This document shows, piece after piece, positions 1 to 64,000 of a DNA stretch of 64,000 nt. The stretch is from Akkermansia muciniphila. Lineage in GTDB: Bacteria > Verrucomicrobiota > Verrucomicrobiia > Verrucomicrobiales > Akkermansiaceae. Positions within the stretch are counted from its first letter, which is position 1. Every line of letters starts with the position of its first letter. Below the pieces are notes generated by a model that worked only from the letters and a program-made list of their open reading frames with translations, did not search any database and was not told the origin of the DNA. Position numbers and translations under genes: made by a program. The stretch is taken from NCBI RefSeq assembly GCF_900184965.1, contig NZ_FXYA01000185.1:62001-126000 (forward strand), in the 5' to 3' direction.

Positions 1-1272
1 GTGGAACAGGTTTTTGAATATATTCAGAAAAAGGCCTTCCGCATCTCCATCATGGAAAAGGACAAACGGGCCGATGGCCGGGCTCTCAAGCAGCTGCGCC
101 CCCTGACCGCGGAAGTCAATGTGCTGCCTCCTGTGGTGCACGGTTCCGCGCTGTTCGCCCGCGGTGAAACAATGTCCCTTTGCCTGGCGACGCTCGCTCC
201 GATGGAAGAACGCCAGTACATGGACAATTACACGGGAAGCGTGAATGAAAAGCGCTTCATCCTGCATTACAATTTCCCGCCTTTCTCCGTGGGAGACACT
301 GGCCGTTTCGGTGGTCAGAACCGCCGGGAAATCGGCCACGGTGCTTTGGCGGAACGTTCCATTGCTCCGGTCGTGCCTGGCGAAGAGGAATTCCCGTATG
401 CCATTCGTGTCTCTTCTGAAATCATGGAATCCAACGGTTCCACCTCCATGGCTTCCGTCTGCGCGGGCACGATGTCTCTGCTGGCGGCCGGCGTGCCCCT
501 CAAGCGTCCTGTAGCGGGTATTTCTGTGGGCCTGGTGACGGAACAGAATGACCAGCATGAAATCACCTCTTACAAAACTCTGCTGGATATCATCGGTTCC
601 GAAGACTTTTACGGTGATATGGACTTCAAGCTTTGCGGCACGTCGGAGGGCGTGACTGGCTACCAGCTGGACCTCAAGCTGCCTGGCATTCCCCTCTCCA
701 TACTGGAGGAAGCCATTCACGTGGCGAAAGCCGGTCGCACGGATGTTCTGAAGGTCATGAATGACGCCATTGCCGCTCCGGCCCAGATGAGCCCGAATGC
801 TCCCCGTATTGAGACCACCAAGATTCCCGCCGACCGCATTGGCGAGCTGATTGGCCCCGGCGGCAAGAACATTAAGGCTATTCAGGCTGAATCCGGCGCC
901 GATATCAATATTGAGGAAGATGGCACCGTGCATATTTACGCCGCCAAGCAGGAAGGCCTGGACCGTGCTCTGGAATTGGTTACCCGCATGTTCAAGACCA
1001 TTGAAATCGGGGAACTGTACACCGGTAAGATTGTTTCCACGACCACCTTTGGCGCGTTTATGGAAGTGCTGCCCGGCAAGGATGGCCTGATTCATATCTC
1101 CGAGCTGGCCGAAGGCCGCACCGCCAAGACGGAGGATGTCGTGAGCGTTGGAGACGTGGTGACCGCCAAGTGCATCGGCATTGACGACAAGGGGCGCGTG
1201 AAAATGTCCATACGTGCCGCTCTACGCGATGCCAAGGCTGCCGAAGCAGAAGCTGCCGGCATTACGGAATAA
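1..1272 (+). CDS. pnp: Polyribonucleotide nucleotidyltransferase (PNPase), 3' part of gene
   Basis: PNPase degrades RNA 3'-to-5' using phosphate. The visible 423 residues hold the second RNase PH-like domain (GRFGGQNRREIGHG near residue 101 and the acidic stretch SEDFYGDMDF near residue 200, where the family has its catalytic aspartates), then a KH domain with the GPGGKN loop at about residues 285-290, then an S1 domain from about residue 337. The family is usually about 700 residues, so the N-terminal RNase PH domain lies upstream of the window. The GTG at position 1 is therefore an internal codon and not a start. A terminator-like hairpin follows. Confidence 0.96.
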   Translation: MEQVFEYIQKKAFRISIMEKDKRADGRALKQLRPLTAEVNVLPPVVHGSALFARGETMSLCLATLAPMEERQYMDNYTGSVNEKRFILHYNFPPFSVGDTGRFGGQNRREIGHGALAERSIAPVVPGEEEFPYAIRVSSEIMESNGSTSMASVCAGTMSLLAAGVPLKRPVAGISVGLVTEQNDQHEITSYKTLLDIIGSEDFYGDMDFKLCGTSEGVTGYQLDLKLPGIPLSILEEAIHVAKAGRTDVLKVMNDAIAAPAQMSPNAPRIETTKIPADRIGELIGPGGKNIKAIQAESGADINIEEDGTVHIYAAKQEGLDRALELVTRMFKTIEIGELYTGKIVSTTTFGAFMEVLPGKDGLIHISELAEGRTAKTEDVVSVGDVVTAKCIGIDDKGRVKMSIRAALRDAKAAEAEAAGITE

Positions 1273-1302
1273 CGTTTTTCGTTGAGCCTTTAAACTCTCA
1301 GT

Positions 1303-1334
1303 CCCGTTTCCGGTTATTCCGGGAACGGGGCTTT
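1303..1334 (+). terminator. Terminator hairpin after pnp
   Basis: An 11-bp stem with one mismatch (1303-1313 with 1319-1329) and a TTATT loop is followed by GCTTTT. It lies 31 nt after the pnp stop and fits a rho-independent terminator. Confidence 0.7.
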
Positions 1335-1491
1335 TCGATTGCTGGAAAGATGTTTTGCAGTTGGTTCAACTGCTTGAGCGATCAGCCAGAATTTTTTCTG
1401 TTTATGCCGGAAGTTGGAAGTTTGGCAATGCCGGAAAGGACCGGGAGGGATGGAGTTCCTTCCGCATGGCAGATTTTTTTGTTTCCCGTTC

Positions 1492-1519
1492 TTGACAGGA
1501 TTTTTTCGGTTCCTATGAT
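1492..1519 (+). promoter_or_regulatory. Sigma70-type promoter for the CNNM pair
   Basis: TTGACA (1492-1497), a 16-nt spacer and TATGAT (1514-1519) lie 42 nt upstream of the ATG at 1562. Both hexamers are near consensus. The rest of the 289-nt gap after pnp shows no gene. Confidence 0.7.
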
Positions 1520-1561
1520 GCGGACGCCCGTTGCGTTCTGCGGACACCCCCCCTGCCATAC

Positions 1562-2896
1562 ATGATTCTTTTTGTCACTTTCGTTATTGTTTTTCTGATT
1601 CTGGTCAACGCCTTTTATGTTGCGGCAGAATTCGCTGCAGTAAGCGTACGCCGCAACATGATCCGGGAAATGGCGGAGAACGGCAGCAGGGTGGCTGTTC
1701 AGTTGCTTAAGATTTTGGAAAATACCAAGGAGCTGGACCGGTACATTGCGGCCTGTCAGTTCGGTATTACCATTTCCAGCCTGGTTCTGGGCGCGTACGG
1801 ACAGGTTGAACTGGCCGCCTATCTGTTCCCTCTGTTTGAGCGGTTTGGCGGGATGGATTCCGTAATGGCCAATTCTGCGGCAGCCCTTGTTGTGCTGATC
1901 GGTCTGACGGTTTTTCAGGTAATTCTTGGGGAATTGATGCCCAAATCCCTGGCGCTTCAGTTTCCCAAACAGGCAGCTTTGTATACCTATTATCCCATGC
2001 GCTGGACACAGGCCTGCTTCGCATGGTTCATTGACTTCCTGAATGGAAGCGGTTTGTTGCTTCTTAAGCTGTTCCGTCTCCCTCCGGGAGGCCATCAGCA
2101 CATCCACTCCCAGCAGGAGATTAATATGCTGCTGGATGAAAGTCATCAGGGCGGGATGTTGGAAGAGGATGAGCATGAACGGCTGCACAGCGCCTTGTCT
2201 CTGGCGGAACGCACGGTGGAACAAATTATGATTCCCCGTTTTCAGCTTGTTTGCCTGGATGCGGATGCCACGCAGGAAGATATTTTGGACATGATTGCAG
2301 ACAGGCCCCATACTCATATTCCCGTGTATGAAGGGAGTCGTGAGTCCGTCATTGGCATGCTGCATATCAAGGATATGGTAGCCGCGTATGCGGAAAAGGG
2401 GATTCTGCCTCCTCTCCGTTCCATGTTGAGGCAGGTGCCGTGCGTGATGGAAATGCAGACGGTGGAGATGCTGATGGCCCGGCTGCGGGAAGACAGAGCC
2501 AAGGAAGCCTTTGTGCTGGATGAATACGGAAAGTTTGTGGGGCTGGTAACGCTGGAACGTCTGCTGGGTGAAATGGTGGGAGATATTGATGAGGAATTCA
2601 TCCGTTCCGGGGAGAAAGTGGAAAACCTGCCGGATGGTTCCGTGCGCATCCCCGGTATGATGCGTGCCCATAAGGTGGAATGCCTAATACCTTTTTTGAT
2701 GAATGGCGCCACTACGGTGGGCGGCTGCGTGATTAAGCACATGTCCTGCATTCCGAAGGAAGGGGAGCGCCTGATTATCGCCGGGCGCGTGCTGGTGGTG
2801 GAAAAGATGGACCATAACCGCGTTTCCTCCATCCTGCTGCTGCCTCCGGAGAGCAAGGAGAATGAACCTGCCATGGAAAGCGGGGTGGGCGCATGA
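1562..2896 (+). CDS. CNNM/CorC (HlyC/CorC) family membrane protein, first of a tandem pair
   Basis: A 444-residue protein with the DUF21/CNNM layout: hydrophobic N-terminus with the family-like AEFAAVSVRR, several membrane segments to about residue 165 including GELMPKSLALQ, a pair of CBS domains from about residue 215 to 335 (with IPVYEGSRESVIGMLHIKD and DEYGKFVGLVTLE), and a C-terminal CorC_HlyC domain. Relatives are linked to magnesium/cobalt efflux or resistance; which ion is moved here cannot be read from sequence. It starts after a strong promoter and its stop overlaps the next gene by ATGA, so the two are probably translationally coupled. Confidence 0.9.
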   Translation: MILFVTFVIVFLILVNAFYVAAEFAAVSVRRNMIREMAENGSRVAVQLLKILENTKELDRYIAACQFGITISSLVLGAYGQVELAAYLFPLFERFGGMDSVMANSAAALVVLIGLTVFQVILGELMPKSLALQFPKQAALYTYYPMRWTQACFAWFIDFLNGSGLLLLKLFRLPPGGHQHIHSQQEINMLLDESHQGGMLEEDEHERLHSALSLAERTVEQIMIPRFQLVCLDADATQEDILDMIADRPHTHIPVYEGSRESVIGMLHIKDMVAAYAEKGILPPLRSMLRQVPCVMEMQTVEMLMARLREDRAKEAFVLDEYGKFVGLVTLERLLGEMVGDIDEEFIRSGEKVENLPDGSVRIPGMMRAHKVECLIPFLMNGATTVGGCVIKHMSCIPKEGERLIIAGRVLVVEKMDHNRVSSILLLPPESKENEPAMESGVGA

Positions 2897-4218
2897 TGAC
2901 TATTTTCATTATTCTGTTGCTGATTGTGTTGAACGGCCTGTTTGTGGCCGCAGAATTTGCCTTGCTTGGCGCGCCCCGTGCGGCGTTGGAGCAGATGGGG
3001 GTGTCCGGGAACATGGTAGCGCGCCGTGTTTCCCTGATATTGAAAACGCCCCGGTTGCAGGACCGCTATATTGCTACGGCACAGCTTGGCGTTACATTCG
3101 CCAGTCTGGGGCTGGGTATGTATGGAGAGCATGCTGTCGCCGGATGGCTTCATGAATGGCTGGCGCAGTACGGCTGGGCTTCCTGGCTGGTGGCTCATGG
3201 CGCGGCCAGCATTCTGTCCGTGGCGGTATTGACATACCTGCATATTGTGCTTGGGGAAATGGTGCCCAAGGCGCTTTCCCTTCAGTATGCTGCAAAGCTT
3301 TGCCTCATGATTGCGATGCCCATGTACATGATCCAGCTCTGCCTGTATCCCCTGGTAGTGGGCATGAATGCCCTGGGCAATTTCTTTCTGGGGTTGCTGG
3401 GCGTGGACCGGAATGAATCCAAGTCCCACTACCATTCTGCGGAAGAACTCCAGTATATTATTGAAGAGAGCCATGAAAACGGGGCGTTGCCGCAGGAATC
3501 CGGCCGAATTATGGATGGCTTGTTTGACCTGGATGATCTGTATGTTCACCAGGTCATGACCCCGCGCGTCAGGATAGACGCCATTCCTGAAGGGGCGGAA
3601 CATGAGCAGATACGGGAAATTGTGCGTCGCACCCGCCGTACTCGTTACCCTGTCTACCGCGGTGACCTGGACCATGTGGTGGGCATGGTGCATGCCCGCG
3701 ACCTGTTCCGTATCATGTTCCGCAGGAAGGCTCTGACTCCTGAGTACATCCATGCCATACCCAAGGTCCCCAAAACGGTAAAGTTTGACAATGTGGTGGA
3801 AATCATGAGGAAGGACAATGTGCGCCTTGCCATTATTCTGGATGAGCACGGGGGGACTTCCGGACTTCTGACCCTGACGGATGTATTTTCAGAAGTAATG
3901 GGCTGGGACCGCGGCCGCATCAAAGTGCTGACGGAGCTGCCTGGAGATGCGGTGGGCTTCTCCTGTGACGTATCCGGTCTGGCACGCATTGAGGAATTGG
4001 GGGAAGCCATGGACATGGATTTGGAGGACGGGGAAATAGATACCGTAGGTGGCCTGATTCTTAATTTGCTGGAGGCTCCTGCGGAGGAAGGGGATACTGT
4101 CAGCTATAGAGGGCTGGAATTCAAGGTGACCCGGACGGAGAATGGCGGTGTGGAGCGCTGTACCGTGACCCGGGTTACTCCCCTGATGAAGGATGAGGCC
4201 CTGGAAGAGGAGGAATAA
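2893..4218 (+). CDS. CNNM/CorC family membrane protein, second of a tandem pair
   Basis: A 441-residue paralog of the preceding gene with the same order: DUF21 membrane domain (AEFALLGAPRAALEQMG near residue 16, GEMVPKALSLQ near residue 118), tandem CBS region (RYPVYRGDLDHVVGMVHARD, LDEHGGTSGLLTLTD), and a C-terminal CorC_HlyC domain (DTVGGLILNLLEAPAEEGD). The ATG overlaps the upstream stop (ATGA, 2893-2896), and co-expression suggests the two proteins may form a heteromer. Divergence in the CBS and C-terminal parts is substantial, so this is an old duplication. Probable role: divalent cation export or homeostasis. Confidence 0.9.
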   Translation: MMTIFIILLLIVLNGLFVAAEFALLGAPRAALEQMGVSGNMVARRVSLILKTPRLQDRYIATAQLGVTFASLGLGMYGEHAVAGWLHEWLAQYGWASWLVAHGAASILSVAVLTYLHIVLGEMVPKALSLQYAAKLCLMIAMPMYMIQLCLYPLVVGMNALGNFFLGLLGVDRNESKSHYHSAEELQYIIEESHENGALPQESGRIMDGLFDLDDLYVHQVMTPRVRIDAIPEGAEHEQIREIVRRTRRTRYPVYRGDLDHVVGMVHARDLFRIMFRRKALTPEYIHAIPKVPKTVKFDNVVEIMRKDNVRLAIILDEHGGTSGLLTLTDVFSEVMGWDRGRIKVLTELPGDAVGFSCDVSGLARIEELGEAMDMDLEDGEIDTVGGLILNLLEAPAEEGDTVSYRGLEFKVTRTENGGVERCTVTRVTPLMKDEALEEEE

Positions 4219-4311
4219 TCTGCCGTTTGCGGACTGGGCATGTCAGGGCTGCCCTGCCTGATGCAAAAGTTCCTTGGTGGAGCGCGTATGCTATGGCAGA
4301 ATATTTCCGTC

Positions 4312-6591
4312 ATGTCCGCCCCTGAATCTGCCGATGCGCCTATGAACCGCCCTTCCATGAAAAAATGGGTGGTTCTCCTCGTTATTCTTGGGGCTTTGGT
4401 TGGACTGGGCACGATGATGAAAGCCTGGATGGACAAACGCGCTGGAGCGGCGGCGCAGCCGGTTGTTTTTTCAGGAGGCAGTGAGCACTGGGACCAGAAT
4501 GAGGTGCCCATTTCCATGCAGTGTGGAGCCTGTCATGAAAAGGAATTCCGTCAGTGGGCCGGTTCAGACCATGCTTGGGCATTCCGCAAACTGGGAGATC
4601 AGTGGGAGTCTGAAGCGTTCCATAATATGAAGCTGGATGCCCATGGCAGCATTCTCCAATTCTCTACGGATGGCCACGGGCGCATGGTCCATGACAGTCA
4701 GTCCTCAACTTCCTGGCGCGCGGAATGGGCCACAGGGAGGATTCCCCTGGTGCAGTATCTGGTTCCCGCCAGGGACGGCGGTTTTCATACCTTGAGCGCT
4801 GCATGGGACGTGAACCGCAAAGAATGGTTTGATATTTTCGGCGAGGATGCCCGTCAGCCGGGAGACTGGGGACACTGGACAGGGCGCGGCATGAATTGGA
4901 ACACGCAGTGTGCGTGGTGCCACATGTCTCTGTTCCATAAAAATTATGATCCTGTTAAAGACCGGTATGCTTCTACTTGGACGGAGCCCGGAGTGACTTG
5001 CATTCAGTGCCACGGCCCCCTGCTGGACAATCCGGAGGCGGGGACGGGGTGCATGATTTCCACCAGGAACAAGCTGACGCCGCAGCAAATTCATGATAAC
5101 TGCGCTTCCTGCCATGCTAGAAGGGATGAATTCGATCATGATTTTGCCGTAGGCGACCGCTTTGACAATCATTTCCAACTGGTGCTTCCCGTTCAGCCCG
5201 GCGTTTTCTGGCCCAACGGCATGCAGAGGGATGAGGATTATTGCGAGACTGGCCTGCGGTTAAGCCGTATGGGCAAGGCGGGGGTGACCTGTTTAGACTG
5301 TCATGATCCGCATACGGGGACGCTGAAGCTTCCTCAAGAAGATAATACGCTTTGCTTGAGGTGCCATGGTACTGGAGAAGCGGTAAACGGCGTAAAAGCT
5401 CCCGTTATTGACATGGCTGCGCATACGCCATGTCCTCAGTCCAGCATGGGCTCCCGGTGTGTGGAATGCCATATGCCGGAGAGCCTGTATATGGCTCGTG
5501 ACCCCCGCAGGGATCATTCTTTCAATTCTCCTGATCCTTTGCTGAGCGTAGAGTTGGGTATTCCGAATGCCTGTACCATGTGCCACAGGGAAAAAAGCAA
5601 TGAATGGGCTGCGGAGGCGGTAAAGGAATATTACGGGGTTAACCCCAAGATGGCGCAGTACAGGGAACGGACCCGGGCCGTTCAGCATGCCTACGAAGGG
5701 AAGGAGGATGTTCTGCCTCTGCTTATGGAATGTTTTAAGAGGGAGGAAGTGGGCGCATGGCGCGCTACGTTGTTGGATTTGATGGATGCGTGGGCTCATG
5801 AACCCTCCGTTCAGGAAGTGGCAGCCACGGCGGTTAAGGACTCGGATCCTCTGACGCGGGCTGCCGCCGCCAAAGTGATGGGGCGTGCGGGTAGTCCAGC
5901 TGCGGGCAAACTTCTTAATGATCCGTTCAGGGTCGTGCGCTTGCAGGCGGAGTGGGCTTTGCGGGATTCCCTTCCTCCCGACAGTCCGGGAATGAGGGAG
6001 CTTACTGCCGCCGCTTTGCACCAGGCGGACCAACCTTCCGGAGCTATGAAGCTGGCCCAGATAGCCATCAGCCGCAAGGATGCGAAAACTGCGGAATTGT
6101 GGTTTTCCAAAGCTTTGAAATGGGATGCCACTTCTTCCGTGGTGCACCGTGATTATGCCGTTTTCCTGGCTTCTCAAGGCCGCAGCCGGGAGGCAGTGGC
6201 CCAGATGCAAAAGGCTGTACGTATGGCTCCCAAGGATGCCAACCTGTGGTATCTTCTGGGACTGGGGCAAATTGAAAATAATGATGAGCCGGGAGCTTTG
6301 GAATCCTTTAATGAAGCTTTAAAAATAGAGCCCGCCTTTATTCGCGCTTTGTTTAACCGGGCTCTGTTGAATGAAAAGGTGGGCCGGTTGGAGCAGGCTT
6401 TGCAAGATTTGGAAAACTGTTCTTCCCTGGATAAGGGAAATGCGGATATTCCTTTCACTCTTGCGGTGATGCTTTACCGCAATGGGCGGTATCGTGAAGC
6501 CGCTGCCGCGGCTGCAGAAGCCCTTCGCCGCGACTCGGGACATGTCCGGGCCAGGCAAATTCTGGAATCAGCCTCTCGACATGGAAGATAA
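4312..6591 (+). CDS. Octaheme c-type cytochrome with HEAT-like and TPR tail
   Basis: The protein (759 residues from this start) has one N-terminal membrane segment, then eight CxxCH heme sites: CGACH (about 4522), CAWCH, CIQCH, CASCH, CLDCH, CLRCH, CVECH and CTMCH (about 5572). A HEAT-like helical part (about 5690-6020) and four or so TPR units (about 6040-6580) follow. The hemes must sit outside the cytoplasm, so it needs a cytochrome c maturation system elsewhere. Known multiheme relatives carry electrons to or from small N or S compounds; no substrate can be assigned here. Start choice is uncertain: in-frame ATGs also exist at 4240, 4261 and 4288. I chose 4312 because it directly precedes the Met/Pro-rich leader and membrane helix. 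Confidence 0.85.
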   Translation: MSAPESADAPMNRPSMKKWVVLLVILGALVGLGTMMKAWMDKRAGAAAQPVVFSGGSEHWDQNEVPISMQCGACHEKEFRQWAGSDHAWAFRKLGDQWESEAFHNMKLDAHGSILQFSTDGHGRMVHDSQSSTSWRAEWATGRIPLVQYLVPARDGGFHTLSAAWDVNRKEWFDIFGEDARQPGDWGHWTGRGMNWNTQCAWCHMSLFHKNYDPVKDRYASTWTEPGVTCIQCHGPLLDNPEAGTGCMISTRNKLTPQQIHDNCASCHARRDEFDHDFAVGDRFDNHFQLVLPVQPGVFWPNGMQRDEDYCETGLRLSRMGKAGVTCLDCHDPHTGTLKLPQEDNTLCLRCHGTGEAVNGVKAPVIDMAAHTPCPQSSMGSRCVECHMPESLYMARDPRRDHSFNSPDPLLSVELGIPNACTMCHREKSNEWAAEAVKEYYGVNPKMAQYRERTRAVQHAYEGKEDVLPLLMECFKREEVGAWRATLLDLMDAWAHEPSVQEVAATAVKDSDPLTRAAAAKVMGRAGSPAAGKLLNDPFRVVRLQAEWALRDSLPPDSPGMRELTAAALHQADQPSGAMKLAQIAISRKDAKTAELWFSKALKWDATSSVVHRDYAVFLASQGRSREAVAQMQKAVRMAPKDANLWYLLGLGQIENNDEPGALESFNEALKIEPAFIRALFNRALLNEKVGRLEQALQDLENCSSLDKGNADIPFTLAVMLYRNGRYREAAAAAAEALRRDSGHVRARQILESASRHGR

Positions 6592-6604
6592 GAAATAGTA
6601 TATT
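6576..6604 (+). promoter_or_regulatory. Promoter for the thioredoxin-fold gene, probably leaderless
   Basis: TCGACA (6576-6581), a 17-nt spacer and TATATT (6599-6604) end only 6 nt before the ATG at 6611. Transcription would begin at or next to the start codon. The -35 lies inside the end of the cytochrome gene. Confidence 0.55.
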
Positions 6605-6610
6605 GACCTC

Positions 6611-7351
6611 ATGTGTATGAAATTTTCATCTTGGTGTATCTTGCTGGCGTCTGCGTTCATGACAGGGTCTTCTCTCTGTTGGGGGGATTCTTCAGGAGCG
6701 GCGGATGATCCCTCCCTCCGTACTTGGACTAATAAAAACACGGGCAGTACGGTGGAAGCCCGGCCAGTAGCCCTGAATATGAAGACCGTCAAATTGGTGA
6801 CAACGGCCAAAAAGCCCATTACGATGCCGCTGGAAAAACTTTCCGACGAAGATCGCGCATGGCTGGAGGAACACAAGGAAGTGATCGGCAAGCCTATTGC
6901 AGAATGGTCGTCCATGCCGTCCGGCCCTGTGGCGGAGGAAATGAAGGGAAAGACTTACATGCTTGAAAACGGCAAACTTAAAAAGAGGGATGGGAAATTG
7001 AATCCCAAGCATTTCATTTTATATTTCAGTGCAAGCTGGTGCGGCCCTTGTTGTCGGAATGCGCCGCACAGCGTGGAAGCCTACAACAAGGTGGTAAAAG
7101 ATAATCCGGAAGTGGAGGTAATCATGTGCAATATGGACCGAAACCTGGATGACGCCCAAAAATGGGCCGTTGCCAATAACATGCCATGGCCTATCCTGTT
7201 GAGAGAGGATTTGACGGATCTTGCCAAAAAAGTAGCTCCGCGCGGTATTCCCACCATGATTCTGGTGGATAAGGACGGCAAGCCTATTCAGTCTTCCCAG
7301 AACATGGAACAGTTGGTGAAAGCCATCGGTTCAAGCCGTTCTTCCCGCTAG
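6611..7351 (+). CDS. Exported thioredoxin-fold protein with SHD1-like domain
   Basis: A 246-residue protein with an N-terminal signal peptide (hydrophobic to about residue 20), a region at about residues 35-85 that resembles the SLA1 homology domain 1 (starting RTWTNKNTGSTVEA and ending LSDEDRAWLEEH), and a thioredoxin-like domain with the redox site WCGPCC near residue 142 and a cis-proline context RGIPTMILVDKDG. It likely acts as a periplasmic thiol-disulfide or TlpA/ResA-like protein. Its position directly after a multiheme cytochrome suggests, but does not prove, a role in keeping heme-site cysteines reduced. A start at ATG 6617 is also possible; I kept 6611 because of the promoter spacing. 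Confidence 0.85.
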   Translation: MCMKFSSWCILLASAFMTGSSLCWGDSSGAADDPSLRTWTNKNTGSTVEARPVALNMKTVKLVTTAKKPITMPLEKLSDEDRAWLEEHKEVIGKPIAEWSSMPSGPVAEEMKGKTYMLENGKLKKRDGKLNPKHFILYFSASWCGPCCRNAPHSVEAYNKVVKDNPEVEVIMCNMDRNLDDAQKWAVANNMPWPILLREDLTDLAKKVAPRGIPTMILVDKDGKPIQSSQNMEQLVKAIGSSRSSR

Positions 7352-7378
7352 GCGGCGCGTTGTCTGATTTCTGAGGTG

Positions 7379-8053
7379 ATGTCTTCTCCCCGCAAATCCC
7401 AGTCTGACCGTTCTGCGGAAACCAGCGGCAAAATCCTTCGTGCTGCGCAGAAGCTTTTTGCCCTCAGGGGATTTAATGGCGTGACCATGAGGGCGGTCGC
7501 TTCTGAAGCAGGAGTAAATCTGGCTTCTATCGTCTACTATTTTGAGAACAAGGAAGGGCTGTATCTGGCTGTTTACAGGCAGTATGCGGAACCTCTGATG
7601 AAAGCGCGCATGAAGATGCTGAAGGAGGCGGATCTTCAGCCGTCCCTGAGGGCTTATGCCCGCGCATTTATAGAACCTGCTTTCCGGTTGTTTCTGGATA
7701 AGAGCCTGGGCGGTCCGGATCATGTCCGTTTATTGTGGCGTCTGCCGCAGGAACCGGAATATCTGGGAAGAAAAATCTATGATGAATTTTATGCTCCATC
7801 AATCCAGGAGATGATAGCAAGAATCCGGAAATTCTGTCCGTGGAGTGATGAGCTTTCCTTGTCCTGGCATGCGCATATCATGAGTTCTATCTTCCATGCC
7901 ACGTTGGGGAAGTATGTCGCGTGCATGGACCTCCAGGAAAAGGAGCCGTGGATGAAAGATCAGGACCGCATTTTGCAGATGATTGTAGATACGGCAGTCC
8001 TGCTGATTTCCCGGTCGGCTCTCTCACTGGAGGAAGAGGAAAGGCAGGGATAA
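7379..8053 (+). CDS. TetR/AcrR family transcriptional regulator
   Basis: The first 60 residues form a TetR-type helix-turn-helix: SGKILRAAQKLFALRGFNGV, then a VNLASIVYYFENKEGLY recognition region. The C-terminal ligand domain (about 80-224) resembles the CerR-like C-terminal type, with unknown ligand. It starts 27 nt after the thioredoxin-fold gene and may be co-transcribed. A GTG at 7376 could also be used. The last gene of this rightward run, it converges on thiE with 25 nt between stops. Target genes cannot be inferred from sequence alone. Confidence 0.9.
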   Translation: MSSPRKSQSDRSAETSGKILRAAQKLFALRGFNGVTMRAVASEAGVNLASIVYYFENKEGLYLAVYRQYAEPLMKARMKMLKEADLQPSLRAYARAFIEPAFRLFLDKSLGGPDHVRLLWRLPQEPEYLGRKIYDEFYAPSIQEMIARIRKFCPWSDELSLSWHAHIMSSIFHATLGKYVACMDLQEKEPWMKDQDRILQMIVDTAVLLISRSALSLEEEERQG

Positions 8054-8078
8054 TATGGATGAAAACGCATGTTTTTCC

Positions 8079-8723
8079 TTATGCTTCCCCCAATTCCTTT
8101 TTGAGTGTTCCGACTGTTTCCGTAATGTCGGAGTGTGTAAGCAGCCAGGAAACGATGACGACCCTGTTTGCCCCCGCCTCCAGTACGGAGGGCAGTGTGT
8201 TCCCATTGATGCCGCCGATACAGAAGACGGGGAAATTTTCCGGTAGCTGTTGCCGTACGCTTGCGATGTCTTCCAGGCCGATAGCCTGTCTTCCCGGTTT
8301 GGTGCCCGTGGGGAACAAGGGCCCAAACCCAATATAGTCCGCCTGCTCTCCACATGCATCCAGGGCCTGTTCAGGACTGTGCGTGGACCGTCCTATGACG
8401 GCATCCTTTCCCAGCAGAGCCCTTGCGGACGCCAGGTTCCCGTCATCCTGCCCCAGATGGACGCCGTCTGCGCCGATACTCAGGGCAATTTCAGGATAAT
8501 CGTTGACGATAAAAAGACAGCCGCATTTGCGGCACAGGGGGACAAGCTGGCGCCCCATATTTTCAATGTGTTCCGGGTTATGGTTTTTTGCCCTTAACTG
8601 GAGAATGCGCAAGCCGCCAGCCAATAATTTTTCTGTTACAGGGAGTAGTTGATGTTCAGCAATATATCCCGTATCTACAATGCCGTACAAACGGCAGGAT
8701 GAGAGGCATTCCTTCCTGTTCAT
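8079..8723 (-). CDS. thiE: Thiamine-phosphate synthase
   Basis: The 214-residue protein couples HMP-pyrophosphate and THZ-phosphate to make thiamine phosphate. It has the family marks of the TIM-barrel enzyme: LQLRAKNH near residue 41, FIVNDYPEIALSIGADGVHLGQDD near residues 70-93, GRSTHSPEQA near residue 110, IGFGPLFPTGTKPG near residue 130, and the phosphate-binding CIGGINGNTL near residue 166. Length is normal. It stands alone and is divergent from pyrD, with a promoter-like element only 8 nt ahead of the ATG. No other thiamine genes are in the window. Confidence 0.95.
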   Translation of the reverse strand: MNRKECLSSCRLYGIVDTGYIAEHQLLPVTEKLLAGGLRILQLRAKNHNPEHIENMGRQLVPLCRKCGCLFIVNDYPEIALSIGADGVHLGQDDGNLASARALLGKDAVIGRSTHSPEQALDACGEQADYIGFGPLFPTGTKPGRQAIGLEDIASVRQQLPENFPVFCIGGINGNTLPSVLEAGANRVVIVSWLLTHSDITETVGTLKKELGEA

Positions 8724-8731
8724 GGCAAGGA

Positions 8732-8759
8732 ATTGTACCGGATAAAATCATCCCGGCAA
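8732..8759 (-). promoter_or_regulatory. thiE promoter, probably leaderless
   Basis: Read on the minus strand: TTGCCG (8759-8754), a 16-nt spacer and TACAAT (8737-8732), then 8 nt to the ATG at 8723. It leaves no room for a 5' leader, so a TPP riboswitch is absent here. Confidence 0.6.
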
Positions 8760-8773
8760 GACGCTTCCCATTC

Positions 8774-8801
8774 TTGACCCTAAAAGAGGGTGTGGTATAC
8801 T
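8774..8801 (+). promoter_or_regulatory. pyrD promoter, probably leaderless
   Basis: TTGACC (8774-8779), a 16-nt spacer and TATACT (8796-8801) lie 9 nt before the GTG at 8811. The same short interval holds the thiE promoter on the other strand. Confidence 0.65.
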
Positions 8802-8810
8802 CCCCGCATC

Positions 8811-9857
8811 GTGTCGCCCGCCTTATATTCCGCCGCTAAAAGTGTATTATTCCAAATGAATCCGGAAACTGCCCACAAGGTGACCTTGTGGGGGTTGCGC
8901 CTGGCAGAGAAGATGCGTGTCCTGCCTCTAGTAATGGGGAAAGTTCCTTCTGATCCTGTGGAAATTCTGGGAATGAAATTTCCCAACCGGGTGGGACTTG
9001 CCGCCGGAATGGACAAGGAAGCGGATACGGTAAACGCTTTTGGTCAGGCCGGATTCGGTTTTGTGGAAGTGGGTACGCTGACGCCCCGGCCGCAACCGGG
9101 CAATGAAAAGCCCCGCCTGTTCCGCCTGATTCCCCAGAAAGCTATTATCAACCGGATGGGGTTCAACAATGAAGGTATTGCCTCCGGAGTGGAAAACATC
9201 CGCTCCGCCACTCGTTTTCGCGGTGTTCTGGGCGTCAACATTGGGAAAAATAAGATAACTCCCAATGAGGACGCGGTCCAGGATTACCTTGCTTGCCTGC
9301 GTGCGGCATGGCCAGTGGCGGATTATATAGCCATCAATTTCTCTTCTCCCAATACGCCTGGCCTGCGCGACCTTCAGGCGGCGGAACCCGCTGCCCGTCT
9401 GCTGGCTTCCCTGAAATCGGAGCAATCCAACCTGGCTGCGGAAACCGGTCGCCATGTGCCCATTTTTATGAAAGTGGCTCCGGATGTGACGGATGAGCAT
9501 ATTGCGGAACTCAGCCGCGTTTTTCTGGATGAAGGGCTGGATGGTCTTATTGCTACGAATACGACTCTTTCCCGCGCCGGGGTAGAAGCCAATCCTCGCC
9601 ATGAAGAAGCAGGCGGCCTGTCCGGCGCCCCTCTGACGGAACGGTCCACGGAAGTGATTGGAGCTTTTGCTTCCGAATTGAAGGGGCGTATTCCGATCAT
9701 TGGCGTTGGCGGCATCATGAGCGGCGCGGATGCCGTCGCCAAAATCAAGGCAGGAGCCAGCCTGGTGCAGCTTTATACCGGCTTCATTTATCGCGGCCCG
9801 GACCTTATCCGGGAATGCGTGGAAGCCATGAAGGCCGAATGCCCTGTTAATAGCTGA
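8811..9857 (+). CDS. pyrD: Dihydroorotate dehydrogenase (quinone), class 2
   Basis: The enzyme oxidises dihydroorotate to orotate in pyrimidine synthesis and passes electrons to quinone. Visible marks are the N-terminal membrane-association stretch (LYSAAKSVLFQMNPETAHK) typical of class 2, the FMN-binding GLAAGMDKEAD, INRMGFNNEG, the active-site region NFSSPNTPGLRDLQ containing the class 2 catalytic serine, and IGVGGIMSGADA near the C-terminus. I chose GTG 8811 over the further upstream GTG 8790 because 8790 lies before the -10 hexamer. From 8811 the protein has 348 residues, close to the family norm. The quinone partner may be menaquinone, since menB is also in the window. Confidence 0.93.
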   Translation: MSPALYSAAKSVLFQMNPETAHKVTLWGLRLAEKMRVLPLVMGKVPSDPVEILGMKFPNRVGLAAGMDKEADTVNAFGQAGFGFVEVGTLTPRPQPGNEKPRLFRLIPQKAIINRMGFNNEGIASGVENIRSATRFRGVLGVNIGKNKITPNEDAVQDYLACLRAAWPVADYIAINFSSPNTPGLRDLQAAEPAARLLASLKSEQSNLAAETGRHVPIFMKVAPDVTDEHIAELSRVFLDEGLDGLIATNTTLSRAGVEANPRHEEAGGLSGAPLTERSTEVIGAFASELKGRIPIIGVGGIMSGADAVAKIKAGASLVQLYTGFIYRGPDLIRECVEAMKAECPVNS

Positions 9858-9889
9858 TTTCCTTTATTAACCGCTTACAGGATCCATTC

Positions 9890-12800
9890 ATGCCCGGTTC
9901 CTTCGTACACCTTCACAATCACACAGAATATTCCTTGTTGGACGGCGCAGTCCATATCAGGGATCTCATTGCTGAGTGTTCCCGCATGGGAATGCCCGCC
10001 GTTGCCGTTACGGATCACGGCAATCTGTTCGGAGCCATTGAATTGGTCATGGAGACAAACAGCCTCAATAAATCCGTGGCCGCCTGGAACAAGGAGCATC
10101 CGGAAGGTCCGCGGAGGCAGGAAGTAAAGCCTATCTTTGGTTGCGAAGTTTACCTTTCCCCTACGCCCATCAGCGTGAAAAAACAGCTTCCCGGACGCCG
10201 CAAATACACACATCTCCTTTTACTGGCGGAAAATGAAACTGGATGGCAGAATCTGGTTAAACTGGTGTCCCGTTCCCACTTGGAAGGCTTTTATTATAAA
10301 CCCCGCGTGGATATGGAAACCCTGCGGGAATTCCATGAGGGCCTCATCTGTTGTACAGCATGCATTGCCGGACCTCTTAATGAATGGCTGCTCAATGACC
10401 AGCCTGAAAAAGCGGAGGAAGCCCTTCTGGCTCTAAAGGATATTTTTGGGGACGACAATATTTTTGTAGAGCTTCAGGACCACGGCATGGAGGAACAGAA
10501 AAAATGTCTGCCGGAGCTGGTGCGCATTGCCCGCAAGACTAATACCCCCATTGTTGCCACCAATGACGTGCACTTCCTCAGGAAGGAAGATCACGACATG
10601 CACGATGTTCTGATTTGTATCGGAACCAACGAAAAGCTGGCTTCCCCAAAACGCATGCGCTATTCCACGGAAGTGTATTTGAAATCTCCTGAAGAAATGT
10701 GGGAGGTGTTCAGGGATTATCCGGAGGCCGTGGAAAATACGTTGAAAATTGCGGAACGGTGCAATGTTGCTATCAAGCTGGATTCCACCAGTACGGAAAA
10801 ATACCCTGAATTCGGCACGCCGGACGGGTCGTCCCGCGAAGAATACCTGCGTAAAGTATGTTATAAGGGGCTGGAAGAACGGTATGGAAAGGAACGTGTA
10901 GCTGCGGACAAGGAATTGCGCGACCGTTTGGATTATGAGCTTGGAATTATCAACCAGTTGAAATTCCCTTCCTATTTCCTGATTACGGCGGACTTCATCA
11001 ACTGGGCCAAGGATCATGACATTCCCGTAGGTCCCGGACGCGGTTCCGCAGCCGGTTCCTTGGTGGCTTATGCCATGAAAATCACGAATATAGATCCTCT
11101 GAGGTTCGGATTAATCTTTGAACGTTTCCTAAATCCGGAACGCGTCAGCCCTCCGGATATTGATATTGACTTTTGTCAGACACGCCGGCCGGAAGTAATC
11201 GACTACGTCCGGCAGAAATACGGGGAACGCGCTGTTTCTCATATTATTACGTACGGCACCATGGGTGCCAAGTCCGTACTCAGGGACGTAGCCCGTGTGA
11301 TGGATATGTCCTATGCGGATGGAGACCGTATTTCCAAACTTATCGAAACCGGCCCCAAGGTGACTCTTCAGTCCAGCTACAAGAGTAATGAGGAGCTGAG
11401 GGAACTGATTGCCTCTGATGAGGGGTATGCGGAATTGTGGGGGTACGCGACCCGCCTGGAAGGATTGATCCGCAACGTGGGGGTACATGCGGCGGGCGTC
11501 GTGATCGGTGACCGCCCCCTGGACGAGCATGTGGCCCTCACTCGTGATGATCTTTCCGATCCCCATGCCGCTGTTGTCGCCCAGTGCGATATGAGCGCAA
11601 TTTATGAAGTGGGGCTTTTGAAGATGGACTTCCTGGGTTTGAAGACCCTGACCGTTATGCATGATGCGGAGCAATACGCCCGCTGGCGCGTGCCGGAATT
11701 CAAACTGGATTCCGTCCCTCTGGATGACCGGGAAACCCTGGACCTGCTGAACAGGGGAGATACGATGGGGGTTTTCCAGTTGGAATCCGGCGGTATGGTG
11801 GACACTTGCCGCCGTTACGGGATTCAGAAAATAGAAGACATCATTGACCTGCTGGCTCTTTACCGACCGGGAGCCATGCAGTTCATGGATGAAATGATTG
11901 AAGTCAAGAAGGGGTTGCGCCAGGTGGAGTACGAGCATCCTTTGCTGGAACAGGTCAGCGGGGAAACCTACGGCGTGATGATCTATCAGGAACAGGTGCA
12001 GGCGGCTGCCAAGCTGTTGGCCGGTTATACGCTTGGCGGGGCCGACCTTCTGCGGCGCGCCATGGGCAAGAAGGACCCGGCGAAGATGGCCAAGGAAAAA
12101 GCCCATTTTGTTGAAGGATGCTGGAAAACAAACCAGATTGATGAAAAGACGGCTACAGCCATCTTTGACAAAATTGAAAAATTCGCCGGGTACGGTTTTA
12201 ATAAGTCCCACTCCGCCTGCTACGGGCATATTTCCTACTGGACGGCCTACCTCAAGGCCCACTTCCCTGTGGAATTTCTCTGCGGGCTGATGTCTAATGA
12301 GGCGAACAATGACAAAATCGGGGTGTTCATTCAGGAAGCCAACCGCATGGGTATTGAAATCCTGCCTCCCGATGTGAATAAATCCATGCTCAAGTTCACT
12401 CCTGAGAAAATGCCTTCCGGCAAGCTGGCTGTGCGTTATGGACTGGCGGCCATTAAAAACGTGGGAGAGGGGGCTATGCAGATTCTTCTGGAAGAAAGAG
12501 AGAAGAACGGGGAATTTTCCAGTATGGAGGACATTTGCAACAGGCTGGATTCCAAATCTGTCAACAAAAAGATTCTTGAATCCCTGATTCGTGCGGGAGC
12601 GCTGGACTGGACGCTGGAGCCGCGTTGCGTCCTGTTTGAACGTGTGGATCTGGCTCTCAGCGGCGCTTCCCAGGTACACAAGGATAAGGCTCTGGGGCAG
12701 GGTTCCCTGTTTGACATGACCTTTGAAGTGCCCAGGGTAAAGGACGAGCCCGCCGTTCCGGAATGGTCCAAGGAGCAGCGTATGGGGGATGAAAAGGATC

Positions 12801-13414
12801 TGTTGGGCGCTTACTTCTGCGGCCATCCTCTGGACTCCATGCGCGGTGTCATTGATGCGGAAAAATACACCCGCATAGGGCTCATTGACACACTGGAACC
12901 GCACGAACTCAAGCAGAAGCACCAGCTTGCCGGCATGGTTCGTTCCGTCACCTCCAAGATCAGCAAGGCCGGTAGAAAATTCGCCATTCTGACATTGGAA
13001 GATTTTACCGGCAGCATAGAAGTGTTGTTGTGGTCGGATGTTTATGAAAAGGCTCAGGAAATGGAGGGCGGCCTGGAACCGGGCGTTTTCGTTTCCGTGC
13101 GAGCCAACATCCGGGAGGATGACCGCACATCCTCCAAAAGCGTGGCTGCGCAGGGCATTGACCCCCTGGGAGGCAAAAAGCGCAAATCCAAATCCGGGGA
13201 GCAGGGGCCTCTGAATATCATTGTCAGTCCCCTCCGCCACACGAGAAAAAATCTGGAACAGATACGGGATATTCTAAAAAGGTATCCCGGTCGTTCCAAA
13301 GTCAATCTCACCATCAAGGACAGCCTGGGACATAGCCAAATTCTGGAACTGGATGAACGGTTCCGCGTGAATCGCTGTCCGGAGTTGGAAACAGAGCTTT
13401 CTATGTACAATTAA
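9890..13414 (+). CDS. dnaE: DNA polymerase III subunit alpha
   Basis: The replicative polymerase, 1174 residues. Order of domains: PHP domain at the N-terminus (HLHNHTEYSLLDG at about residue 7, VTDHGNL near 39), the polymerase catalytic core with GPGRGSAAGS near residue 381 and the catalytic PDIDIDF near residue 422, a fingers region, a helix-hairpin-helix part (EDICNRLDSKSVNKKI near residue 880) and an OB-fold (GMVRSVTSKISKAGRKFAIL near residue 1015). The family is normally 1100-1200 residues and there is no intein. It lies 32 nt after pyrD and 4 nt before the acetyltransferase, so the three may be one transcript. Confidence 0.97.
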   Translation: MPGSFVHLHNHTEYSLLDGAVHIRDLIAECSRMGMPAVAVTDHGNLFGAIELVMETNSLNKSVAAWNKEHPEGPRRQEVKPIFGCEVYLSPTPISVKKQLPGRRKYTHLLLLAENETGWQNLVKLVSRSHLEGFYYKPRVDMETLREFHEGLICCTACIAGPLNEWLLNDQPEKAEEALLALKDIFGDDNIFVELQDHGMEEQKKCLPELVRIARKTNTPIVATNDVHFLRKEDHDMHDVLICIGTNEKLASPKRMRYSTEVYLKSPEEMWEVFRDYPEAVENTLKIAERCNVAIKLDSTSTEKYPEFGTPDGSSREEYLRKVCYKGLEERYGKERVAADKELRDRLDYELGIINQLKFPSYFLITADFINWAKDHDIPVGPGRGSAAGSLVAYAMKITNIDPLRFGLIFERFLNPERVSPPDIDIDFCQTRRPEVIDYVRQKYGERAVSHIITYGTMGAKSVLRDVARVMDMSYADGDRISKLIETGPKVTLQSSYKSNEELRELIASDEGYAELWGYATRLEGLIRNVGVHAAGVVIGDRPLDEHVALTRDDLSDPHAAVVAQCDMSAIYEVGLLKMDFLGLKTLTVMHDAEQYARWRVPEFKLDSVPLDDRETLDLLNRGDTMGVFQLESGGMVDTCRRYGIQKIEDIIDLLALYRPGAMQFMDEMIEVKKGLRQVEYEHPLLEQVSGETYGVMIYQEQVQAAAKLLAGYTLGGADLLRRAMGKKDPAKMAKEKAHFVEGCWKTNQIDEKTATAIFDKIEKFAGYGFNKSHSACYGHISYWTAYLKAHFPVEFLCGLMSNEANNDKIGVFIQEANRMGIEILPPDVNKSMLKFTPEKMPSGKLAVRYGLAAIKNVGEGAMQILLEEREKNGEFSSMEDICNRLDSKSVNKKILESLIRAGALDWTLEPRCVLFERVDLALSGASQVHKDKALGQGSLFDMTFEVPRVKDEPAVPEWSKEQRMGDEKDLLGAYFCGHPLDSMRGVIDAEKYTRIGLIDTLEPHELKQKHQLAGMVRSVTSKISKAGRKFAILTLEDFTGSIEVLLWSDVYEKAQEMEGGLEPGVFVSVRANIREDDRTSSKSVAAQGIDPLGGKKRKSKSGEQGPLNIIVSPLRHTRKNLEQIRDILKRYPGRSKVNLTIKDSLGHSQILELDERFRVNRCPELETELSMYN

Positions 13415-13418
13415 GGTC

Positions 13419-13964
13419 ATGCCGGGAGGAAAGCTGTCATTGCCGGAATCTGAACGCCTGGTATTACGGGCGTGGCGGGAAGAAGACTGGCCCTTTTTTG
13501 CGGCTATGAACGCCAATCCCCGGGTAATGCGTTTTTTCCCCGGCATCATGACGGAAAAGGATTCTCTTTCCATGTGGGGCCGTATGCGGGAAGAACTGGA
13601 TGAAAGAGGATATGGATTGTACGCAGCGGAATTGAAACATTCCGGTTCCCTGATTGGTCTTCTCGGCTTTCATTGGGCTGATTTTGAAGCGGATTTTACA
13701 CCATGTGTGGAAATAGGCTGGAGGCTTGTGCCGGAAGCCTGGGGATATGGATATGCTACGGAAGGCGCCCGTGCATGCCTGAAACATGGTTTTGAACGAT
13801 TCGGTTTTGACCGGGTATATTCTTTTACTGCTTGCGTGAATTTCCCTTCACAAGCCGTGATGCAACGCGTTGGAATGAGGAAAATAGCGGAATTCAACCA
13901 TCCCAAAGTTGCTCCGGATTCTGTCCTTTATCCGCATGTACTTTATGTAAAGGATGCTCCCTGA
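13419..13964 (+). CDS. GNAT family N-acetyltransferase (RimJ/RimL-like)
   Basis: The 181-residue protein matches the Acetyltransf_3 group that acylates protein N-termini or small amines. It begins with ERLVLRAWREEDWPFFAAMN and has the acetyl-CoA region EAWGYGYATEGARACLKHGF and the late VYSFTACVNFPSQAVMQRVGM, where the family has its N-S pair. It starts 4 nt after dnaE, so it is probably the last gene of that transcript. The substrate is unknown. Confidence 0.88.
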   Translation: MPGGKLSLPESERLVLRAWREEDWPFFAAMNANPRVMRFFPGIMTEKDSLSMWGRMREELDERGYGLYAAELKHSGSLIGLLGFHWADFEADFTPCVEIGWRLVPEAWGYGYATEGARACLKHGFERFGFDRVYSFTACVNFPSQAVMQRVGMRKIAEFNHPKVAPDSVLYPHVLYVKDAP

Positions 13965-14170
13965 AGATGAGCCTCTGGCTGATTTTCGACACCGTATCCC
14001 GGGCTTTTCATGGGAAGGCTTGTTCTCCCTTATAGGAAAATGATGAACGGGTTGTGATATTTTGCAGGTTTATCCATTCTTTTTTCCCATTGTCTCCCGG
14101 CAAATCGAACGGACTGCAATGCTGAAGAAATGCAGGGTGCGCGTTGGAGCCTTTTGTCGCCAAGCGTGAC

Positions 14171-14236
14171 TTAAAAGGTGTAACTTGCCACGGCGTTGAA
14201 TTGGTGCAGGTGGAGTTTAGAAATATTGACGGATTT
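14171..14236 (-). pseudogene. Remnant of an outer-membrane beta-barrel C-terminus
   Basis: Read on the minus strand, the last 20 or so codons before a TAA give a sequence ending LHLHQFNAVASYTF. The alternating hydrophobic pattern and terminal aromatic residue are typical of the last strand of autotransporter-like barrels. An in-frame stop lies just upstream (14237-14239 side) and no barrel-sized reading frame remains. It could be chance, but the terminal pattern is hard to get by accident. Confidence 0.35.
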
Positions 14237-14299
14237 TTATAAGAAGGTCTGCAATTAAATCATTTTAATAGTCCATTAATAATGAAATAGATCTATATT

Positions 14300-14327
14300 T
14301 TGTCTTTTTCTGGAAAATTTATATATA
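14300..14327 (+). promoter_or_regulatory. Possible gadB promoter
   Basis: TTGTCT (14300-14305), 16 nt, TATATA (14322-14327) in an A+T-rich segment about 110 nt before the gadB ATG. Other alignments in the same A+T-rich run are possible. Confidence 0.35.
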
Positions 14328-14435
14328 GGATAATGACAATGGAAATATGAACGCTTTGATTCGCGGGTGCTTCTATCCTTCATGCGGGCAGCCTGTCATG
14401 GTCAGCCCGGAAACGATGAAACAATAAATACCGTC

Positions 14436-15836
14436 ATGTTTGATCCAAATCAAAAACCTGATACAGCCCGGGCGGAAAATTCCATTTTCGGCTCTCCGGA
14501 AGCAGATAACCTTCTCCCCAAGGATGAGTTCCCGGATTACGCGATGCGCGCGGAGGACGCTTTTCAATTGGTGTCCGATGAATTGATGCTGGACGGCAAT
14601 GCCCGCCAGAACCTTGCAACCTTCTGCCAGACCTGGGATGAAAAGCAGGTCAGGATGCTGATGAACCTCAGCATTAACAAGAACATGATTGACAAGGATG
14701 AATATCCCCAGACAGCCGCTATTGAAATGCGTTGCGCTGCCATCATTGCCAATCTTTGGAATGCCAGCAAAAATGAAAAACCCATTGGTTGTTCCACTAT
14801 CGGTTCCAGTGAAGCATGCATGCTTGGAGGCATGGCGGCCCTGTGGCGCTGGAGAGCCCGCCGGAAAGCTGCCGGCAAACCCATTGACAAGCCCAACCTG
14901 GTATGCGGTCCTGTCCAAATCTGCTGGCACAAGTTCTGCCGCTATTGGGATATTGAAATGCGTGAAATCCCGATGGCGCCCGGGAAATGGAAGATGGATG
15001 TTGACCGGATGCTGGAACAGATTGATGAGAACACCATCGTTGTGGTTCCTACGTTTGGTGTGACCTATACGGGCGCTTATGAATTGCCGGCGGAAATTGC
15101 CAAGGCTCTGGACGATTACGAAGACAAGACCGGCATCAGCGTTGACATCCATGTAGACGGCGCCAGCGGCGGCTTCCTTGCCCCGTTCTGCGCCCCGGAT
15201 GTTGTCTTTGACTTCCGCATTCCCCGCGTCAAGTCCATCAGCGCTTCCGGCCATAAGTACGGATTGGCTCCGCTCGGAGTCGGCTGGGTCGTTTGGAGAG
15301 ATATTTCCTACCTGCCTGAAGGATTGATTTTCAATGTCAACTATCTTGGCGGAGAAATTCCCAATTTTGCCATTAACTTCTCACGGCCGGCCGGACAGAT
15401 TATCTGCCAGTATTATGATTTCATCCGCCTGGGCAAGGAAGGCTATACGAACATCCATACGCAGGCTTATGAGGTAGCGAAGTACATTTCAGATGAGCTT
15501 TCCAAACTGGGTCCGTACGAATTTATTTGCACGGGCGATCCGGAAAAAGGTATTCCCGCTGTATGCTTCTTCATCAAGGATGGAGCCAATACGAACTACA
15601 CGCTTTTTGACCTTTCAGACAAGCTGAGAACCCGCGGCTGGCAGGTGCCCGCCTTCACGCTCCCTGCCAACTGTCAGGATACGGTGGTGATGCGCGTCAT
15701 GGTTCGCCAGGGCTTCTCCAAGGATTTGGCAGATCTGTTCCTGGAAGATTACAAGCGCATGCTCGCTTTCTTTGAGAAACACCCGGTTTCTTCTCCGATG
15801 ACGGCGGAAGAAGGAACGGCTTTCCACCATTCCTGA
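14436..15836 (+). CDS. gadB: Glutamate decarboxylase
   Basis: A PLP enzyme that turns glutamate into GABA and CO2 while consuming a proton. The 466-residue protein has [18 protein letters not shown] near residue 125, the PLP-contacting [13 protein letters not shown] near residue 237, and [13 protein letters not shown] near residue 269, whose lysine forms the Schiff base. It matches the GadA/GadB group, not the aromatic decarboxylases. An in-frame start at 14367 would add 23 residues unlike the family, so I chose ATG 14436. No GadC-type glutamate/GABA antiporter or acid regulator is adjacent. It is isolated between two poorly coding stretches. Confidence 0.95.
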
Positions 15837-15891
15837 TGGAAGAAGCTCTGCTGAGCGATTTTTGTTGGATGAATAAGTGTGTGTAAGCGCG

Positions 15892-15938
15892 GCTCCGCAG
15901 TTGTCAAGGTTTGTGCGTGGACCTGACAGCTGCGGAGC
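15892..15938 (+). terminator. Hairpin downstream of gadB
   Basis: 15892-15909 pairs with 15922-15938 (GCTCCGCAG-TTGTCAAGG against CCTGACAGC-TGCGGAGC) with a 12-nt loop. One mismatch and one bulge interrupt the stem. A long U-tract is lacking (TTTCAT follows), so termination strength is uncertain. Confidence 0.55.
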
Positions 15939-16319
15939 TTTCATAAGCGTTTATTTGATGCGTTTTGATATTTCAGCGGGGCATCCAACGGTTCCCTGGC
16001 AGACAATCCGGGGAGGGCGGGGAGGAAATGTGCGGACTGGCATCATTCTGTCTCTCCTGAATTTGGCCGCATCTTTTCGGGAGATGGCTTTTTCACATCT
16101 CCGGGTTTGAGTCTCTCAGCAGCAATCTGCTGGTCCCTGTTATAATTGCCCGGATAGTCCATCTTGGGGAGGGAACCGGGGCCGCCATCTCTTTATCTTC
16201 GTTTTCCCCTCTTCCGGTCTGCCGGGCTGGTTCCGGCCGCCTTTCCTTTGGTGGCTTTAATATACAGGTGGCTGTTAGTTCCACCTTATGAATCAGTTCT
16301 TTATCCATCGCCAACAGGG

Positions 16320-16574
16320 TTCCGCCTGACACTGCCGGTACTGGTTACTGGAATCAGGTTCGGAAGAATTGTTCGTGTTGGTGCGGACAACACTTTCTCT
16401 TCTTGGGCAATCATCGCGGAATCCTCCTCCGGGAATGGCCATATTATCTCCTATGATCGCTCCGGAAAAGTAGATGACAATATGGTTTCCATCTCCATTC
16501 GGATGTTGAACTGTGCTTATTCCCCTGCCGCGAAGAAGGCCGGTGAATATAACTTGATATGGGAAAACGCATAG
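16320..16574 (+). pseudogene. Possible decayed small lipoprotein fragment
   Basis: The open frame ends AGEYNLIWENA at 16574 and contains SGNGHIISYDRSGKVDDNMVSI. This loosely resembles the GxYxYxxTGxNxAxL pattern in the intact lipoproteins at 38960-39475 and 56018-56479. There is no signal peptide or lipobox in frame, so if real it is a 3' remnant. Low certainty. Confidence 0.25.
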
Positions 16575-16821
16575 CGGAGTTGAAATTTGAATCAGAGAAT
16601 AATTGGGGAAAGCATGTTGAAAAAACGGGATGCCGGGTGTTGTTGCCAGGTTTGTTCCCTGTATTTTCCCATTCAGGCATGAAAAAGTATTAGTAAGGAT
16701 TTTTTCAGGAATCAAAATTTTTAAGACAACTAACATATATTAAATTATTTATATGTATAATTATAAACGGATTATGTTGTATTTTATTTTTGAAAAACTT
16801 GACAATAAATTGAAAACGGAA

Positions 16822-16850
16822 TTGACAGTGATAAAAACCAATAATATTCT
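16822..16850 (+). promoter_or_regulatory. Promoter for the propeller gene
   Basis: TTGACA (16822-16827), 17-nt spacer, TATTCT (16845-16850). The start codon is at 16878, with a purine-rich AGGGG at 16863-16867, an unusually clear ribosome-binding site for this window. Confidence 0.65.
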
Positions 16851-16877
16851 CCTGTAATAATCAGGGGATAGTTGGTT

Positions 16878-19454
16878 ATGTTGATTAAATTCAAACACTT
16901 CATAAGGATATTTGCGTTGATTTTCCTTTTGTTGGGGGCGTGGGCGGCAGGAGAAGTCGTAACCGTTCAGGTACCGGAGCAGCTTCCGGAATGTCCGGTT
17001 CGGTTTATTCGCGGTACGCTGGTAGCTGGTGACGGCTCCATTTGGGTTGTAGGAGAAAAAGAAAGCATTTACCGCCTTCAGGTTGGGGACCGGGCATATG
17101 AAAAATCGTGGCTTAATATGGACTATTATTCCGGTTTTCCCAAAGGAAAGAATTTCACCTGTATTGCGGAGGACAGGCAGGGGCGCATCTGGGCGGGCAC
17201 GGATGACAGCGGCGTAGCCGTTTTTAACGGAAGAGAATGGAAAATGTATAACCGCAGCAATGCACTGAATGGCGAGCATGTTTATGCTTTGGCCATTTCT
17301 CCTGTCTCCGGGGAGGTTGCCGTAGCCTCATCCGGCGGCGTATCCGTTTACGATCCTGCAGGCGATTCGTGGAAGACGCTGGACAGATCCACTGGCTTGG
17401 CGGAAGACCAGGCGGCTTCCGCAGGTTTTGATGCCAGGGGCAATTTGTGGCTGGCCTATGCCTGTGGCGGAGTATCCTGTTCTTCCCGCCAATCAAGGTA
17501 TATGCAGTGGAAGAATGTTCAGGCCCCCTGGTACTGGGACAACAGGCAATTCGCCCGTCAGCCGTACCAGCCGTATGGTGATGGCTTGCCTTCCAATATC
17601 TGCAATGTGTTGACTTGTACGGATAAGGATCAGATTCTGGTGGGTACCTGTTCGGGGCTGGCGTACAGTAACGGCATCAGTTCTTGGCGTTATATGAGAG
17701 GGCGTGATTATGCCCAGAAAAACAGTCATCTGTATGGTTCTGCCGCACGGAAAACCGCGGTTCCGGGAGAGTCGAATTCCAGAATGTTGTCTGAAGATTT
17801 TATTTCTTCCATTATCCAGCAGGGAAAGGAGATTTTCGTCGGCTACCGGATGCAGGGAGTGGATGTGCTGGACGCTGAAAAAATGACGGTGAATCAGAGA
17901 ATAAGAAAGGGGCTGGAAAACGTGGATGTCCCTTCCTTGCTGGTGCTTCGGGATGGGAGCGTCTGGGCAGGGACATATGGACGGGGTCTTGTTTGCCTGA
18001 AAAAGGGGGATCTGGCTTATCAACTGGACAGGAGCCCGCAGGACAATGAAGTTCCGTTCCCTCGTCCGGCGCAGATGGAGGAGCCTTCCGTGGTACTCAG
18101 AAGATTGGAAAAGCTGGGATCCGATGCGCATGCGGGGAAGAGTATTGTGTTCCGGGGGGAGGACTGGACTACGAAAGGGGACTGGTGCGGGAAGTACGGG
18201 CACACGCGTGCCACGCTGTGCGCCACGAATGCCCCCATGAGCAATTCCGAGTTTAAAGCCAAGACTATCCGGTTCCGCACCCTTTCTTCCGTTCCCGGCC
18301 ATCCAGGATACAAGGGGGCCTTGTCTCCCTACTGGATTCAAGGGCTGATGGGGCTCAACCGCAAGAAGGGAGACGCGCTGCGCTGGTGGGTGCACAGCAT
18401 TAAGGAAAATAATAACCGCAACGTTCTTTTCGACCCTACGGATTCCGTGCGGACAGAGGCGGAGTGGGATGACCACGGGGAAGCGTATCCTGGCTTTGTG
18501 GACGGACCTGATATCTGGGTAGCCGTGGAGGTGCCGGAGGGTGTCCATGAAATAGCTCTGTATTTTTATAATCCCAACGGTTATCTCACCAATGAATCCA
18601 GGCGGGATTACGTAGTGGAAGCCAGAAGGCACCCTTCCACCGCCCCCCTTGTGTTCCAGTTCAATATTGAGGGGGATCTTGCGATAGGAGAACAGAATAG
18701 TCGGGGGAAGGAACTTGCCTCCTCCATGGAGCAGTGGTATTCCTACCCGGTGGAGGCGCGCACTCGCGTTTCCAGATTTGCGGGGTCCGGGGTTTATAAA
18801 AGGTTCATGAGCAGGAAGGGGGGGATTTACCTGTTCCGTATTTGCCGGAACGGTTCCTTTAATACCATTTTAAACGGGGTGTTTGTGAATGAAAAAATAC
18901 CGTGGGAAATCCGAATGCCTGAGGAATTGCCTTATTACGTATCCGGTGCGCTGGCTGGCATTGTTCCCACTCCGGAAAGGGTGAATGGAGCTGCTCTGGG
19001 ACAGAGGGAAAAGGCTGTGTGCAAGCCTTTGTATGAGTTGCAGTATACGCGCAAATACCTGACGCCGGCTGCGTGCAGTCTTCAGAACAGGTATGTTCTT
19101 GCTCTGTGGCGGCAGGCCCGGGAGAGCCGGGCCGAGGGTGGTTGCCTAGCGGACTGCCTCCAGTGGGAAGCCAGAGTGAGCGACGACCGAGTGAGAGCTT
19201 CCTTCGATGAAACCATGAAGCGTTCCTGGGATCAGAGCCAGATTTATTATATCGGCAACAGGTCCCGGGATTTTATGCCGAATGCCCCGGGTACTGTCCC
19301 TTTCTCCCTCAGTGAATTGCGCCTGATGGCCAAACTGCGCATCGACTGGCGGCAGTATCGGGACGATGCGAAGACTCCTCCTGAAAAAACTGTTCAGGAA
19401 ATGAAGGAATTCCTTAATAAGGAATTGCTGAAACAACAACAAAGTAGAAAATAA
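16878..19454 (+). CDS. Secreted protein with two-component-regulator-type propeller repeats
   Basis: 858 residues from this ATG, with a signal peptide (hydrophobic residues 10-22, cleavage near AAGE). Residues about 45-380 carry repeated short blades of the form IWVVGEKESIYRL, IWAGTDDSGVAVFNG and VWAGTYGRGLVCL, as in the Reg_prop repeats that form the sensor propeller of hybrid two-component proteins. No transmembrane helix, histidine kinase or DNA-binding domain follows; the remaining ~480 residues are of unknown fold. It is therefore a stand-alone extracytoplasmic propeller, perhaps binding a glycan or surface ligand. The start is supported by an AGGGG site 10 nt upstream and by the promoter. 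It is followed after 2 nt by another secreted protein. Confidence 0.8.
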   Translation: MLIKFKHFIRIFALIFLLLGAWAAGEVVTVQVPEQLPECPVRFIRGTLVAGDGSIWVVGEKESIYRLQVGDRAYEKSWLNMDYYSGFPKGKNFTCIAEDRQGRIWAGTDDSGVAVFNGREWKMYNRSNALNGEHVYALAISPVSGEVAVASSGGVSVYDPAGDSWKTLDRSTGLAEDQAASAGFDARGNLWLAYACGGVSCSSRQSRYMQWKNVQAPWYWDNRQFARQPYQPYGDGLPSNICNVLTCTDKDQILVGTCSGLAYSNGISSWRYMRGRDYAQKNSHLYGSAARKTAVPGESNSRMLSEDFISSIIQQGKEIFVGYRMQGVDVLDAEKMTVNQRIRKGLENVDVPSLLVLRDGSVWAGTYGRGLVCLKKGDLAYQLDRSPQDNEVPFPRPAQMEEPSVVLRRLEKLGSDAHAGKSIVFRGEDWTTKGDWCGKYGHTRATLCATNAPMSNSEFKAKTIRFRTLSSVPGHPGYKGALSPYWIQGLMGLNRKKGDALRWWVHSIKENNNRNVLFDPTDSVRTEAEWDDHGEAYPGFVDGPDIWVAVEVPEGVHEIALYFYNPNGYLTNESRRDYVVEARRHPSTAPLVFQFNIEGDLAIGEQNSRGKELASSMEQWYSYPVEARTRVSRFAGSGVYKRFMSRKGGIYLFRICRNGSFNTILNGVFVNEKIPWEIRMPEELPYYVSGALAGIVPTPERVNGAALGQREKAVCKPLYELQYTRKYLTPAACSLQNRYVLALWRQARESRAEGGCLADCLQWEARVSDDRVRASFDETMKRSWDQSQIYYIGNRSRDFMPNAPGTVPFSLSELRLMAKLRIDWRQYRDDAKTPPEKTVQEMKEFLNKELLKQQQSRK

Positions 19455-19456
19455 CA

Positions 19457-19987
19457 ATGAATAAAATTGCCTGTGCTATAATGGTTTCTCTCTCGGGAAT
19501 CTGTCTCTTGAAAGGAGAAACAGTTCCGCAGAAAACGGAATGGAAAGGGGGACGCCTTATTTATGATGGAGTCATCATCAAAAATCAGTTCAATCTGCCT
19601 CAAAAAGGAATCAAATACCATGATGAGGATAGATTGTCCTATGATGTCATGAACACCACCCTTGAAATGAGCACCACCCTTTCCAAAAATCCGCAATGCG
19701 GCAGGGAATGGTGTTACAAGGGAATCAGCTATATTGTTGTCAAATATTCCGGCCCGATTTCAGATCCGAGAGACGGGGGCACCATTTATTTTGAACCATA
19801 CTATAACCATCATATCTGGTTTCATGAGAAAAAGCATGGGGAATGGGGGATTTTGTACTCCAAAGTCTATATTATTACCCGGATTAAAAATGCGAATATC
19901 GAGGATGTCAGAGACTATGGAATCAGCGGAGAGGACGGTAGCATCTTTTTCAAGTATGTAGAAAAAGTAGTAGATGATAATATGTGA
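19457..19987 (+). CDS. Small exported protein of unknown function
   Basis: 176 residues. The N-terminus (MNKIACAIMVSLSGICLLKGE) looks like a signal peptide. The mature part is rich in aromatic residues and beta-type stretches (GISYIVVKYSGPISDPRDGGT, WGILYSKVYIITRI) with two cysteines near CGREWC. I do not recognise the family. It begins 2 nt after the propeller gene and ends at a strong terminator, so the pair is very likely one transcript, and the two products may work together outside the cytoplasm. Confidence 0.75.
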   Translation: MNKIACAIMVSLSGICLLKGETVPQKTEWKGGRLIYDGVIIKNQFNLPQKGIKYHDEDRLSYDVMNTTLEMSTTLSKNPQCGREWCYKGISYIVVKYSGPISDPRDGGTIYFEPYYNHHIWFHEKKHGEWGILYSKVYIITRIKNANIEDVRDYGISGEDGSIFFKYVEKVVDDNM

Positions 19988-20319
19988 ATTCCGTTTGGTT
20001 TTCCCGGATGAAAATCATCTTCCGCCGGTTCCCGGCTATTTAGGCTCCGGAGGTCCGCAGACGGCGACCTCCGGAGCTTTGTTGGGTCAATCCTGCTTTC
20101 GGGGCAAGCCTTTCCGGTTTAGAGGGGCAGTTTCGTGCCGCTTGATGGAAAGGTGCTGCTTCCCCGGCGGGAAAACATCCGGCGCCTTGGGATGCCGATG
20201 ATACTGAAAAGCTCCTGTCCGTAAAACACGAGGCTGCGGAGGGAATGTCCCGTTTGCCGGAATAAAGGGGGCCCTGTGCGAGGTCTCTGCGTTTTTTTGC
20301 GTGGGGCGGGGCTGCGTTT
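19988..20319 (+). other. Convergent intergenic region
   Basis: 332 nt between the small exported protein and the GH20 gene. It contains the terminator at 20044-20080. The remainder, G+C-rich, shows no convincing gene on either strand. Confidence 0.6.
20044..20080 (+). terminator. Strong hairpin after the propeller operon
   Basis: A perfect 12-bp stem (20044-20055 with 20066-20077; GCTCCGGAGGTC) with a 10-nt loop, followed by TTTGTT. Confidence 0.8.
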
Positions 20320-22317
20320 TTATGGCGCTTCAAAATACACTGTTCCGTGGGAATCCCGGCCTCCGGCCCCTTTGAATTTGGCTTTGACCGTATAGGTTGC
20401 TCCTTGCCTGGGTTCCGGGGCATTCAGGATGTACTGGATATTTTCCTTATGGGCGCCGCTCCTGCCCGCATGGGCGTCCCGGGAGATTTCCCGGGAATTT
20501 TCATACAGGGCTACGGATTCGATTTCAATGGCGTGAGCGCCCTTGTCGTACAGCAGGGTGACGGTGTATTTGCCGGGCGCCCTGACCAGTTTGGTAACGT
20601 CAAACGAATGTTCCTGTCCGGTCAGGACGGCGGGCGTCCATGTGCCGATCCTGGGCGTATTGAAAAAGTCGGACTTGTCTATTTGGCTGATGATATTCCG
20701 GGCAAATTTGATTCCCATCAGGTCCATGCGTTCGCTATACGCTTTCAGGCGTTTTTTGAAATCCGGAAAATCCTTGTTGCCTGCGGGAGTCCAGCCAACC
20801 TCCGCAAAAGCGCAGACACGGGGAAACGCCTGGTAATGCAGACGTTCCGGTGTGGCAATCCATTCCGTCCATACTTGGGCGCCCAGCCCCTTGACTCTGG
20901 AATGGTACTGTTCCTCCAACCCGGGAAAAACAGGTTCGAATCCGTATGCCTTTTGCAGGGGAATGCTGCCGTAACTGTAATCCAAATAGGTGGAGGTATG
21001 GAGGGAATTGATGACGTCATGTCCGTCCCGGATAGCGTTTTTGGCCAGGCCGGTGTTGCCCTTCCAGAACTGGATGACGGCATTGGTGTCCAGTTTGGCA
21101 CCGGCTTTTCCTCCTCCGTCCCCATTGACGTCATGTCCGTAAATTTCATTCCATCCCATCATGCGGCGCCCTTTTTGGGCAATAATGCCGGACATGCGGT
21201 TGGTGAAATACATCTGGACGTCCGCATAATTCTTCATGCCGTTTTTTTTCATGAATTCCTCAATTTCCGGAACACCCTTCCATTGCTTGTCATAGCGCAC
21301 CTCATCCCCGCCTATATGAATGATTTTGCCGGGGAAGAGCGCCGCGATTTCATCCAGAACATCGGACAGGAAGGCATAAGTTTTTTCCGAAGTGGGATCG
21401 AAGGCTGTGTTGACAATGAATGTGGTGGGCACTTCCACGGGAGTTTTCAGGCTCAGGAAGGGGTATGCTGCGGCGGCTGCGCTGGCATGGCCCGGCATTT
21501 CAATTTCCGGAACGACGGTGATATTGCGGCGGGCTGCGTATTGCACGATATCCCTGATTTGTTCCTGGGTATAAAAGCCTTCATGCGGCGTTCCGTCTGA
21601 TTTGCCGCTGTTCCATGTGCCGATTTCCGATTCCCTGCGTTTGGAGCCGATTGAGGTCAGGAGCGGATACTTTTTGATTTCAATGCGCCATCCTGTGTCG
21701 TCCGTCAGGTGCCAGTGCAGGATGTTCATTTTTAGCAGAGCCATTTGGTCGATGATTTGCTTAATGGTTTTTTCACCAAAGAAGTGGCGCGCCTCATCAA
21801 TCATCAGAGCCCGCCAGGAGAACCGCGGATAGTCCGTTATGTGGAACGGAGTTTCGGAAATGTTCCACGGGACGATGGATTTATCCGCCGTCCCGTCGTG
21901 GAAAATGGCAGGCATCATCTGGACCAGGCTTTGCCCCGCATAAAAGATGCCCCTGGCATCGGCCGCGGAAAGGATGATGCCGCCAGGGGAAGATTGGATG
22001 GAGTAGGCCTCTTTTCCCCTGGCGGCCAGGGACGCGTCTTTTTTGATGATGATGCAGGCGGCTTTCTTCGACGCTTGTCCGGCCGTTTTAAGGGGAAGAG
22101 GGAGCCCTGTCCCTTCGCTGAGCATCTGCTGTAATTGCCCTGCCTGATTCAGGAAAGCCTTGTCCTGCGTTGCCGTGATGATGAAGGAATCCCGGGTGAG
22201 CCGGGCCGGACTTCCTTTGAACAAGGTGATTTCCGCAGGTTTCGGGATAATTTGTTCTTGTGAGAAAGCTGCTGGAAAGCTGGCGGACAGAACAAGTGCG
22301 GGGATAAGGAATTTCAT
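20320..22317 (-). CDS. Beta-N-acetylhexosaminidase, GH20
   Basis: 665 residues from this start. It removes terminal N-acetylglucosamine or N-acetylgalactosamine from glycans, consistent with mucin breakdown. The signal peptide (MKFLIPALVLSASFPAAFS) is followed by a GH20 N-terminal domain, the TIM barrel beginning FSWRALMIDEARHFFG near residue 175, LHWHLTDDTGWRIEIKKYP near residue 205, the catalytic D-E pair in IHIGGDEVRYDKQW near residue 333, and a C-terminal beta-sandwich. I chose ATG 22317 over an in-frame start 33 nt upstream because it gives a clean signal peptide and fits the promoter. It likely corresponds to the characterised A. muciniphila Amuc_0369 type (from memory). Confidence 0.95.
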   Translation of the reverse strand: MKFLIPALVLSASFPAAFSQEQIIPKPAEITLFKGSPARLTRDSFIITATQDKAFLNQAGQLQQMLSEGTGLPLPLKTAGQASKKAACIIIKKDASLAARGKEAYSIQSSPGGIILSAADARGIFYAGQSLVQMMPAIFHDGTADKSIVPWNISETPFHITDYPRFSWRALMIDEARHFFGEKTIKQIIDQMALLKMNILHWHLTDDTGWRIEIKKYPLLTSIGSKRRESEIGTWNSGKSDGTPHEGFYTQEQIRDIVQYAARRNITVVPEIEMPGHASAAAAAYPFLSLKTPVEVPTTFIVNTAFDPTSEKTYAFLSDVLDEIAALFPGKIIHIGGDEVRYDKQWKGVPEIEEFMKKNGMKNYADVQMYFTNRMSGIIAQKGRRMMGWNEIYGHDVNGDGGGKAGAKLDTNAVIQFWKGNTGLAKNAIRDGHDVINSLHTSTYLDYSYGSIPLQKAYGFEPVFPGLEEQYHSRVKGLGAQVWTEWIATPERLHYQAFPRVCAFAEVGWTPAGNKDFPDFKKRLKAYSERMDLMGIKFARNIISQIDKSDFFNTPRIGTWTPAVLTGQEHSFDVTKLVRAPGKYTVTLLYDKGAHAIEIESVALYENSREISRDAHAGRSGAHKENIQYILNAPEPRQGATYTVKAKFKGAGGRDSHGTVYFEAP

Positions 22318-22324
22318 GGACACG

Positions 22325-22352
22325 GTTATAGGTACAAAGGCTGCTGACACAA
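22325..22352 (-). promoter_or_regulatory. GH20 promoter, probably leaderless
   Basis: On the minus strand: TTGTGT (22352-22347), 16-nt spacer, TATAAC (22330-22325), then 7 nt to the ATG at 22317. Confidence 0.55.
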
Positions 22353-22531
22353 TCTTTCATGGGGAATTTGTTTTTTTGGCTCCTGGAACTGAATATTGTT
22401 TTTTGATGCGGGTCTCATCTTCAGAAGGTATGTGTCCGGGGCGGACACAGCGTCCGTTTGCGGCAAAAGCGGGGTGCGGGTACGCAGGATGGAGCCGCTT
22501 CCGGATACGCCATTTCAGAAAATCTCCAACC

Positions 22532-23326
22532 ATGACCAATATGAAGAAGAAAACCGTAATTCTGTTGTCGCTGGCGGCCTGCACGGGCATGCCGGCGTGC
22601 TCCGGAGCCTGGGCGGCGGCAGTTTGCCAGGAACAGGCCTACCACCTGAAGACGGCATGTCCCCATCCCCTTTCCCTGGCCGGTCCTGCGGATGAGCGTG
22701 TTTATTTGCGCTTTCAGACGGGGTGGGCCAGCAAGTACGAGTGCGAGGGCCTGGACTTGTGGGACGGCCCTCTCTGCATGTTTGTCCCTGAAATACAGTA
22801 TAAAGAGTGGGTGGGGAAAATATGGTACGGCGTTTCCACGGACCATCGGAATCATGCGGAGTTGAAATACCGGCTGGATTACGTCAGGGAACTGGGAAAC
22901 TGGACGGTCATGCCCTGGTATGAGCACAGCTTTGTTTTTCCGGGAGACAAGGGAATTCCGCGTCCCGGCTTGAAAACGACTTACCATTTTTCCGACCGCT
23001 GGTTTGGCGGCGCGGATCTGTACTGGCAGTATAACAACCATACGTTCCGCGGTTATTACGCCGTATTTGCGGGGCTGCATGAGGAAATAGCGGATTGCGT
23101 GCGGGTGGACGCCGTAGTGCGCTACGGTTACAATGGAGGGTATGTAGGCCCGGTGGTGCACCATGGCTCCAATGCCCTGGATTATAATCTGAGCGTTACC
23201 TTCCGTGCCACCGGACGCCTGACTGTGGAATTGTTTACCAATTACAGCCAGGCGCTGACCGTGGTCAAGCAGAAGGGGCTGGGGGATGATTTCTATTATG
23301 GCGTCAATTTAAAATATACATTCTGA
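22532..23326 (+). CDS. Predicted outer-membrane beta-barrel protein
   Basis: 264 residues. The N-terminus (MTNMKKKTVILLSLAACTG) is a signal peptide. The mature part has alternating polar/aromatic strands (VYLRFQTGWASKYECEGLDL, WTVMPWYEHSFVFPG, ADLYWQYNNHTFRGYYAVF) and ends in LKYTF, the C-terminal aromatic signature of barrel insertion. The size fits an 8-10 strand barrel. ATG 22532 was chosen over the much longer open frame beginning at 22160, which overlaps the GH20 gene antisense. Divergent from the GH20 gene; the cargo is unknown. Confidence 0.75.
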   Translation: MTNMKKKTVILLSLAACTGMPACSGAWAAAVCQEQAYHLKTACPHPLSLAGPADERVYLRFQTGWASKYECEGLDLWDGPLCMFVPEIQYKEWVGKIWYGVSTDHRNHAELKYRLDYVRELGNWTVMPWYEHSFVFPGDKGIPRPGLKTTYHFSDRWFGGADLYWQYNNHTFRGYYAVFAGLHEEIADCVRVDAVVRYGYNGGYVGPVVHHGSNALDYNLSVTFRATGRLTVELFTNYSQALTVVKQKGLGDDFYYGVNLKYTF

Positions 23327-23493
23327 TTCCCGGACAGGAAGTCAGGCCCCGGCTGAGTTCCGGACGGGTCGTCAGCGTGTCCGTTGCGAATTCCCGCTGG
23401 TTCCGGAGAGTGTGGGGCAGGGAGTTTTTTTCTTCCGTATCGAACGGAGGGGGACATTTTTTTGTCACAACGGAATAGTATTTCTCTCTTTTC

Positions 23494-25281
23494 ATGAATA
23501 CTCCGTCCCCCCAGTCTCAGCCGCCGGATTCCGTCTGGTACGGATGGATTTTGAAACTGTTCCATCATTGGAAAGTGGGGGAAAGGCAGGTCACCTATGT
23601 ATGGGCCGTGCTCGTCGGGATGGTGGGCTCCTGCATGTCTCTGTTTTTTGAGTGGATGGTGGAAGTAATCCAATGGATGCTCACAGGCATCTGGTCGGAT
23701 TCCCGCGTAGGCACTTTTTCCCTGGTGGAGCCGGAATGGCGCATGTTTATTCCGGTGGCGGGCGGCCTGGTGGCCGGCTGCATCCTGCTGTTCCTGAAGA
23801 AGAGGATGCCGGGGCAGGCTACGGAATACATGGAGGCCATGTCCATCGGAAACGGGCTGATCAAGTTCCGTGCCTCCGCCCTGAAAGTCTTTTCCGCGGC
23901 ATGGAGCATCGCTTCCGGGGCTGCCATCGGCAAGGAAGGGCCAATCATCCAGTCTTCCGCTCTGATCGCGTCTAATGTGGGGCAGCGCCTGCACGTATCC
24001 ATTCCGCGGCTCCGGCTGCTGGTGGGCTGCGGGGCGGCGGCGGGGTTCACGACGGCGTTCCATGCCCCTTTTTCCGGTTGTCTGTTCGTGAGTGAAATCA
24101 TCATCGGCACTGTGAGCATGGATATTCTGGCGCCACTGCTCATCGCCTCCTGTACCGGATTCGTGATGCTGCATCTGCTGGGGGATCCCTCTCCCCTGTA
24201 CAGTTCTCCGTTTGAAAGCTTTACTGTCTTTTCCCAGTCTCTCTGGTGCATTGCCCTGGGGGCGGCGGCTGCCGTGGCGGCCAGGGGATGGGTCAGTTTG
24301 CTGGATGCGGCCGCCAGATATTTGAATGGCCGCCAATCCCTTCTGCCGCTGCGTCTGGCGGCCGCCGGGCTGGTCGTGGGGATTCTGGCCGTTTTTTATC
24401 CGGAAGTGGTGGGCAATGGTCAGGCTCTCATTACCGGGCTGGTTCATGAGGATTACGGCACGCGGGAGGCGCTCATCCTGCTTCTGGTAAAGGTGTCTGC
24501 CGTGGCTGTGGTGTTTGGCTGCGGTACGGTGGGGGGAGCCATGACGCCCACTTTATACGTGGGTAGCATGGTGGGGTTTATTTTCAGTACGGTTCTGACG
24601 TCCCTGGGAATGGAGGGCAACCATACGGTGGCGTATGCGATGGTGGGGATGGCTTCCTTTTTCGCCGTGGCGGCCCAGGCCCCTCTGACGGCCCTGGTGA
24701 TGGTGGTGGAGTTTTCCATGAGCGGGCAAATGATTTATCCCCTGTTGATCGGTGTCGTAAGCGCTTATGGCACGGGAAAGTTGATTCGCGCGCGTTCCAT
24801 GTATGCCGCCAGTCTGGCCGGCAGCCCGGCGTCCGTCGTCAACCTGCCCATGGCGCAGGTCTATGTGCATGACCTGGCGCGGCACGTAGTGCCCCAGGTA
24901 GCTCCGGACGCATCCCTGGATGACGTTTCCTCCCTGATGCTGCGGAACCCCGGAGACCTGGTTTTTGTGGTGAATAAAGATGGGATTTATGAAGGAGCCA
25001 TTTATCCGGAGGATTTTCTGGAGGTTCGCCGGAAGATGGAGATGCAGAAAGAGGGAACTCCTCCCGATGCGGGGGCTCTGGTTCGTACGGGCGCTCCCGT
25101 GCTGGATGCCGGAACCCATCTGACGGATGCTTTGAAGCTGTTTGAACAAACCCACCTACCCGCCTTTCCCGTAATCTGGAAGAATACCGGGAGGCTGGAC
25201 GGCGTGCTGTACCGCAACGCGTTGTTCCAGGTTATTACGGAGATGATGAAGCGGGAGTCCGGCGGAGACGTGGGCATGTAA
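23494..25281 (+). CDS. ClC family chloride channel or antiporter with CBS domains
   Basis: 595 residues. The family transports chloride or other halides, either as a channel or as a proton antiporter. Visible marks: about ten hydrophobic segments, the selectivity motif GKEGPIIQ near residue 149 with the gating glutamate, the second motif GCGAAAGFTTAFHAPFSG near residue 170, and a C-terminal soluble part with two CBS-like halves (about 465-585). The inner proton glutamate of exchangers (E203 in E. coli ClcA) aligns within FVSEIIIG, so an exchanger is plausible but not certain. Monocistronic between two intergenic gaps. Confidence 0.93.
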   Translation: MNTPSPQSQPPDSVWYGWILKLFHHWKVGERQVTYVWAVLVGMVGSCMSLFFEWMVEVIQWMLTGIWSDSRVGTFSLVEPEWRMFIPVAGGLVAGCILLFLKKRMPGQATEYMEAMSIGNGLIKFRASALKVFSAAWSIASGAAIGKEGPIIQSSALIASNVGQRLHVSIPRLRLLVGCGAAAGFTTAFHAPFSGCLFVSEIIIGTVSMDILAPLLIASCTGFVMLHLLGDPSPLYSSPFESFTVFSQSLWCIALGAAAAVAARGWVSLLDAAARYLNGRQSLLPLRLAAAGLVVGILAVFYPEVVGNGQALITGLVHEDYGTREALILLLVKVSAVAVVFGCGTVGGAMTPTLYVGSMVGFIFSTVLTSLGMEGNHTVAYAMVGMASFFAVAAQAPLTALVMVVEFSMSGQMIYPLLIGVVSAYGTGKLIRARSMYAASLAGSPASVVNLPMAQVYVHDLARHVVPQVAPDASLDDVSSLMLRNPGDLVFVVNKDGIYEGAIYPEDFLEVRRKMEMQKEGTPPDAGALVRTGAPVLDAGTHLTDALKLFEQTHLPAFPVIWKNTGRLDGVLYRNALFQVITEMMKRESGGDVGM

Positions 25282-25305
25282 AATGAGACGAAGCAAGGGT
25301 TGGGT

Positions 25306-25348
25306 ATTACAATTTTGTAATTTTTTTGATTTCCGTTCGTAACATTAC
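25306..25348. promoter_or_regulatory. Pair of inverted repeats upstream of the NifA-type regulator
   Basis: ATTACAA-TT-TTGTAAT (25306-25321, 7-bp arms) followed by a T-run, and GTAA-CA-TTAC (25339-25348). They share GTAA/TTAC half-sites and sit between the ClC stop and the regulator start. They may be operator sites; the first could alternatively act as a weak terminator. Confidence 0.35.
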
Positions 25349-25475
25349 CAAAATTAAGCGCCAGGATGTTATCCGTATTTCCTGCGCCGTTTTTTGCCCG
25401 GCTGCATGGAGGTGAAAGAAAAAGTAGTTGGTATGGCGGGGGCGTGCGGTTAATATTCGCCCAGCCCCGGATTGC

Positions 25476-27002
25476 ATGAATGAAGTAAACAGGTCACCGG
25501 ATTTAGAGATGGTCGTGCTGAAGGAAATCAGCTCCGCTATTGTCAATGAACGCAATGGCACGGCTTTGCTCCGGCATATCCTGGACGTGCTTTACCGCCG
25601 CATGAAGATGCTGCGCGGCACGTTCACCATCCGCCGCGGGAACGATTTGATGATTGAAGCCTCCCACGGACTGGACGAGCAGGAAATGAAACGAGGCCAT
25701 TACCATGTGGGGGAAGGCATTACGGGGCATGTGGCGGAAACGGGAAGGCCCCATGTGATTGAGGACATTTCCCGTGATCCCAGGTTCCTGAACCGTACCC
25801 GCACGCGCAAAAGCGGTGAAAGAGCAGCGTTCATCTGCGTTCCCATCATTCATTTGCAGCAGGTCATCGGCACGTTGAGCATTGACCGTGCCGTGGATCG
25901 GGATACCGATCTGGAGCGGGACCAGAAACTGCTGGAAATTGTGGGCAATATCGTTGGGGATGCTCTGGCTGCCAGTCTCCAGGCGCATGAGGAACGCGCC
26001 GCCCTGGTGGCGGAAAATGAGAAACTCCGGGAGCTTCTGACGACTAATCCGGGAGAGTTGATCGGCAATTGCAGCACCATGCTCCAGGTGTATGAACAGA
26101 TCCGCCAGGTGGCGCCCAGCGATGCTACGGTGTTGATTCGGGGAAGTTCCGGAACGGGGAAGGAGCTGGTGGCGCGCGCCGTGGTGAACCTGAGCGGCAG
26201 AAAGGATAAGCCGCTGGTGACGTTGAATTGTGCGGCCATGCCGGAGAACCTGCTGGAAAGCGAGCTGTTCGGCCATGAAAAGGGTTCTTTTACCGGAGCC
26301 ACCAGCCGCCGCATCGGCCGTGCGGAGGCGGCGGACGGCGGCACCCTGTTTCTGGATGAAATCGGGGATTTAAGCCTCCAGATGCAGGTGAAGCTGCTGC
26401 GTTTTCTCCAGGAAAAAACTTTTTCCCGCGTGGGAAGCAACAGGGAGCTTCATGCAGACGTGCGCTTCATCGCCGCCACCAGCCGCAATCTGGAGGAATT
26501 GATGGCGGAGAACAAGTTCCGGGAAGACCTGTATTACCGGTTGAACATTTTCCCCATCGTCATGCCGGATCTGTCCAAACGCAAGGGGGATGTCATGCTG
26601 CTGGCGGAACACTTTCTTTCCAAGTTCAATTTGAAATACGGGAAGGACATCAAGCGGTTGTCCACTCCCGCCATCAATATGCTCATGGCTTACCACTGGC
26701 CCGGCAATGTGCGGGAGCTGGAAAACTGCATGGAACGTGCCGTCATTACGGCGCAGGACGACTGCATTTACGGCTACAACCTTCCCGCCTCCCTCCAGAT
26801 GCCCAGCCATGACGCTCCTTATTCCCGTGACGGGGAGGCTCCCGCTGATTTGCCGACCATGGTGGACTCCTTTGAACGGGAATTGATTGTGGCCGCATTG
26901 AAACGTTCTCCGGGCAATATGTCCGCCGCGGCCCGGGAACTGGGCATTTCCCCACGGGTACTCCACTATAAAATGCACAGGCTGGGCCTGCAGAAATCAT
27001 GA
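25476..27002 (+). CDS. NifA-type sigma54-dependent transcriptional activator
   Basis: 508 residues. Order: a GAF domain (about residues 10-170), a sigma54-interaction AAA+ domain (about 190-420) with Walker A in [12 protein letters not shown], the sigma54-contact loop GSFTGA, which is usually GAFTGA, Walker [12 protein letters not shown] and the arginine-finger region [13 protein letters not shown], then a C-terminal Fis-type helix-turn-helix ([22 protein letters not shown]). This is the NifA layout, but no nitrogen-fixation gene is nearby. ATG 25476 was chosen; an upstream in-frame start at 25428 adds unrelated residues. Its stop overlaps the squalene/phytoene synthase start. Confidence 0.92.
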
Positions 27003-27898
27003 AAGGCCTTGATCAGCTTCTATCGGCCGTTTCCCGGTCCTTCTACCTGAGCATGCGCTTCCTGCCCCGGGAAATGCGCTCCGGCGTGGCCGTGGGCTAT
27101 CTGCTGGCGCGCGCCACGGATACGGTGGCGGATGCCGTGGATATGGACTGCCGGGAACGCCTGGCACTTTTGAGGATGATGGGGGAGACGGTGGCCGGCT
27201 CCGCTTCCAGGGAGGATGCCGCCACCTGCTTTGGCCGTCTGGGCGTTCTTTCCACAGTCCAGCCGCACCGGGGGGAGGCGGAACTGCTGGCCCGTTTCCC
27301 CGAATGCCTGGCTCTGCTGGAAAACCTTTCCCCGCATGAACGGGAGCTGGTGCGGCAGGTGCTGGCCTCCATCGTGGAAGGGCAGGCGTGGGATCTGGAG
27401 TATTTTGAAAGCCATGCCGCCGTCTCATGCCCGGAACAGCTGGAGCGCTATACTTATATGGTGGCCGGCTGCGTAGGGGAATTCTGGACCAGGCTGGGCC
27501 TGCTGGCGCTGGGCCCGGGCTTCAGCACGCAGCCGGAGGAGCAACTTTTGCGCTGGGGCAGGCACTACGGCATGGGGCTGCAGCTGGTGAACATTCTGCG
27601 TGACCGGGAGGAAGACCTTGACCGCGGAAGAAGCTATTTGCCCGCGCCCGATGACCGTCCATGGCTGGAGCGTGCGGAACGCTGGCTGAAGGAAGGCGTA
27701 TTTTACGCGGAATCTCTGCGGAACGGGCGGCTGCGTTTTTCCACCGTCCTGCCCGCCTGGCTGGGGCAGGACACGCTGGAATTGCTTCAACGGTCGGATC
27801 GGCGGCATCCGGCTTCCGGAAAGGTGAAGATTACGCGCGGAGACGTTTATTCCCGGGTTTGGAAAGCCTTTCTCTTCTCCTGGAAAGAGGCTCTGTAG
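26999..27898 (+). CDS. Squalene/phytoene synthase family protein
   Basis: 299 residues, normal for bacterial HpnC/HpnD or CrtB. The family joins two prenyl diphosphates head-to-head. Both aspartate-rich sites are present: [12 protein letters not shown] near residue 38 and [15 protein letters not shown] near residue 197, with [12 protein letters not shown] near residue 12. It overlaps the NifA-type activator by ATGA and is therefore coupled to it, an unusual partner. No hopanoid or carotenoid genes are visible nearby, so the product (squalene, hydroxysqualene or phytoene) is unresolved. It converges on the next gene with a 1-nt gap. Confidence 0.88.
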
Positions 27899-27899
27899 C

Positions 27900-29462
27900 T
27901 CATGCGGCGCTTTTTGCGGCTGACGGGGCTTGCGGGGCAGCCGGGGCAATCGCAGGCTTGTTCCCGGGGGCTTCCTCCTTTTTCCGCTTATCCGCGGATG
28001 TTTCCGCTGCGCCGCCGGTTTCCGGTTTTGGGGAGGGCGGCGGCTTGGGCGCCAGCAGGTCTTCCCATTGGTGGAGCTTGAATTCCTTCCCCATGCCGCC
28101 TATTTCGTTGAGAAGTTCCCGGCATTTGTCCGTAAGTTTTTCATAGTCGGGAGGTCCGGCCTCAGGCTCTGCGGAACCGGGAAAAATCAGGTAGCTGACC
28201 TTCAGATCGGAGACGGGGCGGCTGTAAGGTCCCGCCTTGGGGTTGATTTCCCGGCTCAGGCGCAGGGAACCTTCCCCCGTTTTGTAGCGCGGTCCGGCGT
28301 CTCCCACCAGGGCCGGGTACAGCTTGTCTCCCACGATGACGACGGCATAGTCCCCGAACTGCGGGGAGAAAGGGGAGGATTGATTGACGACTCCCAGCGG
28401 AACGACGATGAACGGATCATATTCCGAGATCAGGAAGCTGTATCGCTTCAGTTCCTCAATGACCCGTTCCGCATGGTCTATTTTGCGGCGCAGAGCCGTT
28501 TTTTCCGCGGCGGGAGCTTTTTCCAGCGTCTTCTTGTAGGAGGCCAGCCTCTGCTGCCAGGGTTTGAGCAGGGGATTGGGTTTGTCTGTGCGCTTTTTCC
28601 AGCGGTAGGAAGTGCTGGGCTGGTAGAAGGAGCTTTTCAGGATTTTATCCGGCATGGCGGCCAGCCGGTCTCCGTCCGAGCCGTCGGAAACAACGTCCAT
28701 TTCACTTTGCAGCCAGAGAAGTTTCCTTCCCGTGTCCGGATAGGCGGTTTCCAGAATCGTCTCCGTATCGTAATAATTATGGCGGTCCAGGAGTTTGAGC
28801 AGGGAGGCCAGGTTTTTGCGGATTTCCGTCTGTTTGCGGACGTAAATCTGGCCGTAATAAGGGGAGACGCGCGCATGCCTGAACAGGGTAGTCAGGCCGG
28901 GAAGCATGGAGTTCAGTTTAGGATTGAGTTTCAGAATGTCTTCCTTTTTCGTCAATGCTTTGGGCTGCTTGACGTTCAGGGAAAGGGTCATCTGGTAATT
29001 GCTTTTGGTTTCCCTGTCCCTGGAGGCCAGGGTTCCGGGCTGGAAATTAACCTGCGTTTTCAGGTTCAGTCCGCGGGCCAGTTCATAAATATGGGTCATG
29101 GCCCCTTCCGCGGGCCTTGTGGGAAGCACGGGCGGAAATGGGGGGTACTGCACCGGGGGGAGGGCGATTGTGCGCTCCGGCGTCCATGGCGTGTACAGCC
29201 GCTCATCCTGGGGTTCCTTTCCGGAGGCGGATGGAGCAGCGGTTATTGAAGGTTCTTCCTGCCCGGGCTGTTCCGCAGGGGGGAATTCATGGGGCGGACA
29301 GGTTCCGGAGTCCGTCGGCGCCAGTTCCGGCTCCCCTTTCAGGGCGCGTATGATCTGGGCGGGATACGGCGTGAACAGGGAGGCTGCCATGGCTGCCAGG
29401 CAGATGCAGACTGCGAGCTTGAACCAGGTGAGGCGGGGTATTCCGCGGCGATGCGCTTTCAT
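27900..29462 (-). CDS. Membrane-anchored protein with GH75 (chitosanase)-like domain
   Basis: 520 residues. A membrane segment at about residues 13-32 is followed by a Pro/Glu-rich linker, a mostly helical middle (about 150-335), and a region at about 355-425 that resembles the GH75 fungal-type chitosanase core: FIVVPLGV, GDYAVVIVGDKLYPALVGDAGP, TGEGSLRLSREI and then VSYLIFPGS. In that family the catalytic residues are an Asp and a Glu a little over ten residues apart; here D in VGDAGP and E in TGEGS lie 9 apart, so activity is not certain. The C-terminus is Pro/Ala/Lys-rich. It overlaps the upstream SDR gene by ATGA. If active, it would act on amino sugars of the envelope or host glycans. 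Confidence 0.6.
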   Translation of the reverse strand: MKAHRRGIPRLTWFKLAVCICLAAMAASLFTPYPAQIIRALKGEPELAPTDSGTCPPHEFPPAEQPGQEEPSITAAPSASGKEPQDERLYTPWTPERTIALPPVQYPPFPPVLPTRPAEGAMTHIYELARGLNLKTQVNFQPGTLASRDRETKSNYQMTLSLNVKQPKALTKKEDILKLNPKLNSMLPGLTTLFRHARVSPYYGQIYVRKQTEIRKNLASLLKLLDRHNYYDTETILETAYPDTGRKLLWLQSEMDVVSDGSDGDRLAAMPDKILKSSFYQPSTSYRWKKRTDKPNPLLKPWQQRLASYKKTLEKAPAAEKTALRRKIDHAERVIEELKRYSFLISEYDPFIVVPLGVVNQSSPFSPQFGDYAVVIVGDKLYPALVGDAGPRYKTGEGSLRLSREINPKAGPYSRPVSDLKVSYLIFPGSAEPEAGPPDYEKLTDKCRELLNEIGGMGKEFKLHQWEDLLAPKPPPSPKPETGGAAETSADKRKKEEAPGNKPAIAPAAPQAPSAAKSAA

Positions 29463-30304
29463 GATATTGAAGAAGGTAAGTCATTGGATGCCGGAAGAAC
29501 TTTCCGGGGGCGCCTGCCCATGAAAAGGCGTATCAGCCCCAGCGGGGCGGCGGCCAGAAACATGGCGGCCAACCGTATTTTCATGCCGGGAAAGACCCGG
29601 GCGCGTCCGCGGACCAGGGCTCGGAGGCTGTCTTTCACGACGGTCTCGACGGACGTGTCAAAAGCGTTGCGTCCCGGCATCATATTTCCGGTGAAGCCGG
29701 GACGCCGCGCCGCTTTTCCAAAGCCTGTGGAAACCGGGCCGGGGCAGACGGCCAGCACGCGGATGCCGTGTTCGCGCAGTTCCAGACGCAGCGCTTCCGA
29801 CAGGCTGGAAACATAAGCCTTGGTGGCCGCATAAACGGCAAAATCCGGAATAGGCAGGAGGGCGCCCAGGGAACTGAGGTTGATGATATCCCCTCCGTTT
29901 TTCTTCATGGCGGGGATCAGCGCATGGCACAGGCGGGTGAGGCTTTCCACATTCAGACGCAGCAAGGAACGTATTTTTTCCCAGCGGCCGTCCGCGAAAT
30001 CTCCGTAATCTCCGGCTCCGGCGTTGTTGATCAGAAGGGTTTTCCCCGGAGGAAGGCCCTCCAGGCGGGAAATGAGCGTATTCAGGGAGGTTTCGTCCGC
30101 CAGGTCGCAGGGAAGGACGGCGGCGTGAAGGCCGGGATGGCGTTTTTCTAGGGCGGCGGCAAGCTGGCGCAGGGCGGCTTCATTCCGGGCGATGAGCACC
30201 AGTTCCGCCGTATGGGGCGCCAGCGTTCCGGCAAACGCTTCCCCGAAGCCGGATGAGGCGCCCGTAATAATAATCCTGTCGTATTGGAGGCGTGCGGTTT
30301 GCAT
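29459..30304 (-). CDS. Short-chain dehydrogenase/reductase (SDR)
   Basis: 281 residues of a classical SDR: the nucleotide-binding TGASSGFGEAFA near residue 13, LINNAGAGDYGD near residue 90, the catalytic serine in IINLSSLGALLP near residue 142 and the YAATK catalytic pair near residue 157. The extra ~35 C-terminal residues contain a hydrophobic stretch and basic residues that could bind membrane. I used ATG 30304; one upstream in-frame start exists. It is overlapped by and co-transcribed with the GH75-like gene. Substrate unknown. Confidence 0.9.
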   Translation of the reverse strand: MQTARLQYDRIIITGASSGFGEAFAGTLAPHTAELVLIARNEAALRQLAAALEKRHPGLHAAVLPCDLADETSLNTLISRLEGLPPGKTLLINNAGAGDYGDFADGRWEKIRSLLRLNVESLTRLCHALIPAMKKNGGDIINLSSLGALLPIPDFAVYAATKAYVSSLSEALRLELREHGIRVLAVCPGPVSTGFGKAARRPGFTGNMMPGRNAFDTSVETVVKDSLRALVRGRARVFPGMKIRLAAMFLAAAPLGLIRLFMGRRPRKVLPASNDLPSSIS

Positions 30305-30483
30305 GGCGGGTCGGAGCAACCCGCATCATGGTCAATCCGGTGCGGAACCGCAATGAAAAAGGGGGAAGGAGGACGCAAAAAGCAGGGCCGCCCTTTTTGA
30401 GTCCGGGGCCGGGCGCTGCGGTTTCCGGGCGCATGGAACCGGGGCCGGACTGTTCCGCGCCTCCGGGCGGCCCGTCCGCTCCA

Positions 30484-30520
30484 ATAAAAAACCGCCTGCC
30501 GGATGAACGGGAGGCGGTTT
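30484..30520 (-). terminator. Terminator for the DUF6941-like gene
   Basis: An 8-bp stem (30490-30497 with 30512-30519) read on the minus strand ends in a run of six T. It lies about 20 nt beyond the stop of the minus-strand gene. Confidence 0.85.
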
Positions 30521-30541
30521 GGTGAAAGCGGGAGTATTTGC

Positions 30542-30964
30542 TTAGGCCTGGGCGGCTTCTTCCTGCACCTGCACCACGCGGAAGGGCACGCGGGAGGCGA
30601 GTTCGCCGTCAACCGTCAGGTCGATGGAGTAGTTGCCCGGCTTTTCAAAACGCAGGCCCTGGAAGTTCATGATCAGGTTGCGGGTGAAGAAGGAAGCCCC
30701 TTCCGGGAAAGCGGGAACCGGGAAATTGATCTTGATGGGCATGCGTTCTTTGTCCAGCGGCGTGCCGTCGGCATCAACGATGCTCAGGCCCAGTTCGTGC
30801 GTGCCTTCGTCTTCAGGAGTGAGGCAGATGCGCAGGGCGACGGCGCAGACGGGATGCACGACCGGGAACTGGCGGGCGACCAGGGAGTCAAAACCGCCCT
30901 GGATGCAGAGCTTGCCCTGGTAGTCGGCGGCGAAGTCACAAAGAGTAGAAACTAAAATATCCAT
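30542..30964 (-). CDS. DUF6941-like protein
   Basis: 140 residues. The N-terminus (MDILVSTLCDFAADYQGKLCIQGGFDSL) and beta-rich body (ALRICLTPEDEGTHELGLSIVDADG, NLIMNFQGLRFEKPGNYSIDL) fit the small DUF6941 family of unknown function, with C2-like or immunoglobulin-like strands. Start ATG 30964 gives the family-like N-terminus; a much longer open frame upstream is antisense to the ABCG gene and unsupported. It stands alone, divergent from the giant ABC gene and closed by a strong terminator. Possible promoter: TTGCAA (31047-31052), 15 nt, TATAGT (31026-31031) on the minus strand. Confidence 0.75.
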   Translation of the reverse strand: MDILVSTLCDFAADYQGKLCIQGGFDSLVARQFPVVHPVCAVALRICLTPEDEGTHELGLSIVDADGTPLDKERMPIKINFPVPAFPEGASFFTRNLIMNFQGLRFEKPGNYSIDLTVDGELASRVPFRVVQVQEEAAQA

Positions 30965-31156
30965 GTTGTGATAATGTTGATGTATTTGGCTCGCTTTCAC
31001 GCGGAAAGCATGAACATTGGACAGAACTATACTCCCTCCGGACCTATTGCAAGATAAAGCTGTAGAAAATATTGTCATTTCTCCGTGAAATTCCGGTTGC
31101 GCTTGAGATAGGGCGGGAATCCCTGTACTACTGGTTCCGGCAACGCGTTCCCGGGC

Positions 31157-34100
31157 ATGATCCAATGGTTTTTTGACATTCCTTCCAAGCTGATTCACTG
31201 GAGGCTGAATCTGGTCAGGACGCTGGGCGCCTACGTACCGTGGCTGCGCCGTGACGACGGTTCCATGAAGGTGCATGCCGGCACGCTGGTGGACTTGTTC
31301 GCCACTATTTTGAGCGGGCGCCGCCATTTGAGCGCCCGTGATGCGGACGCCGCCCTGGATATTCTGCGCTATACTTTCCCGGAAGTGGAGCACCGCTGGC
31401 TTTCCACCCGTTTCGAGCGCTCCATGAGGGCCAATCTGACGGTGGCGGACGTTCTGGCCTCCGCCGCTTCCGGCAGGGATGAGACGGAACGCATGACGAT
31501 AGCGCTGGAGGTGCTCTCCCTGCTGATCAATACGGGAGATTCCCGCATGACCGGGGAGCTGTTTGACCAGGTGACGTACGGTCTGGAACTGCCGGGCACC
31601 GCAAACCACTTGAGGCAGCTGCTGATGACGCCGGACGTGGAGGCCCAGGAACCGGCGTACAGCGTCAGTTTTTCCTCCGGCATCGGGGCGGAGGTATCCC
31701 TTCCGGAGCAGGACAAGGGCATTTCCTTCCGTCTGATCCGGTGTTCCCGTCTGGTGCTGGTGGTGAACGACGGCTCCCGCCCCATTGTGGTGCGCGGGCG
31801 CCATTTGCCGCCCGGCGGGGTGATGCCGCTGACCAACGGGCAGGTGGTGCTGCTGCCGTCCGGGCCGCTGAGCTTTGAGGACTTTTCGTTTTTTCTGAAC
31901 TGCAAGCGTTCAGGCAAGCAGGAAGTATGCTATATTTCCCTGGACGGCGGTTCTCTGCAAATCAGCCGGGTGCGTTCCCGGGCCAGCGAGGTGCGCGTGA
32001 ACATGGGACTGGCATGCGAGGTGGAAGTGCTGAGGCCGGAGGTGGAATTTGCGGTTGACGGGAAACGTCTGTATCCCGGTGAAAGCGTGCGCATGGCCTA
32101 TTATTCCTCTTTCATGCTGGACGGGGAAGGGCCTTTCTCCATGGGAGAGGTGCAGAATTCCATGTCGGACATCGGGCGCCGTTTCCGCCTGGACCCCGGC
32201 ACCCGCAAGCTGCGGGTGACCAATCTTCCGGAAAAAGCGCGCAAGGGGGACATGCTGCTGACGCCCGGGCTGGCTCCCGGTGCGGTTCTGGAGGTTTCTT
32301 TTTCCAGCGCCACCAACTCCGGCTGGCTGGAAGTGGTGGAGGCCTCCATGCCTCTGCTGCTCAATGGCCGTCTCATCCGGGGAAGAGTTGCCCTGAGGGA
32401 TGGGGACGTGGTGCATCTGAACGTCTATCATGCGCTGCGCTGCCGTTTTTCCGCCGGGGTGCTGGATGAAGAATACCATGCGATCAGAACCCTCAGCGTG
32501 GAGGGGGTGACTAAGGAATTCCTGCGCTCCGGATGCGTTCTGGACAATATTGACCTGACCGTGAAACGTGGGGAAATGGTGTGCATCCTGGGGCCCAGCG
32601 GGTCCGGGAAAAGCACGCTGCTCTCCATGCTGGCCGGTCAGCTGCCGCCCACCCGGGGCTGTATCCGTTACAACAACCAGCTTCTGTACAGCGCCCCGGA
32701 TCTCATACGTCCTTACATCGCTTTCATTCCCCGGGAGGATATTCTGGATGCGGCCATGAGCGTTTCCGAACACATCTCCCAGGCCACCATTATACGCCGT
32801 CCGCGGCTGAACCGGTCGGAACGCGTCAGGCGCGTGAACGCCATTTTGAAATTCCTGGGGCTGACGCACATCGCCTCCCGCCGCGTGGGCGAAATGAACG
32901 CCCGCACCATTTCCGACGGGGAGCGCACGCGCCTGAACCTGGGGCTTGACCTGACGGGCATTGCGGACGTTTTCCTGCTGGACGAACCTATCAGCGGCCT
33001 GTCCACGTCAGATGCCAAGCTGGTCATGCAGACCATGCAGAGCATGAGCCGCGACAAAATGGTAATCGCCACCATGCACCGGCCCAGCACGGCTATTCTG
33101 AACCAGTTCCACAAAGTGCTGGTGCTGGACCACGGCGGCCAGATGGCTTACTGGGGGGACGTGCCGGGCATGATGCGGTATTTCCGGAAGGCGGCTGCGG
33201 ACATGGGCATTGACGTTTCCGAGGAGGCGCGGACGGCCGGAGGCGCGGACTACGTGTTTGAAGCGCTGGAAGCCCCCCTTTCCTGGCATGACCGCCGCAG
33301 GCGGCAGCACCCCCGTCTGTGGCAGGAGCGTTTTGAAGGCTACCGGTTCCGCAATGTGATGGGGCATCATCATGAAGGGGGCGCTCCCAGGACGCTGTAT
33401 GAAGGCACGCTGGAATTTCCGCCCGTGCCCAGGCGCAGCGTCATGCAGCTCTGGCGGCTTTTCCGCATTTGGGCCGTGCGTACCTTCCTGGGGCGCGTGC
33501 GAAGCCGCATGGGGTTGTACACCATGCTGCTGGAAGGTCCGGTTCTGGCTCTGCTGATTTCCGTGACCCTGCGCGCCTCTTCCAGCCCGGAATACACGTT
33601 TGCCACGGCTCTTCACATACCTTCCTACCTGTTTCTGGCGACCATTGTGGCCATGTTTTTCGGCCTGACCGGGGCGGCCAGCGAAGTGCTCAAGGACCGC
33701 GCCCTGCTCAAAAGGGAGAGCAACGCCAAGGTGTTCGTGACCGGTTATGTCCTCGCGAAGGCGCTGGTGCTGACGGGGCTTTCCGCCGTGCAGTCCGCCC
33801 TGTTCCTGTGGGTGGGGAATGCCATTCTGGAAATCCATGAAATGTTCCTGATTTACCTGGGGACGATGACGCTGACGGCTTTCGTCGGCGTAAGTCTGTC
33901 CCTGCTGGTCTCCGTCTTCGCCAGAACGGAGAGGGCGGCGCTTAACATGGTGCCTCTGCTTCTGATTCCCCAGATACTGATGGCCGGGGCCATTGTCCAT
34001 TTTGATGAAATGAACCAGTTCATTCCGTGGTCCGCCCACCGTACGGACGAACATGGGCGCCTCAAGCCGGGGCGCGTGCCGCTGGTGGCGGAATTCTGCC

Positions 34101-34693
34101 CTCTGCGTTACTCCTTTGAAACAATGTTGGTGGACCAGGCGTCCAGGAATGTATGGGAGAGGGAGCGTGAAATCATTCAGGAGAAAGTGGATGAACTGAA
34201 GGAACGCCCTCATTTGGACGACAGGGAATTTGAAGAATTCAAGCTGCTCAAGATGGCGTTGCTCCACATTGCCGCTATTGGAGCGGATGGACCGGAACAG
34301 GCTAAAGCCGCCGTCCGGCAGGTTCGGAGGGCGGCTCTTGACGGTTCGGAAAAAAGCTACAGGCGGACCATTGCTGAATTGGAACTCCTGGGCAAGGGGC
34401 ATCCGTCCGTCAAATCCTTTTACGTCAATGACCGTGTTGTGATGCTGGATGAATCAGCCGAGATTCAGCGCGTCAGCCGGGATGCCCTGGACAGGCCGGA
34501 AATTTTTCTGGGCCGCCGCCAGCCTCTGCCCTGGGAAGGCTCCGGCCAGTCCCCGGGGGATTCCGGATACAGCGCGGATGACGGAACGGTTCCCACTCCA
34601 TGGAAGGATTCCCTGTTTCTGTTCCTGATGGGGGCCGCCCCCCTGCTGGTCACGGGCCGCGTCCTTAAGCGCAGGCTGGAAAGGGCCGGATGA
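31157..34693 (+). CDS. ABCG-type ABC transporter with FHA-like and TerB-like N-terminal regions
   Basis: 1178 residues. A helical N-terminal part (about 35-125) resembles TerB-like domains; two beta-rich parts (about 165-285 and 300-440) look like degenerate FHA units. Then comes an ATPase (about 445-690): Walker A GPSGSGKST, an altered signature ISDGERTR in place of LSGGQ, Walker B VFLLDEP and the switch-histidine region ATMHRP. The membrane part (about 760-1170) has about six helices of the ABC2 type, with a large soluble insertion at about 955-1120. This is the reverse (ATPase first) order of ABCG half-transporters, which dimerise. Fused regulatory FHA domains are known in Rv1747-like proteins. 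The substrate is unknown. Confidence 0.85.
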   Translation: MIQWFFDIPSKLIHWRLNLVRTLGAYVPWLRRDDGSMKVHAGTLVDLFATILSGRRHLSARDADAALDILRYTFPEVEHRWLSTRFERSMRANLTVADVLASAASGRDETERMTIALEVLSLLINTGDSRMTGELFDQVTYGLELPGTANHLRQLLMTPDVEAQEPAYSVSFSSGIGAEVSLPEQDKGISFRLIRCSRLVLVVNDGSRPIVVRGRHLPPGGVMPLTNGQVVLLPSGPLSFEDFSFFLNCKRSGKQEVCYISLDGGSLQISRVRSRASEVRVNMGLACEVEVLRPEVEFAVDGKRLYPGESVRMAYYSSFMLDGEGPFSMGEVQNSMSDIGRRFRLDPGTRKLRVTNLPEKARKGDMLLTPGLAPGAVLEVSFSSATNSGWLEVVEASMPLLLNGRLIRGRVALRDGDVVHLNVYHALRCRFSAGVLDEEYHAIRTLSVEGVTKEFLRSGCVLDNIDLTVKRGEMVCILGPSGSGKSTLLSMLAGQLPPTRGCIRYNNQLLYSAPDLIRPYIAFIPREDILDAAMSVSEHISQATIIRRPRLNRSERVRRVNAILKFLGLTHIASRRVGEMNARTISDGERTRLNLGLDLTGIADVFLLDEPISGLSTSDAKLVMQTMQSMSRDKMVIATMHRPSTAILNQFHKVLVLDHGGQMAYWGDVPGMMRYFRKAAADMGIDVSEEARTAGGADYVFEALEAPLSWHDRRRRQHPRLWQERFEGYRFRNVMGHHHEGGAPRTLYEGTLEFPPVPRRSVMQLWRLFRIWAVRTFLGRVRSRMGLYTMLLEGPVLALLISVTLRASSSPEYTFATALHIPSYLFLATIVAMFFGLTGAASEVLKDRALLKRESNAKVFVTGYVLAKALVLTGLSAVQSALFLWVGNAILEIHEMFLIYLGTMTLTAFVGVSLSLLVSVFARTERAALNMVPLLLIPQILMAGAIVHFDEMNQFIPWSAHRTDEHGRLKPGRVPLVAEFCPLRYSFETMLVDQASRNVWEREREIIQEKVDELKERPHLDDREFEEFKLLKMALLHIAAIGADGPEQAKAAVRQVRRAALDGSEKSYRRTIAELELLGKGHPSVKSFYVNDRVVMLDESAEIQRVSRDALDRPEIFLGRRQPLPWEGSGQSPGDSGYSADDGTVPTPWKDSLFLFLMGAAPLLVTGRVLKRRLERAG

Positions 34694-34843
34694 CGCTTGC
34701 GGCCTGCGGGGGTTGGCGCCTGTATTTCCTCCGTAAGGCGGAAAATCCGGCGCGCGCGTCCGGGGAATGGCAGCGGCCCGTAAGCCCCCCGTGCGTCCCG
34801 CAAAAAACGGAGGGACTCCTTCAAATATTCTTTTATTTATGTG

Positions 34844-34871
34844 TTGACGCGCCGGACGGAATCACTATCCT
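34844..34871 (+). promoter_or_regulatory. Promoter for the first small lipoprotein
   Basis: TTGACG (34844-34849), 16-nt spacer, TATCCT (34866-34871), 20 nt ahead of the ATG at 34892. Confidence 0.55.
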
Positions 34872-34891
34872 TGAAGAAAATCTTTTTCTTT

Positions 34892-35446
34892 ATGTTTTCC
34901 CGATTGACGAACAGGTGCGTATTATCTTCCCTTTCCGCAGCAGCCTTGTCCTTTGGACTTTTTTCCTGCGGAGGCAGCGGCGGCAGCGGTGACGGGGAAA
35001 GCCTTCCTTCCGGCACCATGCTGGATTTGAGCGCTTCTCTTTCCACGGAAGATGGGCTGGGGCCGTGGAATATTGTCGTCAAATTGACGGGTAATGGTTC
35101 GGATCTGCCCCTGGTAAGCATTAACGCGGCAAGCAGCAATGAGAGCGCCCCTATGAATATTGCTTCCGTAGTGTACCGCAGGACGGGGTCATCTGCTATT
35201 CTGCGGGGAAACTTCACGATTACTTCCGGACAGTGGACGGCTCCGGGGCCAATTGTCGTGACAAACAGGGACAAGGCTTTTGTGGATGCGAACATTTCCT
35301 TCAACTCTTCCAATGAACGTGAAAGCTGCGGCGGGACGTTTACCGGTTCCATCACTTATCAGGTTCCCGTTGAAAATGATGAAGGTGAGGAGGAAGCGCA
35401 AAACTGGACCGCTACGGAAGGAGCGGTGAGTTACACGGTATCCTGA
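34892..35446 (+). CDS. Small lipoprotein of the Gly/Ser-rich family (1)
   Basis: 184 residues from ATG 34892. A signal peptide ends in the lipobox LFSC, followed by GGSGGSGDGES, giving a lipid-anchored cysteine with a flexible linker. The mature part is beta-rich with many Ser/Thr/Asn and ends EGAVSYTVS. Function unknown. An upstream in-frame start at 34841 (GTG) adds residues before the signal peptide and lies at the -35 of the promoter, so I rejected it. Three similar lipoproteins lie at 38450-38932, 38960-39475 and 56018-56479. Confidence 0.75.
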   Translation: MFSRLTNRCVLSSLSAAALSFGLFSCGGSGGSGDGESLPSGTMLDLSASLSTEDGLGPWNIVVKLTGNGSDLPLVSINAASSNESAPMNIASVVYRRTGSSAILRGNFTITSGQWTAPGPIVVTNRDKAFVDANISFNSSNERESCGGTFTGSITYQVPVENDEGEEEAQNWTATEGAVSYTVS

Positions 35447-35507
35447 AGTTCTGATCATTTATGACGGGGCTTTGCCGCCGTGAAACGGGGCAGGCCTGTT
35501 TGAAATT

Positions 35508-36563
35508 ATGGTCGGAAGGGCAAAGAAATGTCTTTGGGGCATCTGGTTGTGCTCTGGGCTGGCCCTTTGCGGCTGGAATGCGGAATCGGCCGACCGGGGG
35601 ATTGATATGGCGGCATCGAAAGATGCCTGTTTTATCAAGACCTTCCGCGCCAAAATTGTCCCGGAGAGGCTGCGTTCCTTTGTCATGCCGGCGGATGGAA
35701 TTGTCAGCAACTGGATTCCCGCGGACGGGCGCGTTCAGAAGGATACTATTATTGCAACAGTCAATGAAGATGAAATTGAACTGGAGCGCAAAGAGCTGGA
35801 AGTCAAAATTCTGAAGGATCGCATCGCCAGGGAGGAAGAGTTGTCAAAGCTGGAAAAACAGCTTGAAGAGATAGAATTCTACTCTTCCCTGACGAGGGAG
35901 GAACGGCAATATGCCAGCAAGCAGGCGGAAGGCGGGGAAAGGGCCATCCGGGCATTGAAAGACAAGATTGAGCTTTCCAAAAGGGAGTTGTCCCTGGTGG
36001 AGGACAAGCCGCGTCTGGATTTTCGCAAGAAGGAGGAAAAATATATCCTCAGAATGCCTTTTGACGGGAAACTGCAGTACCAGTTTTCCATTCCGCCGGA
36101 TAACAGCGTCGCCCTGTACATGGATGCCGCGTCCCCGATTGCGACCGTGTGCGATGACTCCTCTTATTATCTGACCATTTCCATTTCGGACCCTGATTTG
36201 ACGAATCTGCCGCCGGAATCCCTTTCCCTGTCCGTCCCCCTGGGTGACGGTTCCGCTTTGAAGGGGGTTTTTGCCTTCAAGCGGGTAGAGAAAAATATTT
36301 CCGGCGGAGGGGAATTGCTGGCGTATTTTTTCCGTCTGCCCCGCCAGGAGCATGAACGCGCCCATTCCATGCTGGGCTCCAACTGCACGGCCCGTCTTTA
36401 TTATATGCCGCAGGGAGAAGTGTTTCATCTCAACAAGGTGAGGCTGGCTTCCCTGCCGGAAGGGAAAAAATGTTCGTCCTGGCAGGAACTTCTTGAAAAA
36501 GTGCATCCGGAACTGGAACTGGTGGTGAATGGGGAAACGGAATTGATCGTTCGAAAAAAATGA
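35508..36563 (+). CDS. HlyD/MacA-type periplasmic adaptor protein
   Basis: 351 residues. A signal-like N-terminus is followed by a lipoyl-like half (RSFVMPADGIVSNWIPADGR, about 58-78), a long charged coiled coil with many Glu/Lys (about 85-160), the second half (EEKYILRMPFDGKLQYQF) and a beta-barrel part. This is the arrangement of membrane-fusion proteins of ABC exporters such as MacA or DevB. Its stop overlaps the next ATP-binding gene by ATGA, fixing it in one operon with the ATPase and permease. It would bridge the inner-membrane permease to the TolC-like protein at 39672. Confidence 0.82.
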   Translation: MVGRAKKCLWGIWLCSGLALCGWNAESADRGIDMAASKDACFIKTFRAKIVPERLRSFVMPADGIVSNWIPADGRVQKDTIIATVNEDEIELERKELEVKILKDRIAREEELSKLEKQLEEIEFYSSLTREERQYASKQAEGGERAIRALKDKIELSKRELSLVEDKPRLDFRKKEEKYILRMPFDGKLQYQFSIPPDNSVALYMDAASPIATVCDDSSYYLTISISDPDLTNLPPESLSLSVPLGDGSALKGVFAFKRVEKNISGGGELLAYFFRLPRQEHERAHSMLGSNCTARLYYMPQGEVFHLNKVRLASLPEGKKCSSWQELLEKVHPELELVVNGETELIVRKK

Positions 36564-37192
36564 AGTTGCTATGCGAATCAGTCTGTTTCAGTTATTCAGG
36601 CAAGCAGTGGATTTTTGAAAATTATAACAGGGTGTTCACTTCCGGAATCACCATTTTGAAAGGGTATTCCGGATGCGGGAAAACAACTCTGTTGAAAATT
36701 CTGGCGGGTTATCTGAGACCGCAGCGCGGGCGCGTCATTACTCCCCGGCGGAAGGTTCAGGCGGATTCACTCTATCGGCGCAAGGAGGTGAGTTACATGT
36801 TCCAGGGGCTTAATCTCCTTCCCCTGGCCACGGTGGAGAGAAATCTTCAATTATGCGCGGAAATGGCCATGCTGCCTAAAAAACAGTGGACGCGGAGGGC
36901 GGATGATTTGATTGCCCGCCTGGGCCTGGAATCGTTGAGGCATAAAAAAGCGGGGAGTTTGTCCGGCGGCCAGGCCCAGCGGGCGGCTCTTGCCCGCACG
37001 ATGATGAAGGATTCCGATGTGCTGCTTCTGGATGAACCTACTTCCGGCCTGGATGACGGCAATACGGAAATCATTAAAAATTTGATCAGGGAATACCCTG
37101 CTGACAAAATCTGCATTTTGAGCACGCATGATTCCCGGCTGTTCGACCTGACCCATGAAATCATTGATTTTAACCTGTCTGTATCTCTTTAA
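36560..37192 (+). CDS. ABC transporter ATP-binding protein (LolD/MacB/DevA-like)
   Basis: 210 residues. Walker A GYSGCGKTT near residue 34, Q-loop region MFQGLNLLPL, signature LSGGQAQR near residue 134, Walker B VLLLDEPTSGLDD and the switch histidine in ILSTHDSR. It is a compact stand-alone ATPase, shorter than typical (220-250) at the C-terminus. It overlaps its upstream gene by 4 nt and its downstream permease by 38 nt, a tight coupling. It would power the FtsX-type permease that follows. Confidence 0.92.
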   Translation: MKLLCESVCFSYSGKQWIFENYNRVFTSGITILKGYSGCGKTTLLKILAGYLRPQRGRVITPRRKVQADSLYRRKEVSYMFQGLNLLPLATVERNLQLCAEMAMLPKKQWTRRADDLIARLGLESLRHKKAGSLSGGQAQRAALARTMMKDSDVLLLDEPTSGLDDGNTEIIKNLIREYPADKICILSTHDSRLFDLTHEIIDFNLSVSL

Positions 37193-38300
37193 AGATACTC
37201 TCCACCGTTGGAAGGAACGCCCGGCCAGTCCCCTTTCACGGATTCTGGTGGCCTTTTTCCTTTCCCTGTGCGCGCTCTCTTTTCTCGCCAATTATGTTCT
37301 CTCCTCAAAAATGCTGCATGATGAAATCAGGAAGAACGGGGCGGACCTGATTATTGTTTTTGATACTGTGCGCGACGGGGACCCTTCCAAGAAAAATTTA
37401 CTGCAACATGAACTGCCGTCCCTGTATGGCTGCGATGTCCTGGTGCTGAATGACGCCCGTGCGGGTGTGGCGCGCGTGGGTAAGACAGTATTCCCCGTTC
37501 TGGAATACAACATGGAGTCCTGCTCCTTTCTTTCCGCGCTCGGGTTGGAGGACGTGGCCACCGTCCTTCTGTACAATCCCTCCCGGAGCCCGTTGCAGGC
37601 GGGGCCTTGTACGGTTACCATAGCGGATTTTGATTTTTCCCTGAATGCCTCCCCTTTGCCGGAGGGGCATTTGCTGGGCAGGCTGTATCCTTCCGGTGTC
37701 ATTTTAGCCCCGGAGGGAACTTTCAGCTCCGGACAGGAGGTCCCCATGGAGAATTGCCGCTATATCATCCGGGTGCATGAAATGACGGCGGCACGCATTC
37801 GGAGCATCGAAGAAGTGCTGAACAACATGGTGCGTTATGACGGCAGCATGACTATGGTTCAGACTCACGTGGGGCTGCTTGACAGGCTGGAAGTGCTGAT
37901 GGGCAACCAGACGGAGTGCAGGACGGGGTTTTCCCTCGGCATTGCGGTGATCGTCGGCATTCTGCTGACAGCCCTGGCATCCATGGAATTCCGCCAGAAT
38001 GAATATGTCTATACGCTGATGAAGAGCTTCGGGGTGCGCCCTGTTCTGCTGATTATGGCGTTTATCGTGGAAAACGCGTTCCTGATTGGCGTCTCCTTTG
38101 CGGGCGCCGTCTGGGCGTTCATGAAAACCCAGAGAATCGTCTTGGGGGAATTCTTTAAGCTGGGAAACTCCGTCCTGACTTATGCCGATATACGGCAGGA
38201 TTTGTGGCTGCTGGGCATTTCCCTGGCGGGGTGTGTGCTGCTTTCCTCCATCCCGGTCGCCTTTTCCGCCTGCCGTCCCATAGGGAAGGTGCTTAAGTAA
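37155..38300 (+). CDS. FtsX-like ABC transporter permease
   Basis: 381 residues. One membrane segment near residues 28-47, a large periplasmic domain to about residue 255, then three more membrane segments (about 258-277, 295-320, 350-373). This is the four-helix FtsX/MacB/LolC topology. The stretch SMEFRQNEYVYTLMKSFGVRP matches the coupling loop of that family. The start lies inside the ATPase gene (38-nt overlap); the next Met is too far in. In MacB the permease and ATPase are fused, while here they are split as in DevC/DevA or LolC/LolD. Confidence 0.85.
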   Translation: MKSLILTCLYLFKDTLHRWKERPASPLSRILVAFFLSLCALSFLANYVLSSKMLHDEIRKNGADLIIVFDTVRDGDPSKKNLLQHELPSLYGCDVLVLNDARAGVARVGKTVFPVLEYNMESCSFLSALGLEDVATVLLYNPSRSPLQAGPCTVTIADFDFSLNASPLPEGHLLGRLYPSGVILAPEGTFSSGQEVPMENCRYIIRVHEMTAARIRSIEEVLNNMVRYDGSMTMVQTHVGLLDRLEVLMGNQTECRTGFSLGIAVIVGILLTALASMEFRQNEYVYTLMKSFGVRPVLLIMAFIVENAFLIGVSFAGAVWAFMKTQRIVLGEFFKLGNSVLTYADIRQDLWLLGISLAGCVLLSSIPVAFSACRPIGKVLK

Positions 38301-38396
38301 GTGACGGGGATTCGGGATCTGCTTTCCGGCATGTCCGTCTTTGCCCGCCTGGGGGAAAAGGCTGGCTGTGTCCCGGCAGGGTGGGAGATACTGGAT

Positions 38397-38432
38397 AAAA
38401 AAATCCCTTCCCGCCATGAGAGCGGGAAGGGA
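38397..38432 (-). terminator. Terminator, minus-strand lipoprotein pair
   Basis: A perfect 11-bp stem (38404-38414 with 38422-38432) and seven T on the minus-strand side (complement of 38397-38403). It serves the lipoprotein genes ending at 38450 and may also stop transcripts of the permease operon. Confidence 0.85.
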
Positions 38433-38449
38433 CGTATGAAAAAAGGGGG

Positions 38450-38932
38450 TTATTGATCCAGCTGGGGGGGGACTCTGAAGTCTCTGATGACCGCCTGGCA
38501 GTTGTCCTGCTGGGTCTCCGTCTCGGTATATTCGGCGTCTCTGACGCTGCAAGTGGCGGAACCGAGGCCTTTGGAGATGTTGTGGGGGTTATACAGCACG
38601 ACGAGAGCGTCCAAATGGGAGGTTGTTGTGCCGTCATTGGATGACCAGTAAAAGCCTATCTGTTCCGCAGTGTCGGAGGCGGGCTTGTAGTTGATGACGT
38701 GAACGGATGCCGTCGAGGAGGTCGGGCTGGTTCCGGTGTAAATGGCGGCGTTGCTTTCTGAGGTTGTGATGAAGGAGAAGACGTAAGGATTGCCGTCCGG
38801 AAGCGTAATGTCCAACGTGCGCTGAAGGCCGATGGGAAGATAGGCCTGTTCACTGGAACTGGATCCGCCGCAACCGGAGAGGGTCCCAAGCCCGAGAGTA
38901 ATTAAAGCGGGAATGTAAAGGCGGGAATTCAT
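38450..38932 (-). CDS. Small lipoprotein of the Gly/Ser-rich family (2)
   Basis: 160 residues. The signal peptide ends in the lipobox LSGC, followed by GGSSSSEQ. The mature part (QRTLDITLPDGNPYVFSFITT, SSTASVHVINYKPASDTAEQIG) is Ser/Thr-rich and beta-type, with two later cysteines (SATCSVR and DNCQAV) that could form a disulfide. It follows the next upstream minus-strand lipoprotein by 27 nt and ends at a strong terminator, so the two form an operon. It lies between the exporter permease and the TolC-like gene. Confidence 0.75.
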   Translation of the reverse strand: MNSRLYIPALITLGLGTLSGCGGSSSSEQAYLPIGLQRTLDITLPDGNPYVFSFITTSESNAAIYTGTSPTSSTASVHVINYKPASDTAEQIGFYWSSNDGTTTSHLDALVVLYNPHNISKGLGSATCSVRDAEYTETETQQDNCQAVIRDFRVPPQLDQ

Positions 38933-38959
38933 ATCTTGATGAATAGAAGGTTGATGTTG

Positions 38960-39475
38960 TTAAGACTGGGATATGATGTTGATGCTGATGGTGATGCCGT
39001 CGATGGGGATGGGCGTCCTGTCTTCCGCTTGCATGTAGGAAATGCTGGCTCCGCCTTCTCCGGAAGAAGCATGGGTGGCGTTTTCAAAGGTTAACTGGGG
39101 GATCCTGATGGTGCTCATGAGGGTGTTGGGTTCTGAGGATGAACCGCTGTTTCTGTTGTAGGACAGACTCAGTTCCGCCGTGTTTTTCCCGGTTTTGGTA
39201 TAGGAATAAATGCCGGCTCCGTTCCACATGTTCATGTCTTCCCCTTGTGTCTGGATGATGAACATCCCGTTATCACCGGTGGTCATGTCAAAAATGGCGG
39301 GAAGCGTTATGGCGGCATCCGTAATGCCTGTTACCTGCATGTTTAACACCTTGCTGCCGATGGTGGAAGGCGCCAGGCCTTCAGCATCGGAACTGCTTCC
39401 GCCGCACTGAGCCAGCGTAAGAATGCCGAGGGTGCAGCAGACCGCAGAAAAAGAGGTAAAAAGAGGACGCATCAT
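38960..39475 (-). CDS. Small lipoprotein of the Gly/Ser-rich family (3)
   Basis: 171 residues. The signal peptide ends with the lipobox LAQC, then GGSSSDAEG. The mature domain holds NGAGIYSYTKTGKNTAELSLSY, a beta motif shared in spirit with the lipoprotein at 56018. I used ATG 39475; a second ATG follows directly. A -10-like TATTAT lies 6 nt before this start (39487-39482). The longer open frame upstream overlaps the TolC-like gene and is not supported. Confidence 0.75.
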   Translation of the reverse strand: MMRPLFTSFSAVCCTLGILTLAQCGGSSSDAEGLAPSTIGSKVLNMQVTGITDAAITLPAIFDMTTGDNGMFIIQTQGEDMNMWNGAGIYSYTKTGKNTAELSLSYNRNSGSSSEPNTLMSTIRIPQLTFENATHASSGEGGASISYMQAEDRTPIPIDGITISINIISQS

Positions 39476-39630
39476 AAGAGGATAATAATTTTCCGATAAA
39501 CTGTGATATCGCACTTGATTTGTCAAGATAGGAATCGGATGGCAAGTATTTTTTACACGGGAAAGGGAAAAACCGGATTCCCTGCGCTCCGGCCCCTTTT
39601 TCCTTCTTCCCCGGCCTGCCGTGTTGATGC

Positions 39631-39658
39631 TTGACTTTTCAGGGGCAGGAGCTATGTA
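39631..39658 (+). promoter_or_regulatory. Promoter for the TolC-like gene
   Basis: TTGACT (39631-39636), 16-nt spacer containing TTCAGGGGC, TATGTA (39653-39658), 13 nt before the ATG at 39672. The spacer resembles that of the promoter at 41011. Confidence 0.5.
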
Positions 39659-39671
39659 ACAAGGGGCCTGT

Positions 39672-40961
39672 ATGTTCCCTTTTCCCCCGGTTGTCCGTTC
39701 TTTCCTGTTTTCCCTGTTTGAAGTGGCGTGGCTGAGGGCTGCGTTGCGCTTCTGCCTCTGTGCGGCGGTATGCGCCTCCTGCTCCGTGGACAGGCACATG
39801 GAAAAAAAAGCGGGGGAATTGATGGCCAGGATGGATGCCGTTCCCGATTGGCGGCAGCTGCCGCGGAAGGAAATTTCATGGAGCCAGGCTCTGGAGATGA
39901 TGATGGAGCGGAATATTGACCTGAAAAAATCGGAACAGTCTCTCAAGACGACAAAACGTTCCGTCATCAATGTTTTTACCCAGATTATCCCCGGCGTCAA
40001 TCTGGACTGGATGCTGACCAAGGAATTGAGCGACCTGGCCAACGTGACGGCCAGCGATGTGGAATACAACACGAACATCCTGTTCAACATGCCGTCCCTC
40101 ACCCAGATCCCGTTTGATTATTATTCCGCCAAGGCGGCCGTTTATACGGCGGAAAAGACGCTGGAAATGAAAAAAAGGGAGCTGGTGGCCAGATTGTACC
40201 AGCAGGTGCTTTCTTACCGGAATGCGCAGATCAGCTACAATAACCAGCTGGGCTCCCTGCCTTATGACGATGATGGCGTCCAGAAAAAGAAGCTGGACGT
40301 GGAACGGGAACGGAATTTGAATGAGATTTCCCAGGGTTTTGCCGTGCTGCTGGGGAATATGGACGCCCGGTGGCTGGTGAAGCCTGAAACGATGCCCAGA
40401 CTGGATTGGGGCAGGTACAGGGCGGCGTCCCGCCAACTGGATCTGCTGGTGGTGACGATGGTGGCCATGGAGCTGGAAGCTTCCCGCCTCCAGGTGTTGA
40501 ATGCCAAGCTGAAGTTCCTGCCTTCCGTGGATATTAATTTTTACAGCCCCACTCTGTTTTCCAGCACGGGCGGGACGTACGGCGGTTTTTTTGCGGGCGC
40601 GGGCGATATGAAGGTGAACATGAGCCTGCGGGAAGAGCTGGATACGCGCCTGACCTCCTGGTTTCAGTATAAATCGGCCAAGGAAAGCCACGAACTGCTG
40701 CAGCGTGAAGTGGTGATGGAACTGCAGCGGCGGCGCATCAAGATAGCCGCGCTGCTGGAGAGCCGCAGGAGGTTTGAACTTTGGCGGGGGGTGCTGATGA
40801 AGGAAATCGCGTTCAAGGAGTCCAGATTATCCGTTTCCGGAGAGGAATATCTGGAACAGAGGAAGGATATCAGGAAAATGTATGCTGACCTGGATAATGA
40901 AGCTTCCAAGAATGCGGAGGTGGAAGCGGCTCTCATCATGGAATACGGCTGGCTGAAGTAA
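39672..40961 (+). CDS. TolC-like outer-membrane lipoprotein of an exporter
   Basis: 429 residues. The signal peptide has a possible lipobox ending in CASC (near residue 37). The rest is a tandem alpha-helical/barrel pattern typical of outer-membrane efflux proteins: EISWSQALEMMMERNIDLKKSEQSLK (about 67-92), long coiled-coil stretches, and a second repeat from about residue 260. It lies downstream of the adaptor-ATPase-permease operon, separated by the lipoproteins on the other strand, and is the likely outer-membrane duct. Length is typical. Confidence 0.8.
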   Translation: MFPFPPVVRSFLFSLFEVAWLRAALRFCLCAAVCASCSVDRHMEKKAGELMARMDAVPDWRQLPRKEISWSQALEMMMERNIDLKKSEQSLKTTKRSVINVFTQIIPGVNLDWMLTKELSDLANVTASDVEYNTNILFNMPSLTQIPFDYYSAKAAVYTAEKTLEMKKRELVARLYQQVLSYRNAQISYNNQLGSLPYDDDGVQKKKLDVERERNLNEISQGFAVLLGNMDARWLVKPETMPRLDWGRYRAASRQLDLLVVTMVAMELEASRLQVLNAKLKFLPSVDINFYSPTLFSSTGGTYGGFFAGAGDMKVNMSLREELDTRLTSWFQYKSAKESHELLQREVVMELQRRRIKIAALLESRRRFELWRGVLMKEIAFKESRLSVSGEEYLEQRKDIRKMYADLDNEASKNAEVEAALIMEYGWLK

Positions 40962-41010
40962 GGCAACGGAGGATGAGGGGCTTCCCTGTGTGACTGCGGG
41001 GCTTCCTTTC

Positions 41011-41039
41011 TTGATGCTTTCAGGGGCTTGTGCTATGAT
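41011..41039 (+). promoter_or_regulatory. Promoter for the 41046 gene, probably leaderless
   Basis: TTGATG (41011-41016), 17-nt spacer containing TTTCAGGGGC, TATGAT (41034-41039), then 6 nt to the ATG at 41046. Confidence 0.65.
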
Positions 41040-41045
41040 CCGGAT

Positions 41046-42002
41046 ATGCAAAAAGTTCGGCAGCCCGCGGGCACGGCATTGATGATTCTGGCTTTCCCGG
41101 CCGCCATTTACGGAGCGTTTCCATGGGGAATTGCCCTGGGGGCCTTTTTGTTTTTGCTGGGGGTGATTGTGGCGACCAGCCGTTTTTCCGCCATAGTCTG
41201 GTCATGGTGCCTGTTTTCCCTGGGAATGTATCTGGCGGCTCCTTTTATCTGGATGTGGAATCCGGACTATTTTTTCAGCCGTTCGTTTGACGTTCTGTTG
41301 ATAAGCGGCTGTCTGGTGGGCAGCCTGGTGTTGCTTACGATCCGGTTCGCGGTTATTCCCGTGCTGTGGCCCAGGGTTTTCCGCTACTTCGTGGAAGGAA
41401 GCCCCACGCTGGAGGATCTGGCCCCGGAGAAGGGAAAGACGGTGGCTGAACTGCGGGGCGGCATAGAACGCAGACAGGTGAATTTCCTGTTCGGGCATGC
41501 GGACCGGGAACTGGTGGAAAAGTGGGGGAAAATAGCCCAGGGAATCGTAGCTCTTTCCAAAAGCCGCAAACGGCTGGCCATATGGGCTGTAGGTATTTTC
41601 CTGGTCTGGCCCGCAGCCGTGTTTTTCCTTTCCGGGGGGATGAGCGGCGCGCTGGACCGGGATATTGACCGCATGTGGGAGACCCGTCTGTTCCGGGACG
41701 GCATGGTGGTTTCCAGCCCAGCGGCGATGAATGCGGCGCGCCGCGTTTTCAGGGATGCCCGGGCTCTGCGGGGGCTGACGATGGAGCAGGCGCGCGCGTG
41801 GCTGAGGACGGATCGCAGGAATGCGGCATTCAAATTGGGCAAACCCCGTTACGATTTTGAAAAGGATGAAACCGTGCTGGTGCTTTCAGATGGGAGGGAT
41901 TCCATCCGCCTGGTGGCGGTTTTCAATGATGCGGGGCAGATTACCCATTCCTGGCCTGAGGAGTATATGACTTTGATGGTCAGGGATCTGGAGAAAAATT
42001 GA
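41046..42002 (+). CDS. Integral membrane protein of unknown function
   Basis: 318 residues. Four hydrophobic segments at about residues 12-50, 52-70, 85-105 and a later one near 180-200 alternate with a soluble region (about 115-175), then a C-terminal soluble domain of about 110 residues (residues 210-318) that contains AARRVFRDARALRGLTMEQAR and ends TLMVRDLEKN. I do not recognise the family. The promoter hexamer ends 6 nt before this ATG, and an in-frame TTG at 41028 is inside the promoter and cannot be used. It converges on the next gene. Confidence 0.7.
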   Translation: MQKVRQPAGTALMILAFPAAIYGAFPWGIALGAFLFLLGVIVATSRFSAIVWSWCLFSLGMYLAAPFIWMWNPDYFFSRSFDVLLISGCLVGSLVLLTIRFAVIPVLWPRVFRYFVEGSPTLEDLAPEKGKTVAELRGGIERRQVNFLFGHADRELVEKWGKIAQGIVALSKSRKRLAIWAVGIFLVWPAAVFFLSGGMSGALDRDIDRMWETRLFRDGMVVSSPAAMNAARRVFRDARALRGLTMEQARAWLRTDRRNAAFKLGKPRYDFEKDETVLVLSDGRDSIRLVAVFNDAGQITHSWPEEYMTLMVRDLEKN

Positions 42003-42050
42003 ATGCCGGGGGCGGAAGGGGATTATTGCCCGGCAGGACACCCGGTGATT

Positions 42051-42074
42051 GCGGAAGGCCCTGCGGCTTTCCGC
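42051..42074. terminator. Hairpin between convergent genes
   Basis: A 10-bp stem with one G-U pair (42051-42060 with 42065-42074) and a CTGC loop, next to the stop of the minus-strand gene. No U-tract. Confidence 0.4.
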
Positions 42075-42904
42075 TACAGCGTGCGCTTTTGCGGAGGCGT
42101 CAGGTTCAGCCTGCCTTCACTGATATGAATGCCCATGCCGCTTTCTTCAATCATGTGGATGAGCGGCAGATAGGCCTGAAGCAGGTTTTCAAACGCGGGC
42201 AGGAGAAAGATCATGTAACCCTGGGGAACGGAGAGGCTGCCGATGGTGCCCCCCACGTGGATTCCTCCCGGCAGCGTTTCGTCATTGTAGAATTCGAAGC
42301 GGGTCTGCACCGCCATGTAGTTGTGCGGGTCCAGGGATTGAAAGGGCGTCAGGAACAGGGAGATCGTCTGGCGGGAGTCGATGCCCGTATAGCGTTCGAT
42401 GATGATCTCCATGTATCCTTCCCCGATGGTGCCGTCCGGCCGTTCCTTGCCGCCGTGCAGCCGGATGCCTGCCGCCGGGTTGATGGCGAAGATGGCCAGG
42501 GCTCCGTGTTGCAGGGGATGGATGGAGGAAGCCAGATAGCGGTTGATGTCTTCTTCCGAGAATGAAACGGAGGCGTCCCTGTTGATGGCCTGTTTCAGGA
42601 TTCTGGGGATATCCGGGGCGTTTTCCCTTTGGCGGAAGCCGGGCAGGTCGTCCGTTTTCTGCGGGCACCAGGAGGAGTAAACCAGCCAGGCAATAGCGGC
42701 CAGAATAGCTATGGTCAGCAGGAAAATGAGATTGCCGATCAGGGAGAAAGGCGTTTTTTCACGAACGGGTTTTTCCCGGGAGCCCTGATCTTCCGGATCG
42801 TAGAAATGTTCCACGATGTTTTCATGTTCCGGCAGGTCGCGCAGGGATTCTCTGCCGGCGGCGCCGTTCCGGGGGGCGCCTTCATTGTCGGAGCTGGGTG
42901 CCAT
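42074..42904 (-). CDS. Single-pass membrane protein of unknown function
   Basis: 276 residues. A cytoplasmic N-terminal tail of about 52 residues, one transmembrane segment (about 53-75, LIGNLIFLLTIAILAAIAW), and a periplasmic domain with FSEEDINRYLASSI, GEGYMEIIIERYTGIDSRQTISLFL and RFEFYNDETLPGG, suggesting a beta-rich fold. I do not recognise the family. It starts 17 nt after the end of menB on the same strand, so the two are probably one transcript. Confidence 0.7.
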   Translation of the reverse strand: MAPSSDNEGAPRNGAAGRESLRDLPEHENIVEHFYDPEDQGSREKPVREKTPFSLIGNLIFLLTIAILAAIAWLVYSSWCPQKTDDLPGFRQRENAPDIPRILKQAINRDASVSFSEEDINRYLASSIHPLQHGALAIFAINPAAGIRLHGGKERPDGTIGEGYMEIIIERYTGIDSRQTISLFLTPFQSLDPHNYMAVQTRFEFYNDETLPGGIHVGGTIGSLSVPQGYMIFLLPAFENLLQAYLPLIHMIEESGMGIHISEGRLNLTPPQKRTL

Positions 42905-42921
42905 GGTGCGGAGGGGGGAGG

Positions 42922-43746
42922 TTACGGAAGTCTGGGGAATTTGGAGAAATCCGGAGCGCGTTTTTCAACGAAGGCGTTTTTGCCTTCCTTCGCTTCTTCG
43001 CTCATGTAATAGAGCAGGGTGGCGTTGCCGGCCAGGTCCAGCAGCCCCATCTGCCCGTCGCAGTCGGCGTTCAGGGAGGCTTTCAGGCAGCGCAGGGCCA
43101 GAGGGCTGTGACGGAGCATCTGGCGGCACCAGGAGAGCGTTTCCTCCTCCAGGTTCTCCAGGGGCACCACGGTGTTGACCAGCCCCATGTCCAGTGCTTG
43201 CCGGGCGTCGTACTGCCGGCACAGGTACCAGATTTCCCGCGCTTTTTTCTGGCCCACGATGCGCGCCAGGTAGGAGGAGCCGAGGCCTCCGTCAAAGGAG
43301 CCTACTTTGGGACCAGTCTGTCCGAATTTGGCGTTGTCCGCGGCGATGGTGAGGTCACAGACGACGTGGAGGACGTGGCCTCCGCCGATGGCGTATCCGG
43401 CCACCATGGCGACGACGGGCTTGGGCATGGTGCGGATGGTGCGCTGCACGTCCAGAATATTCAGGCGCGGCACGCCGTCTTCTCCGATGTAGCCGGCGTC
43501 TCCGCGCACTTTCTGGTCGCCTCCGGAGCAGAAAGCGTCCGGGCCTTCCCCCGTCAGGATGACTACGCCCACCTTGGGGTCTTCATGGGCGGCGTTCAGG
43601 GCGTTGAGCATTTCATGCACGGTCAGGGGACGGAACGCATTGCGGACGTGGGGGCGGTTGATCGTGATTTTTGCGATGCTGCCGTCGTCCGTTGTTTCAT
43701 ACTTGATGTCCGTGTATTCCCTGGCGGTGGTCCATTGTGCGCTCAT
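42922..43746 (-). CDS. menB: 1,4-dihydroxy-2-naphthoyl-CoA synthase
   Basis: 274 residues. It closes the second ring in menaquinone synthesis. Crotonase-fold marks are present: [14 protein letters not shown] near residue 72, [19 protein letters not shown] near residue 113, [24 protein letters not shown] near residue 138 and the C-terminal [18 protein letters not shown]. These are diagnostic of MenB rather than other enoyl-CoA hydratases. No other men genes are visible here. The putative neighbour at 42074 follows it in the same direction. Confidence 0.96.
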
Positions 43747-43924
43747 ACGGATTACTTTAATAAGGCGCTTGGCAATGGGAAGCCTAAAATGCGCCGCCTT
43801 TCCGTTCCGGTATGTCGGGAACCTGCGGGACTGGGGCTGCGCGGCGGCCGCAGGCGTTTTCCTCGCCGATTCCGGTGTTTTCCCGGCAGGCTCTCCGGCG
43901 GCCGGAAGCTGGCGGCTTTTGTCA

Positions 43925-43952
43925 TTTACGGCCTGCGCTTCTGTGCTACATT
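43925..43952 (+). promoter_or_regulatory. Possible promoter for the ATPase/nuclease pair
   Basis: TTTACG (43925-43930), 16-nt spacer, TACATT (43947-43952), 9 nt before the ATG at 43962. The -35 is only a partial match. Confidence 0.35.
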
Positions 43953-43961
43953 GGGAACGGT

Positions 43962-45038
43962 ATGATACATGACCTACTGGTGAGCGGCGTGACGGTGTTT
44001 TCCGGGAGAGAGCATTTTGAATTTGTTCCGGGAATCAATGTGGTGGTGGGGGGCAATGATTCCGGCAAAAGCCATTTGCTGAAATTATGTTATACCGTGG
44101 CCAAGTGGAGCGCTGACGGGGGAAGGAAATCCCTGCCGGAGAAATGGGCGGAGGAACAGCGGCTCAGGAAAGACCTGATGCGGGTGTTCGCGTCCCGCGG
44201 GCTGGCCGGGCTGACGGCCCGGAACCGGGGAAACGCCCATGCGCGCGTGGAGGCCTCCATGGAGGGGGACGGCGTGCCGGAGGGCATGGGAAACCTGGTG
44301 TTTGATTTCCAGGCGGGGCATGAAGAAGAAGGGCTGAGCATCCGGGAAATGCCCCGGCGTTTTCTGAACGTGCCGGTGGTGTTCCTGGCGGCGCGGGAGG
44401 TTTTGACCATTTATCCGAGCTTTGTTCAAGTAGGGAGCAGGTTCCCCGAGTTTCTGGACGGCGGCAGCTGGGATCTCTGCCGTTATCTGGACATGGAGGC
44501 GGAAGCGGAACCCATCAGCACGGATGCCAGGCGCGTGGTTGCCAGGCTGGAAAAAATTATCGGGGGAAAGGTGGTGAAGCGTGACGGGCGTTTCTTTTTG
44601 CAGCGCCCCGGACAGCAGCCGATAGAAATGAGCCTGGTGGCGGAAGGATTCAAAAGGCTAGGAACGCTGAGCTACCTGATCCGGAACGGTTCCGTGAAAA
44701 AAGGTTCCGTCCTGTTTTGGGATGAACCGGAAATGAATCTGAACGCCTCCCACCTGCCCGTGCTGGTGAAAACCCTGACGGGGCTTGCCAAGGCGGGGGT
44801 GCAGGTTATGTTGTCCTCCCACAGCCTGTTCCTGCTGCGGGAGCTGATGATTCAGCTCTCCGAACCCCGCAATGCCATGGTGCAGAGAAAGTTTTTCGGG
44901 ATGAGCGTGCCGCGGGGGGGGCATGCCGGGGTAAGGGTGTCCTGGGGGGAATCCCTGGAGGACGTGGGGCCTATCGAGTCTCTTGAAGCGGAAATCGAAC
45001 AGGCGGACAGGTATTTGAAGCTGAGTTATGAGTCATAA
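43962..45038 (+). CDS. AAA15/AAA21-type ATPase of a two-gene operon
   Basis: 358 residues. An ABC-like ATPase of the OLD/AAA15 superfamily: Walker [10 protein letters not shown] near residue 29, the family-like [15 protein letters not shown] stretch near residue 140, signature-like [13 protein letters not shown] near residue 227, Walker [14 protein letters not shown] near residue 245 and the switch region [14 protein letters not shown] near residue 282. There is no Toprim domain. Proteins of this type are often partnered with a toxic or nuclease effector in defence systems. Start ATG 43962 was chosen; upstream in-frame codons give Arg/Pro-rich residues unlike any family. Its end overlaps the next gene by 11 nt. 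Confidence 0.85.
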
Positions 45039-45825
45039 GCCGTCAAAAGCTTATTACGTGGAGGGCGTCCACCGTTTCTGGATCGATGAAGGCTACGTGG
45101 TGTGCCGCATTGAATGCTCGGATTATTATGCCCGGCAGGCGCAGAATTTCTGCGGGGGATGCAAGGAAATGGATTTTTTGCTGTATCATCCGGAACGCCG
45201 GGATCTGTGGCTGGTGGAAGTGAAGGATTACCGTTTTGACGCCCGGCCCAAGGTGGGGGAACTGGTCTGCGCCCTGAGCCGCAAGGTCCGGGATACGATG
45301 TTCCTCCTCCGGGCCGCTTCCGTGGCCGCCCCGGATGAGGAGCCGGCGGAGGGCATTTCCCTGAGGGATTTTTCCATTCAGGCCTCAGGAGCGGAAACGC
45401 TTCATCTGGCCTTTCTGCTGGAAATGGGCATGGGCGGCGTCTGGACGGACGGCGGCCTGCTGGCGAATGTCAAGAACCTGCTGGTGGGGTCCATGCGTTT
45501 TCTGGATGCGGAACTGGTTTGCGCGCCCATTACCTATCCCCGCCGCATCGGCCCCTGGCGCGTGACCTCCGCCCACGGGGAGGTGAGCAAGCGGGTGGAA
45601 ATCCGGCGCGCCAGAAAATTGGCGGAAATCCAGGAGCAGAGGCGGCGGGAGCGGCTGAACGCGCAGGACGAGGGGGCCTGGCAGGAAAAGAGCCGGGAAG
45701 GTGCCGGTTCCCATGCGGCCCCGGCGGAGGAAAGGATGCCCCAGTGGAAGCGGCGTCTCCGGCAGCGCATGAACGGAGAAAGCGCGAACCACGAAGGGCG
45801 GCGCAGAAAAAGGAAGCGGGAATGA
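45028..45825 (+). CDS. PD-(D/E)XK-like protein partnered with the ATPase
   Basis: 265 residues. The core at about residues 45-75 reads EMDFLLYHPERRDLWLVEVK followed by DYR, a D-x(n)-ExK arrangement of PD-(D/E)XK nucleases, with an upstream Glu in RIECSDYYARQ. A CGGC pair lies just before. The C-terminal 70 residues are very basic and charged, ending RRRKRKRE, consistent with nucleic-acid binding. Start overlaps the ATPase stop by 11 nt, so the two are co-expressed. I do not recognise a named family; nuclease activity is inferred from the motif. Confidence 0.6.
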   Translation: MSHKPSKAYYVEGVHRFWIDEGYVVCRIECSDYYARQAQNFCGGCKEMDFLLYHPERRDLWLVEVKDYRFDARPKVGELVCALSRKVRDTMFLLRAASVAAPDEEPAEGISLRDFSIQASGAETLHLAFLLEMGMGGVWTDGGLLANVKNLLVGSMRFLDAELVCAPITYPRRIGPWRVTSAHGEVSKRVEIRRARKLAEIQEQRRRERLNAQDEGAWQEKSREGAGSHAAPAEERMPQWKRRLRQRMNGESANHEGRRRKRKRE

Positions 45826-45989
45826 GGCCTGCGCCGGCTAAGGCCTTATTGCCGGGAAGAGCCCCGGCCCGGAACGGTGCGGACCTGTCCTGCGGCGGCT
45901 GTCTGGCATGTCTCGGAAAAAAGTTTTATTTTACAAGGACTCGCGTATCATGCCGCCCTATTCATTAACTTCTGTGTGCTAACCACATT

Positions 45990-48440
45990 ATGTCTGACAG
46001 AATGCCACCAAGTCCTCCCCGTCCTCCCAAATTTCCCGGCTCCGGCAGGCCCGAATCCCCCAACTGGGGCGTGTGGGTCATGGTACTTCTCATTGTAGGC
46101 GTCCTTGCGTTTGGCTTTTTCACCCCTGAATCTTTCGGGCTGGGCCCCCGCAAGGAAAATCTGGAATCCTTTGAAGCCCAGTATAAGGCGGGGCGCGTGG
46201 TGCTGAACGATCCCAAGGCCCCCGTGGAAGTGGTGCTGAGCGAGAACGGTTCCGAAGGCGTTATTCACGCGCTGGTGTACAGGAAGGAAATTCAGCCGAA
46301 GGTGGAAATGACCCCCTTTGCGCTGACTTATTCCATGTCCCTTCCGGACCGCGACAAGCCTTTGCTGAATGAGCTTTCCGGCTACAGGGTGGTGGAGAGC
46401 CCGTACCGGACGGAAGAAGGAAAGAATGTTTCCCTCATTCCCGAGGGAGCGCAGAAGCTCTCCGTGCCCGAATTCAACCGCCTGGCCCTGGAAGGCCGCA
46501 TTGCCGGAGGAAAAGACGGAATCGTCCTGGCGGAAGACGGCAACCAGAACGTGCTGGTCGGCCAGATTGTCACCCGTATCTGGCCCGCGGCCACGGGAGA
46601 CGCCTCCGTGGACAAGCAGCGTTTTGAACGCGTGGAAGTGCCTTTTACCCTGGAGTTCCAGGGAGACCGCGTCAAGCAGCTGCTGGGGCCGGATACGAAG
46701 TTCAAGCGTGAATCCGGCTCCTGGGGCGGCATCCTGCTGAATCTGCTGCCCATCGTGCTCATTCTGGTGATTCTGTTCTTCATGTTCCGCGCGCAGAGCG
46801 GCGGAGCCCGGGGAGCCATGAGCTTCGGCAAAAGCCGGGCGCGCCTCATCTCCCCGGACAAGAACAAGGTGACGTTCAAGGATGTGGCCGGCATCAGCGA
46901 AGCCAAGGAGGAAGTGTGGGAACTGGTGGAGTTTCTGCGCAATCCGGAAAAATTCCGTGACCTGGGCGCCACCATTCCCCGCGGCGTGCTGATGGTCGGG
47001 GCTCCCGGCACGGGCAAGACCCTGCTGGCGCGGGCCATTGCCGGGGAATCCAAGGCTTCCTTCTATTCCATCAGCGGTTCGGACTTTGTGGAAATGTTCG
47101 TGGGGGTGGGCGCGAGCCGCGTCCGCGACATGTTTGAACAGGCCAAAAGGACGGCTCCCAGCCTGATTTTCATTGATGAAATTGACGCTGTGGGCCGTCA
47201 GCGCGGCTACGGCATGGGCGGCGGCAATGACGAACGGGAACAGACGCTGAACGCCCTGCTGGTGGAAATGGACGGTTTTGAAAACAACTCCAATGTAATC
47301 GTGATTGCCGCCACCAACCGTGCGGACATCCTGGACCCAGCCCTGCTGCGTCCCGGCCGCTTCGACCGGCAGGTGGTGGTGAACCTGCCGGACGTCCGGG
47401 GGCGCGAACAGATCCTGCAGGTGCATGCCAGAAAAGTGAAGATGGCGCCCGGAGTCAGCTTTGAGCGGATTGCCCGCGGCACGTCCGGCTTTTCCGGTGC
47501 CCAGCTGGCCAACCTGGTCAATGAAGCCGCCCTGCTGACCGCCCGCAAGGGGCTGAAGGAGATTACGGAGGCCGAATTGGAAGAAGCCCGCGACAAGGTC
47601 AGCTGGGGGCGTGAACGCCGCAGCCTGGCGATTAACGAACGGGGGCGCCGCATTACCGCCGTGCATGAGGCGGGGCATGCCATCTGCCTGTTGAAAACAC
47701 CGCACAGCGAGCCGCTGCACCGGGTGACCATTGTTCCCCGCGGCGGGGCCCTCGGCATGACCATGTGGCTTCCTTCCGACGACAAGATGCACCAGCTCCG
47801 GTCCGAAATGCTGGACCAGCTCGTCGTGGCGATGGGCGGGCGCTGCGCCGAACAAATCGTTTTTGGTGATGTGACCAGCGGTGCTACCGGAGACATCAAG
47901 AGCGCCACCAACCTGGCGCGGCGCATGGTGTGCGAATTCGGCATGAGCGAAAAACTGGGGCTGATTGAGTACGGAGAACACCAGGGAGAAGTTTATATTG
48001 CCCGCGACCTGGGGACGCGTTCCCGCAATTATTCCGAATCCACGGCGGAGCTGATTGACTCGGAAGTCCGCTTCCTGGTGGACAGCGCTTATGAACGCGC
48101 CATGGCCATCCTGACGGAAAACCGGGACAAGCTGGACATTCTGACGGAGGCCCTGATGGAGTTTGAAACGCTGGAAGGTTCCCAGGTCATGGATATTCTG
48201 GAATACGGGGAAATGAAAAACCCTCCCTCCAGGGTGACTCCGCCCCCCATGCCTTCCGAAGTGGAGGAACAGCCCGGGAAGGATGATTCCGGCCATACCG
48301 AGAAGAAAGAAGCTGAAGAGACCCGCGCGGACGGCGCTGAAGAACGGAAGATGGAAGGGGAACTGGAACAGGCGGAACGGGACCCCTTCTCCTACAATCC
48401 CGTTGATGAGTTCGGCAAGGACGGCGGAGAAAAGAAATAA
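45990..48440 (+). CDS. ftsH: ATP-dependent zinc metalloprotease FtsH
   Basis: 816 residues. A membrane-anchored hexameric protease that degrades misfolded membrane proteins and some regulators. Order: N-terminal cytoplasmic Pro-rich tail, transmembrane 1 (about 28-48), periplasmic domain, transmembrane 2 (about 245-264), AAA+ domain with Walker A GAPGTGKT near residue 335, Walker [15 protein letters not shown], the second region of homology RPGRFDRQV, and the zinc site HEAGHA near residue 556. It is longer than the usual 610-700 because of a Pro-rich N-terminus and a charged Glu/Lys-rich C-terminal extension of about 80 residues. rsfS follows closely. Confidence 0.97.
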
Positions 48441-48461
48441 TTCAATAGAAACGAATCGAAT

Positions 48462-48812
48462 ATGGTAGCCAACGATGCGATGGAACTGGCCAGGATGTGC
48501 GCCCGCGCCGCGGATGACGCCAAGGCCGAAAATGTGCGGGTGTACGACTTGCGGGGCATGTCTTCCCTGACGGATTTCATGGTAGTGTGCACGGGGTTGT
48601 CCGTCCCCCATCTGCGAGCCGTCATCCGGGAGCTGGAAGAAGCCGTTCGGGAAAAGGCGGGAGCCCTCCCCACCTATGTGGAAGATACGCCTGTGGCATT
48701 GTGGTCCGTAGTGGACTACATTGACGTGATGGTTCACATCATGGGGCAGGAAACGCGCGAATTCTACGGTATGGACACCCTGTGGAAGGATGCCCCCGTG
48801 GTGGAATATTAA
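48462..48812 (+). CDS. rsfS: Ribosomal silencing factor RsfS
   Basis: 116 residues of the Iojap/RsfS family, which binds ribosomal protein uL14 and blocks subunit joining when nutrients are limiting. Marks: VYDLRGMSSLTDFMVVCTGLS near residue 27, VPHLRAVIRELEEAV and the C-terminal LWSVVDYIDVMVHIMGQETREFYGMDTLW. It starts 21 nt after ftsH and ends at a strong terminator, so it likely shares the ftsH transcript. Confidence 0.95.
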   Translation: MVANDAMELARMCARAADDAKAENVRVYDLRGMSSLTDFMVVCTGLSVPHLRAVIRELEEAVREKAGALPTYVEDTPVALWSVVDYIDVMVHIMGQETREFYGMDTLWKDAPVVEY

Positions 48813-49127
48813 TTACTCCAATCTGACTTCACACCGTGCCGCATCCGGTTGCGGCACGGTTTTTTCTTTTCTGGAATAAATGGCCTGTTGTTTGCCGCGC
48901 TTCGCAAAAAGATGGCAGTCTGCATGGCCGGGTTCTTCCGCATGAGGGCCTGTTTCCGGAGAGGAAGAGAAAAGACGCGATAATGGCAGAGGCAACGCAT
49001 TTTCTTTGCGGGGCTTTGGATGATTCTTCCCTGGCTTTTCCTTGGAAAAGGGGAGTGGAGCCCCGGTTCTAACAAGATTCCAACCTTGCCTTGAAGCCGC
49101 AATCGGATTACTCTTTCACCGTTATTT
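48813..49127 (+). other. Intergenic region between rsfS and mutS
   Basis: 315 nt. Contains the terminator at 48833-48870. The remainder shows no gene or clear regulatory site; the mutS promoter is not obvious. Confidence 0.55.
48833..48870 (+). terminator. Rho-independent terminator after rsfS
   Basis: A perfect 11-bp stem (48833-48843 with 48850-48860) and a loop of 6 nt, followed by a run rich in T (TTTTTCTTTT). Confidence 0.9.
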
Positions 49128-51629
49128 ATGAGTAGTTCCGGACCTGCCTCAACCCCGATGATGGATCAGTACCTTCGCATGAAGAAGGGCTTGCCGGAAG
49201 ACGTGCTGCTGTTTTTCCGGCTGGGGGATTTTTACGAAATGTTTTTTGAGGACGCCAAGGAGGCCTCCGCCATTTTGGGCCTGACGCTGACCAAGCGCCA
49301 CGGCATTCCGATGTGCGGGGTGCCCCACCACAGCGCGGAAGGGTATATCGGACGGCTGGTGAAGGGAGGAAAGCGGGTGGCTATTGCGGAGCAGACCACC
49401 ATTCCGCAGCCGGGCAAACTGGTGGAGCGGGAATTGACCCGCGTGATTTCCGCCGGAACCCTGGCGGATATGAATTTGCTGGATTCCTCCCGCCATAATT
49501 ACATTGTGGCGTTGTACAGGGACAAGAAGCGCTTCGGCCTGGCATGCGTGGACCATACCACGGGGGAATTTTCCGTGGCCCAGTTCGAACACATGGATTT
49601 GCTTCTGGACGAGCTGTCCCGCATCAATCCCTCCGAACTCCTGGTCAGCGACGAGCAGACGGACTGCTTCCCCGGAACCCACCCCACGCTTTATTACGAC
49701 GGATATACTTTTCTGCCTTCCACGGCCATTCCCAATTTGCTGAGCCATTTCCGGGTGCATTCCCTGGACGGCTTCGGCTGCGGGGAGATGACTGCCGCCC
49801 TGGGTGCGTCCGGCGCGGTGCTCCATTATCTGAGCTACCAGCTCCGCCGCCCTACGGACCATTTGCGCCGCATTTCCGTGCGCGCCACGGAGAACGCCGT
49901 GCTGATTGACCAGGCCAGCCAGAGGAATCTGGATCTGGTGGATTCCCGCGGCGGCGTGAAGCTTTCCCTGCTGGGAACCCTGGACAGGACAAGCACCCCC
50001 ATGGGCGCGCGCAAACTCCGGGACTGGCTGCTCCACCCCCTGTGCGATCTGGAAAAGCTTCTGGCGAGGCAGGAGGTGATCGCCGTTCTGCTGCAGGAGC
50101 CCTACCTGATGAGCAAGCTGAGGGAGAGCCTGAAGAATGTGCGGGACATGGAGCGGCTGACGGGGCGCATTTCCCAGGGCGCCGGGAATGCCCGCGACCT
50201 TCAGGCGCTGGCTTCCTCCCTGTCGCGCATCCCCGCGCTCAGGGATGATTTGGAATCCCTGCCCGGCGGCGGGGAGATGCTGGAGAGCATCCGTTCCCGC
50301 ATGGGCTGTTTTGATGAGCTGGTGGATTTGCTCCAGCGCGCCCTGGTGGAGGAACCGCCCGTGACCATCAAGGAGGGCGGCATCATCAGGGAAGGGTATC
50401 ACGCCGGTCTGGATGAATTGCGGCTGGCTTCCCGCGACGGGAAGGAGTGGCTGGCACGGCTGCAGGAGAAGGAGCGCAAGCGCACGGGAATTGATTCCCT
50501 GAAAATTCGCTTTAATAACGTCTTCGGTTATTACATTGAAGTAACGAAGAGCCATTACGATAAAGTGCCCCCGGATTACCAGCGCAAGCAGACGCTGGTG
50601 AACGCGGAGCGCTTTATTACCCCGGAGCTCAAGCAGATGGAGAATACCATCCTGGGGGCGGACGAGCGTTCCCGCCAGGTGGAGTATGAGCAGTTCCTCC
50701 TGTTGCGTGAGGAAGTGGGCCGCCACATTGACGATATCCAGATGACGGCGGACGCCATGGCGGATCTGGACGTGCTGCTGGGACTGGCGGAGGGCGCGCA
50801 GCAGTACCGGTACTGTCGCCCCGTTCTGGACAATTCCATGACCCTGCGCATTGTCAATGGCCGCCATCCCGTTATTGAGCAGAATGTTTCCGGCGATGTG
50901 TTCGTTCCCAACGACGCTTTTCTGGAACCGGAGGAAAACCGCCTTATTCTGCTGACCGGGCCCAATATGGCGGGCAAGAGCACCTATATCCGCCAGGTGG
51001 CCCTGATTACGCTGATGGCCCAGATTGGAGCGTATGTGCCGGCGGAAGCCGCCCACATCGGTTTGGTGGACCGCATTTTCTGCCGCGTGGGAGCCAGCGA
51101 CGACCTGGCGCGCGGCCAGTCCACCTTTATGGTGGAGATGAGCGAAACTTCCCTGATTCTGAATAACGCTACGGAGCGCTCCCTGATTATTCTGGATGAA
51201 ATCGGGCGGGGCACGGCCACCTTTGACGGTCTTTCCATCGCCTGGGCCGTGGCGGAATACCTGCATGACGAGCTGAAGTCCCGCACCCTGTTCGCTACGC
51301 ATTATCATGAGCTGACGGATTTGGCCAATTCCAGGCAGGGCGTGCAGAATTACAATGTGGCCGTGCGGGAGTGGAAGGAGGAAATCGTGTTTCTGCGCAA
51401 GATTGTGCCGGGAGCGGCGGACAAGTCCTACGGCATTCAGGTGGCCCGACTGGCCGGCATGCCTGCCGTCATTGTGGACCGCGCCAAGGCCATCCTGTCC
51501 CATCTGGAGATGAATTCCACGCGCCCCAGGAAAAAGGGGCGCTCCCGGCTGGCGGAACCGAGAGCCAAGAATACGGACATGGACGATGATATGCCTGTCG
51601 GGGAATATGCTCAGCTGGAGTTGTTCTGA
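49128..51629 (+). CDS. mutS: DNA mismatch repair protein MutS
   Basis: 833 residues. Binds mismatches and starts repair. The N-terminal mismatch-recognition motif GDFYEMFFEDA (near residue 32, the Phe-x-Glu), a connector and lever region, the clamp KIRFNNVFGYYIEVTKSH near residue 459, and the ABC-type ATPase with GPNMAGKST near residue 611, LILDEIGRGTATFDG near residue 686 and THYHELTDL near residue 723. Standard length. It overlaps nothing upstream; the DEDDh exonuclease starts 1 nt after the stop. Confidence 0.97.
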   Translation: MSSSGPASTPMMDQYLRMKKGLPEDVLLFFRLGDFYEMFFEDAKEASAILGLTLTKRHGIPMCGVPHHSAEGYIGRLVKGGKRVAIAEQTTIPQPGKLVERELTRVISAGTLADMNLLDSSRHNYIVALYRDKKRFGLACVDHTTGEFSVAQFEHMDLLLDELSRINPSELLVSDEQTDCFPGTHPTLYYDGYTFLPSTAIPNLLSHFRVHSLDGFGCGEMTAALGASGAVLHYLSYQLRRPTDHLRRISVRATENAVLIDQASQRNLDLVDSRGGVKLSLLGTLDRTSTPMGARKLRDWLLHPLCDLEKLLARQEVIAVLLQEPYLMSKLRESLKNVRDMERLTGRISQGAGNARDLQALASSLSRIPALRDDLESLPGGGEMLESIRSRMGCFDELVDLLQRALVEEPPVTIKEGGIIREGYHAGLDELRLASRDGKEWLARLQEKERKRTGIDSLKIRFNNVFGYYIEVTKSHYDKVPPDYQRKQTLVNAERFITPELKQMENTILGADERSRQVEYEQFLLLREEVGRHIDDIQMTADAMADLDVLLGLAEGAQQYRYCRPVLDNSMTLRIVNGRHPVIEQNVSGDVFVPNDAFLEPEENRLILLTGPNMAGKSTYIRQVALITLMAQIGAYVPAEAAHIGLVDRIFCRVGASDDLARGQSTFMVEMSETSLILNNATERSLIILDEIGRGTATFDGLSIAWAVAEYLHDELKSRTLFATHYHELTDLANSRQGVQNYNVAVREWKEEIVFLRKIVPGAADKSYGIQVARLAGMPAVIVDRAKAILSHLEMNSTRPRKKGRSRLAEPRAKNTDMDDDMPVGEYAQLELF

Positions 51630-51630
51630 T

Positions 51631-52224
51631 ATGCCTCCGCTTTCGGATACAATCGGCGGCCTGCGTTTCGCCGCCATTGATTTTGAATCCGCCGGCGCGG
51701 CCCGGGGGGAGACGGACCAGCCCGTCCAGATAGGCATAGCCGCATGTTCCCGCCTGGAGGACGAACCTGAGTTGTGGACTTCCTATATTGCGGTGGAGAA
51801 GCCGGTTTTATGGTCCGCCTCCCAGGTGCACGGCATTACTACGGAGATGCTGGCGGATGCCCCGTCTTTTCCTTCCCTGTGGCCGGAGATACGTTCCCGG
51901 TTGGGGCAGGCCGTGGTGGTGGGGCATAATCCGGCTACGGAACGGAAGTTCCTGCGGCGGTTTCCAGGCCACGGCTTCGGTCCGTGGCTGGATACGCTGG
52001 CTTTGGGCAGGATGTGCGTCCCCGGTCTGGAGGATTATTCCCTGTCTTCTTTGTGCGGCGCCCTGGGGTTGACCTGTTCCGTGGAGGCGTTGCTTCCTGC
52101 GCGCCGCTGGCATGACGCTTTGTATGATGCGCTGGCAAGCCTGCTGATTGTCCGTTTTCTGGTAAAGGAATTGAATTTGTCCGGCCAGCCCCTGGAGGTA
52201 TTGGGCAAGGCGGTGAGAACATGA
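51631..52224 (+). CDS. DEDDh-type 3'-5' exonuclease
   Basis: 197 residues from ATG 51631. The three exonuclease sites are visible: ExoI AIDFES (D-x-E), ExoII VVGHNPATERKFL (the asparagine-type variant), and ExoIII ARRWHDALYDALAS (H-x4-D pattern). It resembles the epsilon subunit or oligoribonuclease group of DnaQ-like enzymes. It starts 1 nt after mutS, so it probably is translated from the same mRNA, consistent with a role in repair or replication editing. An in-frame start 45 nt upstream overlaps mutS and is less likely. Confidence 0.85.
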   Translation: MPPLSDTIGGLRFAAIDFESAGAARGETDQPVQIGIAACSRLEDEPELWTSYIAVEKPVLWSASQVHGITTEMLADAPSFPSLWPEIRSRLGQAVVVGHNPATERKFLRRFPGHGFGPWLDTLALGRMCVPGLEDYSLSSLCGALGLTCSVEALLPARRWHDALYDALASLLIVRFLVKELNLSGQPLEVLGKAVRT

Positions 52225-52275
52225 TTTTCCCGGCAGGGGAAAGAATGCTTTTCCGGGCCGCGTATTCGGAAAAAG

Positions 52276-53007
52276 ATGAATGCTTCTGTTTTCTCTGCCG
52301 TTTTTTTATTGCTCTCCTTTGCTTCTTCTGCCGTGTATGCGGCTCCTGCTGATGAGGCTCCGGATCCGCCCGATGTTCCCAAACTGAATACCCAGCCGTG
52401 GGTTCCGGCCCGTTACAGGGCGGTTCGGGAAAATTTGCTGGGGAAGGAATGCGGCATTCTGTTCGTGGGGGATTCCATTACGGAATGCTGGGAACGGGAA
52501 GGTGCCGCGCTGTGGAAGAGGCTGTTTCTGCCGATGAAGGCGGTCAACTTCGGAGTGAGCGGGGACAGGACGGACAGCATGCTGTGGCGTATGGAGGATA
52601 CGAAACTGGCGGTCAAGACTTCCCCCCGCTATTGCGTTTTACTGGCCGGGACGAATAATATCGGCCGCTGGAAGGGGAGGCAAGCCGCGGCGCAGACGGT
52701 GAAGGGCATCCGGGAGATAGCCGTACGCCTGTTGAAGAAGTTTCCGGAGACCCGTTTGATCCTGATGGAGGTGACTCCCTACGGCTCCGATCCCGGCAGC
52801 CCGTTGCGCAGGAGGCAGGAGGAGATTAACCGTTTACTGCGCAGGCTTGAGCTTCCGAGGACCACTATTTTGTCCATTAACGGTAGCCTGCTGAAGCCGG
52901 ACGGGACGTTCAGGGAGGGCATGTTCAGGGATCATGTCCATTTAACGGAGAAGGGTTATCAGGCATGGGCGGACGCGTTGCTGCCGCTGTTGAACGGGGA
53001 AGGGTAA
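52276..53007 (+). CDS. Exported SGNH/GDSL hydrolase
   Basis: 243 residues. A signal peptide (hydrophobic residues 6-20, cleavage near VYAAP) is followed by the four SGNH blocks: FVGDSITECW near residue 62 with the nucleophilic serine, NFGVSGDRTDSML (block II glycine), LLAGTNNIGRW (block III asparagine) and FRDHVHLTEKGYQAW (block V, D-x-x-H). This resembles the platelet-activating-factor acetylhydrolase-like group. It would deacylate an ester, possibly O-acetyl groups on mucin sugars or lipids; substrate not determined. Confidence 0.9.
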   Translation: MNASVFSAVFLLLSFASSAVYAAPADEAPDPPDVPKLNTQPWVPARYRAVRENLLGKECGILFVGDSITECWEREGAALWKRLFLPMKAVNFGVSGDRTDSMLWRMEDTKLAVKTSPRYCVLLAGTNNIGRWKGRQAAAQTVKGIREIAVRLLKKFPETRLILMEVTPYGSDPGSPLRRRQEEINRLLRRLELPRTTILSINGSLLKPDGTFREGMFRDHVHLTEKGYQAWADALLPLLNGEG

Positions 53008-53047
53008 GTTTTCTCCGTTTCCTGCTGCCCGGCATGGCCTGGGGGGA

Positions 53048-53066
53048 GGGCGGCGGATTGCCGCCC
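53048..53066. terminator. Hairpin between convergent genes
   Basis: A perfect 7-bp G+C stem (53048-53054 with 53060-53066) with a GGATT loop, between the SGNH hydrolase and the dsbD-like gene. No U-tract. Confidence 0.35.
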
Positions 53067-53081
53067 GCATGGCAAGACGTC

Positions 53082-55397
53082 CTAGCGTTCCATTTCCTTT
53101 TCCAGGAATTCCAGCAGGTAGGCCGGGGACAGGAGTTCCCTGGTGACGACGGGTTTTCTGCCGGGAAGATACAGGGCATTGACGGGAACGGCCGTGCGCC
53201 CCAGGTTTTTAAGTTCCTGGTCAATGGCGGGGTTCGTGCGGGTCTTGTCCGCCTTCATCATGACGATGCCATATTTTTTGAAAGCGGCCAGCACTTCATC
53301 CGTATAGGAGGCCTTGTTGACCTGGCAGGTGGAGCACCAGCGGGCCGTAAAGTCCACATAAACGGGTTTCCCTCCGTCCAGGGCGGCCTGCATGGCTTCC
53401 GGGCTCCAGGGTATCCAGATGTTTCCTTCCTCCTGGAGGGAGGGCGCTGCGGCAGCGGAGGACTCCGCCGCCCCGGGAGCGGAACCGCGGCCGAACCAGG
53501 CTGCTCCTTCCGGCGGAAGCATGTAGTACAAGCCGGCCAGCAGGAAGATTACGGAGAAGATGCCTCCCGTGATGCGGGACTTTCTGCTGCGGTACATGGG
53601 GCACCATCTGCCGTATACCCAAAAGGCCATGGAAAACAGCACCAGCCCGAAGAAGAGGAACAGGATGTCCTGAGGATGGTTTTCAGCATCAAAGAAGGCT
53701 ATGTAAATCCAGAGGAAGTAGACGGCGGTGCCGAACATCAGGAAGGACATGGCCTGCTTGAAGGATTCCATCCATGCGCCGGGTTTGGGCAGGTATCTGG
53801 TCAGGACGGGAAAGGCGCCCAGAATGATGTAGGGAAGGGACATTCCAAGCCCCATCATGGTCAGGCAGAGTACGATGCCCAGAGGCGGCTGGAGCATGGC
53901 CGCGCCGATAGCCTGGCCCAGGAACGGAGCGCTGCACGGGGTGGAGATGACCGTAGCCAGGGCACCGGACCAAAAGGAGCCGGCATAACCTTTCCGGTGC
54001 TGGAGGTCGTTGCCCATGGTTGTGGCTTTGACGCCTATTTCAAAGACGCCGAACATGCTCAGCCCCATGGCGAGCATCAGGCCCAGCAGACAGAAATTCA
54101 CCCAGGGGTTTTCAAACCAGAACGCCCAGTTGACAACGCCCACCGCGCCGCGGCCCAGCCAGAAGTCTCCGCTGAATACGCCGGGGCCGGCTGGGGCGCT
54201 CCAGTCAAACATGTTCGCTTTCAGCGCAATCAGAATGGCAGTAATGATCCAGAAAGAAATCAGGATGCCCAGTACGAAGGTAAGGGAGTGGGCCAGGACT
54301 TTTTTCCGTTCCCCCCCTCCTAACTGGACGAATCCCATAATCTTGAGGCCGATTACCGGGAAGACACACGGCATGACATTGAGGATGATGCCGCCGATGA
54401 ACATGAAGAACATGATTTCCCCCAGGCCCATCAGCGGAGGAGCGGGGATGGAAGCGGAAGATTCCGGGGCGGATTCCGTTCCGGCGGCTGTTGCCTGGGA
54501 TTCCCCGGAGAAGGGGCGGTCGTCCGCGGTGATGATGATGCCTTCCCTGCCGGCGCGCAGGATGCCGGAAAGGCTGGTCAGAGGTTTCCCTTTGTCCGCG
54601 TCCGGCAGGTTGTTGGGATAAAGGCCGTCCGTGGTGTCATTGAATTGCATGGACAGCTCATAATTGGAGTCATCCAGTTTTTTGAAGGTTTGGGGAGTGG
54701 TAGGGTTGATTTCCCCCTGATTGCAGAAAAAATAGACGGAATCCTGCGGAACGGGGCGTCCGTTTGTCCTGAGGTGCAGGGTGACGGTTTTCCCTTCCTG
54801 GGAAATCCGGGCTTTCAGCCCTTCCGCCCAGTCGGGGGCGGCAAGCCCTGCCATGTTCCCGGTCAATTCCGCCGCGTCAGGGGCTGTCTGCCCGTCTCCG
54901 CGCTTCAGTGTGACGCTGAAGTTTCTGGTTTCCGGGGCGGCGCACTGTTCCGCGCACATCTGCCACGTCATGGTGGTGGTGAACATCGCTTCCGGGGGGG
55001 CATCCTTTTCCGGAGTTACCCGGAACGCCATTTTAGCCTTCCCGCTGTATCCGTAAAAATCCACAAGCCCTTTCCCCAGTTCCGGGATTTGCCAGAAGGG
55101 GCCTTCCACCCGGAAGCCGGGCACAGGCTGGAAGGCGGCTTCCATGGGAAGTCCCACGGTTCCCGGATTTTTGTAGTAAACGTGCCAGTGGTCCGGCAGC
55201 GCCAGCTCCGTCACGATGACGAAGGAGGCTTCTCCATAGGAGGTGACAGTGGCCTTGGAGGAACCGGATGTCTGGGGCGGACCAAAGTTTCCCGCTTCCC
55301 CGAAGCTCATTCCTCCGAAGTCCTGGGCCTCCCCCGTGCTGAAACACCCGGCGATCATGCCCAGGCAGCCGACGGCTGCTTTCAAAAAGTTTCTCAT
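53082..55397 (-). CDS. DsbD/ScsB-type transmembrane thiol-disulfide reductase
   Basis: 771 residues. It would carry electrons from cytoplasmic thioredoxin across the inner membrane to periplasmic thiol proteins. Order: signal peptide, an N-terminal periplasmic domain with TWQMCAEQCAAPETR (C-x3-C) and an all-beta region, about eight membrane segments (about 325-615) containing NVMPCVFPVIGLKI and STPCSAPFLGQAI, the two membrane cysteines, and a C-terminal thioredoxin domain with FTARWCSTCQVNKA. The extended N-terminus is more like ScsB than E. coli DsbD. I chose ATG 55397. Its partner may be the thioredoxin-fold protein at 6611, but they are far apart. Confidence 0.92.
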   Translation of the reverse strand: MRNFLKAAVGCLGMIAGCFSTGEAQDFGGMSFGEAGNFGPPQTSGSSKATVTSYGEASFVIVTELALPDHWHVYYKNPGTVGLPMEAAFQPVPGFRVEGPFWQIPELGKGLVDFYGYSGKAKMAFRVTPEKDAPPEAMFTTTMTWQMCAEQCAAPETRNFSVTLKRGDGQTAPDAAELTGNMAGLAAPDWAEGLKARISQEGKTVTLHLRTNGRPVPQDSVYFFCNQGEINPTTPQTFKKLDDSNYELSMQFNDTTDGLYPNNLPDADKGKPLTSLSGILRAGREGIIITADDRPFSGESQATAAGTESAPESSASIPAPPLMGLGEIMFFMFIGGIILNVMPCVFPVIGLKIMGFVQLGGGERKKVLAHSLTFVLGILISFWIITAILIALKANMFDWSAPAGPGVFSGDFWLGRGAVGVVNWAFWFENPWVNFCLLGLMLAMGLSMFGVFEIGVKATTMGNDLQHRKGYAGSFWSGALATVISTPCSAPFLGQAIGAAMLQPPLGIVLCLTMMGLGMSLPYIILGAFPVLTRYLPKPGAWMESFKQAMSFLMFGTAVYFLWIYIAFFDAENHPQDILFLFFGLVLFSMAFWVYGRWCPMYRSRKSRITGGIFSVIFLLAGLYYMLPPEGAAWFGRGSAPGAAESSAAAAPSLQEEGNIWIPWSPEAMQAALDGGKPVYVDFTARWCSTCQVNKASYTDEVLAAFKKYGIVMMKADKTRTNPAIDQELKNLGRTAVPVNALYLPGRKPVVTRELLSPAYLLEFLEKEMER

Positions 55398-55464
55398 AGC
55401 AAAGGCGGTTACCATAAAGAACGGGGGGATTCAATGTTTGTGTGTTGCATGGCGGGGAGCCTTG

Positions 55465-55470
55465 TATAAA
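55465..55470 (+). promoter_or_regulatory. -10 element of the OsmC promoter, probably leaderless
   Basis: TATAAA lies 8 nt before the ATG at 55479. No strong -35 at the expected distance: the best is GTTGCA at 15 nt. Confidence 0.4.
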
Positions 55471-55478
55471 ATAAGGCC

Positions 55479-55886
55479 ATGGTAAAAACTAAAACGACGT
55501 ACGAGGGCGGCCTCCATTGTTCCATGGTTCATGAACCTTCCGAGGCCACGCTTTCCACGGATGCCCCCGTGGACAACAACGGCAAGGGCGAGTCCTTTTC
55601 CCCCACGGACCTGGTAGGAGCGGCGCTTGCCGGCTGCATGAGCACGATCATGGGTATTGTTGCCGAACGTAAGGGGATTAATCTGGAAGGCATGACGGTG
55701 GAAGTGGCCAAACACATGAATGCGGATCCCCGCCGTATCGGCAAGCTGGAAGTCGTCATTACCGTTCCTCTTCCGTCCGATTATCCGGACAGGAAGCTGC
55801 TGGAACAGGCTGCTCTGAGCTGTCCGGTCAAGCACAGCCTGCACCCTGATATTGAAATACCCATTACCTGGAAATGGGTTGGCTGA
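55479..55886 (+). CDS. OsmC/Ohr-type thiol peroxidase
   Basis: 135 residues. Family members reduce organic hydroperoxides with two cysteines. Here the first cysteine lies in DLVGAALAGCMSTIMG near residue 55 and the second in QAALSCPVKHSLHPDIEI near residue 115, the YhfA/OsmC order. The protein is of normal length. It is divergent from the dsbD-like gene (82 nt apart). A strong terminator follows. Confidence 0.92.
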   Translation: MVKTKTTYEGGLHCSMVHEPSEATLSTDAPVDNNGKGESFSPTDLVGAALAGCMSTIMGIVAERKGINLEGMTVEVAKHMNADPRRIGKLEVVITVPLPSDYPDRKLLEQAALSCPVKHSLHPDIEIPITWKWVG

Positions 55887-55907
55887 CCGCTTCCGTGTTT
55901 TCTTGAG

Positions 55908-55936
55908 ACCGCCTGTGAAAACAGGCGGTTTTTTTG
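55908..55936 (+). terminator. Rho-independent terminator after the OsmC gene
   Basis: A perfect 8-bp stem (55908-55915 with 55922-55929; ACCGCCTG) and a TGAAAA loop, followed by a run of seven T. Confidence 0.9.
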
Positions 55937-56017
55937 TGATGTTAAAAAATGTTGGAAAAATGCAATAATAGTTGAGCGTGCTTGACTTATATCTTTTGAT
56001 TGTGCATTTTTCCGGGG

Positions 56018-56479
56018 ATGAAAAAGTTGTTCCCTGTCTTGTTGCTGATTCCTGTGACGGTGTGCGGATTGTTGTCCGGGTGCGGCGGAGGTTCGGGAAA
56101 ATCCGGAGACGACGGGAACACTTCCCTGAGCGGACAGCAGGTAAGCCTGTTTGAGGGAGGAAGCATCTTATTCCAGCTCCAGTTCAGCGGGCAGGACGTG
56201 GATGTTATCAGAATGGATACAAGAGCCGTGTATGACGGGGTTTATACGTACCGGTTCAATAGCGGGGAGAATGCCGGCGTATTGAATATTGCTCCGGCAG
56301 CCAACAGCAGCTCCGCCTGTACCATGGCGAATGTGAACATTGCCTTTGACGACGCCGGGCGGAATGCGGGCGTCATTACTTCGGGCACCATTACGGAAAC
56401 CGGTCTTGATTTGGACCCTGCCATTGACGGCGTTCCCCGCTCCATGGCCGGTTGGACATGCCGCGTACACCGGAATTGA
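56018..56479 (+). CDS. Small lipoprotein of the Gly/Ser-rich family (4)
   Basis: 153 residues from ATG 56018. The signal peptide ends in the lipobox LSGC and continues GGGSGKSGDDG. The beta-rich mature part has YDGVYTYRFNSGENAGVLNI, similar to the equivalent part of the lipoprotein at 38960. It ends WTCRVHRN, with a further cysteine in SSACTM. Alone and converging on the dCMP deaminase (11 nt between stops). The start 18 nt upstream (56000) is less likely because MKK is the normal signal start. Confidence 0.75.
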   Translation: MKKLFPVLLLIPVTVCGLLSGCGGGSGKSGDDGNTSLSGQQVSLFEGGSILFQLQFSGQDVDVIRMDTRAVYDGVYTYRFNSGENAGVLNIAPAANSSSACTMANVNIAFDDAGRNAGVITSGTITETGLDLDPAIDGVPRSMAGWTCRVHRN

Positions 56480-56490
56480 TTTTCCGGGCA

Positions 56491-56958
56491 TCAGCTGTCC
56501 AGGACAAGGGGGAAGTGCCGGCTGAGAGGATAGTCCGTAACCTGGATCAGTTCCACACCGTAAAGGCTGGCGATGGCAGGAGCTTCGGATTTGTCATAAG
56601 GCTCACAGTAATAAATGGTTTTTACGCCATGGGCACACAGCGCCTGCATGCATGAGGTACAGGGCATCGTAGTGCATGCCACCACCTTGGCTTCCCCCCT
56701 CCGGAACAGGCTGCACAGGTTGATTTCCGCATGCAGCATGTATTTCTGGCGTTCTTCCCGGCTGGCCCAGAAGGTGTCCTGAGCCTTGAATCCGGGATAC
56801 AGTCCGTTGTAGGCGGTGCCGATGACGCGGTTGTCCGCATCCAGGGCGGCGGCTCCCACCTTGCGGTACGGGTCCTCCGACCGCAGGGCTGCCGCGTGCG
56901 CCAGTGTCATTACATACTGCGGGATGGGAAGGCGGGTTGACGAGGAGTTATTGTTCAT
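56491..56958 (-). CDS. dCMP/cytidine deaminase family protein (ComEB-like)
   Basis: 155 residues. Deaminates dCMP to dUMP or a related nucleotide. It has the zinc site: HAEINLC near residue 76 (His and catalytic Glu) and PCTSCMQAL near residue 98 (two Cys). The substrate-binding stretch SEDPYRKVGAAALDADNRVIG near residues 27-47 fits the deoxycytidylate deaminase group. Its start overlaps the end of the acyltransferase fusion gene by 11 nt, so it is the second gene of that operon. Confidence 0.9.
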   Translation of the reverse strand: MNNNSSSTRLPIPQYVMTLAHAAALRSEDPYRKVGAAALDADNRVIGTAYNGLYPGFKAQDTFWASREERQKYMLHAEINLCSLFRRGEAKVVACTTMPCTSCMQALCAHGVKTIYYCEPYDKSEAPAIASLYGVELIQVTDYPLSRHFPLVLDS

Positions 56959-59590
56959 GGTTGGAAGACTGGAGTTCCGCCAGGAAGCCCGACTCGTCCA
57001 GGTACAGGTTGGGCGGCAGGGAATAAGGGGTGGAGAGGGTAGCCCCGGCGATGACGTTGGAAAGAGGGGGATTCAGGTAAAAGCCGGGGAGGAGGCGCCC
57101 TCTTGTCCTGGCCCGCATGCCGAGCTGCACGGTGCCGTCATCCAGCTTGAAGACGCTTCTCTTCATGGACATGGCCAGGATAATGCCGCGGTCCGTGGCG
57201 AAGCAGGGCCTCCAGCCGATGTTGGGGAGAACCAGGTCGCCCGAGCCGCTGAAGTCATAAAACGGCGTGCGCGTCTTCGGAACCAGGCTGTAGAGCCTGC
57301 GGCGCAGGAAATCGGAGCCGGCTATCTGCCTGATGCCTTCCGGCATGCTGTGGTCCCCGTCGCTGATGAGGTAAACGGGAGTGCTGGTGAGGATGGGCCA
57401 CAGGACGGCGGCCACCGTTTCGTGGACTTCTTCGCGTCCTACGCTGGTGAGCAGCAGTTCCCGGGGCTGGAGGGAGTTCACCCGTTCCAGCTGCTGGGCG
57501 TTCATCCAGAAGTCGCACAGGCGGCTTTGGGAGCGGGTGCTGTCCAGCAGGGTGGTCAGCCATTTCCTGAGTTCCGGATGTTCTGCTTCCACGGTGTCGT
57601 TCATCAGGCATTCCGCTATTTCATACCCGGAGAGCCGCGCGTTTTTAGAGAAGACCAGAGGTTTGTGGGCGATGCGCTCCAGATGGTTCAGGATGGCATC
57701 CCTGCCGATGCTGGCTGCAATTTCCAGGCATGTGGAGGATAGCTCCCGCAGCGTGTTGATGACCATGCGGGGATTGACGGCATCAGGCTCAATGGGCTCT
57801 CCGATGGCGGCGGTGAAACGGTAGGGAACGCGGAGAGGCGCTTTGGAGAAGAAACGGTTGCCTGAGTAGGAGAAGATGCTGCCCCATAGTTCGTCCATGT
57901 AAATGGGCACGATGGGGCAGCGCGATTTTTTCGCCAGCATTTCCAGCCCCCGGCGCGCGGCGCACAGGGTTCCCGTGCGGGTGAGCTGGCCTTCCGGGAA
58001 GATGCAGATGACTTCTCCGGCCTTCAGGGCCTGGATGGCCTTGGACAGGGATTCCCGCGGATTACGGGAGGAAATGGGCAGGCAGTTGAAGAGTTCCAGA
58101 ATCCAGCCGAGCCAGCGGATGGCTACGAATTCCTCCGCCACGATGAACCGGATGGGGCGCGGGCAAATGAGAGAAAGGAATAGCGCATCTCCGTAGGTGA
58201 CATGGTTGGAGACGATAACGGCCCCGCCGTCTTCCGGAATGCGGTCCTGGTGGATGATGCGGGAGCGGTAGACAATCCTCATGATCCAGAGGCCCATCAT
58301 GCGGATGAATTCACGGGGAATAAGCCGGAATGCCACAATGGTAATGACGACGCCCAGGGCGGCCAGCACCCAGAATTGGTTCTGGATGGAGAAGATGTTC
58401 CTGAGCATGAGCTGGAAGCCGACGGCCACCAGCCCCATCAGGCAGTCCATCAGGTTGCCGGCGGCGATTACGGTGCTGCGGTTGGAGGGGTCGCAATTGT
58501 CCTGGAGGTGGGCGTTTAACGGCACCAGGTACGCGGCGGCGAAAGCCCCGGTGATGCCGAACCCGATGTTGCTGGGGAGGGAGCCGGGGGCGAAGAAGGA
58601 CATGAACATGCACCCGATAGTGAAGCCGATTGCGCCCAGAGGGATGAGCCCCAGTTCAATCTTTTTACGGCAGATGATGGAGGCGATGACGCCGCCTACC
58701 ACCGTGCCGCCGCTGAGCCATGCCATGAGAATGGCCGCGGACATGCTGAATCCGGTGCCGTCAATGGGGTGTTCCTGGGCGATCTGGAGGGAGATGAGCA
58801 TCAGGGCTCCGGCCAGGAACCAGAAGTAGGAAACACCGATTTCGCTGAGCCTCAAATCCCGCTGGCTCCAGAGATACTTGAGCTGCACGAAATGTTCGTA
58901 AAAGAGCTTCCATTCGAATTTTCTGGTCTGGTTGGCCGGATACCGCGGGAGGTAAAGGGACGCAATGGCTACGGGAACGGCGATGCAGGTGAGGATGAAT
59001 GTGGGGAAAGCGGCTGCTTCCCAGCCGTCATTGGAGGAGACTTGCAGGATGTCGAACCAGGCGAAGATGCCTATCTGGGCCGCCAGCATGGACAGGATGA
59101 GGCTCATTTCCATCAGCCCTGAAGCGTAGCCCAGCTGCCGGGAGCCTACCATGTCCTTGACCACTCCCTTTTTGGCCGGACTCAGGATGGTCGCCTGGAC
59201 GGAGAAGACGCAGAACCAGAAAACGGCCATTTCAATGTTTTCGTATTTATAGCACAGAAGCATGGCCCCCAGTACCAGAATCTGTAGGAAAGACATGAAT
59301 TGGATGATGCGGGCCTTACAGAAGCAGTCCGCCAGCCATCCGACGAAAGGGGAGAACAGGATGTAGGGCAGAACGAAGATGCAGGCCAGAATGTACTGGA
59401 GGGAGTTGACCCAGGAATCCGGCCCGTATGCGGCGTTGGTGGAAGCCAGCCAGACGCCCAGCGGAATCAGCAGGAACTGGGCGGCTTTTTCATTGAAAGC
59501 GTTCTGGGCTTGAATGAGAATCAGGGAATAAAAACCCCTCCATTCCTTTTTTGAGGGCATTTTTTTCTTAGATGTCTGTACGTCATCCAT
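56948..59590 (-). CDS. Fusion of LplT-like MFS, PlsC acyltransferase and a degenerate ligase-like domain
   Basis: 880 residues. The first ~430 hold about 11-12 membrane segments of an MFS transporter like LplT, which flips lysophospholipid inward. The middle (about 440-640) is a PlsC acyltransferase with NHVTYGD and FPEGQLTRTG, the two catalytic/lysophosphate blocks. The last ~240 residues align with the position of the acyl-ACP synthetase domain of Aas but lack the ATP-binding YTSGTTGxPKG signature, so it is probably catalytically inert. ATG 59590 (MDDVQTSKKK) was chosen over one 24 nt upstream because a TACAAT -10 lies only 9 nt ahead. It likely recycles lysophospholipids. Confidence 0.85.
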   Translation of the reverse strand: MDDVQTSKKKMPSKKEWRGFYSLILIQAQNAFNEKAAQFLLIPLGVWLASTNAAYGPDSWVNSLQYILACIFVLPYILFSPFVGWLADCFCKARIIQFMSFLQILVLGAMLLCYKYENIEMAVFWFCVFSVQATILSPAKKGVVKDMVGSRQLGYASGLMEMSLILSMLAAQIGIFAWFDILQVSSNDGWEAAAFPTFILTCIAVPVAIASLYLPRYPANQTRKFEWKLFYEHFVQLKYLWSQRDLRLSEIGVSYFWFLAGALMLISLQIAQEHPIDGTGFSMSAAILMAWLSGGTVVGGVIASIICRKKIELGLIPLGAIGFTIGCMFMSFFAPGSLPSNIGFGITGAFAAAYLVPLNAHLQDNCDPSNRSTVIAAGNLMDCLMGLVAVGFQLMLRNIFSIQNQFWVLAALGVVITIVAFRLIPREFIRMMGLWIMRIVYRSRIIHQDRIPEDGGAVIVSNHVTYGDALFLSLICPRPIRFIVAEEFVAIRWLGWILELFNCLPISSRNPRESLSKAIQALKAGEVICIFPEGQLTRTGTLCAARRGLEMLAKKSRCPIVPIYMDELWGSIFSYSGNRFFSKAPLRVPYRFTAAIGEPIEPDAVNPRMVINTLRELSSTCLEIAASIGRDAILNHLERIAHKPLVFSKNARLSGYEIAECLMNDTVEAEHPELRKWLTTLLDSTRSQSRLCDFWMNAQQLERVNSLQPRELLLTSVGREEVHETVAAVLWPILTSTPVYLISDGDHSMPEGIRQIAGSDFLRRRLYSLVPKTRTPFYDFSGSGDLVLPNIGWRPCFATDRGIILAMSMKRSVFKLDDGTVQLGMRARTRGRLLPGFYLNPPLSNVIAGATLSTPYSLPPNLYLDESGFLAELQSSNHEQ

Positions 59591-59599
59591 GTGGGGCGG

Positions 59600-59605
59600 A
59601 TTGTA
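59600..59605 (-). promoter_or_regulatory. -10 element of the acyltransferase fusion gene
   Basis: TACAAT read on the minus strand (59605-59600), 9 nt before the ATG at 59590. The matching -35 is weak, so this is only suggestive. Confidence 0.35.
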
Positions 59606-59814
59606 GCAGATCATGGGGTGTAGGGAAGGATAATCTGTTCCCGTACAGGCGCGTTTCCGGGAGGAGGGGGAACCGTTTTTTCCGGTTTTTTGAAAGGGGC
59701 GGGCAGGGGATGGCCCGGAGGCTGGCGCGGCATGTCCGGGCAGCTTTGCCCGCGTGCGGGAGCGGAAGCCGGAGATTCCTTGTCATGAAGAGGTTCGGCA
59801 AACAGGCTTTATGG

Positions 59815-59842
59815 TTGACATGAGGTTGCGGGGCCGTAGGAT
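59815..59842 (+). promoter_or_regulatory. Promoter for the 59877 lipoprotein
   Basis: TTGACA (59815-59820), 16-nt spacer, TAGGAT (59837-59842), 34 nt before the ATG, with AGAGAG close to the start. Confidence 0.55.
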
Positions 59843-59876
59843 GCTGGCAGAAAGCTATCACCCGAAGAGAGATTAT

Positions 59877-60437
59877 ATGAATACTTCCCCGACGATAGGC
59901 GTGTTGCTGGCCGCAGGTGCGATTCTTCTGCCTTCCTGTGAAACGGAGCGCGTGAATGAACGTCCCATCGGCATTTATCCTACGGAAAATGTCTATCCGT
60001 CCGGCGCTATGGGCGCCCAAGGCGATAGCCTGCTGAATGATATCCAGCGTGAAAATTCTCTGGACCCGATGGCCGGGCAGAATTCCGGTTTTAACCCGGA
60101 CCCCGCCCGCACTAATTCCGGGACCATCAGCAATATGGTGGGAGGGGCCAACAATATCACGCCTCCGGCTCCCGTTGTGCCCAAGCCCGTCGTTCCGAAT
60201 CCCGTGGGTGGCTCCGCCGGTTCCGGCATTGCCGCCCCCAGGCCTGTGGAACCTTCCGCTTCTTCTTCCGTACCGGTGGCGTGGCCTACGGCGGATCCCA
60301 CGGTGGTGGTCAGCCCGTATGACCGCACCAAGAAGATCAAGATTTTGAACAGGAGCACCAATAAGCCGTATCCCTCCGGGACGGTGTTGCGGGACACCAA
60401 CTTCCCCAACGAGATTAAGAAGTTCCGCGTGCCCTGA
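59877..60437 (+). CDS. Proline-rich lipoprotein of unknown function
   Basis: 186 residues. Lipobox LPSC near residue 19-22 following a short signal. The mature part has a disordered Pro/Val/Ala-rich stretch (about 100-150, PPAPVVPKPVVPNPVGG) and a C-terminal region with VVVSPYDRTKKIKILN and SGTVLRDTNFPNEIKKFRVP. I do not recognise a family. The start ATG 59877 fits the lipobox; an upstream start at 59754 is not plausible. A hairpin follows the stop. Confidence 0.7.
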   Translation: MNTSPTIGVLLAAGAILLPSCETERVNERPIGIYPTENVYPSGAMGAQGDSLLNDIQRENSLDPMAGQNSGFNPDPARTNSGTISNMVGGANNITPPAPVVPKPVVPNPVGGSAGSGIAAPRPVEPSASSSVPVAWPTADPTVVVSPYDRTKKIKILNRSTNKPYPSGTVLRDTNFPNEIKKFRVP

Positions 60438-60463
60438 TGCGGCCGCCGCAGCGAGATCATGCC

Positions 60464-60495
60464 GCGCCCCTGAACATGCCGATGTTCCGGGGCGC
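60464..60495 (+). terminator. Hairpin after the Pro-rich lipoprotein
   Basis: 14-bp stem with one mismatch (60464-60477 with 60482-60495), loop GCCG. No U-tract. Its position favours the tyrA start at 60518 rather than upstream. Confidence 0.5.
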
Positions 60496-60517
60496 TGATG
60501 TATTCCCCTGTAAATCC

Positions 60518-61405
60518 ATGAGAGAATATTCCCGAAAGCAGTTTTTCTTCTCCTCCGTCGCCATTCTCGGCCCCGGCCTTCTGGGCGGGTCACTGGCGCT
60601 GGCCGTCAGGAAGCAGTTGCCGCATGTTCATGTGCGTTTGTGGGGCAGAAGGGAAGAACCATTGGAATATGCCCGTTCTTCCGGAGCCGCCCATGCTGCT
60701 TCCACCCGGATGGAAGAGGTGGTGGAGGGGGCGGATTTGGTTGTGCTGGCTACCCCGGTTGGCGTGATGCCCCGCCTTGTTTCCGACATGCTTCCTTTAT
60801 TGAAGCCGGGAGTTCTGGTAACGGATGTGGGTTCCGTGAAGGGGTGTGTGCACCAGGCCGTTGGGTCCGTGCTGGCGAAAGCCGGCGTGGCGTTTATCGG
60901 CTCCCATCCTATGGCCGGTTCCGAAAAGCAGGGTATGAAGCATGCTTCCGGAGAGCTCTTCCGGGATGCTACCTGCATCCTGACGAATGACGAGCATGTG
61001 CATGAAGATGTGTTGCTGTTGCTCCAGCGGTTCTGGGAGCGTGTGGGCTGCCACTGCATCCGGATGAAAGCGGCGGATCATGATTCTTCCGTAGCGCGCA
61101 TTTCCCACATACCTCATGCTTTGTCCGCCTTGTGCGTCCACAGCGCCCTGGATGGAGGGGATGCGAAGCTGCTGGGGCTGGTATCTGCCGGAGGTTTCCG
61201 CGACACCACCCGCGTTTCCATGGGGGAACCGTCCATGTGGGCGGAAATTCTGGCGGAAAATTCCCCTGCCGTTCTGGAGCGTCTGGATGAAGCCCTGGCC
61301 CAGCTGGGGCAAGTGAGGAATTGGCTGGCCGCAGGGGATAAGGAAGCATTGCGGGAATGGCTGAAGGCCGCGGCGGAGAGCCGGGCGCAGGCGTTGGGCT
61401 TGTGA
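60518..61405 (+). CDS. tyrA: Prephenate dehydrogenase
   Basis: 295 residues from ATG 60518. Converts prephenate to 4-hydroxyphenylpyruvate for tyrosine. Marks: the NAD-binding GPGLLGGSLALAVR near residue 18, LVVLATPVG near residue 75, VTDVGSVKG near residue 101, and GSHPMAGSEKQGM near residue 126, which contains the active-site His. A later helical domain is of normal length. No chorismate-mutase domain is fused. The long upstream open frame starting at 60437 begins inside the stop of the lipoprotein gene and contains a hairpin, so I rejected it. Confidence 0.9.
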   Translation: MREYSRKQFFFSSVAILGPGLLGGSLALAVRKQLPHVHVRLWGRREEPLEYARSSGAAHAASTRMEEVVEGADLVVLATPVGVMPRLVSDMLPLLKPGVLVTDVGSVKGCVHQAVGSVLAKAGVAFIGSHPMAGSEKQGMKHASGELFRDATCILTNDEHVHEDVLLLLQRFWERVGCHCIRMKAADHDSSVARISHIPHALSALCVHSALDGGDAKLLGLVSAGGFRDTTRVSMGEPSMWAEILAENSPAVLERLDEALAQLGQVRNWLAAGDKEALREWLKAAAESRAQALGL

Positions 61406-61472
61406 AAGGGCATGGCCGTTCCGCCGCCAGATACGCTTTTGCCTGAAGGAAAAGGAACGTTCTGTTATCAAA

Positions 61473-61482
61473 TTGTTAACAA
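61473..61482. promoter_or_regulatory. Palindrome upstream of the TonB-dependent receptor
   Basis: A perfect 10-nt palindrome TTGTTAACAA lies just upstream of a possible promoter (-10 TATACT at 61512-61517, 7 nt before ATG 61525). It may be an operator for iron-responsive control but does not match a Fur box well. Confidence 0.3.
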
Positions 61483-61524
61483 TCGGGAATGGACGGCCCT
61501 TTGTTCCGTCCTATACTTGACGCC

Positions 61525-63747
61525 ATGCGTTTTTCCAACATGAATATCCCCCGCCATCGCCGCCAGGGGCGCGGTTTGCACCGTGCCGCCGCCATTGGCA
61601 GCCTGCTTGTTCTCGGACAGTCTGCCTATGCCGAGACACAGCCTGCCGCAGCAGAGGAAGGCGTGCAGGAAATGCCGGAACGCGTGATGACCATCCGTTC
61701 CAGGTCCCTGCGGGCGGAAACGGTCAGTTCCGCCACTCTTACGAACATGAAGACGGAGGAAGTTCCGCAAACGGTAAACGTCATTACGAGGGATCTGATG
61801 GATTCCAAAGGGTCCGATTCCCTGGTGGAAGCGCTGCGTATGGATTCCTCCGTCAATACGGGTGGGGACATGCTTTTGTCCCGTACGGCGGACCAGTACA
61901 CCATTCGCGGCTTTGCCGGCAGTGATGTTCAGCTCGGCAACATGCCTCTTCCGCGAGGCATGGGGTATGGCATGGATACGTCCCTGATAGAAAATATTGA
62001 GATTGTCAAAGGCCCCATCGGTTCCATTTCCGGCGGTCAGACCAGTACGCTCGGGGCATACGGCGCCGGCGGTTCCATCAATCTGATCCTGAAGGGGCCT
62101 GATTTTCTGGAACGGACGGAGTTGACGGCTTACGCCCGCCTTTCCCATCACGGGCAGAAATACCGCGCAACGATTGACGATACCCGGTACAGGGGGGATG
62201 AAACGAATGGATTTGCCCTGCGTACGGTGGTAGCCGCCGAGTATGAACGCCCGTTCTGGCTGAGCAACGGAGCCAACGGAGGCCAGAAGTACACGGTGTC
62301 CCCCATTTTCCGCTGGCAGCATGATTCCCGCACCAAGACGGTGCTGACGACCAGTTTCCAGTATCAAAATTCTCCGACGACTATGGGCATCCCTGTGTTG
62401 GGCGGCCATTTTGTGGGGCCGTATGACGCTTGGTACGGTTCTCCGAGCGGAAGGCTTAATTCCAAATCCCTGCTGGCGATGCTGGATTTCGAACGCAAGC
62501 TGGAAAAGATATGGACGATCCGCATTGGCGGCGGTATTGGGTACAGCGATGTGGACTATAATGTCTGGGGCATTTCCTCTTCCGCTGGGAGAGGAACCAG
62601 CACGGCGGATTATTACAACCAGATGATTGCTTCCGGAAAGGCTAAATATGAAGCCGCCTGGAGCGACGAGTGGAATATCAACTGGAATTTTTATTCCAAT
62701 GCACTGGCGGAATTTAAGACCGGGCAGGTGAAGCATGAAGCCCTGATGGGCGTTTCTTACACGGGGAGCAGCACTTATGGAGACGGTTCCAGCCTGGTGA
62801 CAAATGCCACCGCAAACACGAACGGCTATTTTCCCCTGTACAATCCTCCTCCTTTTTTCCCTGCAGGGCGCGATTATTCCGGCGCCAATGCGACGGATAC
62901 TGTGGTGCAGAGGGCGGGTTTTCTGCTGCAGGATGTCCTCAGTTATGGACAGTGGCGTTTTCTGGCCGGCGTTCGCGGTGACGCGCATTTCAGCCTGGAC
63001 AATAATTATGCGTTTGCGTGGAGCCCCCGCTTCGGAATTACCCGCATGTTCGGCGAACGCGTAGCGTTGTTCGCCAACGCAGCCCGTACCTCCGCCCCCA
63101 ACTTCGGGTATCTGGATGAAAACGGAAAGGAATTGACCGATTCCTGGCGTACGGACCAGATGGAATTCGGTTTCCGGGTCAGCCCGGTTGATAAGGTGTG
63201 GTTTTCCGCTTCCTGGTTTGACATCATCCAGAATAATACGCCTGTCGCCATAGACGGATATACCAACCGGTACTATTCGGACGGCTCCAAGAGGGCGGAA
63301 GGCGTGGAACTTTCCCTGAACGGGGAAATAACCAAGAATTGGAGTTCCTATCTTTCCTACACCTACACCCGTACCAAGAACCGGACCACCGGGGAACTGT
63401 ATCCCACGATTGCTCCAAATGCTCTGGCCCTCTGGCAGAAGTACCGCATTGACGGAGGATTGCTGAACGGGACGGTGCTGGGACTGGGCTACCGCTGCAA
63501 GGATTCCTACTACGCTACGTTCCGAGGCGCAAAAATTGCGGACAACTACACCATCCCCTCCTATAGCGTATTCGACTTTACGGTGGAAATCCCTCTGCCG
63601 GAATCCAAATGGCTGAAAGATGCCACGCTGAGGCTGGCTGTGTATAATATCTTCGATAAAAAGTACGTGCAGTCCACCCGCCATGCCGTGCAGTGCACGG
63701 TGGGAGAGCCGCGCACGTTTGAAGTAGGCCTGAAGACCACGTTTTAA
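61525..63747 (+). CDS. TonB-dependent siderophore-type outer-membrane receptor
   Basis: 740 residues from ATG 61525. After the signal sequence (cleavage near SAYAE) comes a plug domain: [29 protein letters not shown], the family-like [17 protein letters not shown] and [16 protein letters not shown] long barrel follows, ending VGLKTTF with the terminal aromatic. It resembles ferric-siderophore receptors (FhuE/FpvA group), with the C-terminal motif [13 protein letters not shown]. Ligand unknown. A start at 61540 (MNIPR) or 61489 is possible. An ABC ATPase gene follows after 15 nt, so the pair may be one uptake or export operon. Confidence 0.92.
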
Positions 63748-63762
63748 CCTTGCGTTTTCGCC

Positions 63763-64000
63763 ATGAGTTCCCCCGTCATTTCCGTCAGCCATCTCAAGCG
63801 CGGTTTCAAATCCGGTTCCGGGAATATAACTGTGCTGAAAGATATCAGCCTTACCGTGAACCGGGGAGAGTTCGTTGCCGTGATGGGCGCAAGCGGCTCC
63901 GGAAAAAGTACTCTGCTGAACGTGTTGGGAGGGCTGCTGGCTCCGGATTCCGGCACGGTGACGGTGGATGGGATGGATCTCGGTTCCATGTCGGATGCTT
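63763..64000 (+). CDS. ABC transporter ATP-binding protein (5' part only)
   Basis: Open to the end of the window: the first 79 residues are visible. Walker A is in [10 protein letters not shown] near residue 43, after the beta-strand [13 protein letters not shown] and [19 protein letters not shown]. The size before Walker A and the sequence [20 protein letters not shown] fit LolD/MacB-like ATPases. It starts 15 nt after the TonB-dependent receptor. The rest, including its permease, lies outside the window. Confidence 0.9.

Follow-up and report, generated by a model that had tools for sequence, protein, structure and literature searches.

How lipoproteins reach the cell surface is still an open question in most Gram-negative phyla. 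In the Aat/Cex system of enterobacteria (AatPABCD with Aap or CexE), the cargo is described as small and acylated, its mature start is a mixture of Gly and Ser (GGGNS in CexE), and slightly less than a quarter of the cases have the cargo gene no more than 1 kb from the operon (PMC7943197). DevBCA-HgdD exports a glycolipid and is described as having its adaptor, permease and ATPase encoded by three genes with a TolC-like partner (PMC8277102). In the Bacteroidota, the LES, a short motif directly after the acylated cysteine, is tied to surface display, and its machinery is described as yet to be identified (PMC6222051). Akkermansia lives in gut mucus as a symbiont and draws interest for its effects on the host; lipoproteins on its surface would touch host tissue directly. 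Among the literature matches listed, none dealt, by title or abstract opening, with the present locus or with how Akkermansia exports lipoproteins.

We analysed a stretch of 64,000 nt from Akkermansia muciniphila (contig NZ_FXYA01000185.1, positions 62,001 to 126,000), hereafter the window. At positions 34892-40961 it carries a block comprising an adaptor, a split ATPase, a permease, a TolC-like gene and three short lipoproteins, listed here with an unlinked fourth lipoprotein:

34892..35446, + strand: lp1, lipoprotein of 184 aa with lipobox (LFS-CGGSGGSG), immediately 5' of the adaptor
35508..36563, + strand: periplasmic adaptor of HlyD/MacA type (HlyD_2, PF12700, E 0.00079, under the curated cut-off; assigned with place and conservation)
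36560..37192, + strand: ABC ATPase, its own gene apart from the permease (Pfam PF00005, E 4.8e-30), overlapping the adaptor by 4 nt
37155..38300, + strand: ABC permease of Type VII (MacB/LolE/FtsX fold, predicted), overlapping the ATPase by 38 nt
38403..38433, - strand: terminator-like hairpin 3' of lp2 (13-pair stem and T run; consensus match only)
38450..38932, - strand: lp2, lipoprotein with lipobox (LSG-CGGSSSSE), homologues in muciniphila-type species
38960..39472, - strand: lp3, lipoprotein with lipobox (LAQ-CGGSSSDA), distantly related to lipoproteins adjoining ATPase-less modules
39672..40961, + strand: TolC-like outer-membrane factor (PF02321, E 0.0022, under the curated cut-off)
56018..56479, + strand: lp4, unlinked fourth CGG lipoprotein (LSG-CGGGSGKSG), homologues in L227 and L228

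The reading frames thus bear out the original prediction of overlaps of 4 nt and 38 nt among adaptor, ATPase and permease, of a TolC-like gene about 1.4 kb downstream (1371 nt from the end of the permease gene to its start) and of three short lipoproteins flanking or interrupting the exporter. We lean towards the interpretation that the block encodes a tripartite Type VII ABC exporter and that the Cys-acylated, Gly/Ser-tethered lipoproteins beside it would be its cargo. The arrangement of lp2 and lp3 counts against this, as they lie on the opposite strand and have their own terminator-like hairpin; because they are so oriented and end at the 13-bp stem (38433-38403), they probably form a separate transcription unit.

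The class of the permease is settled by its predicted fold (model pLDDT 84) as Type VII, with MacB and LolE tied: the closest structural match is MacB (Foldseek E 8.8e-10; Z 17.5), with which LolE and YtrF (both Z 17.1) tie within 1 Z. At the level of sequence, the permease matched FtsX weakly (Pfam, E 0.16) and gave no NCBIfam match at E 0.1, the LolCE model TIGR02212 included. The matches of this model lie elsewhere in the genome (the best on contig C82, under cut-off). On both grounds we rejected a Lol identity for the window permease. Adaptor, permease and TolC-like protein co-occur in genomes and may assemble into one channel; the pump probably spans both membranes. By eye, the TolC-like protein, too, looks like a lipoprotein with its own lipobox (AVCAS-CSVDRH). 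The prediction of a split exporter of the MacAB/DevBCA type therefore holds, with split genes, a MacB fold and a DevBCA/Aat-like tripartite layout. The structural match to MacB would suit a plain efflux pump of MacAB type, moving drugs or toxins and standing beside unrelated lipoproteins, but we consider this very improbable, since ATPase and permease are encoded by separate genes, the lipoprotein linkage recurs, fold alone does not show substrate, and LolE ties with MacB. A pump for small envelope molecules such as a lipid or glycolipid, in the manner of DevBCA, is a weightier alternative, although we still regard it as unlikely. It is favoured by the split layout, by the presence of a separate LolCE-like locus in the genome, which also counts for the lipoprotein reading, and by the match of the ATPase to the DevA family (TIGR02982, E 6.7e-36), yet the score of 123.9 bits falls far under the cut-off of 295.8 bits.

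The mature forms of lp1, lp2 and lp3 all begin with Cys-Gly-Gly-Ser. None gave a match of useful level in Pfam, NCBIfam or PHROGs, and passages of an A. muciniphila outer-membrane proteome study, which name RND efflux parts, autotransporters and YD proteins, do not name them (PMC4960237). They are nevertheless real genes, since they have homologues in other species and show dN/dS of 0.09-0.19 against a close relative. Between their mature domains no mutual homology was detected at the sensitivity used, so that whole-protein descent does not simply explain the common CGG start. Whole-protein homology among the three was accordingly rejected at that sensitivity; of these, lp3 alone groups with the lipoproteins in alignment A4 (hhalign E 9.8e-05, probability 58%), and it has a BLAST match to L074 (E 2.7e-4). 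The AlphaFold2 model of lp1 was poor, and its pLDDT of 46.5 was too low for a fold search. Compared with genome G012, the lipoproteins are 39-44% identical and the exporter proteins 73-90%; judged by such sequence comparison, the exporter is stable and the candidate cargo genes turn over fast. Positive selection on the lipoproteins was not supported, dN/dS being below 1 throughout, with dS saturated in the distant pair. Lipoproteins adjoining exporter modules vary in length between about 150 and 640 aa, some with repeated domains by eye, and this suits cargo better than subunits. If they were accessory subunits of a DevBCA-like lipid pump they should keep a domain, yet their mature domains differ, as do their sizes and the number of copies per module. 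Size also bears on the lipoproteins as cargo: a review suggests that MacB-type pumps may take folded cargo no larger than the 10-kDa dispersin (PMC5985334), and it counts against export that lp1-lp3 are larger than dispersin and some neighbours reach 640 aa. The unlinked lp4 is a possible further cargo candidate.

To count CGG starts, a lipoprotein detector that ignores the residues after the cysteine was applied alike to all sets of loci; it missed the TolC-like proteins of the window. All three candidates in window positions 34000-41200 begin with CGG, compared with 0/38 across 800 kb from the species of the window (one-sided Fisher p 9.4e-5), and two alternative versions of the detector gave 0/32 and 0/45 in the same 800 kb. 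CGG starts were likewise found in 30 of the 36 candidates at 13 loci of the A. muciniphila-like clade (a set that omits L084 of genome G006, the window being counted apart) and in 14/27 at 11 loci with paralogous extra modules. Elsewhere in the genus, however, none of 26 lipoprotein candidates at 58 further exporter loci (882 kb) has a CGG start, which counts against the lipoproteins being cargo; the exporter core is thus kept at 58 loci without adjoining CGG lipoproteins, a point in favour of a DevBCA-like function. These 58 include L083, which has no permease match in the reading-frame table, L109, which is cut just 5' of the permease, and both exporter-bearing contigs of G002 (6% contamination), whose scores are identical. 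In genomes with CGG-free exporter loci, the CGG lipoproteins sit elsewhere. Genome-wide counting of CGG lipoboxes by DNA pattern gave 53 matches against 40 in the control, and another pattern 163 against 182. The first result, slightly above control, also counts against the lipoproteins as cargo; the approach was rejected as too noisy, and our counts therefore rest on reading frames in the retrieved stretches.

Homologues of the permease occur in 72/76 and of the TolC-like protein in 69/76 genomes of the genus. The prediction that the whole block would be conserved, rather than its lipoprotein genes being absent or scrambled, stood in the nearest clade, where a lipoprotein of the lp1 family directly precedes the adaptor in 15/15 A. 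muciniphila-like genomes (14 besides the window) and three CGG lipoproteins are present at the locus in 12/15. It did not extend to the 58 other loci, 46 of which follow dnaX and whose candidates are CGG-free, and in four species the exporter segment is inverted. Phase-variable inversion was considered and rejected, as the two loci scanned had no long flanking inverted repeat (none above 25 nt, those at 72%). Other Akkermansia genomes carry 12 extra adaptor-permease-TolC modules at other sites, in which no ATPase was detected. A lipoprotein neighbours the module in all 11 that are readable (L075 is unreadable on its 5' side, where the contig begins), with a CGG start in eight; the neighbours of the remaining three begin CSNKS, CSNSG and CHKSKGGGG, which counts against the lipoproteins being cargo. 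Exporter loci might instead be insertion hotspots that gather fast-evolving lipoproteins with no functional tie. Genes of the phage-integrase family adjoin several modules (among the exporter loci read, 13 contain 13 members between them; PF00589 in both members checked), and the inverted cassettes also fit such hitch-hiking. We nonetheless think it improbable, because a lipoprotein recurs directly 5' of the adaptor at independent sites, and because the 58 loci without CGG candidates include some that also have the integrase family.

The suggested role of the lipoproteins as cargo or accessory factors thus has strong circumstantial support in the common CGG start and its recurrence beside independent modules, and it is from these that we infer export. 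Since the pairing of exporter and lipoprotein recurs at unrelated sites in related species, the pump may place CGG lipoproteins on the cell surface. Our working model is that Sec would export lp1-lp3 and the ordinary enzymes would acylate the lipobox cysteine (the lipobox is seen, and one Lnt was found). The acylated Cys-Gly-Gly-Gly/Ser tether, free of bulky side chains, could then admit lipid and linker to the periplasmic cavity of the permease, a step suggested by the fold and likened to a lipoprotein entering LolE. ATP-driven mechanotransmission would drive the cargo, which would probably be at most partly folded, through the adaptor and the TolC-like duct, bypassing LolA, after which the lipid would enter the outer leaflet and the beta-rich domain would be displayed or shed. 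The extra modules would be powered by the main copy's ATPase, and such sharing of an ABC energiser would be unusual. Gly stretches after Cys are reported to be common in other bacteria, and Neisseria fHbp in E. coli was still surface-located after its Gly stretch had been deleted or replaced (PMC5500766); both points count against the lipoproteins as cargo. As the exporter is compact and genus-wide, and the candidate cargo linked to it carries a defined tag at the N terminus, the question is testable by single gene deletions and point changes.

Set beside the known systems, the locus resembles MacAB-TolC in its adaptor, Type VII fold and TolC-like duct, but MacB joins ATPase and permease in one chain, and here they are two overlapping genes. 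With LolCDE, which handles lipoproteins, it shares the permease fold, whereas the window permease lacks a match to the LolCE model and has an adaptor and TolC-like partner. The three-gene layout with a TolC-like partner recalls DevBCA-HgdD; the order here is adaptor-ATPase-permease, the DevA cut-off is not reached, and lipoproteins are neighbours. Like Aat/Cex, as that system is described, it has a MacB/Lol-like permease separate from its ATPase, an adaptor and a TolC-like protein, and the Gly/Ser-rich start of Aat cargo resembles that of lp1-lp3. In lp1-lp3 a lipobox cysteine precedes GG, whereas Aat cargo lacks a lipobox and is acylated on its N-terminal glycine by the Lnt-like AatD; a search for a second Lnt-like enzyme found none over the family cut-off, one Lnt exceeding it on another contig (G000:C145) and a second match, at 24 bits, falling far under it, with none on contig C210. 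As with the LES, a short motif directly follows the acylated cysteine, although the LES is acidic and the motif here is Gly/Ser. We offer tentatively, as a possibility we would not call likely, a secretion system for ordinary lipoproteins acylated on cysteine. Its cargo would be singled out by a Gly-Gly-Gly/Ser tether directly following that cysteine and sent through a MacB-class pump and a TolC-like duct rather than along the Lol route, and satellite modules would bring in new cargo and share the core ATPase. The locus would then correspond, in the Verrucomicrobiota, to Aat and to the machinery for surface lipoproteins that is still being sought in the Bacteroidota.

The three short lipoproteins lp1, lp2 and lp3 share a locus with the exporter, and this part of the window is arranged as follows.

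31157–34693, +, ABC-2 type transporter of 1178 aa, directly upstream of lp1
34892–40961, exporter locus, in the order lp1 (+), adaptor (+), ATPase (+), permease (+), lp2 (−), lp3 (−), TolC-like gene (+)
56018–56479, +, lp4, a fourth lipoprotein beginning Cys-Gly-Gly (CGG) after its signal peptide, ~15 kb downstream of the TolC-like gene

The gene coordinates agree with the original prediction in its overlaps of 4 and 38 nt and its gap of 1.4 kb. Pfam clearly identifies the ATPase as an ABC ATPase (PF00005, E 4.8e-30). Scores for the adaptor and TolC-like protein stayed under the curated Pfam cut-offs, and the permease had hardly any Pfam score. The predicted structure of the permease (mean pLDDT 84.1, built from 34 sequences) places it among the Type VII ABC permeases, because the model matches MacB, YtrF and LolE: the top Foldseek match was MacB (5lil, E 8.8e-10), and a second structural comparison gave a tie (Z 17.5 for MacB, 17.1 for YtrF and 17.1 for LolE). 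Such a fold says nothing about the substrate, be it drugs, lipids or lipoproteins. The ABC-2 transporter resembles the white-like family TIGR00955 (E 2.3e-52, under cut-off), its long N-terminal part being almost without Pfam match.

After their signal peptides lp1 begins CGGSGG and both lp2 and lp3 begin CGGSSS, while profile comparison detected no homology among the three mature domains. Using a lipoprotein detector blind to the residues after the cysteine, we found CGG in 3/3 candidates at window positions 34000–41200 compared with 0/38 in 800 kb of G006, a single-contig genome of the same species by kinship (40 stretches of 20 kb, ~30% of the genome, locus excluded; one-sided Fisher p 9.4e-5), and two alternative detector versions gave 0/45 and 0/32 in the same sample. 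A CGG pattern search of the whole of G000, the window's own genome, returned 53 matches against 40 in the control, and by eye four of the 53 are lipoprotein genes, namely lp1–lp3 and lp4. Four others of the 53, also judged by eye, are putative CGG lipoprotein starts (C174:60710, C125:16573, C57:44009, C39:91769). Homologues of lp4 occur in alike surroundings in G010 and G012 (L227, L228). The CGG stretch may be just a flexible linker: passages in PMC5500766 describe Gly stretches following the lipid cysteine as a common feature of other bacteria, and Neisseria fHbp lacking its Gly stretch as still surface-displayed in E. coli. Against G005, dN/dS was 0.09, 0.19 and 0.13 for lp1, lp2 and lp3 and 0.02–0.09 for the exporter parts; against G012, a pair for which dS is saturated, identity was 39–44% for the lipoproteins and 73–90% for the exporter parts. 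The lipoproteins are thus constrained yet fast-evolving, which would fit exposed or exchanged cargo without proving it.

Within the genus the permease is present in 72/76 genomes and a TolC homologue in 69/76. Among the loci read, which are the surroundings of the listed permease matches (several on short contigs), three arrangements were distinguished. In arrangement (i), an lp1 homologue lies directly upstream of the adaptor in the 15 genomes G000, G006, G005, G012, G004, G046, G009, G001, G044, G010, G007, G008, G011, G057 and G075. Twelve of these carry three CGG lipoproteins at the locus, eight with lp2 and lp3 homologues and four with different ones; these four (G044, G010, G007 and G008) are also those in which the exporter segment is turned round with respect to the ABC-2 transporter and TolC-like genes that flank it. 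The inversion, with the window as reference, is seen in L091–L094, and a scan of two loci (the window and L091) found no long inverted repeats around the segment.

Arrangement (iii) comprises 12 extra adaptor, permease and TolC-like modules at 11 further loci (L072–L082), in none of which tblastn with the window ATPase found an ATPase. A CGG lipoprotein adjoins eight of the 12 (L073, L074, L076, L078, L079 twice, L080 and L082), and L075 is cut by a contig end. The other three adjoin lipoproteins without CGG (L072, CSNKS; L077, CSNSG; L081, CHKSKGGGG), which weighs against a simple cargo model. The lipoproteins at L074 and L079 are distant relatives of the lp3 family (BLAST E 2.7e-4 to L074; hhalign E 9.8e-05, probability 58%, against the L074/L079 alignment). 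At L079 a 640-aa CGG lipoprotein (13727–15649) without Pfam match seemingly contains, by eye, several repeats with a Y-x-Y-x-K/R-T/S-G motif. A phage-integrase-family gene adjoins several extra modules (PF00589 in L076, the one checked).

Arrangement (ii) weighs against the simple model too, as its 58 loci have no CGG lipoprotein by the exporter (0/26 candidates over 882 kb). A DnaX homologue lies upstream in 46 of them (Pfam confirmation: one DnaX, one YbaB); no TolC homologue was found beside them, and arrangement (ii) genomes possessing one have it at another site. Some exporter loci without CGG lipoproteins (several of L062–L071) carry opposite-strand integrase-family genes right after the permease (PF00589 in L067, the only one checked). 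Genomes with arrangement (ii), for example G002, G048 and G056, have their CGG lipoproteins away from the exporter, often in tandem (L214, L217, L219, L221); if cargo, these would be served in trans. Some unlinked ones, in these or other genomes, come after very large genes (L218, L220, L224, L225). Of the large genes directly preceding those at L218, L224 and L225, one has autotransporter-type PATR repeats, another matches an RHS repeat and peptidase M76, and the third is a GH2 beta-galactosidase with an F5/8 domain. Across the phylum the permease profile matched 29/387 genomes (24 from within the genus, three more from the family and two from the class). A named-genome scan gave 73 loci, almost all titled Akkermansia or Akkermansiaceae, the remainder including Verrucomicrobiales, 'uncultured bacterium' and one Opitutales, with CGG lipoproteins solely beside arrangement (i) and (iii) exporters.

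Also weighing against a simple cargo model are the placing of lp2 and lp3 on the other strand, with a hairpin of their own, and the size limit suggested, in part of PMC5985334, for folded cargo of MacB-type pumps. We nevertheless lean slightly towards lp1–lp3 and their kin being exporter cargo. Gene order, fold class, shared start and recurrence are observed here, and acylation, export, energy sharing and surface display are inferred. The closest analogue is the Aat system, described in sections of PMC7943197 as a separate permease and ATPase, adaptor and TolC-like protein, with a cargo that is small, acylated and, in its mature form, headed by a mix of Gly and Ser. The window exporter likewise has a separate permease and ATPase, an adaptor and a TolC-like protein; Aat, however, acylates glycine via AatD (same sections), whereas the window lipoproteins have a lipobox cysteine. 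The Lnt search gave only one match above cut-off, and the housekeeping Lol transporter is probably encoded at another locus, contig C82 having an open frame of 556 aa as LolCE-like candidate (E 1.7e-38, under the curated cut-off). Because of the Aat likeness, the lipobox cysteine, the single Lnt and the probable separate Lol locus, we propose an Aat-like exporter that would act on ordinary Cys-acylated lipoproteins.
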